Positions 1 to 64,000 of a DNA stretch of 64,000 bases are shown in pieces; the stretch's first letter is position 1, and each line of letters opens with the position of its first letter. Position numbers and translations under genes: made by a program. This stretch comes from Falciphora oryzae (lineage: Eukaryota; Ascomycota; Sordariomycetes; Magnaporthales; Magnaporthaceae): NCBI GenBank assembly GCA_000733355.1, contig JNVV01000014.1, forward strand, positions 563,384 through 627,383, written 5' to 3'. The notes below the pieces were generated by a model. The model saw nothing but the letters and a program-made list of their open reading frames with translations, ran no database searches and was not told the origin of the DNA.

Positions 1-61
1 TTTTTTTGTCTCTCTTTCCTCTACTCCTCAACTGCCCAAGCAGCCTCGCCAAACACCTCTC

Positions 62-276
62 TCACACGCAGATCCCGCTGCAGTCCCTGCCGCCGTTGGT
101 GGTCCAGCAGTCGTCGCGCGGGTCGTCGACGCACGTCTTGCCGGCGGGGCAGCGGAGCCCCGTGAAGCCGGAGCACGGCGTGGTGGGCCGCACGCAGATG
201 CCGGGAGCGTCGCAGGCCATGCCGCAGCCGCCGCTCCTGTAGGGGTCGTCGACGCACACGTAGCCGGCGGGGCAGT
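62..276 (-). pseudogene. C-terminal half of a split secreted cysteine-rich protein gene
   Basis: Read on the minus strand, this stretch encodes two cysteine modules of the form CPAGxxCVDDP followed by Cys-rich text. The first ends GMACDAPGICV, the second ends DCSGICV, and a TGA stop follows at once. There is no usable start: going upstream, the frame loses the pattern at about position 276 and meets a TGA a few codons later. The missing N-terminal part of such a protein (signal peptide, first Cys module, Thr/Pro linker and the opening of this Cys domain) lies on the same strand at 10356-10835. Both pieces are in the order expected of one gene cut by an insertion. Function is unknown; an extracellular or cell-wall role is inferred from the cysteine pattern and the signal peptide of the other half. 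Confidence 0.7.
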
Positions 277-283
277 CAAGAAG

Positions 284-833
284 ACCGCAACCTCAGGACT
301 GCCTTTGAGGTTATCAAGCAGAAGTGTCCGCGCCTGTTTGCTTCGTATAACTACCGTTTCGGTATAAAAGGAGGTTTGGATAGCGCAGCGCTAGTAAAAA
401 GATGTCGTTTAAAATACAGGCCGACCAGCAGCATCAGAAACCCATTGTGCAGCATGGGTTCCTCCAGTCCTATACGAAAAGGAAGCAGGATCTTTGGCTA
501 AAAGTTTTAGACCCTCGAAAAAAATACCGCAGCACCCCGTTCGCCATAGCATTGCGATACGCTTTTAGCTTCGACTGCGACCAGCAGGCCGTGGTGTGGG
601 ACTCCACCAAACTGCGATAGGCCGCCAAATTCTCCTTCACTGATTCTACGCGCTCAAGGCGGCGTTCATTTAACCTCAGTGATTGTATAAGGATAAGCGG
701 GCAAGATATTGCGTCTTTGGGTAGTATATTTATTTACCGGTACAAGGGTCGGCATAAATTGTTCGCGGTTATCACTGGCCCTATTGTTACCAAAACCGGG
801 GGAGGCAGCAGGGAGCCCATACTGGAGCGCCCA
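284..833. other. Unassigned AT-rich stretch at the left edge of the inserted block
   Basis: A basic open frame of 72 codons begins at 402 on the plus strand, and another frame is open across roughly 280-500. Neither shows a recognisable motif. If the inserted block is a Starship-like element, this is where the recombinase gene would be expected, but I cannot identify one. Confidence 0.3.
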
Positions 834-1208
834 CTAATGGACCTCGATCCTCTTCTCAATACTAAAACCAAAAATCGGCGCGCAGCACTTGTGCGGCACC
901 CACGCCGTAGCCAGCACCGCCGTACTAACTCCCTTTTTTTTTTTTTTTTTAGCCACCTTCTCGACTCTCTCAATAATCACCGGGTTCGCCGTCTCGTTCC
1001 ACCGTTGCGACTTGGCGTCCGTTTGCTCCCTTAGCGTCATCGCCGCACCCTCCTCCCTTTTAACAGGCCTCGCCAGCAGCCCGCGAGTTAAGGGCGACCA
1101 GAAAATGACGCCGACGCCGGTGGCGGCGCAGAAGGGCAGCATCTCGCGCTCCTCCAGGACCATTGTGGGCTTACCGAGGAAGATAAGGCGTATCTGGTGC
1201 CGCGTCAA
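834..1208 (-). pseudogene. Aldo-keto reductase fragment (relic)
   Basis: The minus strand reads through the conserved C-terminal half of an aldo-keto reductase: EREMLPFCAATGVGV, then a SPLTRGLLARP segment, a NPVIIERVEKVAKKK helix and a CCAPIFGFSIEKRIE end that normally supplies NADP-binding residues. Upstream the match stops near the FLGKPTMV residues; downstream it stops at EKRIEVH with a stop codon. The N-terminal barrel strands and the catalytic Asp-Tyr-Lys-His region are absent. An expanded lysine run comes from a 20-T tract at 931-950. This is a broken cargo or host gene copy inside the inserted block and is not expected to be functional. Confidence 0.75.
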
Positions 1209-1950
1209 GATGGAACAATGATCAATGTGGACGAGAGCATTTACATTATATAACGAAGCAATAGGACACGGCTTTGCTACGAAATGTTAGTCCCCTAACT
1301 TTGCTCACCTGTGATGGCGTGGTGGAAAAGCCACTGGCAAAAATAGGGGCAAAATTGGCAAATGGGCGGGGCCATTACGGGCCACCGCCCTGAGCAGACT
1401 CCTGCTTGCGGAAGTCAATTCAAACACATCAGACGCATCTCGCTCTTTTTTCTTTTTCGAAAGCAGAAAACAAACCACCCAGGTTTGCATGTGAGCTGGA
1501 TGTGGTGGGCGGACATTGTGGGAAAAGGAATGGGAACGTACCTTGGCCACCTATGGGGCATCGTTAATCCTATAAGGCCATCGTGTCAGCGTTGTTTTAA
1601 AGTGTGTGGTGTTTTGCGGGTGATGTGCTTGTTTTTTTTGAAATGTTAGCGCTGGGATTTTGCTGCCGGACTTGGTAGTGAGGAAAGTTATATCTTCATC
1701 CTGAGTGGTCAAGGTTTGTGGCGAGTGTAGCGAGGCGGGGAGGCCGGACGCAGGAGACAGGAGGCAGTTCTGGCTTCCGAGAGAGTGGACCGGTTCGGAG
1801 ACGCGAGACCCAAAAGGCCGTGTTGGCTTTTGATGGCGCGGACTTGGTCGGATACGTGAGGCCAGGAGGATGGCGAGGTCTTAGGAGTCGAGAAACGATG
1901 TCTGGAAGGGTGTTTTAAACGTCAGCTTTGAATTATATTATATATAAAAG
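1209..1950. other. No gene recognised
   Basis: Open frames here (for example 1362-1649 and 1718-1918, plus strand) lack motifs and biased codon use. Nothing else is supported. Confidence 0.3.
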
Positions 1951-2159
1951 TTGGCAGTTAGCCACAAAAAACATTCCCAGGCGTCTGCCAACAACTCTAT
2001 ACAAAACACCTGCTTAACTGTCAACTGTTTGAGATAGGAAAATTTCCAAGGCATTTGCCTTAAAAAATTTTAACGTCTCAAGTAATTGACATTTTACCAT
2101 AGGTTTTGTATGGGTTTCTTGGCAGACGTCTGGGAATGATTTTTGTGGCTAACTGCCAA
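1951..2159. mobile_element. MITE family A, copy 1 (209 bp)
   Basis: The element opens with TTGGCAGTTAGCCACAAAAA and closes with its inverted complement (TTTTTGTGGCTAACTGCCAA), with terminal inverted repeats of about 41 bp that continue through a CATTCCCAGGCGTCTGCCAA-like inner block. The interior is AT-rich and non-coding. A second copy of exactly the same length starts 500 bp downstream. No target-site duplication is obvious at the flanks. The structure is that of a non-autonomous foldback or MITE-type DNA element; superfamily not determined. Confidence 0.85.
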
Positions 2160-2450
2160 TTCTTATGGGGGCTGACTGCACATGCCACTGGGGGACGAAC
2201 TGACCTTGGAGTTGGGGCTCGGAGAGTCGCACACAATTTGAGGATGTGGCTCGACACTGCTAAAACAAAGTTAAGCATCAAGTTAAGGGTTGAAAAGTTG
2301 TTTTAGGCTCGGGTAAAATATCTGAAAGGTTCAAAGTTGTAAGAATGGTGGAGGAGGTCGAGCTCGGGTGGTCTGGGGTGGCGTCTGTCAACTAACCTTT
2401 GGGGATGCTTTTCGTCCTTGTCGCCGGACCTGAGAGATCGAGAAAAAAAA

Positions 2451-2659
2451 TTGGCGGTTAGCCAAAAAAAACATTCTCATGCGTCTGCCAATTATCACAC
2501 CTAAAAGGCGGGTTTAATCGCCAACTCTCTGAGATGGGCCGGGAAAGTAAGGGGATTACCTTGCCAAAGGCTCTCGTCTCAATTAATTGGTGCTGGACGA
2601 GCGAAATGGCTGTGGAAATTGGCAGACGTGTGAGATCACTTTTTGTGGTTAACTGCCAA
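2451..2659. mobile_element. MITE family A, copy 2 (209 bp)
   Basis: This copy has the same 209-bp length and the same terminal inverted repeats as the element at 1951-2159, starting TTGGCGGTTAGCC and ending GGTTAACTGCCAA. The inner block (CATTCTCATGCGTCTGCCAA) differs from copy 1 mainly by C/T transitions, while the central 100 bp is poorly conserved. No target-site duplication was seen. Confidence 0.85.
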
Positions 2660-2876
2660 CTTTCCGGCTAGGAAAACATGCCCGGCCTTGGGCGCGATGC
2701 TGTGGAGGAGGGCTTCGGTGTGGTACTTTGGGCTCCAGGAGGCAGAAGATTGCCGAGGACATCAAGGCGACGCCGGATTTGAGGGAGAATGGGATGGCAG
2801 TTAGAAAAAGAGCTCGGTCCTTGCATACATGATACTTAAGCCACCTGATGTTTCTGCTCGGCTTTCATTCGTTCTC

Positions 2877-5677
2877 CTAATCCGCCTCCTCCGCGTCCTC
2901 CTCATCCCCCACGCGCATTTCCATCTCCGCCTGCAATTTTTGTTCGAGCTGCTCCCCATCCTCTCCCCAGGTCACCCTCAGCTCCAAGTCCGGTCGGTAT
3001 GGACCTATCTCCATGTCGGGGTTAAAGAGCTCAAGTGGAATATCGATCGCCCCAACGGCCCTTTTCAGCTCGTCGTATAGGGCTTCTTCATACCGCCATT
3101 TAAGAAAATTCGAAAAATGGGTTTCCATGCAGATGTTGTTAGCCCAGTCCCTGGCTAGCCTGTCCTCCAAACTCTCATTTCCCGGAGACCACCCCGTCAC
3201 CATTTGCTGTCCGTGGCGGCGGTGCCCGATCGACAAACACAGCGGGCTTCCCATCACGATATCAAGCGGTAAAGAGAGGAACTCTGCATATTTGGCCTGG
3301 AGTTCCTGTTTGATGGTATCCTCGCCACACTTCATAACCTTGATGCATCCTTGAAAAATGCATTCAATGTATAAAGTTAGCGGAGTGTCGATCGTTTCGT
3401 GGTCTTTATTACACCTTTCTCGCAATCTCGCGTGGCGAGCGACGAAAAGCGAGTAGCATGTCCTCCAGCACCAATCCTCGGGACACGAGGACTTTTCGCC
3501 GAACCAAGGACATCCTCTGTGTCTCGGGAAAGCGACTTCCGACCACGTCTCGATCTGTCTGACGATTGCCTCGGATTTTTCCCGGAACTCGGAAACTCGG
3601 ACGTTGAATTCCCTGCCATGGCCTTCTTCGGAGATCGCCTCTTTGTCCGATTGCATTCTGAACTCTCTGATGCGCGGTTCGAACCTGGGCTCCGGCTCAG
3701 GGCTGCTCTCAGGCAGCTGGCCAGACACCCATTGCTCTTGGTGGTACTGGAGTGACTCGTCGCGTAGATTGAGCTTGTTCCGTTCGTCTCGTGAAAAAGG
3801 AAACTTTTGCCGGATGGCGGTGAGTCGCCTGCAATCCTCTACCAGCTTGTTGGCTTCCAAACTTCTCGTTTCCTCATCCCACGCCGGCCACTTTCGGAAG
3901 TACTCCCCAATTAATGCCAGTACCGCGGGAAGGGATGTAGACTTGGCATAATTGAGGCATTGTTCGATTAGGTGGACATTGTGCGGCGAGTGCACCAGCA
4001 CTCGGGTGGCCTCGTCCGGTAGACGCCCGACTGGGAACATAGCGTCGAGACTTGCAACCAGGGGACTGTTCCTGGATAGCGGCATGGCAAGCCCGGTGAC
4101 AGTGCTTGTTACCGTGGCCTGGCCTGTCTCAGCCCGACCAAACTGTCCGAGCAGTTTCTGTTCGCCGAATGCGCAAATGCGTGCCACCTCCGCCGTGCTG
4201 CAGCGAAGTTCTCTTCTTGTCCTATCATGCAGTTTCGCTCTTACCCCAGATTTGGTAAGAACGGACTCAGCGGCGCATTGGGGACACTCGCGCAGGTTGG
4301 GTGAAACCACGCTTGGAACAAGGCTCTGGCAAGCCGTGTATTTGCCGCACCAGCCGCAAGGATGTCGCGTTCCTGGCTCTTCCTGGTTTCCCAGGCACCG
4401 GTGGGGCGTCTCCTCACCTCTCTCGATCGAGGCGTTGGCTTCGTCCGCATGTTTTGCCATCGAAATCCAGGTTTCTTCCATCGTTCCCCCGTTTTCCCAT
4501 ACTGAGTAGCCTTGGAGAACAGTTGCGAACGTCCAGGCCATGTCCCGGGAATGGATGTTGATGGCTGGCATGCGCAGGCCCGTATCAGAGGTGAATTTGG
4601 TTGTAGAATTGATTTGGATGATGTTGTTACCCCTGGGTCGTATCACCTGAGCTAACCGGTGGTTGTTGAGCGAATTCCGATTGCACAATCCGCCTTGGTA
4701 TCGATTCAGTAACTCAGCCTTGACTTGGTTGATCTCCTCAGATGAGGCTGTAGGGCCGAACTTCAGGACCTCCTGGTACCATAGCCACAGGAACTTTTCC
4801 GACTGTTTCAGCTGAGCGTTGGGCGAGTTCGGCGCCTAATCGTTCTCGTCGCTCGGCGCTATCGACGGTAAATCCTCAAAGCCGGAAAGCCAATACTGTC
4901 GAATCTGCAGCGTAACATCAGGAAGTGGTGTATATGGTGGAACCACTGCCTGGGAAACTACCAGGTCTGTCGGATGTCGCTCCAGCGTCATCGGGTTCAA
5001 TTTGCAATATTGAATCCGCAACTCGCCAGCGGGGGCTCTTGGACAGGGTGTAACCCTTTTCACACTTGTCCACAGTATGGGCTTCTCGTCAGGAACCACT
5101 TTAGACCAGGCCGCGGCTACCAGGGGACCCGCGATATCTCGTTGCCTATGTCCATTTTTCCCGAGTGCGATGTCGACGTTCTCGGCAATTTTGCTAATGT
5201 CGTCAATATCCGCTACCCTGTTGATTGCGTCCACAAGCAGTCCGCAAACTTGCTTGGCCTGGTGCTCGGTGCATGCCTGGCAATTGAGACGGAGAAAGTA
5301 TCGCAGCTCCTCGCCTTGTCTCGCGAATAGGGCCCAGAAATCGGTTGGGATGGGGTAACGTTTACTTCCTCCTGACGTGATTCGCTCGACATGGGCCTCG
5401 TATGCGCGACCGTCTTTGACAGGAAAGCTGACAAGCTGCTCCCATGGGTCGAGGCTATCGCCATTCATCCAGCTCTTGACGCGGGGCAGCGGACCGGTGC
5501 ATCTAACGTCCGCCTGGGCCAGCTCGTCGCTCATCGCAGAAAGCCTCTCGCGGACCCAGGCTTCATTGGACATACCCCGGGCGCGTGTACCGCGAGTTTT
5601 ACGGTCGGGTTTGCTTCCCTTGGGGGCGGAGGTGGCATCCCTGATACGGGGCTTCGTGGTCTTCTGCTTGGCTGAGA
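2877..5677 (-). pseudogene. Large uncharacterised ORF (about 930 codons) with one in-frame TAG
   Basis: Two reading frames that look separate (5573-4836 and 4688-2877) are in the same frame, divided by a single TAG at 4838-4836. Sense text runs straight through it: acidic SDEND before, then NAQLKQSEKFLWLWYQEV after. The frame is open back to 5694, and a CACAG acceptor before 5677 fits in phase with the GTATGT donor after 6213, so the likely first exon lies at 6213-6733. Visible features are a basic N-terminal stretch, a CGWCGKY...CPQC pair of Cys knuckles, a CPEDWCWRTC motif and an acidic end. I recognise no family. The TAG could be a CAG-to-TAG RIP mutation, a readthrough codon or an error. 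It sits wholly within the inserted block. Confidence 0.55.
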
Positions 5678-6212
5678 CTGTGTATTATATTAGATAATAC
5701 GGTCGCTAGGCTTAATTTTAACCCTTCCATAGTTAAAGGGTGAGCTCAGGTGTAATAGCCGTGTCCATCACATCCGACGCGCTGTGACATCGCCACAAGG
5801 CAGACGTTGCCACTACATTTAAATGCCGTGTCTGGGCCGGTTCCGGTAACAGCCAGACAAAATATATTTGGCACGCTTGGAATACAATGTAGGCACTTTC
5901 CCCCGGCCTAGTTGTGCCGGCGCCAGGGCGGATGAGGCATTAATAGCAGCAGCACTTCATTACGAGCGCTTTTGCCGCTGACGCGAGAGCCACACTTGCG
6001 ATGTAAACTTCACACAGGGACGGAACGCTTTTATTAAGACTCCAACGCCGAGGTTGAATGCACACTTGCGAGGGCAGAAATCGTAATAATAGCGTAACTA
6101 ACACTAAGCATGCTGCAACTTGCAACACGGCACCCGAAGGCCAGGGCCGGAGAAAAGGAAAAAAAAATACATCTCGCGAGTACATAGACAACAATAACGA
6201 CACTATACATAC

Positions 6213-6733
6213 CAGGTGCGGGCTTAACCGGAGCGGTCGGTTCGAAGTCCTCGTCCGATTCCGGGCCCTTCACCTGACTGTGGTCCTCGCCAACGGCAAC
6301 AGACTGGACAGGGGCAGCAGCCTTCCGTGTCGCGCGCGCTTTCTTGGCAGGGGGGCAAGAGGCATCGTCTTCTGAGACGGACGCGGGCGAGCTAGCGGAT
6401 CTCTTGCTTGTCTTGACCGCTGGCTTGGCCGGACGAGAGGGACGGACTATGATCTGGCTCGTCATCAGGAGGGATGGGAGGGTGCGCATAGGAGACGGTG
6501 GGCTTGCTGGACACACGGGTGCTTCGACGGAGGCCAGAGGCAGAAGCAGCAGACGTGGCCGGCGTGACCAGGGCCTGGCTCGCAGTAGGGGCAGCCTGTG
6601 TCAAGCCTGAGCTGCGTGATGGCGCCGGGGTGGTTGGGATTTGGCCCCCTTTAGAAGCCGGAGGCGACGATGACAGGGCCGGCTCCTCGCCGTGGCGGAT
6701 TGCCCGAGCCTTTCGGTTGTTCTTGCGAGGCAT
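6213..6733 (-). pseudogene. Probable basic Ser/Pro-rich first exon of the gene at 2877-5677
   Basis: The start ATG at 6733 gives MPRKNNRKARAIRHG, a basic nuclear-localisation-like opening, followed by Ser/Pro/Ala-rich disordered sequence. Around 6440-6520 the sensible frame shifts by one base into text containing CPPAKKARATRKAA, a second basic cluster, and an acidic ESDEDFEP patch. The exon ends at a good GTATGT donor (6212-6207) whose phase matches the CACAG acceptor before 5677, implying a 535-nt intron. The internal frame change may be a one-base indel or a very small intron. Together with the downstream in-frame TAG it suggests a decaying gene. Function unknown; nuclear localisation is inferred from the basic clusters. 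Confidence 0.45.
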
Positions 6734-6840
6734 CTTGGCGGTGTGGGTACCAGAAAGAAGCCGCAAGAAATACCATCTGGCGATGTGCTTGATCGAAGAG
6801 GACCAGAAGACGCAACGCACAAAAAAAATCGACGGGCAGT

Positions 6841-7248
6841 ATGACCATGAAGCCCAGCTCTCGACAGATCAGGAAGGAATCCACTCCATCGGGTTATGGA
6901 TCCATGTACCGTCTCGCCAAATTTTGCAGGGCCTGGACATCACCAGCCCACTGTGCTCACTTTGCTCCTTCCCAGTTCAAAACGCGACTCCACTCATACG
7001 GGCTATGTCTGCAGCATCTTCCGCCTGCATTTTGTACTTTGTATTGTGGTCAGTATGCGGAGGGCTGTTTGTATTGCAAGCTGCTATTTCGGAAACTGGA
7101 AACCATCGCCGAGCTGGGGGCAGGTCGAGGGATTGACCGACCCGAAAATTGGCAGTTGTCCATCACTAACCTGGCCGAGCTGCGGATCAAGGAGTTGCGC
7201 AAACGAGACCCAAACATCCCTAGTGCGTTTGAAAAAAACCCAAAATAA
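6841..7248 (+). CDS. Possible small uncharacterised ORF with Cys-rich centre
   Basis: This 135-codon frame contains a Cys-containing segment (TLYCGQYAEGCLYCKLLF) followed by a charged helical tail ending in SAFEKNPK. The tail composition looks like protein rather than chance, but no domain is recognised, no signal peptide is present and the start is arbitrary. It may be a 3' exon of something larger or a relic inside the inserted block. Confidence 0.25.
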   Translation: MTMKPSSRQIRKESTPSGYGSMYRLAKFCRAWTSPAHCAHFAPSQFKTRLHSYGLCLQHLPPAFCTLYCGQYAEGCLYCKLLFRKLETIAELGAGRGIDRPENWQLSITNLAELRIKELRKRDPNIPSAFEKNPK

Positions 7249-7619
7249 AAAGATAGTGTGCAGTATGCTTAAGCGGCATTGGACTCCGGAAAGGTTTGTT
7301 AAAGCTTTTGAATTTGTAAAGGAGTTATTAACGTCGCTAATAGTGGAAAAGATGTTAAAAGATGGTGTCGGGGTAAGTTAAATTTTTTTGGCAGTTATCC
7401 CATTTGATTCCTAGCTAGCATTTTCTTTCCAAGTCCTTGGGTGCGAGATGGGATATTTAGTAAAACGAAATCTGGAGCGCGAGGGAGGCCTGATCAACTT
7501 TAGCCAACCACCCCCTGCACACTTTCTGAAAGGACTTTGAAATTTAAAATAATTACACCTGCTTTGTCTTATAGCTTCGCCAGTATAAGTTCTTTTTTAA
7601 GCTAGTGGATTTAAAATTT

Positions 7620-8340
7620 TAAAGCCATAACATATTATCAATTTCCACCTTTAAGTTAATGGGCCCGAAATTTTATAACAACGACACAACACCAACCTCA
7701 ACATTAAAGCAACTCCATCCAATCACCTGAGCTAGTCCTATCCTTTTAACCCAAAGCTACAACAGACGCAGACGTTAGCTCCCGAATCGAGGAAAATGAG
7801 ATCGCGAGAAAAGGATGATGTTAAAAAAGGGTTTTGTGTCTGAGCTGAGACAGCTCGATAAATACAAAGTGAGACCGATCGTAGTGGTGAGACATCTCGG
7901 TGGGGAGCGGCGTCGTAGAAAGAAGATGTGGTGTTGTTTTCTTCAAAGGAGTCTGGATGTAGGCCGTCACCACAGGAGTGGTGTCATCGAGGTCCTCGTT
8001 GTCTCCCGTGGAGCCACAGACAGGAGGTTGAGGAGAGAAGCTCGGGCAGCTTCGAGATCCAGCTTGGACTGAAGACCAGATGTGGAGGCAACTGGGTTCT
8101 TGGGGCGGCCTCCCTTCTTGTCTCCAGAGTTGTCCTCCTTGTCTGTACACAACACCAACTTCAACACCAAAGCAGGTCCAACCAGCCACCCGGGCTAATC
8201 CTATCCTTTCTACCTAAAGCCGCAACATATCATCAACTTCCACCTCCAAACCAATGAACGCAGAATCTCATAACGACAACACAACACCAACACCAAAGCA
8301 ACTCCAACCAACCAACCACCCGCGCGCCACTCTTACCCTT
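7620..8340. repeat. Imperfect direct repeats with RIP-like transitions
   Basis: A unit beginning CATATTATCAATTTCCACCT near 7628 recurs as CATATCATCAACTTCCACCT near 8225, and an ACAACACCAAC...AAAGCAACTCCA unit occurs near 7686, 8150 and 8285. Where the copies differ, the first copy mostly has T where the second has C, the one-directional decay expected from RIP. The sequence between the copies (about 7760-8140) has no recognised gene. Confidence 0.65.
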
Positions 8341-8529
8341 TCTATCGCGCGCGCCAATAATATCTGATATCATCTGCTATTTAATTTCCCATTTTAAAGC
8401 CATTTTGGAATCTACATCACTTTCCCTATCTTCCGCTGGTTTTTTTGTGGCTTCTCACTTTCCCGTCATTAGGCGCTGAGGCTTTTGAAGTTCTACCGGC
8501 AAATCCCGCTTCGCTTTTTGCTCTAGTCC

Positions 8530-8650
8530 CCGAGGTTTTACCACAAGATCTTAAACAGCTTCCTAATCCAGCTCCCCAAGCTCCACCACAAGATCTCAAA
8601 CAACTTCCTAGTCCAGCTCCCCAAATTTTACTACAAAACCTTAAACAGGT
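8530..8650 (+). repeat. 45-bp tandem repeat (about 2.7 units)
   Basis: Successive units share CCACAAGATCTCAAAC...CTTCCTA.TCCAGCTCCC at 45-bp spacing (cores at 8541, 8586 and 8631). The plus frame 8445-8660 is open across all units and encodes a repeated PAPQxPPQDLKQL peptide, but has no other evidence of being a gene. It lies just upstream of the ORF at 8756. Confidence 0.75.
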
Positions 8651-8755
8651 TTTTGCTTAGGTGGGCTTATTCGCGCCGTACGCACATCACTATTAAATTT
8701 CACATTTTATTAGGATTTATTCATCAGCTAACAATGTTATAATTGATAGTTAACT

Positions 8756-9895
8756 ATGGCGACACAGCGCGCGGCCCCTAAAAACAAAACCAGCTTTGCT
8801 GCCACAACTAGCAGCTCGAGCAAAGGCAAGCAGCCCGAAGGCAAAGGCAAGCAGCCCGAGGATAAGGGCGAACAGCCCGAGGACACTGGCAAGCAGCCCA
8901 TGGGCAAAGGCAAGCACCCCGAGGACAAAGGCAAGCAGCCCGAGGACACTGGCAAGCAGCCCGAGGATAAGGGCGAACAGCCCGAGGACACTGGCAAGCA
9001 GCCTAAGGGCAAAGGCAGGGCCGGAAACAAGAAAGGCGTCGTACAAAATGGTACGACGTTTTTCCCCAGTCAGGACGCGTACTACCGATCGTTTTCCGAT
9101 GCTATTCGGAGGTACAATAAAGGGAAAGGCAATCCTGGCCTTGAACACCTTCTCGCGATGCTGCTCTCTATGCCGAATTGCGATGAAACGCGCATAAGCG
9201 ATGGCAGCATCAAAAGCGGAATGGACAACTGGGAGCGGGAGGAGCCTGAGCTTTTCGATGCTGCTCGAAAGTTGTTTGGGCTTTTCGTTACTGCGGATGG
9301 TGTTGCCTTAAAGCCCAAGAAGAAGGTGGTCATTGGGAAGAAGCTTCGTTTCTTCGTTATGCGCCTTGACCAAGCCGAGAAGATGGGCCTTGTGAAAGCA
9401 AGGCCTAAGCGAGTCCGGTTTAAGACAACTGGCGGCAAGAAGCAGAAGGATGAGGATGCTGGCGATAAGACTGAGAACAAACTCCAGCGCAAGAGTTCTC
9501 GGGCTGAGGAGCACGCGCGCATCGACCATGACAAGAAGCAGCGGGCATTGGGAAACACCATTGACATCACAGAGACCCAAGACCCAACCCAGCGGCTGAC
9601 TGCCAATTCCGAGGTTGGAAACGGCGGCTCTTCGTCTGGTCGCAAGCGTGATCGTGCCCCTACCGCCGAGAAGCCACAGGCTAAACGGGTGTGTGGCCGT
9701 GGCCGCCATTCGAAGCAGCAAGTCCAAGATGAAATCGACATCGATTCTGAGGAGGGTGACGACCAGCAGCAGAACGACGATCAGCGTGTTCAGAAGTTTG
9801 CTGAGGAGTCTGCCGAGGAGTCCGATGACGAGGACTTTGACGGCGATGAGTCTGACGATGAGGACTCCGCTGCCGAGGAGTCTGAGCAGGAGTAG
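8756..9895 (+). CDS. Repeat-bearing, basic-to-acidic uncharacterised protein
   Basis: A single 379-residue open frame starts MATQRAAPKNKTSF. Residues about 22-85 are tandem copies of an eight-residue unit of the GKQPEDKG/EQPEDTG type, encoded by 24-bp repeats. Residues about 95-220 look globular (FFPSQDAYYRSFSDAIRRYN, then a VVIGKKLRFFVMRLDQAEKM segment). A basic middle (KRDRAP, KRVCGRGRH) may be a nuclear signal, and the last 60 residues are almost all Asp/Glu/Ser. The highly charged tail resembles histone-chaperone-like or chromatin-associated disordered tails, but this is composition only. Unlike its neighbours in the inserted block it has no stop codons, so it may still be expressed. Family unknown. 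Confidence 0.6.
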   Translation: MATQRAAPKNKTSFAATTSSSSKGKQPEGKGKQPEDKGEQPEDTGKQPMGKGKHPEDKGKQPEDTGKQPEDKGEQPEDTGKQPKGKGRAGNKKGVVQNGTTFFPSQDAYYRSFSDAIRRYNKGKGNPGLEHLLAMLLSMPNCDETRISDGSIKSGMDNWEREEPELFDAARKLFGLFVTADGVALKPKKKVVIGKKLRFFVMRLDQAEKMGLVKARPKRVRFKTTGGKKQKDEDAGDKTENKLQRKSSRAEEHARIDHDKKQRALGNTIDITETQDPTQRLTANSEVGNGGSSSGRKRDRAPTAEKPQAKRVCGRGRHSKQQVQDEIDIDSEEGDDQQQNDDQRVQKFAEESAEESDDEDFDGDESDDEDSAAEESEQE

Positions 9896-10355
9896 GAGAT
9901 CTGAGAGGGTGTTTGCAAGGCTGATCTACATTGCATGATATTACAGGCTGGGGGACATGGTTTCTTATGGGCATTCGGGAATTGGCAGTTAAGTGGTGGA
10001 ACCCAATCCTACTTCAGTTCACAGCATCCAGCCTTCCGCTTTCACTCGGGCGCGCGCGGCTATTTTCTTGCTTTCATTTTTTACAAGCCGCATCACAATC
10101 ACACTCAATTTTAATCTTAGCTTCTTTAATGTGGCCACTATAACATAGGGAGGCATCAAATCACATTCGAGGTGCTTTAAGAACAATGGAGAGCAACACA
10201 CAAAGCCGGGTTGGTCGCCTCACCCGTCAGGGGACAAGAGGAAGAGGGAGGTAAGGTTTGAGCAAAGGGGATTCTATGTAGAGTAAATATTTACATAAAC
10301 AAGTGGATGCCCTAAATAATGCGCTGCCGCTGAGGACTTCCAACTTCCTCTCAGT

Positions 10356-10835
10356 GTTTTTGGGGACGATGCGCTTGCCGCCGCAGTCCTCGTACCTGTG
10401 CGGTGGTGTTGGTGGTGTTGGTCGCGGCGGGCGGGTGGTGCGTGTGCGGGACGTTGGCTTCTTGTTGGTCGTGGATGGCTTTCTTGTGGTGGCGGTTGTG
10501 GGCTTCCTTGTGGTGACGGGCGTGGGTTTCTTGGTGGACGAGGGCTTCTTGGTCGTGCGGCTATGGCGATTGATGGGGCGGAGGGTGCTCCTGCTGGTGG
10601 TGGTGGTGCCCAGGGGTGGTGGCGTCTTGACCGGACGGCACACGCCGAGACAGTTCTCGTGGCGGGTCGCCGGGCAGGCCCGGTCCGAGGCCAAGCAGGT
10701 GCTCCCCGGCTCGCAGGGGGCGATCTTGAAGCCGCATGGCCTGCCCAGGTCGTCTTTCTGGGAGAGCACGCCGGCTGCTGGGAGCAATAGGCACAGGGCC
10801 GCGGTCGCGACGATGCGGAAGGTGGCTTGATGCAT
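10356..10835 (-). pseudogene. N-terminal half of a split secreted cysteine-rich protein gene
   Basis: The start at 10835 gives a clear signal peptide (MHQATFRIVATAALCLLLPA), better than the ATG seven codons upstream. After cleavage comes a six-Cys module (GRPCGFKIAPC to NCLGVC), then a Thr/Pro/Lys-rich linker of about 80 residues that is likely O-glycosylated, then YEDCGGKRIVPK, which opens a second Cys domain. The frame continues about 40 more codons into unrelated sequence of the inserted block before stopping at 10227. The expected continuation (CPAGYVCVDDP...) is found at 62-276 on the same strand. A truncated secreted protein could still be made. Extracellular; molecular role unknown. 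Confidence 0.75.
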
Positions 10836-10856
10836 TGTGGTGTTGGGGCTAGTCAC

Positions 10857-13658
10857 TCTTCTTTTGGTTTGTGTTCTTTCCTTGTGTCTGGCGGCCGGCT
10901 AGCGATATAAAGAGTGTCTTGGACAAGACCGCACATCCTCTTTAAATACACACTCGGTCAAGGCTGACAGTACGACGGGTCTCGGGTGGCAGACCCCATC
11001 TTGCCGCTTCTGGCATGCCAGTGCGCCGTGGTGGGACAGGACAGACGAAGGAGCACTCTGTGTACGTAGAAGGATCAAATCATCTCCTTTCCCGGCTCTC
11101 GCAGCCCGAGGGTCGCCGGCGGCTGTACCCGGAAATGGAAATAAGAAAAACATCCCCTAGTGGATTAAATTTGGGCGTGATATTGTAGCGTGCCTATGTT
11201 GCCTTCCCCGCCGCCACCGTCCGACGGGCGGCCTTTGAATTCTTCCGGGAGCGTGTAAACCCAGCAGCTGGACGGAGGCCACCGTCGGGTGTCTGTATAG
11301 AACCCTGGAAATGTTTTTATAACCATGGCTAAAAAAAATGCTCCCGCCGGGGTATTTCGTTGCGGTACGGCTAAATGGGCAGGGCGTGACGAACTGAGCT
11401 GAAACAATATCCTGTCCTGCCGGATTGGGATTGCGGATGGAGAAGGGGTAAAAGGCCTGCGTACTTGGACAATAATACAACCAGGTCTGCTCGTGTCCAT
11501 GCTAGAGCTGCAAGAAGAGGAGGTGACGTGGTTTAGAGACGGGAAATCGGGTTTCTCCCCTCTTGCTCTTTACCTACGTATACACCTGGGGGTTACGACG
11601 TTTTGTCGGTGTGGTGTCGACCTGGTGCTGGCCCGTTTTGGACGCATCGGGAGGTGGTCATTGGGCCAGGCTGGCTGTCATGCCAGACAGTTGTGAGTGC
11701 TCTCGAGCCCTATGAGCCCCGAGTCTCGATGCTGTGGGTTTGGTAGTTGTAGTAAAATGCGTATGCCTACCTAGCCCGTCGTGGAGGCCTTACAAAGACT
11801 GCCCGTATCTCTCCAGACCATGAAGATTGGTGCAAACACAGCTGTGGCAGAGGATTATTTTGTTCGTCGTGAACAAGAGACAGACTGCCCGGGGTACTGT
11901 AGAGTTGCGGGTCATTCAGAGCCAAGCTCATAGGATGCCGTCCACGTAAGGTGCCAGGTTCGGCCAGTTGAACGTCAGGGGCTGCTAGCTTGCAACCCCC
12001 TGCCCGTGCGAATCTCAGGGGCTGGCTCCTCAGTGTTGGCACCAGACGGCAGTATTCGACACCACACGGCGAGCACACGCCCGGGCACACGCATGTCAGC
12101 TGGCTGTGTTCGGAGGAGTTTTATGCCACAGGCTGTTTTTGCTTTGCCGTGTGTAGCAAGGCAGCGTTTATGTCACCAGGGGCCCTCGTCTTGAGCTGAC
12201 TGGCAACATTCTGGGGATGCTACAAATGTCCTGCTTCTCGCGACGAGAGACGCCGCCCAATTGAGCCTCCATGTTCGTAGGGGGCGCACCCTCTAGCTTC
12301 ACCATAGCCGGCCATGTCGACCACTAGGATGTGCGCAAACAACTCGGATCTCTCAAGAGCTCTCAGCGACGACGATGACGGGCTCGCGCTTGATGACGGC
12401 CTGGAGGAACAAGAACGAGCCGCGGGTCAGCTCCACAGCCCACCATATACGGGAGCCGTGTCTCTCGTGTTCTCGTTTAGTCGAAGTAGTGGCTGAGGAG
12501 GGCGCCGCAGCGCGGCTCACTGCAGGGGCAAGGGGTGCCTCTGGCGGCGACGCCGAGAGCTAGGGCGAAGACGGTGACGACCGAGGTGAGCTGCGTGTTT
12601 GCGAGGGGGGAGGTTTTCTCGAGGGGGAGGTTTGTCGGGTGCTGGGGCGAGAAGAGGTGCCTGGTGCGAGTCGTTTGTTCTATTATCAGAGAGAGCAGAG
12701 GGGCTTGTTCTCCTTTTTACCCACAGGCTGGTATACTGAAAAAATGAGCCTTTGCACGCCCTTGGCTACCTTTTCTGCCCAGACCGTCGCAGGATGCGTA
12801 TCGGCTGCGCGTGCAGGTCTAGTTGGAGATGGAGACTAGACTTCGCCTAGATTCCCCCCTCCCAGCTCTTATCAGTCCAAGACCACCAAGTAAGCAAAAA
12901 AAGAAGGCGGGAATACGACATCGGTGCCATATATCTGGGCAACATGCATTGTCCTCATCCTTCGGGTGTCGCCCGATCGAAGAACCTCGCGCCGCCTTTA
13001 CTCGCGAGATGGCCAAGAGCAGATAGGCATATGTGCCCTGGCAGGCTTACCGTCAAAGTCTCGCCGGGGCCCGCACGAGGGATCGGTCGGATCTAGGCCC
13101 CGAGAAGAAAGACTCCCCATTGGGCCAGCGCGGGCATGCAGCCGAGGGCTCGCCTAATGCTACGGGCACTGGCGGGGATGCACTCCAGACATATAATTGG
13201 TACGCCCTTTTTGAGGCTCTGTTACACGAGTCTGACATCAGATCGCTAACGGCCAGGGCCGGTAAGGGGAAGAAGAATTTGGATCTTGGTATTGGGAATC
13301 TTGCGTTACATGGCAAGGCACAGCCCGCGCGGGGCAAACTGGTAAGTTGGAAGGATCGCACCAAGGCCTTGGTCTGTGCGATGAAACTATCTTGGCCTGT
13401 CTTATTCGGGGAGCAACGTAGGGGTGTTGCTGCGGGACCGGTGGTCTTGCCGAGTGGGGAGATCAGGTTCGACGCCCTGAGAAGCCTTGGCTGTCAGAAT
13501 CTCATCGGAGACCTCGTGTGGGAGCGAAGAGCCATCTCGGGATGGGGATTCGGCAAGTACGGGTTTTTGGAGGGGAGGAAAGAAAAGAGCAAGGGTGCGA
13601 GCTTGCTTCCTGAGCCTCTCTATGCCACTTATCTATCGTACCACGCGCATTACGAGCC
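10857..13658. other. No gene recognised
   Basis: Several open frames of 60-110 codons exist (for example 11157-11500 minus and 13033-13713 plus), but none shows a motif, signal peptide, splice logic or coding-like composition that I can defend. Confidence 0.3.
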
Positions 13659-15125
13659 ATGGCGACTGTCCCGATGGCCTCGCTCGTGCGGCACCCCTTC
13701 TTCCTCCTGGTGATCATCTACATCCACTGTGGCGTTCTGATGATCACCTTGCCGCCCCGGCAGCCCCGGCTCAGACGCGCCCTCTCGGCGTGCCTGTTCC
13801 TGCACGGCGTCGCGGCCTACAGGCTCGTGGACCCGTCATTGCCCGAGCTGGGCTTCCTGAGCTACTGCGTCTGCATCGGCTTCGAGGCGCTGCTGTACGC
13901 GAACCGCCACCTGTGCGTCGCCGACCGCGGCCCGCCACCTGCCGTCGCGGCGAAAGGCACATGGGAGGGGACGTGCTGGGCCGCGCGCGAGGTCCTCTTC
14001 GCGCCCCGGGGCGAGATGCCAGACGCCAGCCTGCCGCCCTTTGATGCCAACAACCCGGGGTAGGTGCCGTCGCGCCGCGAATTCCTTGCCGGGCACGCCG
14101 CGACGTTTCTGCTGGCGGCACTGGCGAGGCGCGGGTTCGATCTCGTCGACGGCCCGTACTGGTGCCTGGCGGTCGAGGAGGACTATAGGTGGGCGCGCGA
14201 GGGCATTCTCAGGCGGGTGATGCTGCCGTCGTCGCACCAGCCGCCGGTCGCGTGGCGCGGGGTCGGCGTCCGCGCCTGGCTGGCAGTGCAGTTCAACTTC
14301 CCGACGTACGTCGACTGGCAGGCCATCTACTCGCTCTGCGTCCTCGGCGCCGTCGGCGTCCTGGGCCACGACCACGCGCGGTGGCGGCCGCTGTTTGGCG
14401 ACGTGCGCGAGGCGTATACGCTGCGGCGGTATTGGTGGTCAGGCAAAGAAAACCGCATTACCTGATGTCCCAACCCACCCGTTTTCATCCCCCCTCCGAA
14501 GCTGACAGGCCATCTGGCACCTTACCCAACAGGGTATTCTGGCAGCAGTTCCAACGCACCGCGTTCGTCACACACGTGAGGCTGCTGGCGGTCAACGTCT
14601 CCCGGATCCGGAATCGGGCCCTGCAGCGCGCCACCATCAACATCCTGGTCTTTGCTCCCTCGGCCCTGATGCATGTTTTATGCCTCAAAACCTAAGGGCC
14701 TAGGTGCGATACGTGGCCAGCCGCGCGCTGGTGGCTCCTAAGTCGGTTATCTTTCTTTTTCCCCCGTTCCCTGTGCTCTCTCTTTCCCCTTCCACCTGGC
14801 TGACCGGTGTGGTGATCCACGGGGAACCGGCCCAACAGTCGGAGGCGCAATTATTGTCGGGGGTTTGTGCTGTCTGGTCCTGCGGCGGTTAGTCCGTCCC
14901 GCGCGGTGGGCCTTTATTGCCGGCTACATTTGGGTTTTCTTCTTCTGGTGGTCAAGGCCAAAGATCGACTTTCCCACCGTCGACTGTGAGGCGCTGTGGC
15001 TGGGCGTGGGGCAAGTGTTAGTTGACAGGGGAAATGGCCGACATAGAGCGTCGATATGTCAACATGAGAATGGACAAAAGGGCTCTATCGCACAACATCA
15101 AGTCTACACAGGCCCGAGCCGGTAA
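13659..15125 (+). pseudogene. Wax-synthase/MBOAT-like acyltransferase, broken by a nonsense codon
   Basis: Three open segments read as one multi-pass membrane acyltransferase of the fungal wax-synthase type (MBOAT_2 family). The first (from MATVPMASLVRH) has N-terminal membrane spans and ends NNPG-TAG at 14061-14063. The same frame then continues VPSRREFLAGHAATFL to RPLFGDVREAYTLRRYW, as if a TGG codon had become TAG. A GTGGTC donor near 14435 and a CAACAG acceptor before 14533 join to VFWQQFQRTAF and on to FAPSALMH, which carries the conserved His region. A final segment around 14850-15030 has GYIWVFFFWWSRPKIDFP, typical of the last spans. The junction between the last two segments is unclear. 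The original activity would be acyl transfer to an alcohol acceptor in an internal membrane. Confidence 0.65.
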
Positions 15126-15439
15126 GTGACGAACACATTGGGGTTTAACTATCGTGTATATAATACCCAAAAATGCGCTTGCAGAGGCCATTCTAATAAA
15201 GGGCGCTTCGCAGGCCGTAATGAGAGTGACAAGGAGAGAAATAGCAAACGAGGACGACATTTGTGGTATACGTAAGGAGAAAAGAAAACTAGAAAAGATA
15301 AAGCAATGGGAAAAGGTATTGTTTCCTGAGGCGCCACAAACAAGCACCAATTCAAAACCGAGACATTCGAACCCAGAAGCAGAGTGAGATTTGGAAACCC
15401 AATCCAAAAAAGAGAATATATATGCTAGGAGATTCGACT

Positions 15440-17883
15440 TCACGACTCATTCTCGTCATCATCGTCACTCGGGTCCTCGTCGCTGGGCCCGTCTTCTTCG
15501 CCTTCACCCTTGCTGTCGTCGTCCTCGTCGTCCTCGGAGGGAGCGGTGCCAGCGGCGACAATGGTGGAGCCATCGTCTTCCTCGCCGCCGTTCTTGGACT
15601 CCCATGGCCTGAAGTGGTTCTCGAGCCAGCGGTTCATGGTCTCGGGCGACTTGGTGCCGAGCTGTGCGCTCTCCGAGGCCGCCAGGGCGGCCGGGTCCAT
15701 CTCCTTGACCGATGCCTGCCAGGGCACGAATTTTTCGCGGGTCCAGACCTCGAGGGGCGAGTCTTTGTGGTTGGCGATGCCAAGACGGGAGTTCTCGGCG
15801 GCGATGGCAGCGGCGGCGATCTGCATGCCGTCCCCAATGCGCATGCGGACCAGCTCCTCGCGCAGTTCTTTGCCCGATATGGTCTTGACATCGTCGGTGT
15901 GAGGGAAGACCTCACGTGCTCGCTCCTGTCGCAGCTTGTCTATGGCGGGGGGACAGCGCCAGTCCTTGTTTGAAGCGGCGAGGCTGTCAGCGATGCGGAT
16001 GAGGGCCTCGCGGGCGGACCGGTAAGGGCCCCTCTCTTTCACGACTCTCACGGCTGCGTGACTACGGGGCATACGACGGATGTAGCTGGGGCGGAGGCGG
16101 ATGGCGCTGTTCTCGATGCCATGCTTCCGCAGCAGGTGGTCGTTCAGGCGAAGGCCCATGCGCATGCTGGTGGTGACAGCGGTCCACTCGCAGGGCGGCA
16201 TGGTGCACTTGACGGTGCCCGTGTAGCCATAGCCGTAACCGCTTGCGGTAACGTCGCCGTAACCGCCAACGTTGCGGTACGCACCCGGGTCGCCGCCGCG
16301 GTCGGAGCGGCGGCGGCGGCGCTTTGCACTGATGGTCTCTTCCCCAGAAGGAGCAAGATTCCCGGACGTGGTCTTTGTGCTGGGGGGTGAGCCGGAGGTG
16401 CTTTTGCTGGTGCTGGCGTTGCCATTGCTGCTATTGCTGTTGGCGACGGCCCAGCTGTGGACGCCGACGGTAGGTAGGGGCCGACGGCGCTTTGCCGGCG
16501 GGGAGCCAGGCCGATCCGTTTGCTCCTGCTCCTGCTCCGCCGGCTGTGAAGGAGGGCCGTGGGGCAAGGGCTGACGATGAGGCTGAGGGAGGGGCAGGAT
16601 CGCCTGCTGTGGGCGAGGCTGGATAGGGGGCTGTGGCTGGATTGCCGGCAGCTTATTCGGATGTGGCTGCCCCGGTGGTGGGGTGTGTCCATGGTGGCCG
16701 TGGTGGGGCGACGGCGGCGGCTGGATGATGCGCACGGCTGGAGGGACCAGGACCGACGAGGACAGGGCCGGGCTTGGGCTCGGGCTGGCCTTGACGTTGA
16801 TGGACGGAGCCGACAGCGGGTTGGCGGCCAGGGCGGCAGCAGCAGTCGCCTGGGCGTCATGGTGGTACCCCAGATGCGGGGCTGGCTGGGGACTGCCGCG
16901 CGTGGCGGCGGCGGCGGCGAGGGCGGCGGTGCTGGGGACCGCCGACGAGGTGGGCGGCGTGCCTGTGCCGGCCGGGCTGGGGACGCCGAGGGCCGGGTCG
17001 ATTGCCAAGAAGCGGGTCTGGATGGCACACGTGACCTTCTCGATGTAGGCCGGGTCGCTGGGGTCAGGGAGTCCCGCAAGTCAGCATTTCGGCATCTGGC
17101 GCCAGGTGGGTGGCAGGGCAATTGCCAGGGAGGGAGGGGTTGTTGGTTGGCAGCCTGCTGGGGCTTGGGCGACCCAGCCACCTGGATCCGCCCGCGCGTG
17201 GCCGGTCGCGATGCGCAAATGCAGGCAAGGAATTGCGACGGATCGAGTGCGGCTGCAAACGGGGAATTGCAATTGGAAACCGTAAAAGCAAAAGTCTATA
17301 CTCACATCGACGAGCCAAATTTGTGGCGGCGCTCGGCTGCGACGTCGCGAATTATGGCGCGCAGCGCAATGGCGAAGATGGAAATGCTCCAGTGGTAGCC
17401 CGCGTCCCAGGCCCTGGCCGCCGCGTCGAGGATGTCCTCGTGGAACGACAGCATCTCAGAACTGGGACGATGGTCCGAGTTGAACGAGACCAGCGCCGCG
17501 ATGGCCATCTGCACCATTGGGCTCGAGCGGGCGGCCCTGGCGGATGAGACGGTGCTCCCGCCGCCGCCGCTGCTGCTGACAACCGTCATGCTGTTGGTTG
17601 CGACGCCGCCGACGCCGACACGGCCGCGCTGAGTTTCCTGGTCGGGCTGTTGGTTGTGGCGGAGGTGGTGCTGATGCGGATGGTGCTGCTGACTGTGGTG
17701 CGGCGGCGGCGGCGGGTGTTGGAGATGCTGATGCTGCGTGTCCTGCTGCTGATGTTGCTGCTGCGACGGAAGCTGTTGGTGCTGGTGCTGGTGCTGTTGC
17801 TGCTGCTGCTGCTGCTGTGCGCCAGACCAGGTATTGCGGTGCGCACTCGGGTCTGTCGCCTCGCGTCTGATTGTGCCAAACAT
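15440..17883 (-). CDS. Gln/His-rich nuclear-type protein with a C2H2-like finger
   Basis: Two exons (17883-17307 region ending 17306, and 17057-15440) join in frame through a GTGAGT donor and a CCCCAG acceptor to give 731 residues. The N-terminus has poly-Gln and His/Gln/Pro-rich runs. Residues about 120-220 form a conserved-looking helical region (MVQMAIAALVSFNSDHRPS, then SISIFAIALRAIIRDVAAE, then IEKVTCAIQTRFLAIDP). A long Pro/Ala/Ser-rich disordered stretch with basic PPAKRRRPLP and SAKRRRRRSDRGG clusters follows. Residues about 480-510 hold a C-x4-C-x(16-17)-H-x4-H pattern (CTMPPCEW ... HLLRKH) like a C2H2 finger. The C-terminus is a long acidic tail. It is probably a transcription-related or chromatin protein; the family is not recognised. 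Confidence 0.75.
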
Positions 17884-19709
17884 TCGGACGAAAGGTGGAG
17901 TCGGGGATGGCGTAATGTATTGTCCAGGTCAGAAAGGGGCCTGACCATTGCGACTAGGCAGGACTAAAGCAAAACGCTACCAACGCCGGTCCCTGTCGCG
18001 GTTGGAGGTTATTTGTCCTTGGGGAAGCGACTGTGTGTTGGTTGTGTTTGATGGACCAAACGACCGGGACGAAAAGAATTTTGTTTTCGGGGCTGGCGTG
18101 TTGTCTGTGTCTGCCTGGCTCCATGGCTGGCTGGGCTGGCTGTCCCTCCCGCCCACGCGCCCTGTGCTTTTTTTTTTTTTCTTCTTCTCTCCCCCTTCAT
18201 TTTTTTTTTCTTTTTTTTTTTTCCCACGCACCCACCCTGTCCTTTCCGCCCGGCGCGCAGTTTGTTTTGGAACCAGCTGGCCAGCGGTTGGGTTTGCCGG
18301 CCAAGTGGCCCAACACACCCCACTTTCTCCTACCCCGAGTGGCATGGTGCATGGGGTGGCGGACGCGGGCAGGGGGGCCAGGACGAGCAGGTTGGGGAGC
18401 AATCGAAGGTTATTGGAATGGCGACCGGGCCAAGGGGCGCAGAACCGGGAGATTGACTGTTGGTAGGGCGCTTACGAATAACTGGCAACCAGCTGTCACG
18501 CTGTGCAGGGATGCACCCACCCATGCGCGCTCGCAGCCAATACGCGTGCTGCTCAGCCCCCGCCAGCGCCCCACCGAACCATGCTGGAGTGGGCGGGAGC
18601 ATCGGGAAAATGAGATTCTGTTCTGCAAGCTGGCGGAGCTGGCACACAGGCCGCTGAGGGGGCGGCTAACAATAGTGGCCCTCTTTTTGTGCCATGGCGA
18701 GCATGGGTGGCCAAATCCCCACTTCCGAGGAGCTGCTGGGGCACGGTCCCTACAAAAAAAAACATGCACCTCTGCGCTGCACCAGTTGCACCACTTACAC
18801 CAGTGGCAACGCCTAACCAAAATGAAAGCTACCCGTACAGAAAGTTAAGGGCTCTAATCTACAGATAGTTCCCTATTTTTTTTCTTGAGTTTAATTTGAG
18901 GTCGGTTTTGTTTGTTGCGTCAATTTGGCCGAGAAATAAGGATTTCAAGTGGCGCACTGCAGAGGTGCACGTTTTTTGTAGGGACCCTGTGGGGCTTCCA
19001 ACTGGCATTGATTGCACCCTCGCAGCGTTCCAGGCTCAGGTCGCAGCAGAGTCAAGGTCTGGTGCGCCCAGTCGCATCCCTGGATTGCGACAGGGCATGC
19101 CCAACCGAGTGCGGGACGAGCAGAGGCTCCGGAAATCGCCTGAGGGCTGCCAGAAACAGCCGAATCGCCCTGTGCCTGTCGCAGATGAGAATTGACTTCG
19201 GTTCTTTTGCCTGCCCGACCCTGGCCGAGTCCACAGCCTTTATTACCCCTGGCCCGCTGCCCCTCCTTCAGACTAAAAAGCCTCGGATTTTACCGCCTGC
19301 CCCATCCCATTGTTCGCTGCTGCTGCGACCAAACGTGACCCGTCGTGCCATTGTCGACCTGCCTGTTTGCTCGGCCCTAGCCCCAAAAGCCTCTAGCGTC
19401 TAACGTCAAATTAAACAAGGCACGAGGCGGTCAGGTGCACCCCCATGGTTTCTCCATGCCCGGCACCCAACCGACCTGCCAGGATTGGCGAGAGAAGGCC
19501 ATAATAACAATGATAATAATAGAAGGCAGACGAGGGAAATAAAAGAAAAGAAGCGAAAAAAGTCGGTGAAAGGAAAAAAAAAAAAAAAAAAAAAAGCCAA
19601 GGGCGGTCAATAGTGCGAAGCCAACCAACGCCACAAAGGATGACCAACGAGGCAAATGATGACCAACGGATCAAATGATGACCAACAGCCCGGAGCAAAA
19701 CCCCCTTGA
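17884..19709. other. Intergenic region with pyrimidine tract and one MITE
   Basis: This 1.8-kb stretch between two minus-strand genes contains a long T/C-rich tract (about 18167-18232), the MITE at 18745-18986 and a poly-A run at 19575-19595. No protein-coding gene is supported. Confidence 0.4.
18745..18986. mobile_element. MITE family B (242 bp)
   Basis: The left end reads GGTCCCTACAAAAAAAAACA then TGCACCTCTGC, and the right end is its near-exact inverted complement (GCAGAGGTGCACGTTTTTTG then TAGGGACC). This gives terminal inverted repeats of about 35 bp, the left with a slightly longer A run. The interior is AT-rich and non-coding. No convincing target-site duplication is visible, so the superfamily is open. 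Its ends differ from those of the MITE pair at 1951-2659. Confidence 0.8.
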
Positions 19710-20757
19710 TCACGTCGGCTGCTCGTCGACCTTGTGGATCTCCACCCCTGGCGGTGCGCCCACCAGCGCCTTGCACTGCGCGTAGATGACGAACTGGCCC
19801 GCAACCAGGCCGCACGTCATGACCACCCTGGGCCCCAGGCCCGTCGTCAGCAGCCGCCGCGGGCCGAACTCGCCCGCCAGCTGTAGCATCCGCGCCGTCG
19901 CCCCCTGGCTCTTGTCACCCGCTCCTTTGTTGATGGCCGACAGCAGCGTGTCGGCCGGGTGCGACAGCACCGCCGCCGCCACGCCCGCCGCGATGCCCGA
20001 CGCCAGCTCGACCCCCGTCGACTGCGCGTGCGTCAGCGCCGCCGTCCGCTCGGGCCCCAGCCCCCGGTAGATGGCCTCGACCGCCGCCTCGTGCACCGCG
20101 AACTGCCCCACCGCGTACGGCACCTGCTTGAACAGCAGCGGCACGAACCCGGAATAGAACCCGCGCAAGCCCTCCTCCCGCGCCATGCGCGCGAACCCCG
20201 ACGCGAGCCCGCCGGCGTAGCCGCGCTGCGACACGAGCCGGATCCGCGTCGCCTCCAGCGGGCACAGGAGGATGTCGGCGAAGAACTCGGCCGACGCGCT
20301 GGCGCCCAGGTAGATGGCGGTGCGGTTCCGCGTCGCGCGCTCGCCGGGCCCGCCCGCCATGGAGACGAAGTTGCGCTTGAAGAACTCGTAGCCCGCGAAC
20401 TTGCCGCCGCCCTGCACCAGGTAGCCGACCGCCGTCGGGCCGAAGCCGGTCAGCAGGGCGGTGGCGCCCTCCTTGGCGATGATGGACCGCCCGGCCTTGA
20501 TCATGTTGAGGCCCTTCATGGCATCGTCGACCTGGATGCGCGTCTTGACGACGTCGATGGGCGTGGCCGCCTGTTGCAGTGGACGGTGCTTGTTAGCATT
20601 TTCCCTTGGAGGATGTGCAGGCTGCAAACAGCCACTCCCACATCGGTTTGGCACATACGGCATGTGTGGACATTGCCGCCAGCGCGCCCGCGCCAAAGAA
20701 CTTTGTGTAGTCGAGCGCCGAGAAGGTGGGAAGCTCTGCCTGTTTTGCCGAAGCCAT
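19710..20757 (-). CDS. MIR1: Mitochondrial phosphate carrier (SLC25 family)
   Basis: Exon 1 (20757-20659) and exon 2 (20570-19710), joined in phase 0 across a GTATGT...CAG intron, encode 319 residues, the usual length of Mir1/PiC carriers. The three SLC25 signatures are present: TPIDVVKTRIQV, CPLEATRIRLVSQ and SHPADTLLSAINKGAG, the last typical of the phosphate carrier. The N-terminus (LPTFSALDYTKFFGAGALAA) also fits this subfamily. The protein imports phosphate with protons across the inner mitochondrial membrane for ATP synthesis. The upstream ATG at 20900 would run through the intron and is not used in this model. Yeast Pic2-type function is the alternative. Confidence 0.93.
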
Positions 20758-21418
20758 CTTTTCGTGATGCTTGGGATGCTCCCCGCTCCTTTGTTTCTCG
20801 AGCCGCCGCCACGCGCAGTATCGGGGTTCTCAACAACGGGCTGATCCGAACCAAACTGGAATGAGATTCGCGCAACACAAGCCAAAATGCAAAATGCCAA
20901 GCTCTAAACGCAAACTCAAGTAGACTATCGACAATTTTCCCTTGGACTTGTTGAGCTGTCTTTGTTTTCCGGCCTTTCCGCGTTGCGGGATGAGTAATCG
21001 GGAGCTGCCGGGACCGACAAACCACGCTGACGCTGCGATGACGTCGTCCAACCTGCGATGGCCCTAAGCAGCACAAACAGGCTGCTTGGCCCAAATCTGT
21101 GCCATGCAACTGGCCACCCGTGGTGCTTCCGGGGCTGGGCTGGCACAGAGGCCCGATAAATCGTCATCCGAACAAGACTTGACGTTTCCCCCTAACCCGC
21201 CCTGGAGCTGTTCGTGCAGCCCGGCGACAGGAACTCGGCTTGTGCGAGCTCAACTTCGAGTTTCACACCAGGTAGCGACATGTAGTTCTGGCCCGGCTTT
21301 GGCTACAGCCAATCAAAATGATTTTTTTTCTTTCTTTTTTTACTTTCACCTCCACTATTCCGATGTCACCCCATTTGGGGCTTCGGCTCGAGCTTTGGTG
21401 CGAGGGAGACACGAAGAA

Positions 21419-21530
21419 AAAGAAGAAATTCGACGTATCCGTCTCATGTCCCCTGTACCAAGCACCAACCGGGAGTCGAACCCGGGACATTTTACCTACA
21501 GGTAGAAGATGATAGCGTTTCACCACTGGT
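21419..21530 (-). tRNA. tRNA-like gene, possibly degenerate
   Basis: Minus-strand sequence at about 21458-21530 contains a perfect T-arm (CCGGG-TTCGACT-CCCGG) followed by TTGGTGC, which pairs with an upstream ACACCAG acceptor strand except at the first position. A D-arm-like TGGTGAAACGCTATCAT sits where expected. The anticodon arm does not fold well: TTCTACC/GGTAAAA leaves too small a loop, so the isotype cannot be assigned. Either the gene has decayed or it is a tRNA-derived sequence. Confidence 0.45.
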
Positions 21531-21658
21531 GTGTTTGTTGCTGTCGTAAGGGTTGATGTGAGAACCATTTAATAAAGGAAGGAAGGCGCGAAGGAGATTG
21601 ATGGTCTGCCCATACTTCTCGGAATGGCGGCTTTGTTTTAAGGAAACCGGAGTTCGGA

Positions 21659-24133
21659 TCACAGGGCAAAGATTGCTGTCGTACTCAGCAGCACCGAGGA
21701 GGCCGCCCAGCACAGTCCGCCCAATGGTCTACATCCAGCCGACGAGCCTGGCGGTGGATTAGTGCCCGTTCCACTTCTTCCACCCCCACCTCTCCCACCT
21801 TCGCCTGGAATCCTGAACCCTTCCTCCAGCTTCAGCCTCCTCAACCCGTCCGACCCTCCTTCGACCTCATCCAGCGGTGCCACAAACGCCATCTGGCTCC
21901 AGCTAAACTGCGTGTTTCGCCCGCCGTACACAAACACCTCGAACCGGCCAACGAACGCCCCGTCCACCCAGACCACGCTACCGTGTAGCGCATCCGTCGC
22001 GACTGTGATGTTAGCCGGCACCCGGATCCCTTCTGTGCTACCCTCGCCGCTGCCGCCGACCTCCTTGTGAGTTGATCCGGACGTGTTGACCCAAATCCTC
22101 CCTGGATGTCCCGGATCTAGCTCGAGCGCGTCTGAACGCCCAACAGACCGCAGCGGGTACGGCCAGCCGTCGGCCTCGAAGACGAGCGAGAGGCCGGACG
22201 ACGAGGACGAGCCGTTCCCGCGCGATGCGACCAAGCGGAGGCTGCAGTCCGGCCCGGAAAGCCTGAACGGACCCGACGCCTCGAGAGTCAGCGTGTAGTT
22301 CACGCCCTTGCTGCCGAGACCGAGCCGCACCACGCCGCCGTCCGCTCTCCTCCCTGCAGCCGCCCGTGACCACGAGACAAGCGGCGCGTCGCCCGAACCC
22401 CCAGGCCGTCTGCGGACAACACGATCGAGGTTCTGCCCAGGCGCCACTGGCGAGAAGAAGTCGACACTTGGCGCAACGCGTCCTGCGTCAAGCTGCGGAC
22501 CCCGGACCCCAGACCACGCCCTGGCGCCAGCGAGCGGGATCCCCCGGCGCATCGAGTAGTACGCTTCGAGCTGCGTGCTCGCGTCGGGCCCGTTGTCATT
22601 CCACGCCGCCAGCACCGAGCCCCGCAGCCCCCTCGCGTTAGGGGCCACCTGCATGCTCGCGTTAAAGGGGTTGAAGTCGGCCGGGGTCCACTGCCAGCCG
22701 TCGCGGTCGGCAAAGTTGAGCACGCGCGCCTCGTTGAAGAACTGCGGGTACCGCGCCGGCAGGATGGGCGCGTGGTCGTTCTTGATGGACGTGTACGCCC
22801 ACCAGTCCTGCGAGTTGATCACCTCGTGCCCGCCCTCGAGCAGCTCGATCGGGTCCGACTGCCCGTACTGCCAGTGTTGGATGATGACGTCCTTGGGGAT
22901 GGTCAGGTTCTCGGACGGCTCGTGCGTGCCCCAGATCCGGATGCGCGTCCCGTTGCCCGTCTGGGCGCGCACCCACCGCGCCATCTCGTTGACGAACCGG
23001 ATGTAGTCGTCCGCCAGCGTCGGGTCGTACTCGTCGGCGCCGACGTGCACCTCCCTGGTCTTGAACCACGGCAGGAACTCGGCCCAGACCCGCTTGACGG
23101 TCGGCACCGTGTCCGGGTGCGTCAGGTTCAGCAGGTCGCGCTTGTGCGGCAGCGACAGCTCCGGCCGCCACTTGGTGAGGTACAGGCAGTGGCCCGGCGC
23201 CTCGATCTCGGGCACGACGGTGACGCCCCTGCGCGCGCAGTGGAGCTGCAGGTCCTCAAAGTCGGCGCGCGACAGCGTCTCGTTCTCGCGCCCGTGCGCG
23301 ATGCCGCGCAGCTCCGCGTCGCGCTCCGGCAGCAGCGAGAAGTGCGAGTAGACGTCGGCCCACGAGGCGTTGCGGCCCCGGTTGAGCGGGTAGTTGTCGC
23401 TCAGGTGGTAGTGGAACTCGCTCAGCTTGAAGAAGCTGGCGTAGCTGCAGAGCTCCTTGAGGAACGACGGCGCGTACCACTTGCGCCCGGCATCCAGCAT
23501 GAAGCCGCGCGTCGCGTACGCCGGTGCGTCGACCATCTGGTAGCCAGCCGACAGCTGCGGCGCTGCTGCGGCGTCGCTGTTGCTGCTGTTGGAGTCGGCC
23601 GCCGCCAGGATGAGCTGAAGGAGCGACCGAGTCCCCCACCACATGCCCCTGGCGCCGGTGCCGCCGATGAAAACGGACGTGGCCGAGACGCGGAACTCGT
23701 AGCCCTCCGACGTCTTTTCGCCGTTCTCGTAGGTCGACGGCTGCTGGTCGGCCGCGTCGCCGCCCGTGAAAGCGCCGAGCAGGACGCCGCTGACGTCGGC
23801 CGGGTCCGGCAGGCGGCCCACCCGCTCCAGGGTCCAGTTGGCGCCTGTGAGTTCGCTGATGTCCTGCCGGAACACCTCGGCGAACTCGTAGGCCGTCGGC
23901 GGGATCAGCGTCAGGCCGTCCGCGTCAGATCGGGAGGCGAAGGCATCTTCGATGTAGATTTTTCGCTGTGTTGTCTCGACGCGCCAGGGGGAGCCTCTCG
24001 TCAGCCCCGTCGGCTCGGGTAGTGGCGGCAGGAGCTGGAGGGCCGAGGCCACGAGCGGGCTGGCGATGAGCAGCACGGTCCAGAGCGACAGCGCCACCAT
24101 AATTGATATGTGGGGGCCAATGTTATTGCGCAC
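21659..24133 (-). CDS. Beta-N-acetylhexosaminidase, GH20, probably GPI-anchored
   Basis: An 824-residue open frame begins with a signal peptide, best from the second Met at 24100 (MVALSLWTVLLIASPLVASA). Residues about 70-190 form the GH20 N-terminal accessory domain. The catalytic barrel follows: PAYATRGFMLDAGRKW, FHYHLSDNYP, PEIEAPGHC, and HVGADEYDP with the Asp-Glu catalytic pair. A C-terminal beta-rich region and a Gly/Ser/Pro tail end in a hydrophobic stretch (AASSVLLSTTAIFAL) that looks like a GPI-attachment signal. The enzyme would release terminal GlcNAc from chitin fragments or glycans at the cell surface. Many NxS/T sites are present. The intronless structure is unusual only in length. 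Confidence 0.9.
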   Translation of the reverse strand: MRNNIGPHISIMVALSLWTVLLIASPLVASALQLLPPLPEPTGLTRGSPWRVETTQRKIYIEDAFASRSDADGLTLIPPTAYEFAEVFRQDISELTGANWTLERVGRLPDPADVSGVLLGAFTGGDAADQQPSTYENGEKTSEGYEFRVSATSVFIGGTGARGMWWGTRSLLQLILAAADSNSSNSDAAAAPQLSAGYQMVDAPAYATRGFMLDAGRKWYAPSFLKELCSYASFFKLSEFHYHLSDNYPLNRGRNASWADVYSHFSLLPERDAELRGIAHGRENETLSRADFEDLQLHCARRGVTVVPEIEAPGHCLYLTKWRPELSLPHKRDLLNLTHPDTVPTVKRVWAEFLPWFKTREVHVGADEYDPTLADDYIRFVNEMARWVRAQTGNGTRIRIWGTHEPSENLTIPKDVIIQHWQYGQSDPIELLEGGHEVINSQDWWAYTSIKNDHAPILPARYPQFFNEARVLNFADRDGWQWTPADFNPFNASMQVAPNARGLRGSVLAAWNDNGPDASTQLEAYYSMRRGIPLAGARAWSGVRGPQLDAGRVAPSVDFFSPVAPGQNLDRVVRRRPGGSGDAPLVSWSRAAAGRRADGGVVRLGLGSKGVNYTLTLEASGPFRLSGPDCSLRLVASRGNGSSSSSGLSLVFEADGWPYPLRSVGRSDALELDPGHPGRIWVNTSGSTHKEVGGSGEGSTEGIRVPANITVATDALHGSVVWVDGAFVGRFEVFVYGGRNTQFSWSQMAFVAPLDEVEGGSDGLRRLKLEEGFRIPGEGGRGGGGRSGTGTNPPPGSSAGCRPLGGLCWAASSVLLSTTAIFAL

Positions 24134-24802
24134 CCCTTGAAGAAGCTTTGACTACCTGTCTTTTATTTCTCCTTGTCTTACTTTACGCTCTGCGCTTGCC
24201 AGATTCCCAGCTTCTTTCCCTTCTGTCAAGCTCGGCTCACGTTGATCGTTCCCTCCAAACCGACGCGCCATTGGTTGGTTGCCCAGCGCCCCGAACCCCT
24301 CACTCCAGGATCGGCGGTGCAGGCCTGCAGATGATCCCCACCAGGCAAAGGCCATTTGTTGTTCGCACAGGTTCAATCCAAGAACGGCTTCTCCGACCTT
24401 TTGATGTAACGTTAGACCGGGAGCGTGCACCGGTCGGGCACACCTGTGAAATGAGGGGAACGCCCCCCGGAGCTCGTCCGGCAGTCGCCCGAAGATAGGC
24501 GCATCTGCCCGCCATGTGTGCGCCAAGGACTGCGGGTTACGCTGCGGTCGTTATGGTCAGTTTCATCCAGTAAAGCTCTGCTGCTGCCAGCGACGGCCGC
24601 TTCGTGCAGCTAGATGCAGACGCGTGCAATGTATTGATTGAGACGTGAACGTGAACAGATTCTCGGTATCGGCCAGCCAGGCCATTCCTGCTATGAAATA
24701 CATATGGCACCAGGCCGTTCGTCGTCCCGAACCCACCACAGCTTCACTTCTCGACCCATGCCCCAGTCTTCTCCAGTCCAACCAGCAAGCTAAAGGGGGC
24801 TC

Positions 24803-25969
24803 TCATTCCCAATCCTCACAAGCCAGAACGCCGGTGGTTGCCCCGTCGGGAAACCCTCCATCCTGGAATTCATAGCACCCCCCCGGGCACCAATATTCGG
24901 GTTCATCTTCACGCTCGGAAAACTCAGCGTCCACGTTGTCGTGGCCGAAGGACCAGCGGTACCAGTCCCAGTACCCTATCTCTATGTTTCGCTTGACCCA
25001 GAATCCCGACCCTCTTGCTTCCGCGGCCGAGGCGGGCGTCAGGCCGTAGTACTCCCACTCGCTGTCGGTGAGTTGCACCTCGACGAACCGGCAGCCGTTC
25101 CCGTAGAAGACGAAGCGGTCCTTGCGGCATTTGCGGCTCTGCTGGCCGTGCTGGGGAGTCGGCGACCTTTTGATCCGATAGTCTATGAGCCAGAGCCTCT
25201 GGAGACAGGCCTTGCCTCCGGCGACTGCCTTGGTTATGTCGTAGAGGAAGCATATTCCCCGTCCGCCGGGTTGACGGCTGCTTCGCAATCCGTCAAATTC
25301 ATGCTGTTCCAAGTAGTAGTCCAGAGTAGGGTCGAACTCCCAGGCGACATGTTCGGCGCCCTGGCAGGAGTATAGGCTTGCGTTGGTATCCACAAAAGTC
25401 CTCGCAATGTCGAAAGTCTTGACACATATGAGATCCTGCGGGAACACTTCGAAGCAGCGACTGCTATTGTCGACTGGGAAGCAAAGCTTTGCTGTGTTTC
25501 CGACTGAACGATTTTGAGGGTCGCGGTATATGCCAATCCTGCCCTCACGCTCTTCTGACCGGCCAAGCTGGGGATGGTGATGCCGCGCTGTCAAGTCGGC
25601 CTGGCGAGGCCGCGGCCTCCTTGTCACGGCAGCTCGTGATTCCCAACAGGCAGCCCACATCCCTTGATTGGCCATGTACGTTGACGGGTTGCGTGGTGGG
25701 CCACCGGACGAGCTCTCGTTTGGCCGGGCGCTCGCGTAAAAGCGCACGGGCAGCGCGCCATCGACGACGTCTACGGCCAAGAGCCGCCGGAGGCTTTCAA
25801 CGAGGATCTTGTCTTTGTCCTCTGCAATCCAGCTTTCGTGGTCCGACACGCTCAAGAAGTGGACTCCTGGCTTCCGGTCTGGCTCATTTGCGGCGTAACT
25901 CCATATTTCGTCTCGCAGCTCCTTGGGGAGCTCGCCGAAGCGAGGAAATGTGCGAGTATCGGGCGCCAT
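24803..25969 (-). CDS. 2EXR-type (F-box-like) protein of unknown function
   Basis: The start is best placed at MAPDTRTFPRFGELPKELRDEIW (25969); an upstream ATG at 26032 adds 21 residues. The opening F-xxF-xxLPKELRDEIWSYA is the hallmark of fungal 2EXR proteins, which resemble F-box motifs. The middle contains a LCFPVDNSSRCFEVFPQD segment and a run of aromatic residues (EYYGLTPASAAE, IEIGYWDWYRWSFG), also common in this family. Length is about 388 residues. Such proteins are expanded in filamentous ascomycetes and their role is unknown. There are no introns, and the gene sits alone between intergenic stretches. Confidence 0.75.
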   Translation of the reverse strand: MAPDTRTFPRFGELPKELRDEIWSYAANEPDRKPGVHFLSVSDHESWIAEDKDKILVESLRRLLAVDVVDGALPVRFYASARPNESSSGGPPRNPSTYMANQGMWAACWESRAAVTRRPRPRQADLTARHHHPQLGRSEEREGRIGIYRDPQNRSVGNTAKLCFPVDNSSRCFEVFPQDLICVKTFDIARTFVDTNASLYSCQGAEHVAWEFDPTLDYYLEQHEFDGLRSSRQPGGRGICFLYDITKAVAGGKACLQRLWLIDYRIKRSPTPQHGQQSRKCRKDRFVFYGNGCRFVEVQLTDSEWEYYGLTPASAAEARGSGFWVKRNIEIGYWDWYRWSFGHDNVDAEFSEREDEPEYWCPGGCYEFQDGGFPDGATTGVLACEDWE

Positions 25970-26032
25970 GGTTGGTTTGGCTGTCTTCGTATACAGCTGG
26001 AGATTCGAGATCTTTGCCTGGATGGGATGCAA

Positions 26033-27660
26033 AAATCGGTCGTTGTTTGTTTTGCTAGAGGAGTTGGGTTGCTGTGTTGGTGAGGGGTGCTGGTCTCATG
26101 TAGAGGGGCGAGGCGTCTTTTATGTCGATTTCCGGAGTCGGGTGTCGGAGAAAGCCGAGTACGTATATTTCCGTGTAGGTAGAGTCACGAAGTAAATATT
26201 AGGCTGCGGGCATAGCTTTCTTGATGATGGCCTATCGATGACGGGAATGACCATTGGTGACTTTTCGAGGTGGGTGGTCGGGTGGTGCGGCTGGTCCGCA
26301 GGGCTGCAGCCAGCAAAGGGTCGTGGAACTTTGACGATGGGGGAGGGGTGGAGCGCCGGCCAATTGGCCGGCCTTTTGCTCGGTAATTGGTCCGCCAAAC
26401 GAGGCTGGGAGGTTTTCGCACCAGGTTAACTCAGAACCTACAGGTGGCAGCGAGTTTGGGGGAGACGACAGCAGCTGAGGCATGCGCACGTGATGAGCAA
26501 GACCTGAACCCCTGAACCCCTGAACCCCTGAATCAAATTCAGGATCCCCCTTTGTGGCATTCCCAGCTTGGCATGGAGACCATATCGACCTTACACCAAG
26601 AAACACCTGCGCGCTCTTCACCTCACCAGAGACAAGTCAAGAAGCGGGTTAACAGAGGTCGGGCGGAGAAAAGACATCGTGCACGTGGACCTGAGGTTAC
26701 CTCCATTGGAAATAACGCGTTGAGGCCACACAGGACACGAGCGGAGGGAGTTTCCGTCCCCAGAATTGTAGAAGATGCACTTATTCCCAACCATTGCTTC
26801 ACTCTCAGCACCATTCAATGGATCAGAAATCGGCAGCGAATGTTTACCTGGCCTAGGCTGGCTTTCTTCGCCGATCCCACGAGCGCAGAAATTTCGAATG
26901 CAAATTTTCAGCACCTTCTGGAGGTGAAAATCGGGGTCCCTGAAAATCCTTTCTGCTGTGTCGCTGTTTCCATCGAAATCCCAACCCCTCAGCCACCTGC
27001 CCGGTTATGCCAGGCATGAAGTTTGACAAAAAAAAAGATCCGGTCGTATCAGACTGGAAGGACTGGAAGCTTCCCCAGTTCCAGGAAGCGCTTTTTCCAA
27101 GCATTGCTGCTTTTAGGTTCCTCGCTGATTCCGGTGCCTCCAACTAACGGGCAGGCAGTTACCTTACTTTCCAAGGAAACTGCCGGCGACCTGGTATGTA
27201 TCGAAGCGTTGCGGCGCTAGAGACGGAGCCCAATGTTTCATGGGTGGGAGCAGCCCGTTTTCACCGGGCAGGCCATCGATGGGGTTGGAAAGCAACTGCC
27301 AGCGGTAGTATGCCACCCAATCGCTACGCTCCCATTCGCCGCGGAGCAATCCCTCCAGGTGATCGATGGGCTTGGAGGAAGGAGCAATGCAATTGATTAG
27401 GTACCTAAGTACAAGGAAGGAGCTTAACAGCTTGCTTCGGCGGTAGGAGCGTATGAGGTGCTCGGGAAGCGCGTGCGTGTGAGGGTTGCTGGCTGGGTCT
27501 GGGTCAACGCCAGAGCACGCTGGATTTATCTGTTCACGATACACTGCAATAGATGCCATCCGCTCGTCCAAAGCCCACAATTAGCTCCAAACGGCTCTAT
27601 AGATCATACAGAACTCCAGACAAGTTCAAACCTCAATTTTCGAGCTCAAAAACTTCCACA
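26033..27660. other. Intergenic region with a short tandem repeat
   Basis: A 10-bp unit (CCTGAACCCC) is repeated three to four times at 26505-26532. Several frames of 60-150 codons (such as 26552-27019, plus) have no recognisable content. No gene is called. Confidence 0.35.
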
Positions 27661-28313
27661 ATGCCTGTCACCACCAGCGCTCGCGCCACCCGGCAGCAGC
27701 AGGCCGCCCAGCAGCAGGAGGCCACCCAGCCCCAGCAGCCCACCCACAGTGTCAGGAACTGCAAAAGAAGACGGCGCCAGGAGAAGGCAAGACTTCGCAG
27801 GCAGCACGAGGCCGAGATAGCAGCGCTTCGCCAACAGCTCGACGAGGCCAAAAGCGAGATCGACGGCCAAAAGGTGGCGCTTGAGGCCAGAGATTAGACA
27901 TTGCTGACTAAGCCCGGGTCATCGAGGCCAAAGAAGCCGACCTTGCGGCCAAGGACACGGAGCTTGGCAACCTCCTGGCGGCCAAAGACCGCTTGGCCAG
28001 CCTCGAGTACTTCCTCCTGGTGCGCGACTGGCGCGCCCATCACGGCCCGCCCCAGCTCGAGAGGTTCCTCCTCGCTGACGAGTCGGGCCTCGACTGGGTC
28101 CGCATCCACCAAGCTTGCGATGAGGCCGTCGCTGGACTTGAGGAGCACGAACGGGCCGGCCGCATCACGGCGGATTCTCTCGCCAAGGCCCGACTCGCCA
28201 TCGAGACATGGAAGTCAAACACCGTCAGCGGATGGGATGACGGGACTCCTATATTGACCGCGTACGCGGCGATAGTCCTCGAGAAGGCCAGGGCCACGGC
28301 CGACAAGGCCTAG
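27661..28313 (+). CDS. Small coiled-coil protein with a frame change
   Basis: From ATG 27661 the frame gives an Ala/Gln-rich start, a basic KRRRRQEKARLRRQ segment and a heptad-like coiled coil (AALRQQLDEAKSEIDGQ), stopping at 27897. A second frame continues the coiled coil without a gap in sense (ARVIEAKEADLAAKDTELGN) and runs to a TAG at 28314 through RDWRAHHGPPQLERFLL and EKARATADKA. The join near 27880-27912 includes a GCTGACTAAG stretch resembling branch and acceptor, but no canonical intron restores the frame, so a one-base error or a mutation is likely. The basic region before a coiled coil is reminiscent of bZIP layout, but no bZIP signature is present. Function unknown. Confidence 0.55.
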
Positions 28314-28540
28314 CGCCAGCGGCCAACAGGGTCGCCTGCCCTATGGAATGCCCTTTCCAGGAAGGTCGAAACCCGGGCGTGATTGCCGAGGTCGCGTCGT
28401 GGACCGTCATTTAACCCAGTGGGCGGGTTGTTGCAAGCATGGAGCAAGTCCTAGACTCTCTGTGCCGATGAGGCGGCTGTATGCTGTTTGTTGTTGACGG
28501 TTGGATCCTTGCGATCGAGCCCGATATGGCTTCTCTGGTC

Positions 28541-28832
28541 GGACGCAAGTCTGATTGCAACGCAACACGCAATGAATGGGGCATTAAATGCTTTGTTCCA
28601 CCGAGGCGGCAGTATGCTATTGCTGGAGACGGGAGGCCCCTTTGCGGGTCGCCCTGACCTGGTGCTTGGTGCGGACGCAAGTCCGATTGCGGTGCGACGT
28701 GCAATGAATGGGGCGTCGCACGCTTCGTTCCACCGAGGCGGCAGTATGCCGTTGCTGGAGACGGGAGGCCCCTTTGCGGATCGCCCTGACCTGGTGCTTG
28801 GTGCGGGCGCGAGCCCGATTGCAGTGCGACTT
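28541..28832. repeat. 132-bp tandem repeat
   Basis: A unit starting GGACGCAAGTC(C/T)GATTGC begins at 28541, 28673 and (partial) 28805, exactly 132 bp apart; a decayed copy may precede it from about 28465. Because 132 is a multiple of three, both strands stay open as 44-residue repeats (plus frame 28488-28889; minus frame 28894-28451). The first copy differs from the second largely by C-to-T and G-to-A changes, in RIP style. Whether either frame is translated is unknown. Confidence 0.85.
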
Positions 28833-28894
28833 CTCGGGGTTCCTCGCAAGAGGCCCCAGATGGCTGATATGTGGGAATCAGTTCGGTGAAACAC

Positions 28895-29204
28895 CCGGTC
28901 GCCTAGCGCTTTGTTTTTTTCGTGGTTGTTTTAAACAAGCGTGTGCATTTTTTTTTTGCCATGTCGCCAGCGCCCCTGGCCTTCGGGCTGGGGGGTCGGG
29001 GCCCTCACGGGAACCGGCGGGCAGTGAAGTCGGACTCTGCAACCTCCTCGTGGTACTGCCTGGGTAACGCCAATGCAGAGACGCCAGCCAGTCGGTTGAG
29101 ATGTACATAGACTAGGTAGATGTCAATAAAGAATTGATGCCGTTTTCTGTGTAAATGTACGGGCTCCATCTTCCAGGTCCTTGAGACATGCCGCTGACAT
29201 CGAG
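28895..29204. other. No gene recognised
   Basis: A T-rich stretch near 28913-28960 and otherwise featureless sequence lie between the tandem repeat and the possible small gene on the minus strand. Confidence 0.3.
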
Positions 29205-29557
29205 CTACTCCGGTTGGGCCTCGCCAGATCTCCTTGCGTTGCAGATAGTACAGTCGCACTCCCACACTTGGCACACACTGGGAACAAAACAGTCCTCCGT
29301 AGTCGCATCTTCCATCTTGATCACGTCGAAGGCAAAGCCCAGACTCTGTCCGGCTGTACTGTGTGTAGTGGGAATACAGGAGTCCGGTGTCGCCGAAGGT
29401 CTGCGAGCCAACGGACATGTATGCGCAGCTGGTGCTGAGTACGGAATTGCGGCGGCGGGCAGCTCGGCAAGGATCGGCGTTGCGACTTGGGACGCAAGAA
29501 ATGTGCTACGTCGCGCGTCTGGGCGTCGGTCGGCCTCGTCGGCTATTGTTGGCGGCT
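29205..29557 (-). CDS. Possible Cys-containing small protein (3' exon)
   Basis: On the minus strand a frame open from an AATTAG acceptor-like site near 29557 reads ILAELPAAAIPYSAPAAHTC, then DSCIPTTHSTAGQSLGFAFD, then CFVPSVCQVWECDCTICNAR, and stops at 29205. The clustered cysteines and clean composition look like a real peptide. A candidate upstream exon at 29795 (MGIHSGSITPGQ) with a GCTAACTGC...CACACAG branch and acceptor near 29595 does not join in frame, so the model is incomplete. Confidence 0.3.
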
Positions 29558-29799
29558 AATTCTGTGGAGGGGAATGTGTTGCGACTGTGTGCAAAGGAGA
29601 GGATGCAGTTAGCATGGTCCCCAATGCCCAGCCAAAGTTGGTATCGGGCAGGGCTTGGAGGACATGAGCGCGGAGCGATGTTGGGAGTGTTGGAAAACAG
29701 GAATAGGGCTCAGCCGCGTGCGTTGAGGTGGGCATCATCCCTGCAGCCAAAACGAGGAGCTGGCCCGGTGTTATGCTTCCAGAATGAATACCCATGGTT

Positions 29800-31200
29800 T
29801 AGGATGCGGCAGCCATCGGCGCAACTAGTCGACGTTTGGAGGCTGGTATGGAGGGCTGGGCGGCCGCTGGCGTCTGCCCGGGTCACTAGCGGATGCATCG
29901 GCGTTGCGAGCTTGCGGACAGTGGGCGAGCCGGTGACCCTGATGTCTATCGGACCGTTCTATGGGCCGTGCAGATATCCATGGCTGGCAGGTCCAGTCGG
30001 CTGGCGGGCCGTACCGCGCGCCCGGCTCCGCCACAATGGAATTCTCCGGTTTCCTACCCATCGAAGGAGTGGACTCCGTCTCCAAACATCAAAACTAGCA
30101 TTGTGGTGTGGGCTGCTGGAGCTGGATTAAGGCGCTAAGGCAGGACGAAAGTTCCCATTTCGTCGTACCTAAGCAGCCCCCAGTTCGTAATCACTTCAAC
30201 GCAGCAACGACAGCTGGCGCGCGACAGGCTTCATCAGGCAACCTGCGCGCTCCGCTGTTCTCTGAGGTCCAGCAATCTAGAAGCCGTTTGTCCGTGCTGC
30301 TGGCGCAGGAGGGTTTTTACCCCTGAATTAAAGTGGGGCACATCCGCATGGTGACGACTGGCTGGGCTTGTATGGGGTGGACGGGACTTCAACAAATGGA
30401 CGTCCAAGGAGACGCGAACCCAACGGCAGAAAGTCCAGCAAGGCACTGCATTGGTATGCTGGCTCACCGAAGTGAAGCACCAGTAGGCCGATGCCTGCTG
30501 TCATCTGAATAAACGTGGGATGATATGGCCCCGGAATGCTCCCAACGCTTCTAGGTCGTGGTCGCGGGGGAAATTCCCGCCAGTGTTCTCTTGTCCAGAT
30601 ACAACGTTACTGAAAGCAGATACCTACCACTTCTGCCTCGAATGATCGATTAAATTGACATCCCGGACGGCACCGCTGGGTCGAACGGCCACGTAGGATA
30701 GGGTCTTGGAGGTAGGCACATGTCCACATGAAGCAGAATGGCAGGAGTGCAGCCCGCCGTTTGGCCCCTGTGGTTCGAGGTTCCTGCGCTGCTCCTTCTG
30801 ATGTGATGATGGGTGTGTCATTGCTGGAGAGTGGCGTAGGCATTAAAGTTTCTGGGATTGGGCTGTTCTGGGAAGTCGCGCCGGATGGAAGCGCCTGCTG
30901 CAAGGAGGCTCGCGTGGGGCGCGGTGTGCCGCCCGCCGGACTTAGGTTGAGTGGTGATCTTTTTTCCTTTTGCCTCTTTTCCTCTCTTTTCTCTCCAGCC
31001 GCAGAGCAACAACCGTACGTATGGCCAGTTGCGCCCTGTCGCCTCGCTCCTAGCCGTCGCCACCCAGATCCCCTATTCCCGCCGTGAAGATTTACTAACT
31101 GGAGAATCGTATCCATAGTCGCCGATTTTTCAAAATTTGTGTTTTTTTTTCCGCCGGTATGTGCCTGGTTGGCAGCATCCCGGCCCTTCTAGCCCTGACT
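29800..31200. other. No gene recognised
   Basis: Open frames of up to 170 codons occur on both strands, but none carries motifs or splice logic. The right part leads into the untranslated micro-exons of the gene at 31718. Confidence 0.3.
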
Positions 31201-31270
31201 CCTCACTGTGCCCATATCACCACCGTCGCCATTGGCTCTTTGCGTGCTCCGATAGCTAACTGACTTGTCT

Positions 31271-31717
31271 GGCATCTAGAACCAAGCCTCTGTGCGTTAC
31301 CTCCCTTCTGCAGCGGAACCGGTTCAATTCCCTTATCGATTCCGTCTCTCCCGGCACTGCTGCTCCGTCGCCTGCCCCACGGCCCCATTGCCTGCCTGCC
31401 CACCGTTGCCCCTTTCCCCCTGACTCCTTTTCCTTCCAACACCAGCCCTATCTCAAGCATTTACTCTTATATACTTCTGCTACAGTGCGGGCTAACATTT
31501 GCATTTTGCTTCCAGATCCTCGACCGAACGATGTACGAGCCGAGCCATCCTCTGGTTTTTGGTGTGGAGACGGCGACTGGTAGCTAACACACAGGCTCTC
31601 CCGCTAGCTCCAGCAAAGTAGTCGGTACGTTCTACTTTCCCAGACCAGCTTTACTGTTAGAAGCGGGATGTACTGACAAATGGCTCCCGTTTTGTGCACC
31701 ATTCTCTGCTAGACACC
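31271..31717 (+). promoter_or_regulatory. 5' untranslated region with further small exons
   Basis: Splice signals continue upstream of the ATG. A GTACGT donor at about 31624 and a TACTGACA branch with CTGCTAG acceptor at 31712 bound a leader intron. A GCTAACATTTGC...TTCCAG acceptor lies near 31515 and a GTAGCTAAC...GCTAG pair near 31580-31606. The leader piece CTCCAGCAAAGTAGTCG is only about 17 nt. An upstream ATG at 31531 opens a frame of 18 codons ending TAA, a possible regulatory uORF. Confidence 0.45.
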
Positions 31718-32756
31718 ATGGGTTCTAACGTTAGTACTGCCTTCCCCTCCATCTACATCATTGCTCCCTCGAAGCCATGAAAAGTACTGACAGACCTCGT
31801 AGAAGAACCAAAAGAATGTGAGAAGAGCCAGCCCTTTTTTCTGTCATAGCCATGCAGGTCGTTTCAGTCACTCGTGCCGAGCCCCAATTTTGCCAGCCAT
31901 CGTCGCACCAGCCCTCGCGCAACAACGCATCCCACGCCACCATCCACGAGATTCTGCGCCACCCGCGATATGCGCCGCAAGAGCACAAGACGACCGGGAA
32001 TGCATGGTTGTAGTTGCCTGCAACGCGCCACGCAGCCCGATGGAGTCGCCAATCGTCGACAGCACTGCCATGCATTTGCGACCTGGCATCATGCCTCGCC
32101 TCCCGCGCGTTTGCATCTGGCGGCTGTGCCCCAGACCCAGTGTCGCTCAACAACTGCGCTCCTGGACAGCGCCATGGACCAGCCGTGCCTGTAAGGTGAC
32201 TAGAGACGTACTAATCAAACCTCTGCAGAACTCGCGCAAGGCCAGCGGCGGCGGCGGCGGAGGCGGCAGCCGCCGCAACTCGGTAAGTATTGCCAACCCT
32301 CCCACTTCTCCTTGCACTCCATCGCAGTCGGTGTGGTTGGCGAACGTCAGGAGTCGGTAAACTAACGTGACATCGTTAGAACACGAACCAGCTGGTAAGC
32401 AACGACAAGTCTTCGACACATCGCCATTAGTGACCCGGAAGGATCACTTTCGCCAGCACTTGTCCGCCTTGCCAAGTTCCAGCTAACGCAGTACCGCTTC
32501 CACCGGTTCCAGCCCAGGGCCAAGAACGTACGTATCTAATGCCATTAATGCTGTCCACTCTTTCTTCTGCCCACTTTCTCCGGTTTCAACGTTGTTCCTA
32601 GGTCTCCGACCGACACTCTCCTCACTTTACAGCCCAACACCGTACTGTCTGTCGTTGCTCTTTTTGGACTTGGTCCTCCCCTTGGACGACCAAGCCCTGC
32701 GCACATACCATGTTTAATGAAGCGGCACACTGACATTTACGGCTTGCATACAGAGC

Positions 32757-32791
<35 letters not shown>

Positions 32792-34608
32792 CGGCGGCGG
32801 TGTCAGTGCAGCCCCCTTTTTGACTCCAGAAATAATCGCTGGCTAGATTCCATGGAACAGCACAGACCGAACTCAATCCATTTATTTTAATACTAACAGC
32901 CGCTAACCTTGCAGAGCCGCATTGTTTCGACCGTGAGTAAACGTCCTTTGGACGTGATTAATAATGTTACTGACCTGGACCTTTTGCACACCTCCCTTTA
33001 GTCCGGTGACAAGACGCTGGTCGTGAGTAGCATGCTTCTAGCCCGGCTTGGGAAACGCGAGCCTCCCAACATGCTTTAGGGCTAACACCGCTTTATAGAA
33101 CGGCACTGATGACTCGGGCCCCGGCCCCTCCGGCTCCGCCGGCACCGTAAGTTCTACTTCTCTTCATCCACACCATCATTTTCCTCTGGACATCCGTTGG
33201 AGTACCGAAAAGGGATTGCTGACGCACCACTTACTGTCCATTTTTTAGAACAAGCGGAAGCTCGATGTAAGTGGTCTTCCTTGTGTTCCCCCTGTCCCCG
33301 TCCCTGTCTAACCAACCTTTGCTTGGCTCGACTAACATTTGAAATTATCCTCTAGGAGCTCGATGCAGAAGTGAGACGGACTCCATGCATCCTACTCCTT
33401 GACTCTTTTTGGAGGTTGGCTACTGACGCTGCTGGCTCGAAACAGTACTGGGACGGCAAGGCGTCGGTAAGTTCTAATTATTCAGATCCTCATCTACTTA
33501 TATACCACCATGAGATCTTGCGCTGACCTCTTTTATAGACCCACGATGGCATCATCGTGGTAAGTAGGCGCAGTTCGTCTGCCTGTGTCCAGAGACATCC
33601 ATGCCCTCGCCACTCGCCATCATTCCCCCCAGATCACAGCATTTGCTTATGCAGACCTGCTTGAATGGACGATGTATCTTCCGCATCCATATGCTGACAT
33701 ACTGGTGTAGGAGAAGGGCAAGGAGATCCTTGTAAGGAAGTTCACATCACCATTCCGCGGGGATAATACTGACACAGGTACATTTTTAGCGCCTGAAGGC
33801 CAAGATCAGGGTTAGTTTCCCATCTGTCGAGGCTCGGTTTAATCAAGACGAAGAAGCACTGACGATGTTTATATCTGATGTTGTAGAAGCTGGAGGCCGA
33901 GCAGGAAGTAAGTCCTTTTCATTTTTCATAATACGCAAATTAAATATAAGAACTGTAGCTGACATGATTTCACAATGGTTTAGGATTCGGCCGAATTTTC
34001 CATCGTAAGTTTTCCCTTTTACCATCAACATCGTGGACGTGCTCAAACTAACGACATTTTTCACAGAAGTACAAGGCCAAGGCGGACGTAAGAGGCCCTG
34101 GCAGAAGTGCGTGGTAAGCTGTTGTTAAAAGGAGCATTGCAATTTACTTTGATGATTTAGGGCATTCGCAAGGCGCGCGGCGGCGCCGGCGCGGTCCTCA
34201 AGGTAAGTGAGATAAATATGTTTCATGTTATCATGTTGCTCCCACTTACTGCGTTTTTTTCTCGCTAACATGGGAATCATGCCGCAGGAGGTCAAAGATC
34301 GAGTTCGCGTAAGTTAGCCTCACAATTGGTATTGGCGAACGATACTGTATACTAACTGTAAAATAGGCCAAAATGGAGCTCAAGAAGGAGGAGACAGACG
34401 ATCGGGCCGTCGAGGCCAAGATCAAGGAGGAGGAGGAGGAGGAGGACGCGCTGGGTCTGGCCCAGGACAAGAGCAAGGGCAAGGATGCCATCGTAAGCCT
34501 TTCCCTTTTCCCTTTTCCCTTTTCCCTTTTCCCTTTTCCCTTTTCCCTTTTCCCTTTTCCCTTCTCCCTTCTCCCTCACAATACAAGCTAACTACGATGC
34601 GAAAGTAA
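31718..34608 (+). CDS. Micro-exon gene: about 21 tiny phase-0 exons encoding a Lys/Glu-rich protein
   Basis: The coding text exists only as very short islands, each preceded by a branch site (CTAAC/CTGAC) plus AG and followed by a strong donor, usually GTAAGT. Exons: 31718-31729, 31803-31817, 32229-32282, 32380-32394, 32513-32527, 32754-32801, 32915-32932, 33001-33021, 33099-33146, 33249-33266, 33356-33370, 33446-33466, 33539-33559, 33711-33731, 33790-33810, 33887-33907, 33984-34004, 34067-34087, 34161-34202, 34288-34308, 34367-34492, and a last exon starting TAA at 34606. Every exon is a multiple of three and every intron is phase 0. Nine exons are exactly 21 nt, for example SGDKTLV, YWDGKAS, THDGIIV, EKGKEIL, RLKAKIR, KLEAEQE and KYKAKAD. 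The product is about 205 residues: a Gly- and Asn-rich start (a run of 12 Asn), a GPGPSGSAG linker, then charged helical text ending in a Glu-rich exon. There is no signal peptide; KNQKN, NKRKLD and similar patches could direct it to the nucleus. Uncertain points: a 9-nt exon at 32633-32641 may exist; the 410-nt second intron is open in phase 0; retention of the last intron would give a Phe/Pro-rich tail ending at 34591. Confidence 0.8.
32757..32792 (+). repeat. (AAC)12 microsatellite inside a coding micro-exon
   Basis: Twelve perfect AAC triplets code for twelve asparagines in the 48-nt exon 32754-32801. The length is likely to vary between strains. Confidence 0.95.
34496..34572 (+). repeat. 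(TTTTCCC)n tract in the last intron
   Basis: A seven-base unit is repeated about nine times just after the donor of the final intron of the micro-exon gene, forming an exceptionally long polypyrimidine stretch. Read through without splicing it would encode a repeating SLFPFPF peptide. Confidence 0.9.
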
Positions 34609-34735
34609 ATAAACACATCATTATGGACACCGGCAGTGGTATGGTGTGGGTGTGGGCGTGAGCACCATTTTTGTGGAAAAACAATGTAAATATCATTAAA
34701 ATCGGAACAAATACGGCAGAAACCTATTTTTACTT

Positions 34736-37076
34736 TCAGGCAATGGTAACGGTCTTGATCTCACCCAGCTCGTCGAACATAGCGAGGCCGTTGTGTGGGT
34801 AATCTGGCAAACCCGGAAAGAAAGCCCCTGCCCTGCAAAACTTGTCCGAGTTGGGAATTGAGAACAGAACCAGTCCGAAGGCCCCGGTAGGCTGCTGCCG
34901 GACCAAACCCGTCAGGCCGTCTCCTCCCTCCACCTTGCAGGTCCCGAGGAGTACCCAGGTGAATGAAGCGATTTCACACATCGAACACCACGGCTTGGTT
35001 GGTGAGTCCAGAATGTAGTAGAAGTCCAAGAAGTAACGGCCAAGGCATTTGCTCTTGTACGACAGCGTCCCTGCGAACTCGAGATCTATCCCTGTCTCGT
35101 CGATCTCTAGCTCTTCCGCATCCAGATTTGCCATATCTATGACGCGGCTTCTTATCTCCAGGCCCCAGTCGTTCTCGATATCGCCAAAGGGATTGCTACT
35201 CCCCGAAGGCTTGGTGTTTACGGCCAAAGCTTCATATGCTGGCGTGAAGTCGCTCAAGGGGACCTTTGATTCCCATCTTGAGCCGCGCCCGAGTTCGGCG
35301 AGCCTGTACATTTCCACTGGGTAGCTGATTGCTAGGCCGCTACCCAGTGGACTCCAGGAGGGCAGCGGACAGTTCCCAGCCCGCATGCCCCGAGTAGGGG
35401 CGACGCGCTGTCTGCTTGGTGGTTGTTCCGTTCGAAGATCGTAAGTCCACATGAGCCCCCTAAACAGATCCTTTTTCCACAGCCCGGCATGATAGTCGTC
35501 CTGGATCCACCCGTAGTAGTGTGAGGCCAAGCCTGAGATTGCTGGCAGGATGTCCTTGACTGTTTGGAAAGAGTCATGCCCGAGCCGTGAATAGCTTGTT
35601 AGGAGCTGCTTCCAGCTATTATAGGTCTCGTCCAAGTCTTCCGGCCTTTTCTGTAACAGCGCGAAGCTGTCCATTCTCTTTCGGGGCTCGGTACCCATAC
35701 TCTGAACCGAATCCGAGGAGTAGTAGTGGATGTTCGAGTTTCCGAACACAAGCTTTCGCGAAGCAGCAATGTTTTCCTGGAAGGTCCATCCGCGGCTGCT
35801 CCAGCGGCAGTGGATCACGTCTGCGTCCGGGTCGAAAAAGATGTCGTTGGGCTGCGAGGTCACGTATTTAAACTGCAAATAGAAGGACCCCGAGAGACCA
35901 GGCCGCCTGAAAGATGTGAAAGGCATTCGGATCCGGTGGCCGCGCTGCCGAAGGAAGCCCTCTCGGCACGAAGTCGACGAGGCGGCGCAGATGGTCACGG
36001 CCGCGTCGGCGTATAGCCGTGCTACACCAACGCATTGCCGTTGCCAGTCCGTGATGTCGTCCTGCAAAATGCAGACGGCATCGACCCAAAGATACGGGAT
36101 GTCTAGCATCCGAGTCACAGACACCGCGTCTCTCAGCACCTCGGTCATCTCATCTTTGGTAATGACATCTTGTCTTTGAGCAATGGTGGCCTTGGTCGTC
36201 CTGAGCTGTTGGTCTGCTTTCTCCTTTTTTCCCCAGCAATAACTGAGGGCTGCGTATCTGGGAGTTTTCCCGTCCTCGGGTCCAAACAACGAGGAATCGC
36301 CTGTGAGGACTAGGCGCGGATTCGGCGACTCGACACTGATTAGTCTCTCGGGTAAAAAGGAGCTGGCTCGGACTTCCTCCCGCTCTTTACTGTCCTCTTC
36401 GAAGATCTTGGATATCCACGCCACTCGGTCGCCCTGCTCATAGCTCTGGCTAGATGGAGCGCCTAGTCCAAGCCAAATATCTGATGGCTCCGAGCCTATA
36501 TGTGGATGTTAATAATGATAGGGGACGTAGGGGATCAAGATACGCACCTGTGAGGCCTTCTGCGAAGCAAGCGAATGTAATATTCGTCCTCTTATTGTGT
36601 TCGAAGCTCAACAGGATTTCCGCACCACGGAGACCGTGTCCTCTGTCCTCTCCTTCATATTGCGTTCCGTTTTTAAAGGAAAATCTCATGCGGAGGGAGA
36701 TTTTGAACTTCTTTCCCGGCTCAAACACCGCGGAACTATACACTCGCCGCACCTCGTCTTGGGTGTCTTCGCAAGAAATGATGGCATGCAAAAACGCGCA
36801 AAACTCGCAGCCCTGTTCTGAAGAAGCGGAGATACCGGGCAGGTCTGGGAATATGTCGTTTCTGAAGGTCTTTTCAGGCATGAAGCCATCAGGATATTGA
36901 TTCCATAGGCTACCGACTGTACATGTGCTTGCCGATCCGGAGCGAGTTCCCTTGGCCAGGGTCGAGTGGCCGGTGTTGTCCAGCGTCTCGTACAGTGTCG
37001 GCTGGTCATCCCGGAACAACGCTCCCTGGCGGCAAGGATCGCAAAGCTGCGCGATGGTGTCCAGCTGGGATTCCAT
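34736..37076 (-). CDS. HET-domain (heterokaryon incompatibility) protein
   Basis: Exon 1 (37076-36548) and exon 2 (36495-34736) join through a GTGCGT donor and a TATAG acceptor, giving 762 residues starting MESQLDTIAQLCDPC. The N-terminal 180 residues contain Cys pairs (CDPC, CEFC) often seen ahead of HET domains. The HET domain follows at about 240-400: YAALSYCWGK, then LRDAVSVTRMLDIPYLWVDA, VCILQDDITDWQRQ, YADAAVTICAASS and RGWTFQENIAASRKLVFG. The C-terminal 350 residues are variable. HET proteins act in the cytoplasm in nonself recognition and can trigger cell death on incompatible fusion. The gene starts only 90 bp from a hAT-type MITE, which may affect its promoter. Confidence 0.9.
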
Positions 37077-37158
37077 GGCGCGGGAACGAAACAAACGTAT
37101 GGTACCAAAACATGATAATTCCAGCCAGATACAAAGCCTGGGCGACGGCGACATCCCG

Positions 37159-37668
37159 ATAAATTAGAGGCTTTATCCGGGCACTCCCCTATTTTGCAAT
37201 TGGCACTCAGTTTACTCCACTTTTGGCCTGTGCACCACCCGTGCGGCCCGGTTTCGCTGCTTACCATTTTTGCCCCGCAGTTAAAATTTGATGCCATTGG
37301 CCGCGCATTCGTGACAAAGCCACTAAGGCCTAGGCATTCAGCCACGGGATCCCCCAATTGACAGCCCCAACCTGCCCAAAAGTGCACGCAAAAAGTTGCA
37401 CGCAAAGAGCTGCACGCGCAGAGGTGCACGTGGAGAGGTGCACGCAGAAAGGTGCACGCAGAAAGGTGCATGCAGAAAGGGGCAAAGGCGCTTTGCAACT
37501 TCCTAAAAAAAAATTTACCTTTACACCTGTGCACCTTCGCACCTTTGCACTGCTGCCCATGTGCATTTGTGTGGGTGCGCCACAAAAAGTTGCATGGCGG
37601 CCGATATCGGGGCAGGGTGAGTGCCAATAGCAAAAAGGGGGAGTGCCCGGATAAAGCCTCATAAATTA
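37159..37668. mobile_element. Non-autonomous hAT-type element (494 bp) with 8-bp TSD
   Basis: The element (37167-37660) has 43-bp terminal inverted repeats beginning GAGGCTTTATCCGGGCACTC with three mismatches, and is flanked by a perfect direct repeat ATAAATTA (37159-37166 and 37661-37668). An 8-bp duplication is characteristic of hAT transposons. No transposase is encoded. The interior carries tandem copies of a TGCACGCAGAAAGG-type unit (about 37380-37475), pairing loosely with GTGCACC-type motifs on the other side (37525-37560), so much of it could fold back. Confidence 0.92.
37380..37475. repeat. Degenerate 11-14-bp tandem repeats inside the hAT element
   Basis: The motif GTGCACGCAGAAAG and variants (GTTGCACGCAAAGA, GGTGCACGTGGAGA) recur about seven times head to tail. 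Confidence 0.8.
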
Positions 37669-37806
37669 CCACCGACTCTGGACATGGGCGGCGGGGGAGC
37701 GCGGGGCTCGCATTGGACAAGGTCTCAATCCACCCACTCGCGCCGAGACTTGCGCCGAGGCTTGCCAATCACACCTGGAGGAAGGCATTGCCATTTAGGC
37801 AGAAAA

Positions 37807-38259
37807 ATGGACCAGATTGTGGGCAAGGATAGTACCCTGAATTTCTTATCGGAACTAGGTGGCTTCCTCGACCTTTTCGCCTGCCAAGCTGTATGGAGTG
37901 CGGAGCCTTGGGATGCGATCAAACGCAGCTTTGCCGCACAACTGGAGAGCTCCATGTCAGACACACCTACGGAATGGTCAGCATGGCACAGCAAGCTGCG
38001 CCTCGGTGATGTTTTGGGTGCCACGGTGCTATGCCCAAGAGTACTAACCCAAGGATCATTGGATCCGTCGGACCCGGAAGGATCGCTAACGACCTCATTG
38101 CCAACCTGGATGCCATCTTTGAATATACCTCCCACACGAGATCTTCTGGACTCGCTGTCGCAGAATGGTGCGACTGGCTATCTTTCTTCGCCAGAGCCTT
38201 CCTTGATACCTCCATCAATCTACAGAGGCACCTTGCCTGAAAATTTCCTCACATTTTAA
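37807..38259 (+). CDS. Uncharacterised protein, possible internal frameshift
   Basis: From MDQIVGKDSTLNFLSELGG (37807) the frame runs as a globular-looking text through LDLFACQAVWSAEPWDAIK to about residue 70, then becomes Pro/Ser-rich before a TAA at 38257-38259. A second frame between about 38031 and 38240 (LIANLDAIFEYTSHTRSSGL, then CDWLSFFARAFLDTSINLQ) looks more protein-like over the same stretch. So either a short intron or a frameshift near 38010-38060 is likely. It begins about 140 bp beyond the hAT element and ends 18 bp before the next ATG. No family recognised. Confidence 0.45.
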   Translation: MDQIVGKDSTLNFLSELGGFLDLFACQAVWSAEPWDAIKRSFAAQLESSMSDTPTEWSAWHSKLRLGDVLGATVLCPRVLTQGSLDPSDPEGSLTTSLPTWMPSLNIPPTRDLLDSLSQNGATGYLSSPEPSLIPPSIYRGTLPENFLTF

Positions 38260-38277
38260 GCCTTCAAACTGCGCAAT

Positions 38278-39273
38278 ATGGGCTTCCATCGCGTTGCTGA
38301 AAAGATCGGATTGGGGAAGAGTGACGAGGCGGGAAAGGCCGCCGATATGAAATCCGACTTCGGCTCGGCAGATCTACGTCATGGCCAAGACCCTAAGGGC
38401 AAAAAAGGGGAGAAAGGCGAACAGACTCAGAGTCCGCCAACACCACCGCCTGATTGCGAGCCGGGACCACACCGGCAGCAACATCAGCAACAGCAATCGC
38501 CGCAACAGTTGTACTATCAGCAGCATCAGCAGCCTCAAGAACAATCGTGGCAGCCACCGTCGCCCAGCCAGCACCAACATGGAATCCCACGTCAATTCCC
38601 AGCCAGGTTCAACCTGTACAGCACCGGCTTTGGCTTTTCGCGCACCTACATCATCGGCAGTGACGAGGTTCCCGAGATATACGCAGTGCGTCTCCACTCG
38701 GGACTGAGCAGCTCGCCGCCCATCGTGCTGCACAACGGGCCCGACCCCGACCGCACCGACGTGCTGGCCACGGTCGAGTTTGCCAGCTTCGGCGGCGACT
38801 TCACCCTGACCCTGCCGCCCATGCCGGGCCAGCCGGGGGGAGCGTCTACCGTTGGGGTCGAGGCGGACTTTGGCTTCACCAACCGCTGCTACCGCTTCGG
38901 CGTCGAGGTCGGCCAGCCGGGCGCCACGGAGATCCGCATGGAGTCGTTCGAGTGGCGCCACTCGTACGGCGCCGCCGTGGACTCGCTCGGCGGCTCCTGG
39001 GCCGGCTGGAAGCTAGTACGCATGTCGAGAGGGCCACCCCCTGGCGCGTCGGGGGGTTCGCCGCCGGGCCAGTTTGTTACCAGCGATGGGTGCGAGGTTG
39101 TTGCCGTGTGGGCGGGCTCCGGCCCCATGAGCTTCACCGAGTCGGCCCGCTTCAGCTTTGTCGGCACGGGTGATTCGGTCCTACTGGGCCAGCGCTGGGC
39201 CGTCGCGGCCGTCATGTCGGCGCTGGGGATCTGGGAGAAGGAGAGGAGGCAGAGACAGCGCAAACGCATGTAA
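38278..39273 (+). CDS. Uncharacterised protein with Gln/His/Pro-rich head and beta-rich domain
   Basis: A 331-residue single-exon frame. Residues 1-95 are disordered and rich in Gln, His and Pro. Residues about 105-315 form a compact-looking domain: FNLYSTGFGFSRTYIIGSD, PEIYAVRLHSGLS, VLATVEFASFGGDFTLTLP, YRFGVEVGQPGATEI, MESFEWRHSYG, DGCEVVAVWAG, and a last hydrophobic helix (WAVAAVMSALGIWEKER). Alternating strands ending in one buried helix recall Tubby C-terminal/LURP-one-like folds common in fungi, but this is inference from pattern. The tail is strongly basic. Confidence 0.65.
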   Translation: MGFHRVAEKIGLGKSDEAGKAADMKSDFGSADLRHGQDPKGKKGEKGEQTQSPPTPPPDCEPGPHRQQHQQQQSPQQLYYQQHQQPQEQSWQPPSPSQHQHGIPRQFPARFNLYSTGFGFSRTYIIGSDEVPEIYAVRLHSGLSSSPPIVLHNGPDPDRTDVLATVEFASFGGDFTLTLPPMPGQPGGASTVGVEADFGFTNRCYRFGVEVGQPGATEIRMESFEWRHSYGAAVDSLGGSWAGWKLVRMSRGPPPGASGGSPPGQFVTSDGCEVVAVWAGSGPMSFTESARFSFVGTGDSVLLGQRWAVAAVMSALGIWEKERRQRQRKRM

Positions 39274-39666
39274 AACGGTAGTTGCGGGAATGGGAAAGGG
39301 GGAGGATGGGAGAAATGGAAGGGTAGGAGAGGGGATGGGAAGAAGGAAAGTACCTAAGGGATGATGGGGTCGGATGGGAATAGATGAGAATAGCTGCACA
39401 CGTTAGAGCCTCCATCGCTGTTGAGATGTCACAAGGCGAATTGGAAACATGCGCAACTGTTTGCAGGAGCTGGGCATTGTGGTCCTTGGTGAATCCGACA
39501 AATAGATGGTATCCTTGGGTATTCTCTCCGTGACATGGACGGCGTGCCTGGAAACTGTGGCAACGAGGCGTACCACTGGCGGCCTGCGCGTCACATGACC
39601 GCCCTGTTTCTCACCAGCCCAGCCCAGCCCACTATGAGTGGTGTAAAATCCACCGTCCGAGACAGT

Positions 39667-39751
39667 TTTAGCCCCTGGTCCTCGTCGTTGATATCACGCA
39701 CCCAGCCGCAGTACCGAGAGCCACCATCCCCACGGGGATCATCGTGGCTAA
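39667..39751. promoter_or_regulatory. Candidate XYR1/XlnR and CreA-type sites
   Basis: TTTAGCC at 39667-39673 is the complement of GGCTAAA, the core bound by the xylanase activator XlnR/XYR1, and GGCTAA occurs at 39746-39751. A CCCCAC motif near 39728-39733 fits the CreA/CRE1 repressor core SYGGRG on the other strand. All lie 530-620 bp upstream of the GH10 start. Sites were found by eye only. Confidence 0.45.
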
Positions 39752-40142
39752 CCGAGCCGGACGGCAGTGTCGGCCAATCGCCGTCCTCGCCCTCCCTGCC
39801 GCTCCAAGATGGATCCCCAAATCCTCCGATTTATCCAGCCCATTTACCCAGACCTACCCCGATTGAATCAATCTCGCGCCAGCGGACCCCAATATGGGAC
39901 CAATGATCCGTAATATGGGAGAGCACCGGCCTCTTCCAGGCCCCGCCAGCCGGGTCTGCTCGTGTTCTCGAGCCACGAGGAGCGGATATAGCCATTGCGG
40001 GAAGAAGAAGGAAGAAGAAGCTCCAGCTCCTGGTGCGCGTGGCATGGCGTGGAGCGACGGCCACCCTCCGACAGGGATCCTCGCTCCAAGTCCGGCTATA
40101 TGCCGACTCCCTAGGAGGCCCTAGCTGGAGACCTTGGAGGAG

Positions 40143-40148
40143 TATATA
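40143..40148 (+). promoter_or_regulatory. TATA-like box of the xylanase gene
   Basis: TATATA lies 132 bp upstream of the GH10 ATG, a plausible core promoter for a strongly inducible secreted enzyme. Confidence 0.5.
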
Positions 40149-40279
40149 GGAAGGGCCAGCTCAGGCTCGTCGTCGAACAGTTCATCGTGCTCTTTGCCAG
40201 AGCTCCTGCCCACGGCTCCCGACATCTGCTTCCAAGGCCGAGAGATCAGTGTGCTCCCAAGCTCGGTATAATCAGCACG

Positions 40280-41580
40280 ATGCATCTCCTCCCTGCCCTC
40301 GCCCTTGCTGGGCTGGCCTCCGCTGTGCCCACAGTCGTCAATGACCCGAACGCTCTCCTGTACAGCTTGGCCCTATCCTTCGTCCTCTCCTGACAGATGA
40401 CAGCGCTCTGACTCACCCCTGGATACACAGCAAGCTGCGGCAGACGCAGGGCCTAAACGCGGCCATGGTTGCCGCGGGCCGCGAGTACGTCGGCACCTCC
40501 CTGACGGTCCGCGGCGACAACCAGGAGAACACCCTCATCCGCAACGAGTTCGGGTCCATAACGCCCGAGAACGCGATGAAGTGGGACGCCACGGAGCCCC
40601 AACAGGGTCGGTTCTCCTTCGGGGGCGCCGACCAGGTTGCCAACTACGCCAGGCAGAACCGCAAGCACCTCCGCTGCCACACTCTTGTCTGGTACAGCCA
40701 GCTGCCGCAGTGGGTCAACAACATCAACAACAACGCGACCCTGATGCAGGTCATGACCAACCACATCAACACCGTCATGGGCCGGTACAAGGGCCAGTGC
40801 AACCACTGGGATGTTGTGAACGAAGGTGAGTTTAAGGGAAGGTGGAAGATGGGCTGCTTACCCCGTTTATGGGCTCGATCCTAACCTGTTGCTTTCTGCT
40901 TTATCCGGCAGCCCTCAACGAGGACGGCACGCTGCGCAATAACGTCTTCCTCCGCGTCATCGGCAAGCAGTACATCCCGATCGCGTTCCGCATCGCGGCG
41001 CAGGCGGACCCGTCGGCCAAGCTGTACTACAACGACTACAACCTCGAGTACGGCGAGGCCAAGGCCAAGGGCGCGCAGCAGATCCTCAAGGACGTGCAGG
41101 CGTGGGGCGTCAAGATCGACGGCATCGGCCTGCAGGGCCACCTGGTGTCGGCGCCGACGGGGACCCAGTCAACCGTGACGCCGTCGCAGCAGGTGCTCGA
41201 GAAGACGCTGCGCCTGTACACGGACCTCGGCGTCGACGTCGCCTACACCGAGCTCGACATCCGCATGCCCATGCCCGCCAATGCCCAGAAGCTGCAGGCC
41301 CAGGCCGACGCGTACCAGCGCGTCGTGGCCAGCTGCATCGCCGTCGAGCGCTGCGTCGGCATCACCATCTGGGTGAGTGTTTTGTGGCTTGCTGCCGCGC
41401 CGCTCGAGTTTCTGTTTGCTGACTTGTTCTTGTTTTACCTGATTGTAGGGTGTGTCCGATCGTTACTCTTGGGTCCCTGGGACCTTTAACGGCGAAGGCG
41501 CGGCGCTGCTCTGGTCGGACAACTACCAGAAGAAGCCTGCGTACGACGGCTTCATCAAGGGTCTCTCCAGCTCGAGCTAA
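40280..41580 (+). CDS. Endo-1,4-beta-xylanase, GH10, secreted
   Basis: Four exons (40280-40359, 40431-40825, 40912-41372, 41449-41580) joined by GT-AG introns give 355 residues. The signal peptide is [17 protein letters not shown]. The family GH10 barrel is complete: [64 protein letters not shown] with the acid/base Glu, YTELDIRM with the nucleophile Glu, and a final [13 protein letters not shown]. There is no carbohydrate-binding module. The enzyme cleaves internal xylan bonds in plant cell walls. One intron interrupts directly after the catalytic acid/base Glu codon region. Upstream XYR1- and CreA-type motifs fit induction by xylan and glucose repression. Confidence 0.96.
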
Positions 41581-42510
41581 GCTTTTGGTTCTCGATATTG
41601 GTAGCTACAGTAGACATCGTCTTTTCCTGGAACGGCGGTACTGTGAATAAGAAATGGACCGCTTCCTTGGGAGCTTTCTGCGATGGCCAGGGATCAAAAT
41701 TTCGGTGACCCACGGGTCGAGCAGGGATGAAAGAACAGGATCCACAGTGACATCTGTGCTGCGTGTTTGATGGTTGTGTGACCCCTGGACAGACCAAGGG
41801 AGCAATGAGAGTTTCGGCGCGGTCAAGAAGATTATGAACTCTCATCTGCGCAGATGATATCCATCAACGGATTAAATATCTAGACATCATCGACACTTAC
41901 AATATGAAGTTCAGCAGCCTAGAGGCCATCCGCCATTCACTGTAGGATGTGGTCGGCGTCCAAAATGTAACAACGGGTCGGGAATTTTCTCTTACCTAAA
42001 GCGTAAAAACGTGTTCCATCCACCCCACATCATCCCGCCTACCGTCGGCTTTGTTGCCGGAGTCTCGGTTGCGTGTAGGGCTGGTGGTGGCGTGGTCCGC
42101 GGGGCAAATCCGCGATTCTGATTGCTCGCGGAACTCACTCCATTGATCGCCTCTTATTTTTTTCTCTCTGGGTGGCGGACACCGAACTAAAAGCTTGGTC
42201 GTTTCTCCGCTTACCACTTACCGCCTGATCGGAACTGTCGGATTCGGTCAGCTTGCTTTCTTGTCAAATCAGAGGCAACTCTGATCTCGACTCAAAGTCA
42301 GGTTATCTGATTCCCCTGCCTCGGCCCGGAAGCATAAGCTTTGGTCTCCCTGTGGTGACCGGCGCTTCCCTCCCTCTCGCCGATAGTGTTTACGCTTCCA
42401 TTTCTCCCACAACATCTCTTTGAGCCCGCCAGCTTCCTGCCGCAACGGTCTCGCAAATCTGGGTCTGACAAGCTATTACCTCTCCCGGGCTTGCGTCTTT
42501 CATCCCAAGG
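41581..42510. other. Intergenic region
   Basis: No gene is recognised between the xylanase stop and the cystathionine beta-synthase start. The T/C-rich 42360-42440 part is likely the leader of the latter. Confidence 0.4.
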
Positions 42511-43346
42511 ATGGCCTCCAACGACAAGGCCGCCCACGGCGCGCAGGCCGTGGTGGGCTCTGCCACCGAGCTGATCGGCAACACGCCTCTTGTGCGGCTT
42601 AACAAGATCCCACAGTCGCTAGGCATCAAGGCCCAGGTCTTTGCCAAGGTCGAGCTCTTCAATGCCGGCGGTAGCGTCAAGGACCGGATAGCACTGCGCA
42701 TGATTGAGGAGGCCGAGAAGGAGGGCAGGATCAAGCCCGGAGACACCCTGATCGAGCCCACGAGCGGAAACACGTTAGTCTCCCCGCCCCCGAACGAGCT
42801 ACAAGATAACATGAAGAAGCTGCATGACGTCTTCTGAAAGCCCTGTGCGACATAGCTATACTGGAGCTGACACGAGACTGGGAACTTTCTAGTGGCATTG
42901 GCCTGGCGCTAGTGGGCGCCGTCAAAGGCTACAAGACCATCATAACGCTCCCGGAGAAGATGTCGGCCGAGAAGGTGTCGGTCCTCAAGGCCCTGGGCGC
43001 CACCATCATCCGCACACCGACCCAGGCGGCCTGGGACGCGCCCGAGTCGCACATCGGCGTCGCCCGCCGCCTGCAGAAGGAGATCCCCAACTCGCACATC
43101 CTCGACCAGTACACGAACCCCAACAACCCCCTCGCCCACGAGTTCGGCACCGCCGAGGAGATCTGGGCCCAGACCGGCGGCCGCGTGACCGTCGTGGTCG
43201 CCGGCGCGGGGACCGGCGGAACCATCTCGGGCTTGGCCAAGGGCGTGCGCAAGCACTCGAGCACGGTCAAGATCGTGGCAGCCGACCCCGTCGGCAGCAT
43301 CCTGGCACTGCCCGAGAGCCTCAACGAGGAGGGCGCCAACAGGCCG

Positions 43347-43384
<38 letters not shown>

Positions 43385-44237
43385 CGTGCTGGACCGCGAG
43401 ATCGTCGACAAGTGGTACAAGACCGAGGACCGCGAGTCCTTCATGTACGCCCGCCGCCTCATCGCCGAGGAGGGCCTGCTGGTCGGCGGCTCGTCCGGCT
43501 CCGCCATGGCCGCCATGGTGCGCGCCTGCGAGGACCTGGACCTGGGCCCCGACGACGTCGTCGTGGTCGTCCTGCCGGATAGCATCCGCAGCTACCTGTC
43601 CAAGTTCGCCGACGACGACTGGCTGGCCGCCAACGACCTCCTGCCGCCCGCCCCGGACAGCAACGGCGCCCCGGAGAGCGTCAAGTCTCCCGTGGAGCAG
43701 GCCCAGACCGTCCGCAACCGCCGGCCGAGCGACCCGTACGGCTCCGCGACGGTGCGCGCCCTGCGCCTCAAGCCCGTCACCTCGGTCCTGGCCGACAGCC
43801 CGTGCGCGGACGCGATCGAGACGATGCGCGACAAGGGCTTCGACCAGCTGCCCGTGCTGTCGCCCGCGGGCGGCAACCGCCTGGTCGGCATCGTGACGCT
43901 CGGCAACATGCTCAGCTACGTGTCGCGCGGCCGCGTGCGGACCGACAGCCCCGTCAGCGACGTCATGTTCGACTTTGGCCGCCTCGACGAGGTAGTGACG
44001 GACCCGCGCGACTCGGCCGCGCCGCCGGCCGACAGGAAGGGCGGGCGCCGCAAGTTCGTCGAGATCACCATGGACACGCCGCTCGACGTGCTCAGCAAGT
44101 TCCTCGAGTGGAACAGCGCCGCCGTCGTCACGGAGCCGGCCGGCGAGGGCGAGAAGGGCCGCGGCCTGGCCAAGCCGCTCGCCGTCGTCACAAAGGTCGA
44201 CCTGCTGACCTTTATGATGAAGGGGCTCAAGTCCTAG
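42511..44237 (+). CDS. CYS4: Cystathionine beta-synthase
   Basis: Exons 42511-42773 and 42893-44237 (GTTAGT donor, CTTTCTAG acceptor) encode 535 residues. The fold-type II PLP domain is evident: [30 protein letters not shown] with the PLP-binding Lys, [19 protein letters not shown], the phosphate loop [10 protein letters not shown] and [12 protein letters not shown]. Two C-terminal CBS motifs follow ([20 protein letters not shown] with LPVLSPAGG, and [20 protein letters not shown]), as in yeast Cys4. The haem-binding N-terminal extension of animal enzymes is absent. The enzyme condenses serine and homocysteine to cystathionine in transsulfuration in the cytoplasm. It is convergent with the SRP receptor gene. 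Confidence 0.96.
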
Positions 44238-44800
44238 GAGGATCTTGGCTCCCGGCTGAGGCGCGTGAGGCGGGAGCCCTCGGACCAGCAAAGATGGGAC
44301 TACGAGACCTACAAAGCCGAGCTTTTCTGGGGGCTAGCGCGCAAGCTTGCGAGTATCTAACGAGAGTAACATGGCGGGCGCCTCACAACATGAACATGAG
44401 GAGGCACGACTACTTCAAGACTCTTTTGTTTTTGTTTTCTTCTTTCACGCGGAGCATATACACGGGATGCACACATCGTCAACACGTGTTCCATCCCTGG
44501 GAGGGATCATAAATGGCGTAGTAAGGCGAGATTTGGTATTTCATAGATATTAGATACAGAGGTTCTCTGTTGGTAGACTCAACGTCTACGGCTTCCCACG
44601 GCAATGGGGAGCGGTCAACGAACGCCGCAAATAAACAAAAGATGTCTGCTCTGGTCGTACGAGAGGACGAGGTGCTTCGAATGTCTCGATGCAATCTTCC
44701 ATATCAACGTGGCCTCAAGCGCACGTGTCGTATAGGCGCTATACAGGCTGCTCGCCTCGTCAATGCTCAGCGAGACAAGGCAAATGCTGCGCATAAGGCT

Positions 44801-45709
44801 TCAAAGCTGGTCCGCGATCCAGTCCCACCACTTGTCGACGCCAGGGCCCTCACCCTCGACGTTGCCGCCTACCACGTTCACCTCGATGTCGAACTCGCGC
44901 ATCTGTGCAAAGGTGAACTTTTCGCTGCCGTACTGCCCCAGCCAGTCGTCGCCGTCCTCTTTGTCCGCCGCGGCGTCGATGTCGTCCGCGCCCACGCCCG
45001 AGTCCAGCAGCCCCCTGCTGCGCGTGCTCCGGATGCGGCCCAGCTCCGCCTCGAGGTTGCTCTTGACCAGGGCGGCGGGGAGGGCCGTGAACAGGTCCAT
45101 CTTGTTGGCGGCGATCAGGATGGGGACGGCGTCGGGGGCGCGGCTCGACTTGCCGGAGCCGGCGCGCTTCTGCAGCATGATGAGGACGTCGTACAGGAAC
45201 GCGGCGGCGTCGGCTAGGCACTCGGGCTCCGAGATCATGGCGGCGTCGACGACGAAGACGATGCCCCGCACGCGGTCCTGCGTCGCGGCCGCCACGCGCC
45301 GCAGCGCCGCGCCGCGCAGCTTGCCGTGTCCCGGGGTGTCCTGCAGCAGGAACTTGGAGTGCTCAACGCCCAGCGCGTCGAGGTCGTCGCGGAAGCTGTT
45401 GTTCTTCTTCTTGCTGCCGGCGCCGCCGCCGCTCCCGACGGAGAGCTCGACGCTGTGCGGGCGCTGCGTGACGTGGGTCGGGACGTGGCCGCCGCGGCGC
45501 TCGAGGTGGCCGAGCAGCGCCGTCTTGCCGGCGCCGGACGGGCCCGCAAGCAGGACCGAGGGCAGGGCGACGTACTGGGTCGAGCCGCTGAGGGCGAAGT
45601 GGAGGATGAAGGGGAATATGATGACGAAGGCGATGCCGAGGAACAGCACCAGCGGCGAGGGCGCGAGCAGCTGCTCCAGAAAGGAGCGGAGGGGGTCGGG
45701 CATGTTCAT
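44801..45709 (-). CDS. SRP102: Signal recognition particle receptor subunit beta
   Basis: A single 302-residue exon starting MNMPDPLRSFLEQLLAPSP. An N-terminal membrane anchor (PLVLFLGIAFVIIFPFILHF) precedes a Ras-like GTPase domain with G1 GPSGAGKTALLG, G3 DTPGHGKLRG and G4 NKMD. The sequence around GIVFVVDAAMISEPECLADA and AAFLYDVLIML is typical of SRbeta. The protein anchors the SRP receptor alpha subunit to the ER membrane and regulates docking of ribosome-nascent chains to the translocon. An in-frame extension further upstream lacks conserved content, so the ATG at 45709 (or 45703) is preferred. Its promoter is shared with the divergent palmitoyltransferase gene. Confidence 0.93.
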   Translation of the reverse strand: MNMPDPLRSFLEQLLAPSPLVLFLGIAFVIIFPFILHFALSGSTQYVALPSVLLAGPSGAGKTALLGHLERRGGHVPTHVTQRPHSVELSVGSGGGAGSKKKNNSFRDDLDALGVEHSKFLLQDTPGHGKLRGAALRRVAAATQDRVRGIVFVVDAAMISEPECLADAAAFLYDVLIMLQKRAGSGKSSRAPDAVPILIAANKMDLFTALPAALVKSNLEAELGRIRSTRSRGLLDSGVGADDIDAAADKEDGDDWLGQYGSEKFTFAQMREFDIEVNVVGGNVEGEGPGVDKWWDWIADQL

Positions 45710-46571
45710 GGCGGCGGCCGGTGGGGGGTTCGGTGGCGAAGTTGTCAAAGTCAACGGAGTAAGGTGTCGATGGCTGCGCTTCGAGGGATGCGCTGCGACA
45801 TGCAGCCCATAAAGCGCTCCTTGTGGAAAGCCGACAGTGGCTCTACTCGACGGCCAGCCTCGACTTTGTGTCCGGCCGACAGCGGTCTGGTTCTCGTGGG
45901 AGTTTGTAAGCCGCAGAGTCCAGCGCCCGAGCGATCCGACGATTTGTCTGCGCTGGCAATTACCAGCTCTGGCCCCACTGCCAGTCAAATCTCGATCCTG
46001 TAGCCCCACTTATTACCTGATGGGCGCGGGCGGTTTGGCCCAATGGAAACCGCTAATCCCGGCCTTGTCCAGGGGCCCAGGCTCCATTTCAGCACCCCTG
46101 TCGGTCCGCGTCAGCCTTGCCCCAGCGAACCCAGCCGGCTGCGCGTTGGCTAGCGCTGAAGGCGGGCAAGTGGGAATCAAATTAGATTTCCCCTTCCAGC
46201 TTGGCTCGACCTGGCCTAGACCCTGGAAACCAGCGCCTCGGTCTCGAGGATTTTTTTCGTCCTTTTCTTCCTCCCTCCATCTGTCTGGCTGTTTGAGACC
46301 AGCCCCTGGCGTCACTCTTTTCCAACCTCGACCGATCTCTACCTGTCGGCGGCCAACGAGCGAGATACAGAACTACCCGAAGGACTCGAGACTATCCGAC
46401 CCCGGCTGTTCCCGAGATCTGCCCACGTCAGCGAGAGCCAGAGCTCTGGGGCCGGGAGAACGAGGCGGCGGCAAGCCAGGACGATCTGGGTTGGCTGGGT
46501 TGGGGTCGACAGGCGACCTCGAGACGCGCGGCGGGATTGAAGGCGGACGGCAGCCCCCGACGGCGTCAACA
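45710..46571. promoter_or_regulatory. Shared divergent promoter of SRP102 and AKR1
   Basis: The 862-bp interval separates two secretory-pathway genes transcribed away from each other. The plus frame across much of it is open but has no conserved content, and is likely the AKR1 leader. Confidence 0.45.
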
Positions 46572-49105
46572 ATGGCGCACAACGGGCCGGGAAGCTCGGC
46601 GCCGGCGCAGCCCACGGTCAAGGCGGCGGCGGCGGCGCCCAAGCTGAACAACGAGATGGAGATGGGCACGCTGGCGAGCGACAAGCCGGCCGAGAACGAC
46701 ATCATGCAGGTGGCGCGCGTGGGCGACATCGTGGCCATGGAGAAGCTGTTCGAGACGGGCGACTACGACGCGACGTACTGCGACGACGAGGGCATCACGC
46801 CGCTGCACTGGGCGGCCATCAACAACCAGTACGCCATGTGCAAGTTCCTCATCGACAAGGGCGCGCCCATCAACAAGAAGGGCGGCGACTCGGTGGCCAC
46901 GCCGCTGCAGTGGGCCGCCCAGCGCTGCCACTACTACACCGTCCACCTGCTGCTGCAGCACGGCGCAGACCCGCTCGCTACCGACGCGCAGGGCTACAAC
47001 ACGCTGCACATCAGCACCTTCAACGGCAACGTGCTGCTGCTCGTCCTGCTGCTGCACTCGGGCATCCCCGTCGACGTCGCCGACGCCTTCGGCCACACCG
47101 GCCTCATGTGGTCCGCCTACAAGGGCTTCCCCGCCTGCGTCGACCTGTTCCTGCGCTGGGGCGCCTCGGTCCACGCCGTCGACGAGCAGGGCTTCACCGC
47201 CCTGCACTGGGCCCTGGTCAAGGGCTCGCCCGGCTGCGTCCAGAAGATGGTCGAGTACGGCGCCGACCGCTTCGCCAAGACAAACACCGGCAAGACCCCC
47301 GCCATCACCGCCCAGGAGCTCAACACCATCGCCGCCTGGAACCGCGCCCTGCGCGAGTGCGGCTACGACGAGGACGGCAACGCCGTCCAGCCCACCTGGC
47401 CCGGCGCCTCGTACCTGCTCAAGGACCGCCGCGGCTTCGTCGGCAAGTTCTTGTTCCTGTGGCCCTTTGTGCTCGTCTGGGGCCTCCTCAACATACTCGC
47501 CGCCTTCCCTATATACCTAGGAATCCCCCTAATGCTGCTCGCCGGCTTCAGTCTGCAGTGGGTTGCCCAGAATGTGTTGCAGTATGCGCCCTCGGACATG
47601 AGGTCGCTCCAAAGAACGGTATGTGGCAATGGATGTGATCTCTGGTTGTGTTTGGCTGGCAATGTGTTTGCGTCGTTGACTTGTCCGAACCACCGCTAAT
47701 CCTGTCTCGTTATGTTCGCTCTCGCAGCCCTGGCTGGCCGGTATCTTTGCCGCCTCCGTTTTCTGGGTCGGAATGAATTGGCTTTTTACGGTTATGCCGG
47801 CCACCACGCTCTACGCCGAGGCCGATGCGACCCACTACCTGCTGAACATGATCTTTGCTGTCTTCATCGGGCTCATCGCATACTTTTATGGGACTTGTAT
47901 GCTCTTTGACCCGGGCTTCGTGCCCAAGATGAACGGCAGGGCTGAGCAGAAGGCCGTGATCGACGAGCTGATCGGCCTCTGGAAGTTCGACGAGGCCAAC
48001 TTCTGCGTCCCCTGCATGATCCGCACGCCGTTGCGAAGCAAGCACTGCAAGAGGTGTAACCGTTGCGTAGCAAAGCATGATCAGTGAGTTCACGCCCGGA
48101 GTCTTCGCTGCACCCCTGAGTTTTGCATACTAACAAGAGTCCTCTCCTCCCAGCCACTGCCCGTGGGTTAATAACTGCGTGGGCAGCAATAATCATCGCC
48201 AGTTCTTCTTGTACATCATCACCCTGACAATCGGAATTTTGACATATGATTGGATCCTATACTACTGTAGGCTCATTCTCTCTCCCCCGGCGGGGCCTCC
48301 CAACTTCCCAGAATGCCGCTGACTGACCTCTTCTTTCTCCACAGACCTCCCCAACATCTCCAAGAACGCCTCGGAGGAGTGCAACATACTAGCCCCTTCG
48401 ATCTGCAAGATCATCAACGCCGACGGCTACTCGCTTCTGGCCGGTGTCTGGGCCTCGTTGCAGCTCGTATGGGTCTCGATGCTCATGTTTGTCCAGTTCA
48501 TCCAAGTAGCACGCGCCATGACAACGTACGAGAACATGTTCGGCATCGACAGCCGCATCGGCGCCGCCGCCCTCAACTCAGCCTTCACCTCCACCGGCAC
48601 CCCGCTGAACCCAGACACAGCGGGGGGCGCCGGCGGAGCAGTTCCGCCCAGCGGCTCCATGGGCCAGCCCGAGGAGGCCGCCGCAGGAGGACACAGTCAC
48701 AGTCACGGCCACGGCCACGGCCACGGCCACAAGCACGGCGGCGGCTTCCTCAAGCAGTGGGGACGCCTCCTGGGCGTCGACGCCTTCATTGAGACGGCGA
48801 CGGGCCGCGGCGCGGCGGCGGGCGGCAACAACCGGCGCAAGCGCAAGCGGAACCCATACTCGCACGGCTGCGTCGCCAACTGCCGCGACTTCTGGTGCGA
48901 CCCGGCCCCGGTCTTTGGCCGCCGCGAGACGGGCGCGGGCATGCTGGGCGGCGAGGCGGTCAACTGGACCGAGGTCTACGAGAGCCCCGCCGGCATGGGC
49001 ATCGGCGGCGGCGCCGCGAGGAGGAGCGGCGGCGGCGCCGCGAGGAGGAGCGGCGCGTCGCGCAGGGGAGGGTACGAGGCCGTGGCCGTGGACGAGGTGG
49101 TATGA
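46572..49105 (+). CDS. AKR1: Ankyrin-repeat DHHC palmitoyltransferase Akr1
   Basis: Exons 46572-47618, 47728-48083, 48154-48266 and 48345-49105 encode 758 residues. The N-terminal half holds five to six ankyrin repeats ([92 protein letters not shown]). Membrane spans follow ([40 protein letters not shown]), then the Cys-rich catalytic domain ending in [20 protein letters not shown]; the DHHC is completed across the intron at 48084. Akr1 S-acylates proteins at the Golgi, including vacuole and mating-pathway proteins in yeast. The C-terminus has an unusual run of alternating His and Gly/Ser (about 48691-48738). The ATG at 46572 starts the conserved part; upstream open sequence is leader. Confidence 0.95.
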
Positions 49106-50193
49106 GCAACGGGGGGACCGGAGTAGCTCCGGCTGTGGGCTTTTTTTGGCTGTTGATGTTTCTCTCTCGGCGCATCTGGCCTGACGTTTCTGTTCCGACC
49201 TTATGACGCTGTTATGATCTTCGGGGGGCCTTCCTTGGTGTCGGGGGCTCCGGACCAATTCTCCTGTTTTATGTATAACCCATCATAGAGACGTGTCATG
49301 TCGGAGTTTGTTGGATGCCCTGCTGGATAAGGGGTTGGCGCAATGCATGTCTTGCCTTGAGAGCTTCGCCCTTGGTATGTATACTTATAATCCTCGTTTC
49401 TCGCTCGCCCGTCCATGCTCGATGCTGCCATCTCCGGTCTCGGCCCCTGTTATCGCTTCACTGGACGGCAGAAGCTATCGAACTATCAGTACGGCAATGA
49501 CCTCACTCTCACTGGCTAGCACATCCAGGTTCGATGGCGTTTTAGTCTCTGGTGTCGCCGTGTAGCCAGGGCAGTTAGGGCCAGATGTTGAAAAGACCGG
49601 TGATCGATGCCGTTCCTTTGGTTTTATACACTCTCCCTTTTTCTTCTCTGGGAACCCGTCTAAGATGTTTGGGCAACGCTGACAGAATGACGATAGCCGA
49701 GTAGCTAGAATAAGCAACGGCTCGCAAAGAACCGCCTCTAACGGGACTGCAATGCAACCTTTTTTTTCGACCGTAGTTAACGTAATTCCGAACGCAGCTC
49801 TATTGAATCGGTGGCGCGCGAGGAAATCTCTAGAGAGGGCCTCGGGCTCGTGACAGCCTCCTCCTCGCCTTGCTTTACCTTGTGGCCGTTGCCGGGACGC
49901 AGCTTGTGTCTTCCTGCTTGGGAAGTTCACTTGCCATGCACCGCATCCATACCAGCCACAGCACACCATCCATGACGCACCTGCCGGGCTCCGTCGGTGC
50001 TGGTCGGTTAGCATGTTGACTGGGTCGTGCCGCATCCATCTTCCATAATGCGACACACATGTTGTATCGGTCAATGCTCGGGCCGTAAGGCAGTGATGCA
50101 TTTGCCATACCCAACGTGATGGAATTACCATAGAAACCTGCAATACTCGGGTCAAAAAGCTTTCCTCCCGCTCCCGCATCTCTGCAGCACTTT
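49106..50193. other. No gene recognised before the scaffold gap
   Basis: This stretch between AKR1 and the gap has only short unconvincing frames. The minus frame that crosses the gap (50458-49475) contains unknown residues and no motif. Confidence 0.35.
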
Positions 50194-50297
50194 NNNNNNN
50201 NNNNNNNNNNNNNNNNNNNNNNNNNNNNNNNNNNNNNNNNNNNNNNNNNNNNNNNNNNNNNNNNNNNNNNNNNNNNNNNNNNNNNNNNNNNNNNNNN
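50194..50297. other. Assembly gap (104 N)
   Basis: A run of 104 undetermined bases joins two contigs; its true length is not known. It lies six bases before the ATG of the following HET gene, so that gene's promoter is missing and an upstream exon cannot be excluded. Confidence 0.99.
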
Positions 50298-50303
50298 TTA
50301 AAC

Positions 50304-52304
50304 ATGGCACCGTTGTCTTCTTCGTTCGACAAAGTAGCTGCGACGATGACCGACGATAAGGGCCTATCGCTGTTTGAGCTCAGCCGGCGCCACAAGACGT
50401 CCATCGTCTCACAACTCGTCGAGATAGGCAGCGAGCGCAACCAGCAAATCCTAGGCAAATATCGCCCCTATATCAGCAACCTCCCATGCCTCCGGCCGGA
50501 AGGCACGTTGCTGCGCCGCACGTCGATCAACGCCTTCCGCGAGCGGAATTACGTTGCGCTATCGTATACCTGGGCTCCTTCACTGCACGAAGACCGACAA
50601 TCCGGGCAGTACCGTGTTGAAAACTGGGATCGCAGCAACTCCGAACCCGGACCCTCATCCGTCCGGAACTGCGTCCTTGAACGCGTTCTCGGCTACATGC
50701 GCTCCGCGCGCGTCGACTTCCTCTGGATCGATGCTCACTGCATTCACCAAGACTCGTGCAGCGTCGACGCTTGTACCCACCCCAAATGCACACAGAAACG
50801 CCACGCGCTACAGGCCATGGACCTCGTTTACCAGCTCAGCGACCATCCCGTGGCGCTACTGGCCCGGCCGCTCAATACGGTATCGGAGTTGCGTCTCCTC
50901 GCTCGGATCCTTTTAGGGGATCTCGTCAACGGCGATTCTAACTCTCGGCTCCTGGTATCCACTACGATTCCCAAGGCGAGTGAGGCGTTATCATTGCTCT
51001 ACGAAATCACGCATGATGCCTGGTGGACGCGCGCATGGACATTCCAGGAAAACTATCGTGGCGGAGAGCGAATGCGGCTGTTGATCCGCCATGATCCGTC
51101 TCTGGAACAGCAGAAGCAAACGCTGCAGAAGCAAATGCAGCAGAACCACATGCTCGGCGCGTTAATACCCGGCGAACTTTGCATATCGTCCACCACCTTT
51201 TTTAAAGAGGCAACACGGCTATGCCTGGCGCTTCGCGGGGTGGAAGGGCACCTGGAAACCAACCAGGTGCAGAAAATCGGGGGTGTGCTCCAAGCCGCCG
51301 GCAGATATGCGCTCATGCTGCCCGGGTCGCACTCAATGACTCCGAGGGTGGTCGCCGACATCGAATCTCGCGCTTTGGGAAAGCTGTGGGACCGGCTCGC
51401 TATCGTCGCCAACTGCTGTCGATACCCAGTGCGACTCAACGACGAAACACTCAGCCGGCAGGATCGTAGCCTCAGTTTATCAGTACTGGCAATGTGCCTA
51501 CTCAACGGCGAAATCCTCGACAACGGCAACGAAGAAACAAAGTCGGCGGCCGAGTTGACGGCATCGGAATTCCTTGAAGGGCTTATGTTCCGGAGATTCA
51601 AATCGCCCGAAGAGGACGCCAGGCAGCTGACGTTTAACAAAGGCTGCCGGCTGAGGGACGTGAAATTAACTGCGGGCGGCATCACGGCAAAAGGCCACCT
51701 GTGGAAGCTGGGTCGAATCGTCGACACTGCGGATTTCTCGTCTCAGTTGCCGTTTATCGACAACCCAAAGGGTCGTCTAGAACTGGGCCAGCGGGAAAGG
51801 CTACTGCAGTTGGTGCGTTACTTGCAGTGCGAAGGCTACAAACCCCTTGCGGACGAAATCGAAGACTACCTCGCGACAGACGCCGAGAGAGCCGAGGAGG
51901 ATTATCAGCCATTCACTGATTGCCATTTCCGTCGCATGGCCGGCGAGCTGGCAACAGCGATTCGGGCTCGTCGGAAATTGGGGTTAGGGAGCATTTGGGA
52001 CCCGGAGGGGGGGCGGGAGCCCTACTGCGCCGTCTTTATCTGGCCAGACGAGGGCGCTAACGGACCGCCCCCGGCTTTCGTTTTCACGTCATTGGCACAG
52101 GCTGATGGAGGCTCGCGAACGTTTTATGACAATGGTATCGACTGCTACACCTCGCTGACGGTTGATATTGAAAGGCGCTCAGGTGATGGCGGCATACCGC
52201 AACTACGCATCCGTGACTGGCTGCTCGGCATGTGCTTCTTTTATGGGCGTCCGCTCAGAAATGTGATATTTCCTTGGCCGAAAGCGATACAGATAGCTAG
52301 CTAA
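50304..52304 (+). CDS. HET-domain protein (intronless)
   Basis: A 666-residue frame beginning MAPLSSSFDKVAATMTDDKG immediately after the gap; the second Met (MTDDKGLSLF) is an alternative start. The HET signature spans about residues 80-260: NYVALSYTWAPS, CVLERVLGYMRSARVDFLWI, DAHCIHQD with an inserted Cys/His loop (CSVDACTHPKCTQKRH), MDLVYQLSDHPVALLA and WWTRAWTFQENYRGGERM. The remaining 400 residues are variable as usual. It probably functions in nonself recognition or stress-related cell death. It differs clearly from the HET gene at 34.7-37.1 kb, so the two are not a recent duplication. Confidence 0.9.
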   Translation: MAPLSSSFDKVAATMTDDKGLSLFELSRRHKTSIVSQLVEIGSERNQQILGKYRPYISNLPCLRPEGTLLRRTSINAFRERNYVALSYTWAPSLHEDRQSGQYRVENWDRSNSEPGPSSVRNCVLERVLGYMRSARVDFLWIDAHCIHQDSCSVDACTHPKCTQKRHALQAMDLVYQLSDHPVALLARPLNTVSELRLLARILLGDLVNGDSNSRLLVSTTIPKASEALSLLYEITHDAWWTRAWTFQENYRGGERMRLLIRHDPSLEQQKQTLQKQMQQNHMLGALIPGELCISSTTFFKEATRLCLALRGVEGHLETNQVQKIGGVLQAAGRYALMLPGSHSMTPRVVADIESRALGKLWDRLAIVANCCRYPVRLNDETLSRQDRSLSLSVLAMCLLNGEILDNGNEETKSAAELTASEFLEGLMFRRFKSPEEDARQLTFNKGCRLRDVKLTAGGITAKGHLWKLGRIVDTADFSSQLPFIDNPKGRLELGQRERLLQLVRYLQCEGYKPLADEIEDYLATDAERAEEDYQPFTDCHFRRMAGELATAIRARRKLGLGSIWDPEGGREPYCAVFIWPDEGANGPPPAFVFTSLAQADGGSRTFYDNGIDCYTSLTVDIERRSGDGGIPQLRIRDWLLGMCFFYGRPLRNVIFPWPKAIQIAS

Positions 52305-52534
52305 AGGGGGGGAGAGAGAAAGTATACAAGATACCGGAAAAGGTTTGGGAAAGATATGAAAAAGGTGTCCTTAGTGCGCCACAAAATTCGGGTTTTTGGG
52401 ACATAAGCACACCTTGCAGTTTCCCGGTGTTAAGGCCGAGATTGTGATCTGTAGATACATCTGTACTCCTTCTGGTGTAGTTTCCTGCCTTTGTTTGCCC
52501 AGGTAAGGATCGGACCATCTAGTTTAGAACAGGC

Positions 52535-54205
52535 CTATGACGCGCTAGAAAAAAGTTGACTGATTGGTTCCTGGTCCACCTTCGTAGGGGCCGTCAGGCT
52601 CGCAACCTCGGCGGCGGTCCTGCGCGGCCGGAAGCCCCAGCGGCCAATCCTACCGTGGCCGTTTGGTCCCTCGTCCAAGCTAGGGTCCACCTCGCTGTTG
52701 CTGCTGAATGGCCAGCCAAGGGAGTCGTTGGGATAGCGAGGGACAGAGCCCTCTGTGATGGGCTCGTGGTCGGTTGCCACGTCGCGCAAGACAAGGCCGG
52801 TGCCGTCGGGCAGCGCATCGCGCGGCGTCCACACCACTGTCCACACCAGCATCCGGGGGCCAATGTTGCGCGTCCACCGTCGCCTGCGCCGTCGGCACTC
52901 GTCGCACCCGGCCACGTCCACATGGTTCGCCGCGAACCGCCCGAGCCCGTGATGGGGGTGGCCGGCAGCCGGGCAGCGCTCGCTGTACTGGTGGCCCAGG
53001 CCGCGCCAGCTGCTCTTGCGCACGGGGTTGCCCTCGGCCGACAGGAAGGGCTCGGCCGCCTCGCCGCCGTCGGCCGCGTCGATCCAGCCGGGGTCGGCCC
53101 TTCCCTCGGCTGCCCGGGCGTGCCAGGGAGCGCGCATCGGGAAGACCCAGTCCCGCACGGCCCAGTCGACGAGGGCCTGCATCTCGGCTCGCTTGTCGGC
53201 CGACGTCTCGAAGTCAATGGTGAGGCGCTCGAGCGCCGGCAGCTGCGTGAAGGCCATGGCCCACGTCTGGCTCCGGAACAGGAGGGGCGCGCCCGCCATA
53301 TGGCTGGAGTTGTAGTCGAACTGGCTGGCGCGCGAAAAGTGGTCTCTGGTGTTGGCGGGCAAGAAAGCTGGGCCGCGGGACTGGGTGGAAGGGTTGGCGA
53401 GGAGGGTGCGGATGCCGTGGTCGTCGCGGCGCGGCCTGCTAAAGGGGTCGACGAACAGCGGGTTGTTGTACTCGTTCCACCACCAGTCGCCGCGACGGAA
53501 GGTAAGGCGAAAGTCTTGGACCTTGCTCAGCAGGTTCTGGCCCAGGTCTCTGAGCTCTGGGTACAGCGAGTTCTCGAGCCGGTACATCTGGGTGTAGAAC
53601 CTGGCGCGGCGCGGGCGCGCTTCGTCGGGCGGCAGCCGGAGCTCCGGTCCGCAGTCGCGGAAGGCGCGCAACTCGCTCCATGCGTCCCGGTGTGTCACAG
53701 AAGAAACCAGCTCCATGTAGGTGCGGCGGCACAGGCGCAGTAGCGGCGGGGTCGGGAGCCGAGGCGCCTTCGCGTCAGGCCGATCCCACGGAGAGACACC
53801 GCGGTGGTGATGGATGTATCTATGCTGGTAGTCGATTTCAGAGGCGGTCATTGAGTGGCTGCTAGCGTCGTTGTCGTCGTCGTCGTCCCCGACGTCGCTG
53901 TCGTCGCCATTGTCACTACCCTGGGCTCCCTGTGTTGATGCGGCAGGCTCGGCATGGGCCCGGCCGGTGGGCAGGGGCGCGCGCTCGTCCTCGACGTCTG
54001 AGTCGGGGTCGACGTCGTGGTTATTCTTGACACGGAAGTCTCTCTTTGTATTGAAGGGCGCGCCTGGCTTGAGATCCTCGGCCAGCGCGTGGCTGAAAAT
54101 GAGCATTCGGATCTCAGCGGGGATGCGGCCGCTGTACAACGGGGAGTCGGTCTGGGGGTCGACTGCCCCGATGGCCGCCCAGGACTGAATTGCACGTTCG
54201 TCCAT
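52535..54205 (-). CDS. Uncharacterised acidic protein with F-box-like opening
   Basis: A 556-residue single-exon frame. The N-terminus has YSGRIPAEIRMLIFSHALAE, which resembles the F-box/2EXR-like start of a large fungal family. An Asp/Ser-rich acidic loop follows (GDDSDVGDDDDDNDAS), then LPTPPLLRLCRRTYMELVSS. The conserved middle includes NLLSKVQDFRLTFRRGDWW, FTQLPALERLTIDFETSADK and, later, a CDECRRRRRRW motif. Such proteins measure no known activity and are expanded in Pezizomycotina. Tail residues are polar. It is convergent with the HET gene at 50.3-52.3 kb. Confidence 0.75.
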   Translation of the reverse strand: MDERAIQSWAAIGAVDPQTDSPLYSGRIPAEIRMLIFSHALAEDLKPGAPFNTKRDFRVKNNHDVDPDSDVEDERAPLPTGRAHAEPAASTQGAQGSDNGDDSDVGDDDDDNDASSHSMTASEIDYQHRYIHHHRGVSPWDRPDAKAPRLPTPPLLRLCRRTYMELVSSVTHRDAWSELRAFRDCGPELRLPPDEARPRRARFYTQMYRLENSLYPELRDLGQNLLSKVQDFRLTFRRGDWWWNEYNNPLFVDPFSRPRRDDHGIRTLLANPSTQSRGPAFLPANTRDHFSRASQFDYNSSHMAGAPLLFRSQTWAMAFTQLPALERLTIDFETSADKRAEMQALVDWAVRDWVFPMRAPWHARAAEGRADPGWIDAADGGEAAEPFLSAEGNPVRKSSWRGLGHQYSERCPAAGHPHHGLGRFAANHVDVAGCDECRRRRRRWTRNIGPRMLVWTVVWTPRDALPDGTGLVLRDVATDHEPITEGSVPRYPNDSLGWPFSSNSEVDPSLDEGPNGHGRIGRWGFRPRRTAAEVASLTAPTKVDQEPISQLFSSAS

Positions 54206-56114
54206 GCTAGAGGGTTCTGCGATGAGGTCTTGGAGGGAGAGAATTCCGGGACTGTCCGGAGAAGAAGGAGGAGGAGGACTTCATAACGATGCGCCGCTGC
54301 CTGGTGCCAGGCAGCAGGGTGGGGCATTGTTTGCTCTGGGCAAAGCTGCCTCTGGCACGCTGCCACGTGATTTCACGCTCTTGCATGTACACTTCCGAGT
54401 TGTGCTCTGTCCGCCCCATGGTCCCAGGTCTTTGAGGGCCCCAAAGGGGGTCGTAGGGCCAGGTTGTTCAAGTTCAACCAGGCCCAAGGCCCGCGGTCGG
54501 CCGAGTGCGGCACCGTGTCTGTGTAGAAAATAGGCCAGGCCACCAACGGTCTCCTGCCACGCAAAACCTCTCGGCCACCTGCAGAGGTGCTCGGCCCAGG
54601 GCATACTGGGAGGCTGGGCGTCGATTGGGCGTGCGATCTCAAACGGTGGTGGCAGTGTGCCTCGGCTGCAGCAGTCGTTATCAATCGGGCGTCCCCCTCC
54701 TTTCCTTGATCACGGTTGATTTCACGCTCGCCCGTGTGTGCTCACTGCAGCTGCCGTCTACACACAGCACCTAAGTACGTCCGTCCGGTCATTGCGACTG
54801 CTGGATGTGTTTGTGTTTTCTCGGCCGGGGGTCGGCGACGGATTCATCAGCATTCTCCCCCATTGCCACCGCTGTGGTCGCTTTTGCCGACTTCGGCGCC
54901 AAGGTATTCGGAGCGGCAAAGGGCATGGAGCCCAGAGTCCGACCCCGGCAGGCGTGTCGGGCTTGGCAGGCTAGCCAAAGGGGCAGACGACAACGTCGCC
55001 AGCGGCTTGGCATGGTTGTAAGGGATACAACGAGAGGAAGAGCCCACGCAAGAAGGCAGTCGGCGTGCTGCTCAAGCGTAGGGGGGTGCATCAGCTTCTC
55101 CTGCATGGCATTTCAAGACTTTGAGCACCAGGAGTTGGTTACCAAATCTGGCTTGACGAGTCTACAGATTTATCACACCCGTTTTCGGATCTCCAGTCCA
55201 TTGTTTGCGAGGCCAGGCAAGATCCGGCCCAACAGGCTATTTCACTCGGATCAGTTTCAGGTTTGGTACAATGGACGGAAGAGAGCGCCGTTTAGGTGTT
55301 CAATCTTCCGGAAAGTTCCTCCACCACTCTGGGGCTCAAACACATGCTAGAGGCCGCCCAGAAATATTTAGGGTTTGAAATTCAAATCTAGTTTCGGGGG
55401 CTAGCGCGAGATGATAATAATCACTCGAGGACACAACGGCCTTCGAAATCGAGACTCACGTCAACCCAAGTCTGTGAGGTCTCCCAGTCTTTGCTGGACT
55501 TCAACCACACGTACAAGCCTGGTTGCGGAACTACTGAAGGCGGTCATTGGGGGATTAGACTATATCCTTCTCTGGGCTAAACTAAAAGTCGAAGTTCAAA
55601 GCGATGGCTCAACCTTACTTGGTTGCTGCGGAAAGCAAGGTGCCGCTGATCCTGAACGAAAGACTCGGATTCTAGGCACAGGTCACCCAAACAAGGCGAT
55701 AATAGGAAGATAGGTGCCTATTCCCGTCATTCACAAAAGTAATGAGGCCCCCCGGAGTGTCGTGTCGTAGAGCATTTGAAGAGAAGTTGGTTTTATTGGT
55801 GGCTCAGGCCAAAATCGGTGTTAGACGCTTGTCGTACAGGACTGAACCAAGTCTCGTCGCCACGAGGCAGTTATGTAAAATCTTAAATACGAAGGTTTTG
55901 CTGGGGAAACAACCTAGCAGGGTTATATTTGTTTCAGCATTATTTTACATACGTTCATTGTTTGCACCGTTCTCTTTCCAGGAGGTTTCCCCAATAATTA
56001 ATCATCTCCCACTGCTCAGGCAGCCGGCCTATCGTTGTGAATTTCGGAGATCAACCAAGATACCAGTTGTGAATCACCATATTACAATACCCCTTTCCCA
56101 ACGCCTTAACCTCC
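54206..56114. other. No gene recognised
   Basis: Open frames up to 181 codons (54805-55350, plus) have no motif. The 55350-56060 part is AT-richer. Nothing supportable. Confidence 0.35.
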
Positions 56115-56824
56115 TTAGATGCCGAGAGCCTTCCGGAGCGTCCTGTCGAGTCCCAAGCGCGAGGTCGTGTGAAGAAGCTGGTTTTCGGCTTCGTAAATCT
56201 TCTTGCCCTTCGAGTTCTTGTTGACGTAGTCACTGCGCGCCTCGATGTGCTCCCGGGAGGACCGGCCGAAGGTCTTGACGAGCTCTGCACGAGGCAGCAC
56301 AACGGGAAGCTGGCAGAGGTTTTCGAGGGGCGCCTGCTGTTGCTTGATGTTCTTGGTCGAGCCGTCGGTGGCGGCGGCGCGTCCGTGGATCGTCCGCTTG
56401 ACAGCCTGGGCGAGGTCGCATGACCCTGAGCTGCCGCACGTGATGGTCGAGGCGTAGACCAAGCCGTCCTGGCCGGCGTCGGCGAGGGCTTTATTCGAAT
56501 GCCCTCCTGGGCGGCGCCGAAGAACCTGGTCTTCTTGAGGCGGTTGTCTACGGGGGATCGCAGCGCCTTGCCCTTGAGTCCCTGCTTCTGTCCCTCCGCG
56601 AGGCCGACCCGGCAGCGGTGGAACTCCTTCTCCTTGCGGTTGTTGACGATGACGAGCGAGGACGCCTTGCCCAGCCGGAAGAGTCCGTCCAAGTGGACAG
56701 GGCAGTTCTTGCCGAACTGGGTCTTCAGGACGGTCGTTGGAGTACGACAGCCACACATTGTGTGGTACCGCTCGAGGATGCAGCAGGAGCAGGTGCCAGC
56801 GGTGCTAGAGGTGGAGTAGGACAT
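56115..56824 (-). CDS. Uncharacterised Cys-containing protein with one frameshift
   Basis: From MSYSTSSTAGTCSCC (56824) the frame reads a Cys cluster (CSCCILERYHTMCGC), GKNCPVHLDGLFRLGKASSL, VIVNNRKEKEFHRCRVGL and KKTRFFGAAQEG. Near 56500 the sensible text moves by one base to NKALADAGQDGLVYASTITC, AVKRTIHGRAAATDGSTKN, PLENLCQLPVVLPRAELVKT and a final LGLDRTLRKALGI before the stop at 56115. Neither frame alone accounts for the whole; together they give about 235 residues. The shift may be a sequencing error or a recent mutation. The Cys/His spacing suggests a small metal-binding start. No family known to me. Confidence 0.6.
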
Positions 56825-57917
56825 CTTGTCCGAGACGAGTGTTGTGTGGGCTTTGTCTGGTTGGTAGGTGACAGGACGACTGGGTAAAGTCTGATGGATC
56901 GGCGTGTTTCTATGTGTCGGTGAATAGAAGTATCGAAAGCTGACGGTCATGCGAGAAAATAGGAATCAAGAGTTTGGGGACGAACTTTTCCGGAGCTTTT
57001 TAGGGCTGAGCCCAATATCTGCCAGATGGACTGTATGTTTTCGTGAGGCTTGGCTAAAAAGAAAATTCCGTTAACAAGGCGGGTGGAGGCTCTGTTGCCC
57101 AGGTGCTGTCTGCACCAAGGCCGTCCCAAGAGCGGTTCCAACCTTCAGGCTGCAGAGAGAATCAGGCGTCTCTTTGTCAGATGACTCACATTGAACGCGT
57201 GCCCCTTTTCCCATTACCCCCGAATAGCACGGTGTTAGCCATGGGGGAAAAAATTAAGGAGTGAGCGAAGTGGGAAGGAGATTCTAGATTCGGGGGCGTG
57301 TAAGAGCTAGATCGCGACCATTGAGGAAGTTCCCAAGCCACGTCGGGTGAATCCAGAAGTTCAGAAGAAGAGCAAATGCGCCACAATCACATTGAAGTCC
57401 CCATATCTGAAGTTCAGCCTCCCACCAACGTGCTCCTGGAGTTGCCCCGGCCGCATTGTGGGTCCCGTTGGAGTCGAGCTCCGGGCAGGCGCTGTTGATA
57501 TCATCAAATTGGAGGGGCCGATTGCGCGATACCTCAGCGAGCGCAGACGGCTGGCACTCGCAGATGCTTTAACCGCACGCGCTCCTCCTGGCCCGCTCCG
57601 GCGGCTCCGCTGTCGGTCCAGCACGCATCAAGTGTCTACTGGAAGCACAGTTGGTATTAGCGTCTGGTCCTCTGTCAACACTCCCCTGTCTGGTACCCGC
57701 CGTACCTACCACCTACCTAGTCAGGCCGGGCCGCTGGTACAAGGGGTACCCTTTTCCGCTGCGTCAGCCGTGTTACATCATATCTCTCGCACGCATTCTT
57801 TTCTTTCCCTTCTCTCCTCTTTTCTTGCCTTTCCCAACCATCGCTCCTGGAGGCCCGCACTCTTCTTGCGCTCGCAAACTCTCGACGCCTCATTAAGCTG
57901 GTCAGCTATCAATCAGA
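56825..57917. other. Intergenic region
   Basis: No gene is recognised. The last 150 bp are pyrimidine-rich (TTCTTTTCTTTCCCTTCTCT near 57796) and are probably the promoter and leader of the MFS gene. Confidence 0.4.
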
Positions 57918-60001
57918 ATGTCCTCTCGCGCGGCTCGCCATGAGCGAAATGCGCCCAACATCAGCGAAGCCCGAGAGGACCAGCCCCTCCTGGGGCCTCG
58001 GTCGGGGGCGCCGGCGGACGACCACGACGACGCCTCGTGGAAGCCGCCGCCCGGATTTGGATGGATCGAGGCGGCGGTCCAGGCCAATGTGTTCCTCTAC
58101 GGCTTCGACGCCACCATCACCGCCAGCACCTACGCCGTCATCAGCTCCGAGTTCGACGCTGCCAACACGGCCTCGTGGCTGACCACCTCGTACCTCGTCA
58201 CGAGCACCGCCTTCCAGCCTCTCTACGGCCGCTTCTCCGACATCTTTGGCCGCCGTGTCTGCTTTTTCGCCAGCTGCATTGCTTTTGGCCTCGGCTGCCT
58301 GGGCTGCGGCCTCGCCACCGACTTCGTCACGCTCAACCTCATGCGAGCGCTCTCTGGGTTTGGTGGAGGAGGATTGGTCACTATGGGTAGATTTTGTGAC
58401 TTCTCCGAGCAGCTCCTCCCCTTTTCCAAGGTGAAAAGCTAACCTCCTGCCCGAACACCCATCTAGCAACCATTGTCAACTCGGACATGATACCCTTCCG
58501 CCGTAGGGGCATGTACCAAGCCATGCAGAACGGCGTCTTTGGCTTCGGTTCTGTCTCTGGCGCATCATTCGGCGGCATCATCGCCGACCACATCGGCTGG
58601 CGCTGGTGTTTCCTGCTGCAGGTTCCCGTCTCCGTCACGGCCCTCCTGCTCGGGTACCTCGTGATCAAGAACCCAGCCATGGATGCCCACGCGAGCCGAG
58701 ATGACGACGATAGCGACGAGCTCGCCCCCAAGACGGCCTGGAGAAGAGTCGACATTGCAGGCTCTCTGGTTCTCGTCTCTGCTGTCTCCGTCCAGCTCCT
58801 GGGCCTCAGTCTCGGCGGCAATGAGCTGCCATGGGACAGCCCCTGGGTCGTCGGGGCTCTTGCCGGCAGTATTACCCTCTTTGGGCTCTTCTTCCTCGTC
58901 GAATCCAGAACCTCGGCCACGCCTATAATCCCGCTACATCTCCTGCGCGGATCGCTGCCTATTCTGACTCAGACGGCCAACATGTGCCTCGGCCTGTCGG
59001 CTTATGCGGTATGTTTTCTTTTTGCCCGTTTTGGAAGAAGCTTGATCCCCGCTCTCCGTCACCACAGCCAGCTTTGAAACGGGCCTCGAGTAAAGCCGCA
59101 CCCACTGACCGCAGGCCGTTGTCCCTTCCGACTCAGTACCTCTTCATGCTCCCCTTGTTTTTCCAGGTCGTCCTCGAGGACTCGGCTACCACGGCTGGGG
59201 CAAGGCTAGCCATCCCCTCTCTTGCAACCCCACTCGGCGGCCTCATCACTGGACTGGCCATGGCCCGTTGGGGGAAGCTGCTCTGGCTGATGCGACTGGG
59301 GGCGCTCGTCATGGCCCTCGGCAACGCCCTCGTCACTTCCCTGCAGTTCAGCGATTCGAGCTGGAAGTACCTGGTCTACATCTTCCCGGCCAATCTGGGC
59401 CAGGGCATCGTGTTCCCCTCCATCCTGTTCACGTCTCTCGCATCATTTGAACATTCAGGTTTGTGCAGAATGCCCGCCTTGGCTGTTCCTTCGCTCCCTC
59501 GTCTCGATAAATCCCAAGTGCTGACGAGCTCAATTATCCACCTAGACCACGCCGTGTCCGCATCGACCACATACCTGATCCGCTCGCTAGGGCAGGTCTG
59601 GGGCGTCGCCAGCACATCAGCCATCGTGCAAACCACGCTGAGCGCCCGCCTTCCAGCTGCCCTTGGAGATGTCCCGGAAAAGGCCAAGGTAAATTATTGA
59701 GTCCCCTGTACCCGGCCTCGAATCCCCATCCCGATTCGACGCATACCTGCACACCGACGAGTCTGTCAAGACTCCACACAGAAGAACAAAGAGCTGACGG
59801 CCGCCTCCGCAGCTGATCGACGAGATTCGACACTCTGTAACTGCGCTGAAGTCTCTACCAGTGGAGGTGCGACTGGCAGCTCGGAAAGTGTACTACGAGG
59901 GCATCCGATATGCCTTTGCTACGTCTACTGGCCTTGCTGCTGTGGCCTTAATAGTGGCCTTGATCGCGAGTCCTCGAGGGTTACGCCGGAAAATAAAGTA
60001 A
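57918..60001 (+). CDS. MFS transporter, VBA/multidrug-like (14-span type)
   Basis: Five exons (57918-58386, 58467-59008, 59137-59458, 59546-59688, 59813-60001) give 554 residues with all junctions in phase. MFS signatures: QANVFLYGFDATITASTYAV, LVTSTAFQPLYGRFSDIFGR with the loop 2-3 motif, RALSGFGGGGLVTM, FGFGSVSGASFGGIIADHIG (antiporter-type motif C) and WRWCFLLQVPVSV. A central loop (DDDDSDELAPKT) separates the halves, and the last residues RGLRRKIK are basic. The pattern resembles vacuolar basic amino acid transporters (Vba/Fnx) more than classical toxin pumps, but drug export cannot be excluded. The N-terminal acidic dileucine-like EDQPLLG could be a vacuolar sorting signal. No biosynthetic cluster surrounds it. 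Confidence 0.9.
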
Positions 60002-61085
60002 CTAGAATGTGCTTGATGACCAGGAGCCCAAATATCCAGAACGAGATAGGACACCGCCGGATCGAAGCCCATTCGAGCCCCGGACCATGGCCCTGGAAGG
60101 GTAGAACGATAGACCCAATCCCAGTCCTCCCAACAATAGAAGTACTGTCCTGCCAATGTCCCGTGTCCCAACCCCATGCCACAACCATTGGGAAGGGCCC
60201 TCTTCCTTTGTGGCACTTATCACTAAAAGATAGGGTATCACATGGGGATATACAGAAGAGAGATCGAGGGAGGGACAGGATTTGGGATGGGAACTGGCAG
60301 GACAAAACAATGCAGTATTATTATCAATATGGGACAGAATAGTCGAGCTGGCGTGGTTCTTGGCGATCTTTTAGGGGCGTGACCGGCGTGAGGGATCTTA
60401 ATTTATGACTGTGGAAGCTTGTGCCAGTAGCTCGTGCCGATGGTGAGTGCTTGTGGCGATCGAGAACCTGTTGACATGGAGTGCTTTCGCGTTTCCAAGT
60501 AGTCGTTCGTGACGAAATGGCATCCATATTAGTCCATTTTTTCCCTTTCCTTTTTCTCTTTCCCATTGCCTTTCTCCCTGTGCTTTTTCTTCTTAGCCCA
60601 GTCCGGCAGTTCCCACATATCAAGGCCATGCATGGGACTGTAGGCTTTGTTTGGAAAACGTGACGGGACAATAAAAGCTGGGAGAGGGCTGAAGGGTTGG
60701 TAATCTGGATAGACGCAAATAGGCGCTCCCCGCGACGCGTGTAGCACTGAGCCTCCAAGTGAGGCGGCTGGCCCTGATCGGAATGCCTTTACAAACGGCT
60801 TTCCGGAGGTGAGTTGTAACGGTAGATATTAGCTACTAGCTGGATGACGATGCCGAAACCTTCCACACGCAAGCCAAAAGCGATGTCCATGTGTGGCAAT
60901 GACTAAAAGTCTGCCGTGATAGCCCACAGGACAGTCCCCTAGATGCTTGCTTGTGCGGAAAGGCGGCTATAAACATGATAGAATTTGCCAGAATACCTCT
61001 GGACCACAGTGGCCGTTACAAGACAGCACCAAAAGACCGCGCATCATGCCGCGCTTGTGCTGGTAGTCTAGTAGTGGAGAGACCC
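60002..61085. other. Intergenic region
   Basis: Between two convergent genes. A T/C-rich tract (60530-60600) is present; no gene is recognised. Confidence 0.4.
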
Positions 61086-62451
61086 CTAAATGCCGACAGA
61101 ATAACCATCCTTGGCCCCACGAATGTCGGCCTCCCACTCGACCCTCATCTCCTCCGCGAACGCATCGTCGCTAAGCACGCGCCAGGCGGCAAGCGCCATG
61201 CCCTTGCCGCAGGCCACAGCGCGCTCGAAGGACTCGTCGGTGCCCGCGGCGGCGGCGAAGGCGGGAGTGTGGTTCGACTGGCCGACCTCGGTGTCGATGC
61301 CGAAGGCACCGTGGAAGCCGGGGCACTCGTACGTGACGTCGCCCATGTCGGTGCTGCCGGCGAGGAAGTCGGCCGGGTCCGAGAACGACACGGTCCCCGC
61401 GGGCATGGCGTCCATGTAGGCGCGGCAGAGGGCGCGCGAGGGGCGGACGTCGGCGTACGAGTTCAGCCTCTGGTACCTAACCTTGCATCCCGTGGCGATG
61501 GCCGCGCCCTCGAAGCACTGCTTGACTCGCAGCCAGAGCGCCTCGGCCGCGGCGCGCGTGTCGCTGCGCACGTAGTACTCGAGGCACGTCTCGGCCGGGG
61601 TGACGTTGGGCCGCTCGCCGGCGGCGCGGAAGACGCCATGGACGCGCTCGTGGGGCCGCATCTGCTGGCGCAGCATCGAGATGGCGTTGTAGGCGAGGCA
61701 GACGGCGTCGAGCGCGTTGATGCCGTCCCAGGGCGCCATGGCGGCGTGGGCCTCCCTGCCGCTGAAGAAGACCTGGTACTTGACGTTGGCCAGCATGCGC
61801 ACGAACGCGACCTCGCGGACGGGCGGGGTCAGGAGGTAGGAGGCTCCCGGGTGGACCATGAGGCTGGCCGCGGCGCCAGCGTAGGCTCCCGCCTGGATCA
61901 GCTTGAGCTTGCCGCCACCGCCCTCCTCGGCGGGAGTGCCAAGCAACCTCACGCGGCCAGTGCCAGGGCCGGACTTGGCGAGAGCCGCGGCAAGGGCAAG
62001 GAAGGCGGTCAGTGCGGCGCTGGCAATGAGATTGTGGCCGCAGGCGTGGCCAATGCCGGGCAGAGCGTCGTACTCGGCGTTGAGGACGATGAGGCGGCCG
62101 CCAGAGCCGACCTCGGCTGAAAAAGATGTGTCGACTCCGTAGGCATGAGGGGTGACACTGAAGCCAAGCGAGGTGAGGACCGAGACAAAGGCGTCGTGTG
62201 CCTTGTGCTCTTGGTAGGCCAGCTCTGGGTTTTGATGAATCTACACAGACGGTAGACGTTGGGATTGCATTAGCTAGGTTGCTCAATGGCGGGGGTCGCG
62301 GTGATGAGGCAAGTCGCTGGGAATGGCGGGGCGACTTTTGCTTGCGGCTGCTGACCGTATCGTTAATGTATCTGATTTCCTTGTCTTTGTGCCTCTCGAT
62401 CTGATCGGCAATGACGGCGTCAATCTCTGGGTCGATGGAGAACGAATGCAT
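61086..62451 (-). CDS. M20-family amidohydrolase/peptidase (PM20D2-like)
   Basis: Exon 1 (62451-62356) and exon 2 (62240-61086) join in phase 0 (INDT to IHQNPELAYQEH) to give 416 residues. The M20 metal-site motifs are present: NAEYDALPGIGHACGHNLIA with metal-binding Asp and His, LLGTPAEEGGGGK with the catalytic Glu-Glu pair, and MVHPGASY. The dimerisation domain includes FFSGREAHAAMAPWDGINAL, and the last His ligand region is VGQSNHTPAFAAAAG. Family members of this subgroup hydrolyse N-acyl or dipeptide-like amides, acting in the cytoplasm. The donor GTCAGC is non-optimal. It is convergent with the MFS gene; a functional link is only possible, not shown. Confidence 0.88.
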
Positions 62452-63249
62452 TTTGCGTCTTAGTTTTGGTGTATCCTAGGCGCCTGATGTCGTGGGACGT
62501 GCCGTGCGTGCTGGCTGCGCTGGCGAGATGGATGGTGGGACGAGCACAGCTGGCGTTGCGATGGATGGAAGGTCGTAATTTTTTCCAGCCTCGACAGGAT
62601 TGGAGGAACACTGAACACGGAAGTTAGCTTCCACCACCACAACCAGACCCTTGAAAATGCTGCGTCCACCCCTGTAATTAATGTGACCAACGCACCTGCG
62701 TTTCTTCCAACCGCTCATGCCCACCCACCCACGAACTGATCGTCAACTGTTTAGGCCTAAAGATCGACGAGATAAATTCCCTATACCTCGAGGGCATTAG
62801 CGCCATGACTGACGACGAGATCGTCGGGGCGGGATTGGGTGCGCTTGGGACTGGGGGGCAGTTGGGACGGAGGCACGGGATCGGGCAAGACTGGGAACCG
62901 GGACAGTGTGATCACGACCTACAAAGATATATATGGCGGTCTCAGTCTTCCCATTCTAGGCCTGGTTGCCCGGAATGCTTTATACACATCTGTTCGTGCG
63001 GCCGCTCCGTGTCGGTTGCCTGACTATAGAGCATGGGGTGTTTGCGAGACAAGGTGCGAATGCGCTCTGGCGCCAGGTAGCTGGGCAGAAAGGGAACACG
63101 GGTAGAATATATAGATGAAGCTTCGCGTCCTTGGGAGTCATTAGATGCGCCCTTCTGTTTGTCATGCAAGCTCACACAGGCTCCAAACAAACCTCAACCG
63201 GCCTTTGCGTCAGACCGAGTGCCCTTGCCTGCCTCAGCTCCGGCAGGCA
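62452..63249. other. Intergenic region
   Basis: No gene is recognised; short frames on both strands have no motif. Confidence 0.35.
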
Positions 63250-64000
63250 GCTCAGCGTTCTAGCGCTCGATCCCAATCCCGCTCGGCATAAGATGTGAGA
63301 GGAGAGGAAGCGCGCGAGCCTGCGCGGCCGGGTCCGCCGCGGCCTCGACGCCGTGCCGGAGCACCCGCGGGTGCCAGGCCGACAGCTGACAAGCGTGGCG
63401 AGATGTCTGCTCGAAAGTGCTCTGGTCGTTGGTGTGGAGGCTTGCTAGCAGGTCCATCGACGCCGCCATACACCGCGACACGGCCTCGGCAATGAGGGCA
63501 TAAGCCGGCTTCTACTCTACCGCCTTGCCCGCGGCCAGATGGTGGATCATGATTTCGGCGCCAGCGAGGTTTGTCGAGATGACACGGGAAAGGCCTTCGC
63601 TACAGGCGCTACTGGGGCTGGCGATACGAGGTGCTTAGAGGGACTTTTGGATATGCTCAAAGACCCGGCGCTAAGGAGAAATCGTGACTACTAGCCTAGC
63701 GAAAGGAGGCAGGTGACAGCTATCGGAACTTTGGAGGACATCGGCGATGGTTGGCATGACGGGAACCTCGTCGATGAGGTCTAGGTCCCCGGCGCAGGGG
63801 AGACGAAGCATAGCCTAGGCACATGACACGGTGGAGGGACATCCAGGTGAAGGCGAGGTTGGACCGATGCAGCTGGTAGAGGCCCAGCAGGGCGCAGGCT
63901 TGCAGAGTGTCGATGCTGGCCAGGTAGGCGCCATTGTCCTCGCCGCTCGCACATATGGAGGAGGCCGCGGGCCTGCGTGGGCACAAATTCAGGTGCTTGC
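63250..64000 (-). pseudogene. Fungal-specific transcription factor gene, degenerate and cut by window edge
   Basis: From the right edge the minus strand reads SIDTLQACALLGLYQLHRSN then LAFTWMSLHRVMCLGYA, the typical helix pair of the fungal transcription-factor regulatory domain. The frame then changes, a DEVPVMPTIADVL-like piece follows, and further down SSACSEGLSRVISTNLAGAE and IMIHHLAAGKAVE end in TAG. The same frame resumes as YALIAEAVSRCMAASMDLLA and HACQLSAWHP before a stop near 63260, which is the usual C-terminal part. The DNA-binding Zn2Cys6 part would lie beyond the window. At least one frameshift and one in-frame stop indicate a pseudogene. Confidence 0.6.

Follow-up and report, generated by a model that had tools for sequence, protein, structure and literature searches.

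A Falciphora oryzae locus with the anatomy of a gene built from phase-0 micro-exons

Introduction

Can a gene of a filamentous ascomycete be composed almost entirely of exons that encode a handful of residues each, and if so, how would its transcript be spliced and what kind of protein would it specify? The question is raised by a locus on the forward strand of Falciphora oryzae DNA (positions 31718–34608 of the window, the whole stretch of 64,000 nucleotides that was analysed), where a sequence-only reading had described a chain of very short coding islands joined in a single phase. Genes assembled from numerous short exons in a single phase are found in schistosomes and aphids, where the encoded proteins are variable or evolve rapidly and act on a host. 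Here, we describe the anatomy of the fungal locus, its excess over chance, the predicted properties of its product and the explanations that could account for its organization.

Results

Exon-intron organization of the locus

The predicted gene model contains 22 coding exons followed by an exon that holds only the stop codon. In order, the coding exons measure 12, 15, 54, 15, 15, 9, 48, 18, 21, 48, 18, 15, 21, 21, 21, 21, 21, 21, 21, 42, 21 and 126 nt, so that 21 of the 22 fall between 9 and 54 nt and 17 between 9 and 21 nt, the commonest sizes being 21 nt (n = 9) and 15 nt (n = 4). All 22 lengths are divisible by three and all joins are in phase 0. Joined from the ATG at 31718, the exons form one open frame of 208 codons leading to a TAA at 34606–34608. 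With 627 of 2891 nt being exonic, introns account for 78 percent of the gene, in agreement with the nearly 80 percent given in the sequence-only reading, whose counts of nine 21-nt and four 15-nt islands, all divisible by three, recur in the 22-exon model. Its proposal of about 21 micro-exons of 12–54 nt stands as to the number, the range now being 9–54 nt and the coding exons numbering 22, with exon 7 corrected to 48 nt (donor GTCAGT) and the last coding exon, at 126 nt, no longer counted as a micro-exon.

The introns begin with GT in 22 of 22 cases, with G at position +5 in 21, and end in YAG in 21 cases and in AAG in intron 22. A branch consensus (CT[AG]A[CT]) is located within the last 45 nt of 20 of the 22. 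The features of U2-type introns, GT-AG ends and a CTRAY branch site, are thus found at 22/22 donors, 22/22 acceptors and 20/22 branch positions, which largely upholds the earlier claim of good GT-AG signals and qualifies that of branch sites, exon 6 in addition having a weak donor. Apart from intron 2 (411 nt), the introns measure 58–151 nt, with an overall median of 80.5 nt, and their G+C content is 0.49. In three genomes of Magnaporthaceae, PMC4683626 gives a median exon length of 370–412 bp, a median intron length of 87–88 bp and 2.7–2.8 exons per transcript. The introns of the locus are therefore ordinary in size for this family, whereas the exons are not.

Upstream of the start codon, weak candidates for exons of the 5′ UTR are located at 31280–31291 (12 nt, a branch-acceptor-donor match), at 31516–31579 (branch and CAG acceptor, with several candidate donors) and at 31595–31624 (30 nt, with branch, CAG acceptor and a GTACGT donor). 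Coding exon 1 (MGSN, 31718–31729, ATG context ACACCATGG) probably starts as an exon at 31713, within the UTR. Together with exon 2 (KNQKN, 31803–31817), exon 5 (PRAKN, 32513–32527), exon 6 (PNT, 32633–32641) and exon 16 (RLKAKIR, 33790–33810), it is defined by the joined model, as is exon 22 (34367–34492), which encodes a Lys/Glu-rich tail. The 9-nt exon 6 is doubtful, its donor GTACTG being weak and the preceding intron being devoid of a branch consensus.

For the other exons, the joined model coincides with one or both of the scans described below. The island scan recovers exon 3 (NSRKASGGGGGGGSRRNS, 32229–32282), exon 4 (NTNQL, 32380–32394), exon 12 (ELDAE, 33356–33370) and exon 13 (YWDGKAS, 33446–33466), and the chain scan exon 7 (poly-Asn followed by GGG, 32754–32801) and exon 20 (GIRKARGGAGAVLK, 34161–34202), the latter preceded by an intron without branch consensus. 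Both scans identify exon 8 (SRIVST, 32915–32932), exon 9 (SGDKTLV, 33002–33022), exon 10 (NGTDDSGPGPSGSAGT, 33099–33146), exon 11 (NKRKLD, 33249–33266), exon 14 (THDGIIV, 33539–33559), exon 15 (EKGKEIL, 33711–33731), exon 17 (KLEAEQE, 33887–33907), exon 18 (DSAEFSI, 33984–34004), exon 19 (KYKAKAD, 34067–34087) and exon 21 (EVKDRVR, 34288–34308).

Two introns deserve separate consideration. Intron 2 (31818–32228) is by far the longest. Its length is a multiple of three and no stop interrupts the frame, and its retention would add 137 residues. An open frame of this kind has a chance probability of 0.017 in shuffled sequence. Its G+C content is nevertheless flat across codon positions (0.63/0.60/0.58), and we have for this reason rejected it as a hidden coding exon. 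It finds no second copy in the fungus's own genome. At the other end, the AAG acceptor of intron 22, the sole non-YAG acceptor, renders the 3′ end with the stop at 34606 the least certain part of the model, and the earlier claim of a single frame up to this TAA holds for the 208 open codons, the stop itself being less certain. If intron 22 were read through, the protein would gain 32 residues up to the next stop. Alternatively, use of the CAG acceptor that ends at 34636 would open another short frame. Intron 22 contains tandem CCCTTTT-like units (34500–34575), and read-through would yield a Phe-Pro-rich tail.

Excess over chance and coding signature

We searched for stretches of 9–60 nt preceded by a branch site with YAG acceptor and followed by a GTRAG donor. 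This island scan finds 15 islands in the gene region, 14 of them divisible by three and identical to model exons, the remaining 8 of the 22 exons being supported by reading by eye and by the coding signature. In 200 dinucleotide shuffles of the region, the mean number of islands is 0.36 and the maximum 5. On the gene strand, the remainder of the window contains three islands. The minus strand contains four over its whole length, none of them in the gene region. Among 22 loci elsewhere in the genome (413,188 strand-bases), the scan identifies 13 islands, with length remainders of 0, 1 and 2 in 4, 3 and 6 cases, and on no strand are two of them found within 2.9 kb of each other.

A chain scan, in which consensus weights were set by hand and frame played no part, assigns the region a score of 93.3 with 13 exons, 12 of which are exact model exons and multiples of three, whereas the thirteenth (33415–33466, 52 nt) uses an alternative acceptor before exon 13. 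The scan overlooked 9 of the 21 micro-exons. Within the window, the scan otherwise reaches 14.2 (5 exons) on the opposite strand and 8.7 along the remainder of the gene strand, and on both strands of 26 other loci (246,594 bases) the top score is 7.7 with at most two exons. As these 26 loci represent about 0.5 percent of the genome, the result is still compatible with many such genes elsewhere.

The phase of the exons is manifested in their composition. When codon positions are counted anew from the start of every exon, the G+C content by position is 0.53/0.45/0.85 in the first 21 exons (165 codons, with exon 7 taken as 45 nt) and 0.52/0.34/0.79 in the 17 exons of up to 21 nt, the third position being strictly the richest in 16 of 21 exons. 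This signature is also evidence for the phase that does not depend on stop codons. In our judgement, which is not a computed value, the micro-exon gene is very probably real, and its excess of islands is far beyond chance.

Properties of the predicted protein

The predicted product of 208 residues contains 40 basic (Lys and Arg) and 34 acidic (Asp and Glu) residues, which bears out the proposed charged character of the protein, in addition to 23 Asn, 26 Gly and no Cys. Residues 1–32, read by eye, contain neither a hydrophobic run nor a signal peptide. Lacking a hydrophobic N-terminus, the protein would probably not follow the classical secretory route and is probably an intracellular charged protein. 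Its MGSNKN start presumably fits the loose pattern of N-myristoylation, which we take as a lead only.

In the exons encoding seven residues, hydrophobicity is highest at positions 2 and 6. Compared to shuffles within exons, this positional preference gives p = 0.0065 when the nine exons of 21 nt are taken and p = 0.003 for eleven heptads, with the 42-nt exon counted as two, where the best pair of positions was selected inside the statistic and likewise in the shuffles. Hydrophobic periodicity over the whole middle of 102 residues is not significant (p = 0.23), which weakens the heptad reading, and the correspondence of one exon to one heptad is suggestive only. Aligned in register, the nine 21-nt exons show no more similarity than shuffled codons do (p = 0.20), and a tandem duplication of exons has thus left no clear trace.

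Search for copies and relatives

The fungus's own genome was searched in 50.2 Mb on 123 contigs, of which C14 contains the window. A DNA search with the gene including its introns returned only the gene itself among the best candidates scored, and so did a protein search at E < 0.1, with two further weak matches of low identity at E 0.3 and 0.57. With only the best candidates being scored, diverged copies could have been overlooked. In the protein database, none of 475 candidates scored with a 207-residue product reached E 1 and none of 276 scored with residues 84–207 reached E 10. As a control, a search with the HET protein encoded next to the locus retrieved 735 matches at E 1e-10 among 7995 candidates scored. 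The best, from Gaeumannomyces hyphopodioides, was 80 percent identical, and the next, from Xylaria and other Sordariomycetes, at most 49 percent. The control thus demonstrates that relatives of the source fungus are present in the database, and by these identities the fungus probably belongs in or near the Magnaporthaceae. Among the six Pfam families listed, all under their cut-off, the best E is 0.06, and the PDB contains weak matches alone, the best being apolipoprotein A-I (E 0.31). The absence of relatives may reflect gene finders that overlook such exons, in which case unannotated orthologues would have been missed.

Genomic neighbourhood

The HET-domain (heterokaryon incompatibility) gene used as control (34736–36424, minus strand) is located directly downstream of the micro-exon gene in convergent orientation, and a second HET-domain gene is found at 50304–52304 on the plus strand. 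Ankyrin repeats are encoded at 45837–47699 (+). A GH10 xylanase-like gene extends over 40281–41585 (+), as judged from a Pfam match of the open frame 40842–41489, its limits having been set by eye. At 27662–28312 (+), a Gln/Arg-rich, coiled-coil-like start is interrupted by six stops in one frame, and this stretch may have decayed or may contain introns. The element at 37167–37660 consists of 62-nt inverted ends (81 percent complementary) flanking a tandem array with a period of 14 nt. It matches 88 genome pieces, its own included, the best other copies being 100, 96 and 91 percent identical, and it is classed as a recently multiplied MITE-like family.

Splicing of the predicted transcript

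What is plain at this locus is its anatomy, the excess over chance and the coding signature, in a gene that has no relatives in the databases searched. We regard it as moderately likely that these features are best explained by a protein gene, so far single-copy, whose product of 208 residues is spread over 22 phase-0 exons, most of them tiny. Its introns would be removed by the ordinary U2 spliceosome. Being short, with 21 of 22 measuring 58–151 nt, a size recognized as a unit, they suggest a process of intron definition. Neighbouring introns would probably be excised stepwise and not simultaneously, because complexes assembled on the introns flanking one of the 17 exons of 9–21 nt could hardly sit side by side. 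The main mRNA probably includes all exons, and the resulting protein would probably begin with a flexible head rich in Asn and Gly, continue with a helical middle whose 7-residue exons roughly act as heptad modules, and end in a charged tail. The uniform phase probably indicates that the gene arose from, or was selected for, exchangeable modules that keep the frame, so that the loss or skipping of an exon would shorten the protein without breaking it.

The retention of single introns has less benign consequences. A stop is encountered inside the intron in 16 of 22 cases (for intron 22 with a lengthened tail as the only effect) and a frameshift results in four, of which three run through the remaining joined exons without encountering a stop, whereas the frame stays open for introns 2 and 12. 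Frame-safe skipping and mostly destructive retention both fit a modular gene and neither proves a choice of modules.

The same modularity could serve to generate isoforms, if frequent exon skipping gave rise to many variants of length and sequence as in the micro-exon genes of schistosomes. As had been claimed from the uniform phase, skipping is indeed frame-safe for each of the 22 exons, all multiples of three in phase 0, and alternative splicing of comparable exons is described for schistosomes (PMC10526429) and for exons of a shared phase close to the 5′ end of troponin T (PMC2447309). Most splice sites of the locus are, however, near consensus, as fits constitutive use, and PMC8942408 describes exon skipping as not frequent in Magnaporthe oryzae. 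As these two observations favour a mainly constitutive product, we consider frequent skipping rather unlikely, even if it is open to the gene at every exon.

It is also conceivable that the 22 introns act as a gate for splicing capacity, with most failures being destructive and the output depending steeply on the efficiency of the spliceosome. Retention of single introns breaks the frame or alters the end of the protein in 20 of 22 cases, and an efficiency per intron of 0.98 would leave a fraction of 0.64 of full mRNA compared to 0.10 at an efficiency of 0.90. Yet this is arithmetic that holds for any intron-rich gene and it does not account for the uniform phase, which makes such a gate very unlikely in our view.

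Even less probable is the invasion and splitting of an ordinary gene by introner-like elements. Such elements are known in Pezizomycotina (PMC9860276 and PMC4457414), and 20 of the 22 intron cores resemble one another on average slightly more than shuffled sequences do (mean similarity 11.48 compared to 11.25 in 40 shuffles, sd 0.15). The best pair of introns, however, scores 24, with a mean of 20.8 and a maximum of 25 in shuffles, neither the gene with its introns nor intron 2 has another match in the genome, and a uniform phase would not be expected unless insertion was aware of the frame. The hallmarks of the group, similar introns present in multiple genomic copies, are thus not found. Finally, we give almost no credence to a chance pattern or misreading without an underlying gene, for although the islands were originally picked by eye and chosen by hand, and 8 of 22 exons are outside the recovery of the island scan, scans without a frame rule find most exons and nothing comparable elsewhere, and positional G+C carries the signature of coding sequence.

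Discussion

The locus that we favour as a protein gene with a mainly constitutive product is a fungal parallel to the micro-exon genes of schistosomes and the bicycle genes of aphids, and a member of neither. As described in PMC10526429, schistosome micro-exon genes share with it many very short exons that are mostly multiples of three, 15 bp being the commonest size there. In both, exons can be skipped in frame and the coding sequence is mostly contained in short exons divisible by three. The schistosome genes differ in forming a superfamily of secreted proteins with a signal peptide and in introns of up to about 5 kb, compared to a single copy found, no hydrophobic N-terminus and introns of 58–411 nt in the fungus. 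The likeness is one of architecture only, as previously proposed, with the short exons present and the signal peptide absent. According to PMC9168663, bicycle genes of aphids contain about 17 exons on average, with unusually small internal exons of nearly uniform phase, and the fungal gene similarly has 20 internal exons of 9–54 nt before its last coding exon. Bicycle exons are mostly in phase 2, whereas all exons are in phase 0 here, and the aphid proteins are putative gall effectors belonging to one family.

In TNNT3, the gene of fast skeletal troponin T, the alternative exons are very short. PMC2447309 describes consecutive, alternatively spliced exons that belong to one phase class and an exon-encoded heptad repeat domain, both reminiscent of our locus. 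TNNT3 is, in contrast, a vertebrate muscle gene, and a relation in sequence was sought by Pfam and PDB searches only. Among filamentous ascomycetes, Xlr2 of Trichoderma virens contains a microexon, which is described as functional in PMC11121469, where earlier single fungal microexons are cited. Xlr2 differs in that it encodes a zinc-cluster transcription factor with a single regulated microexon, and it is not a gene of micro-exons. A fungal gene built of many micro-exons was not found among the matches listed in the open-licence literature, in line with the earlier statement that no such fungal family has been described.

If exon choice were nevertheless exercised, the locus would be a combinatorial micro-exon gene, the first such in fungi, with exons serving as in-frame cassettes, several of them comprising one coiled-coil heptad each, and with the selection of exons tuning the length and surface of a helix in register. 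We consider this broader proposal, which includes unannotated kin that may hide in other fungi because such exons are invisible to gene finders, as unlikely. An ascomycete case, with short introns and a single copy found, would show that the architecture has originated independently, outside the families of schistosomes and aphids, and it would test intron definition against exons of 9–21 nt. It would also serve as a warning that annotations of fungal genomes may miss a class of genes.
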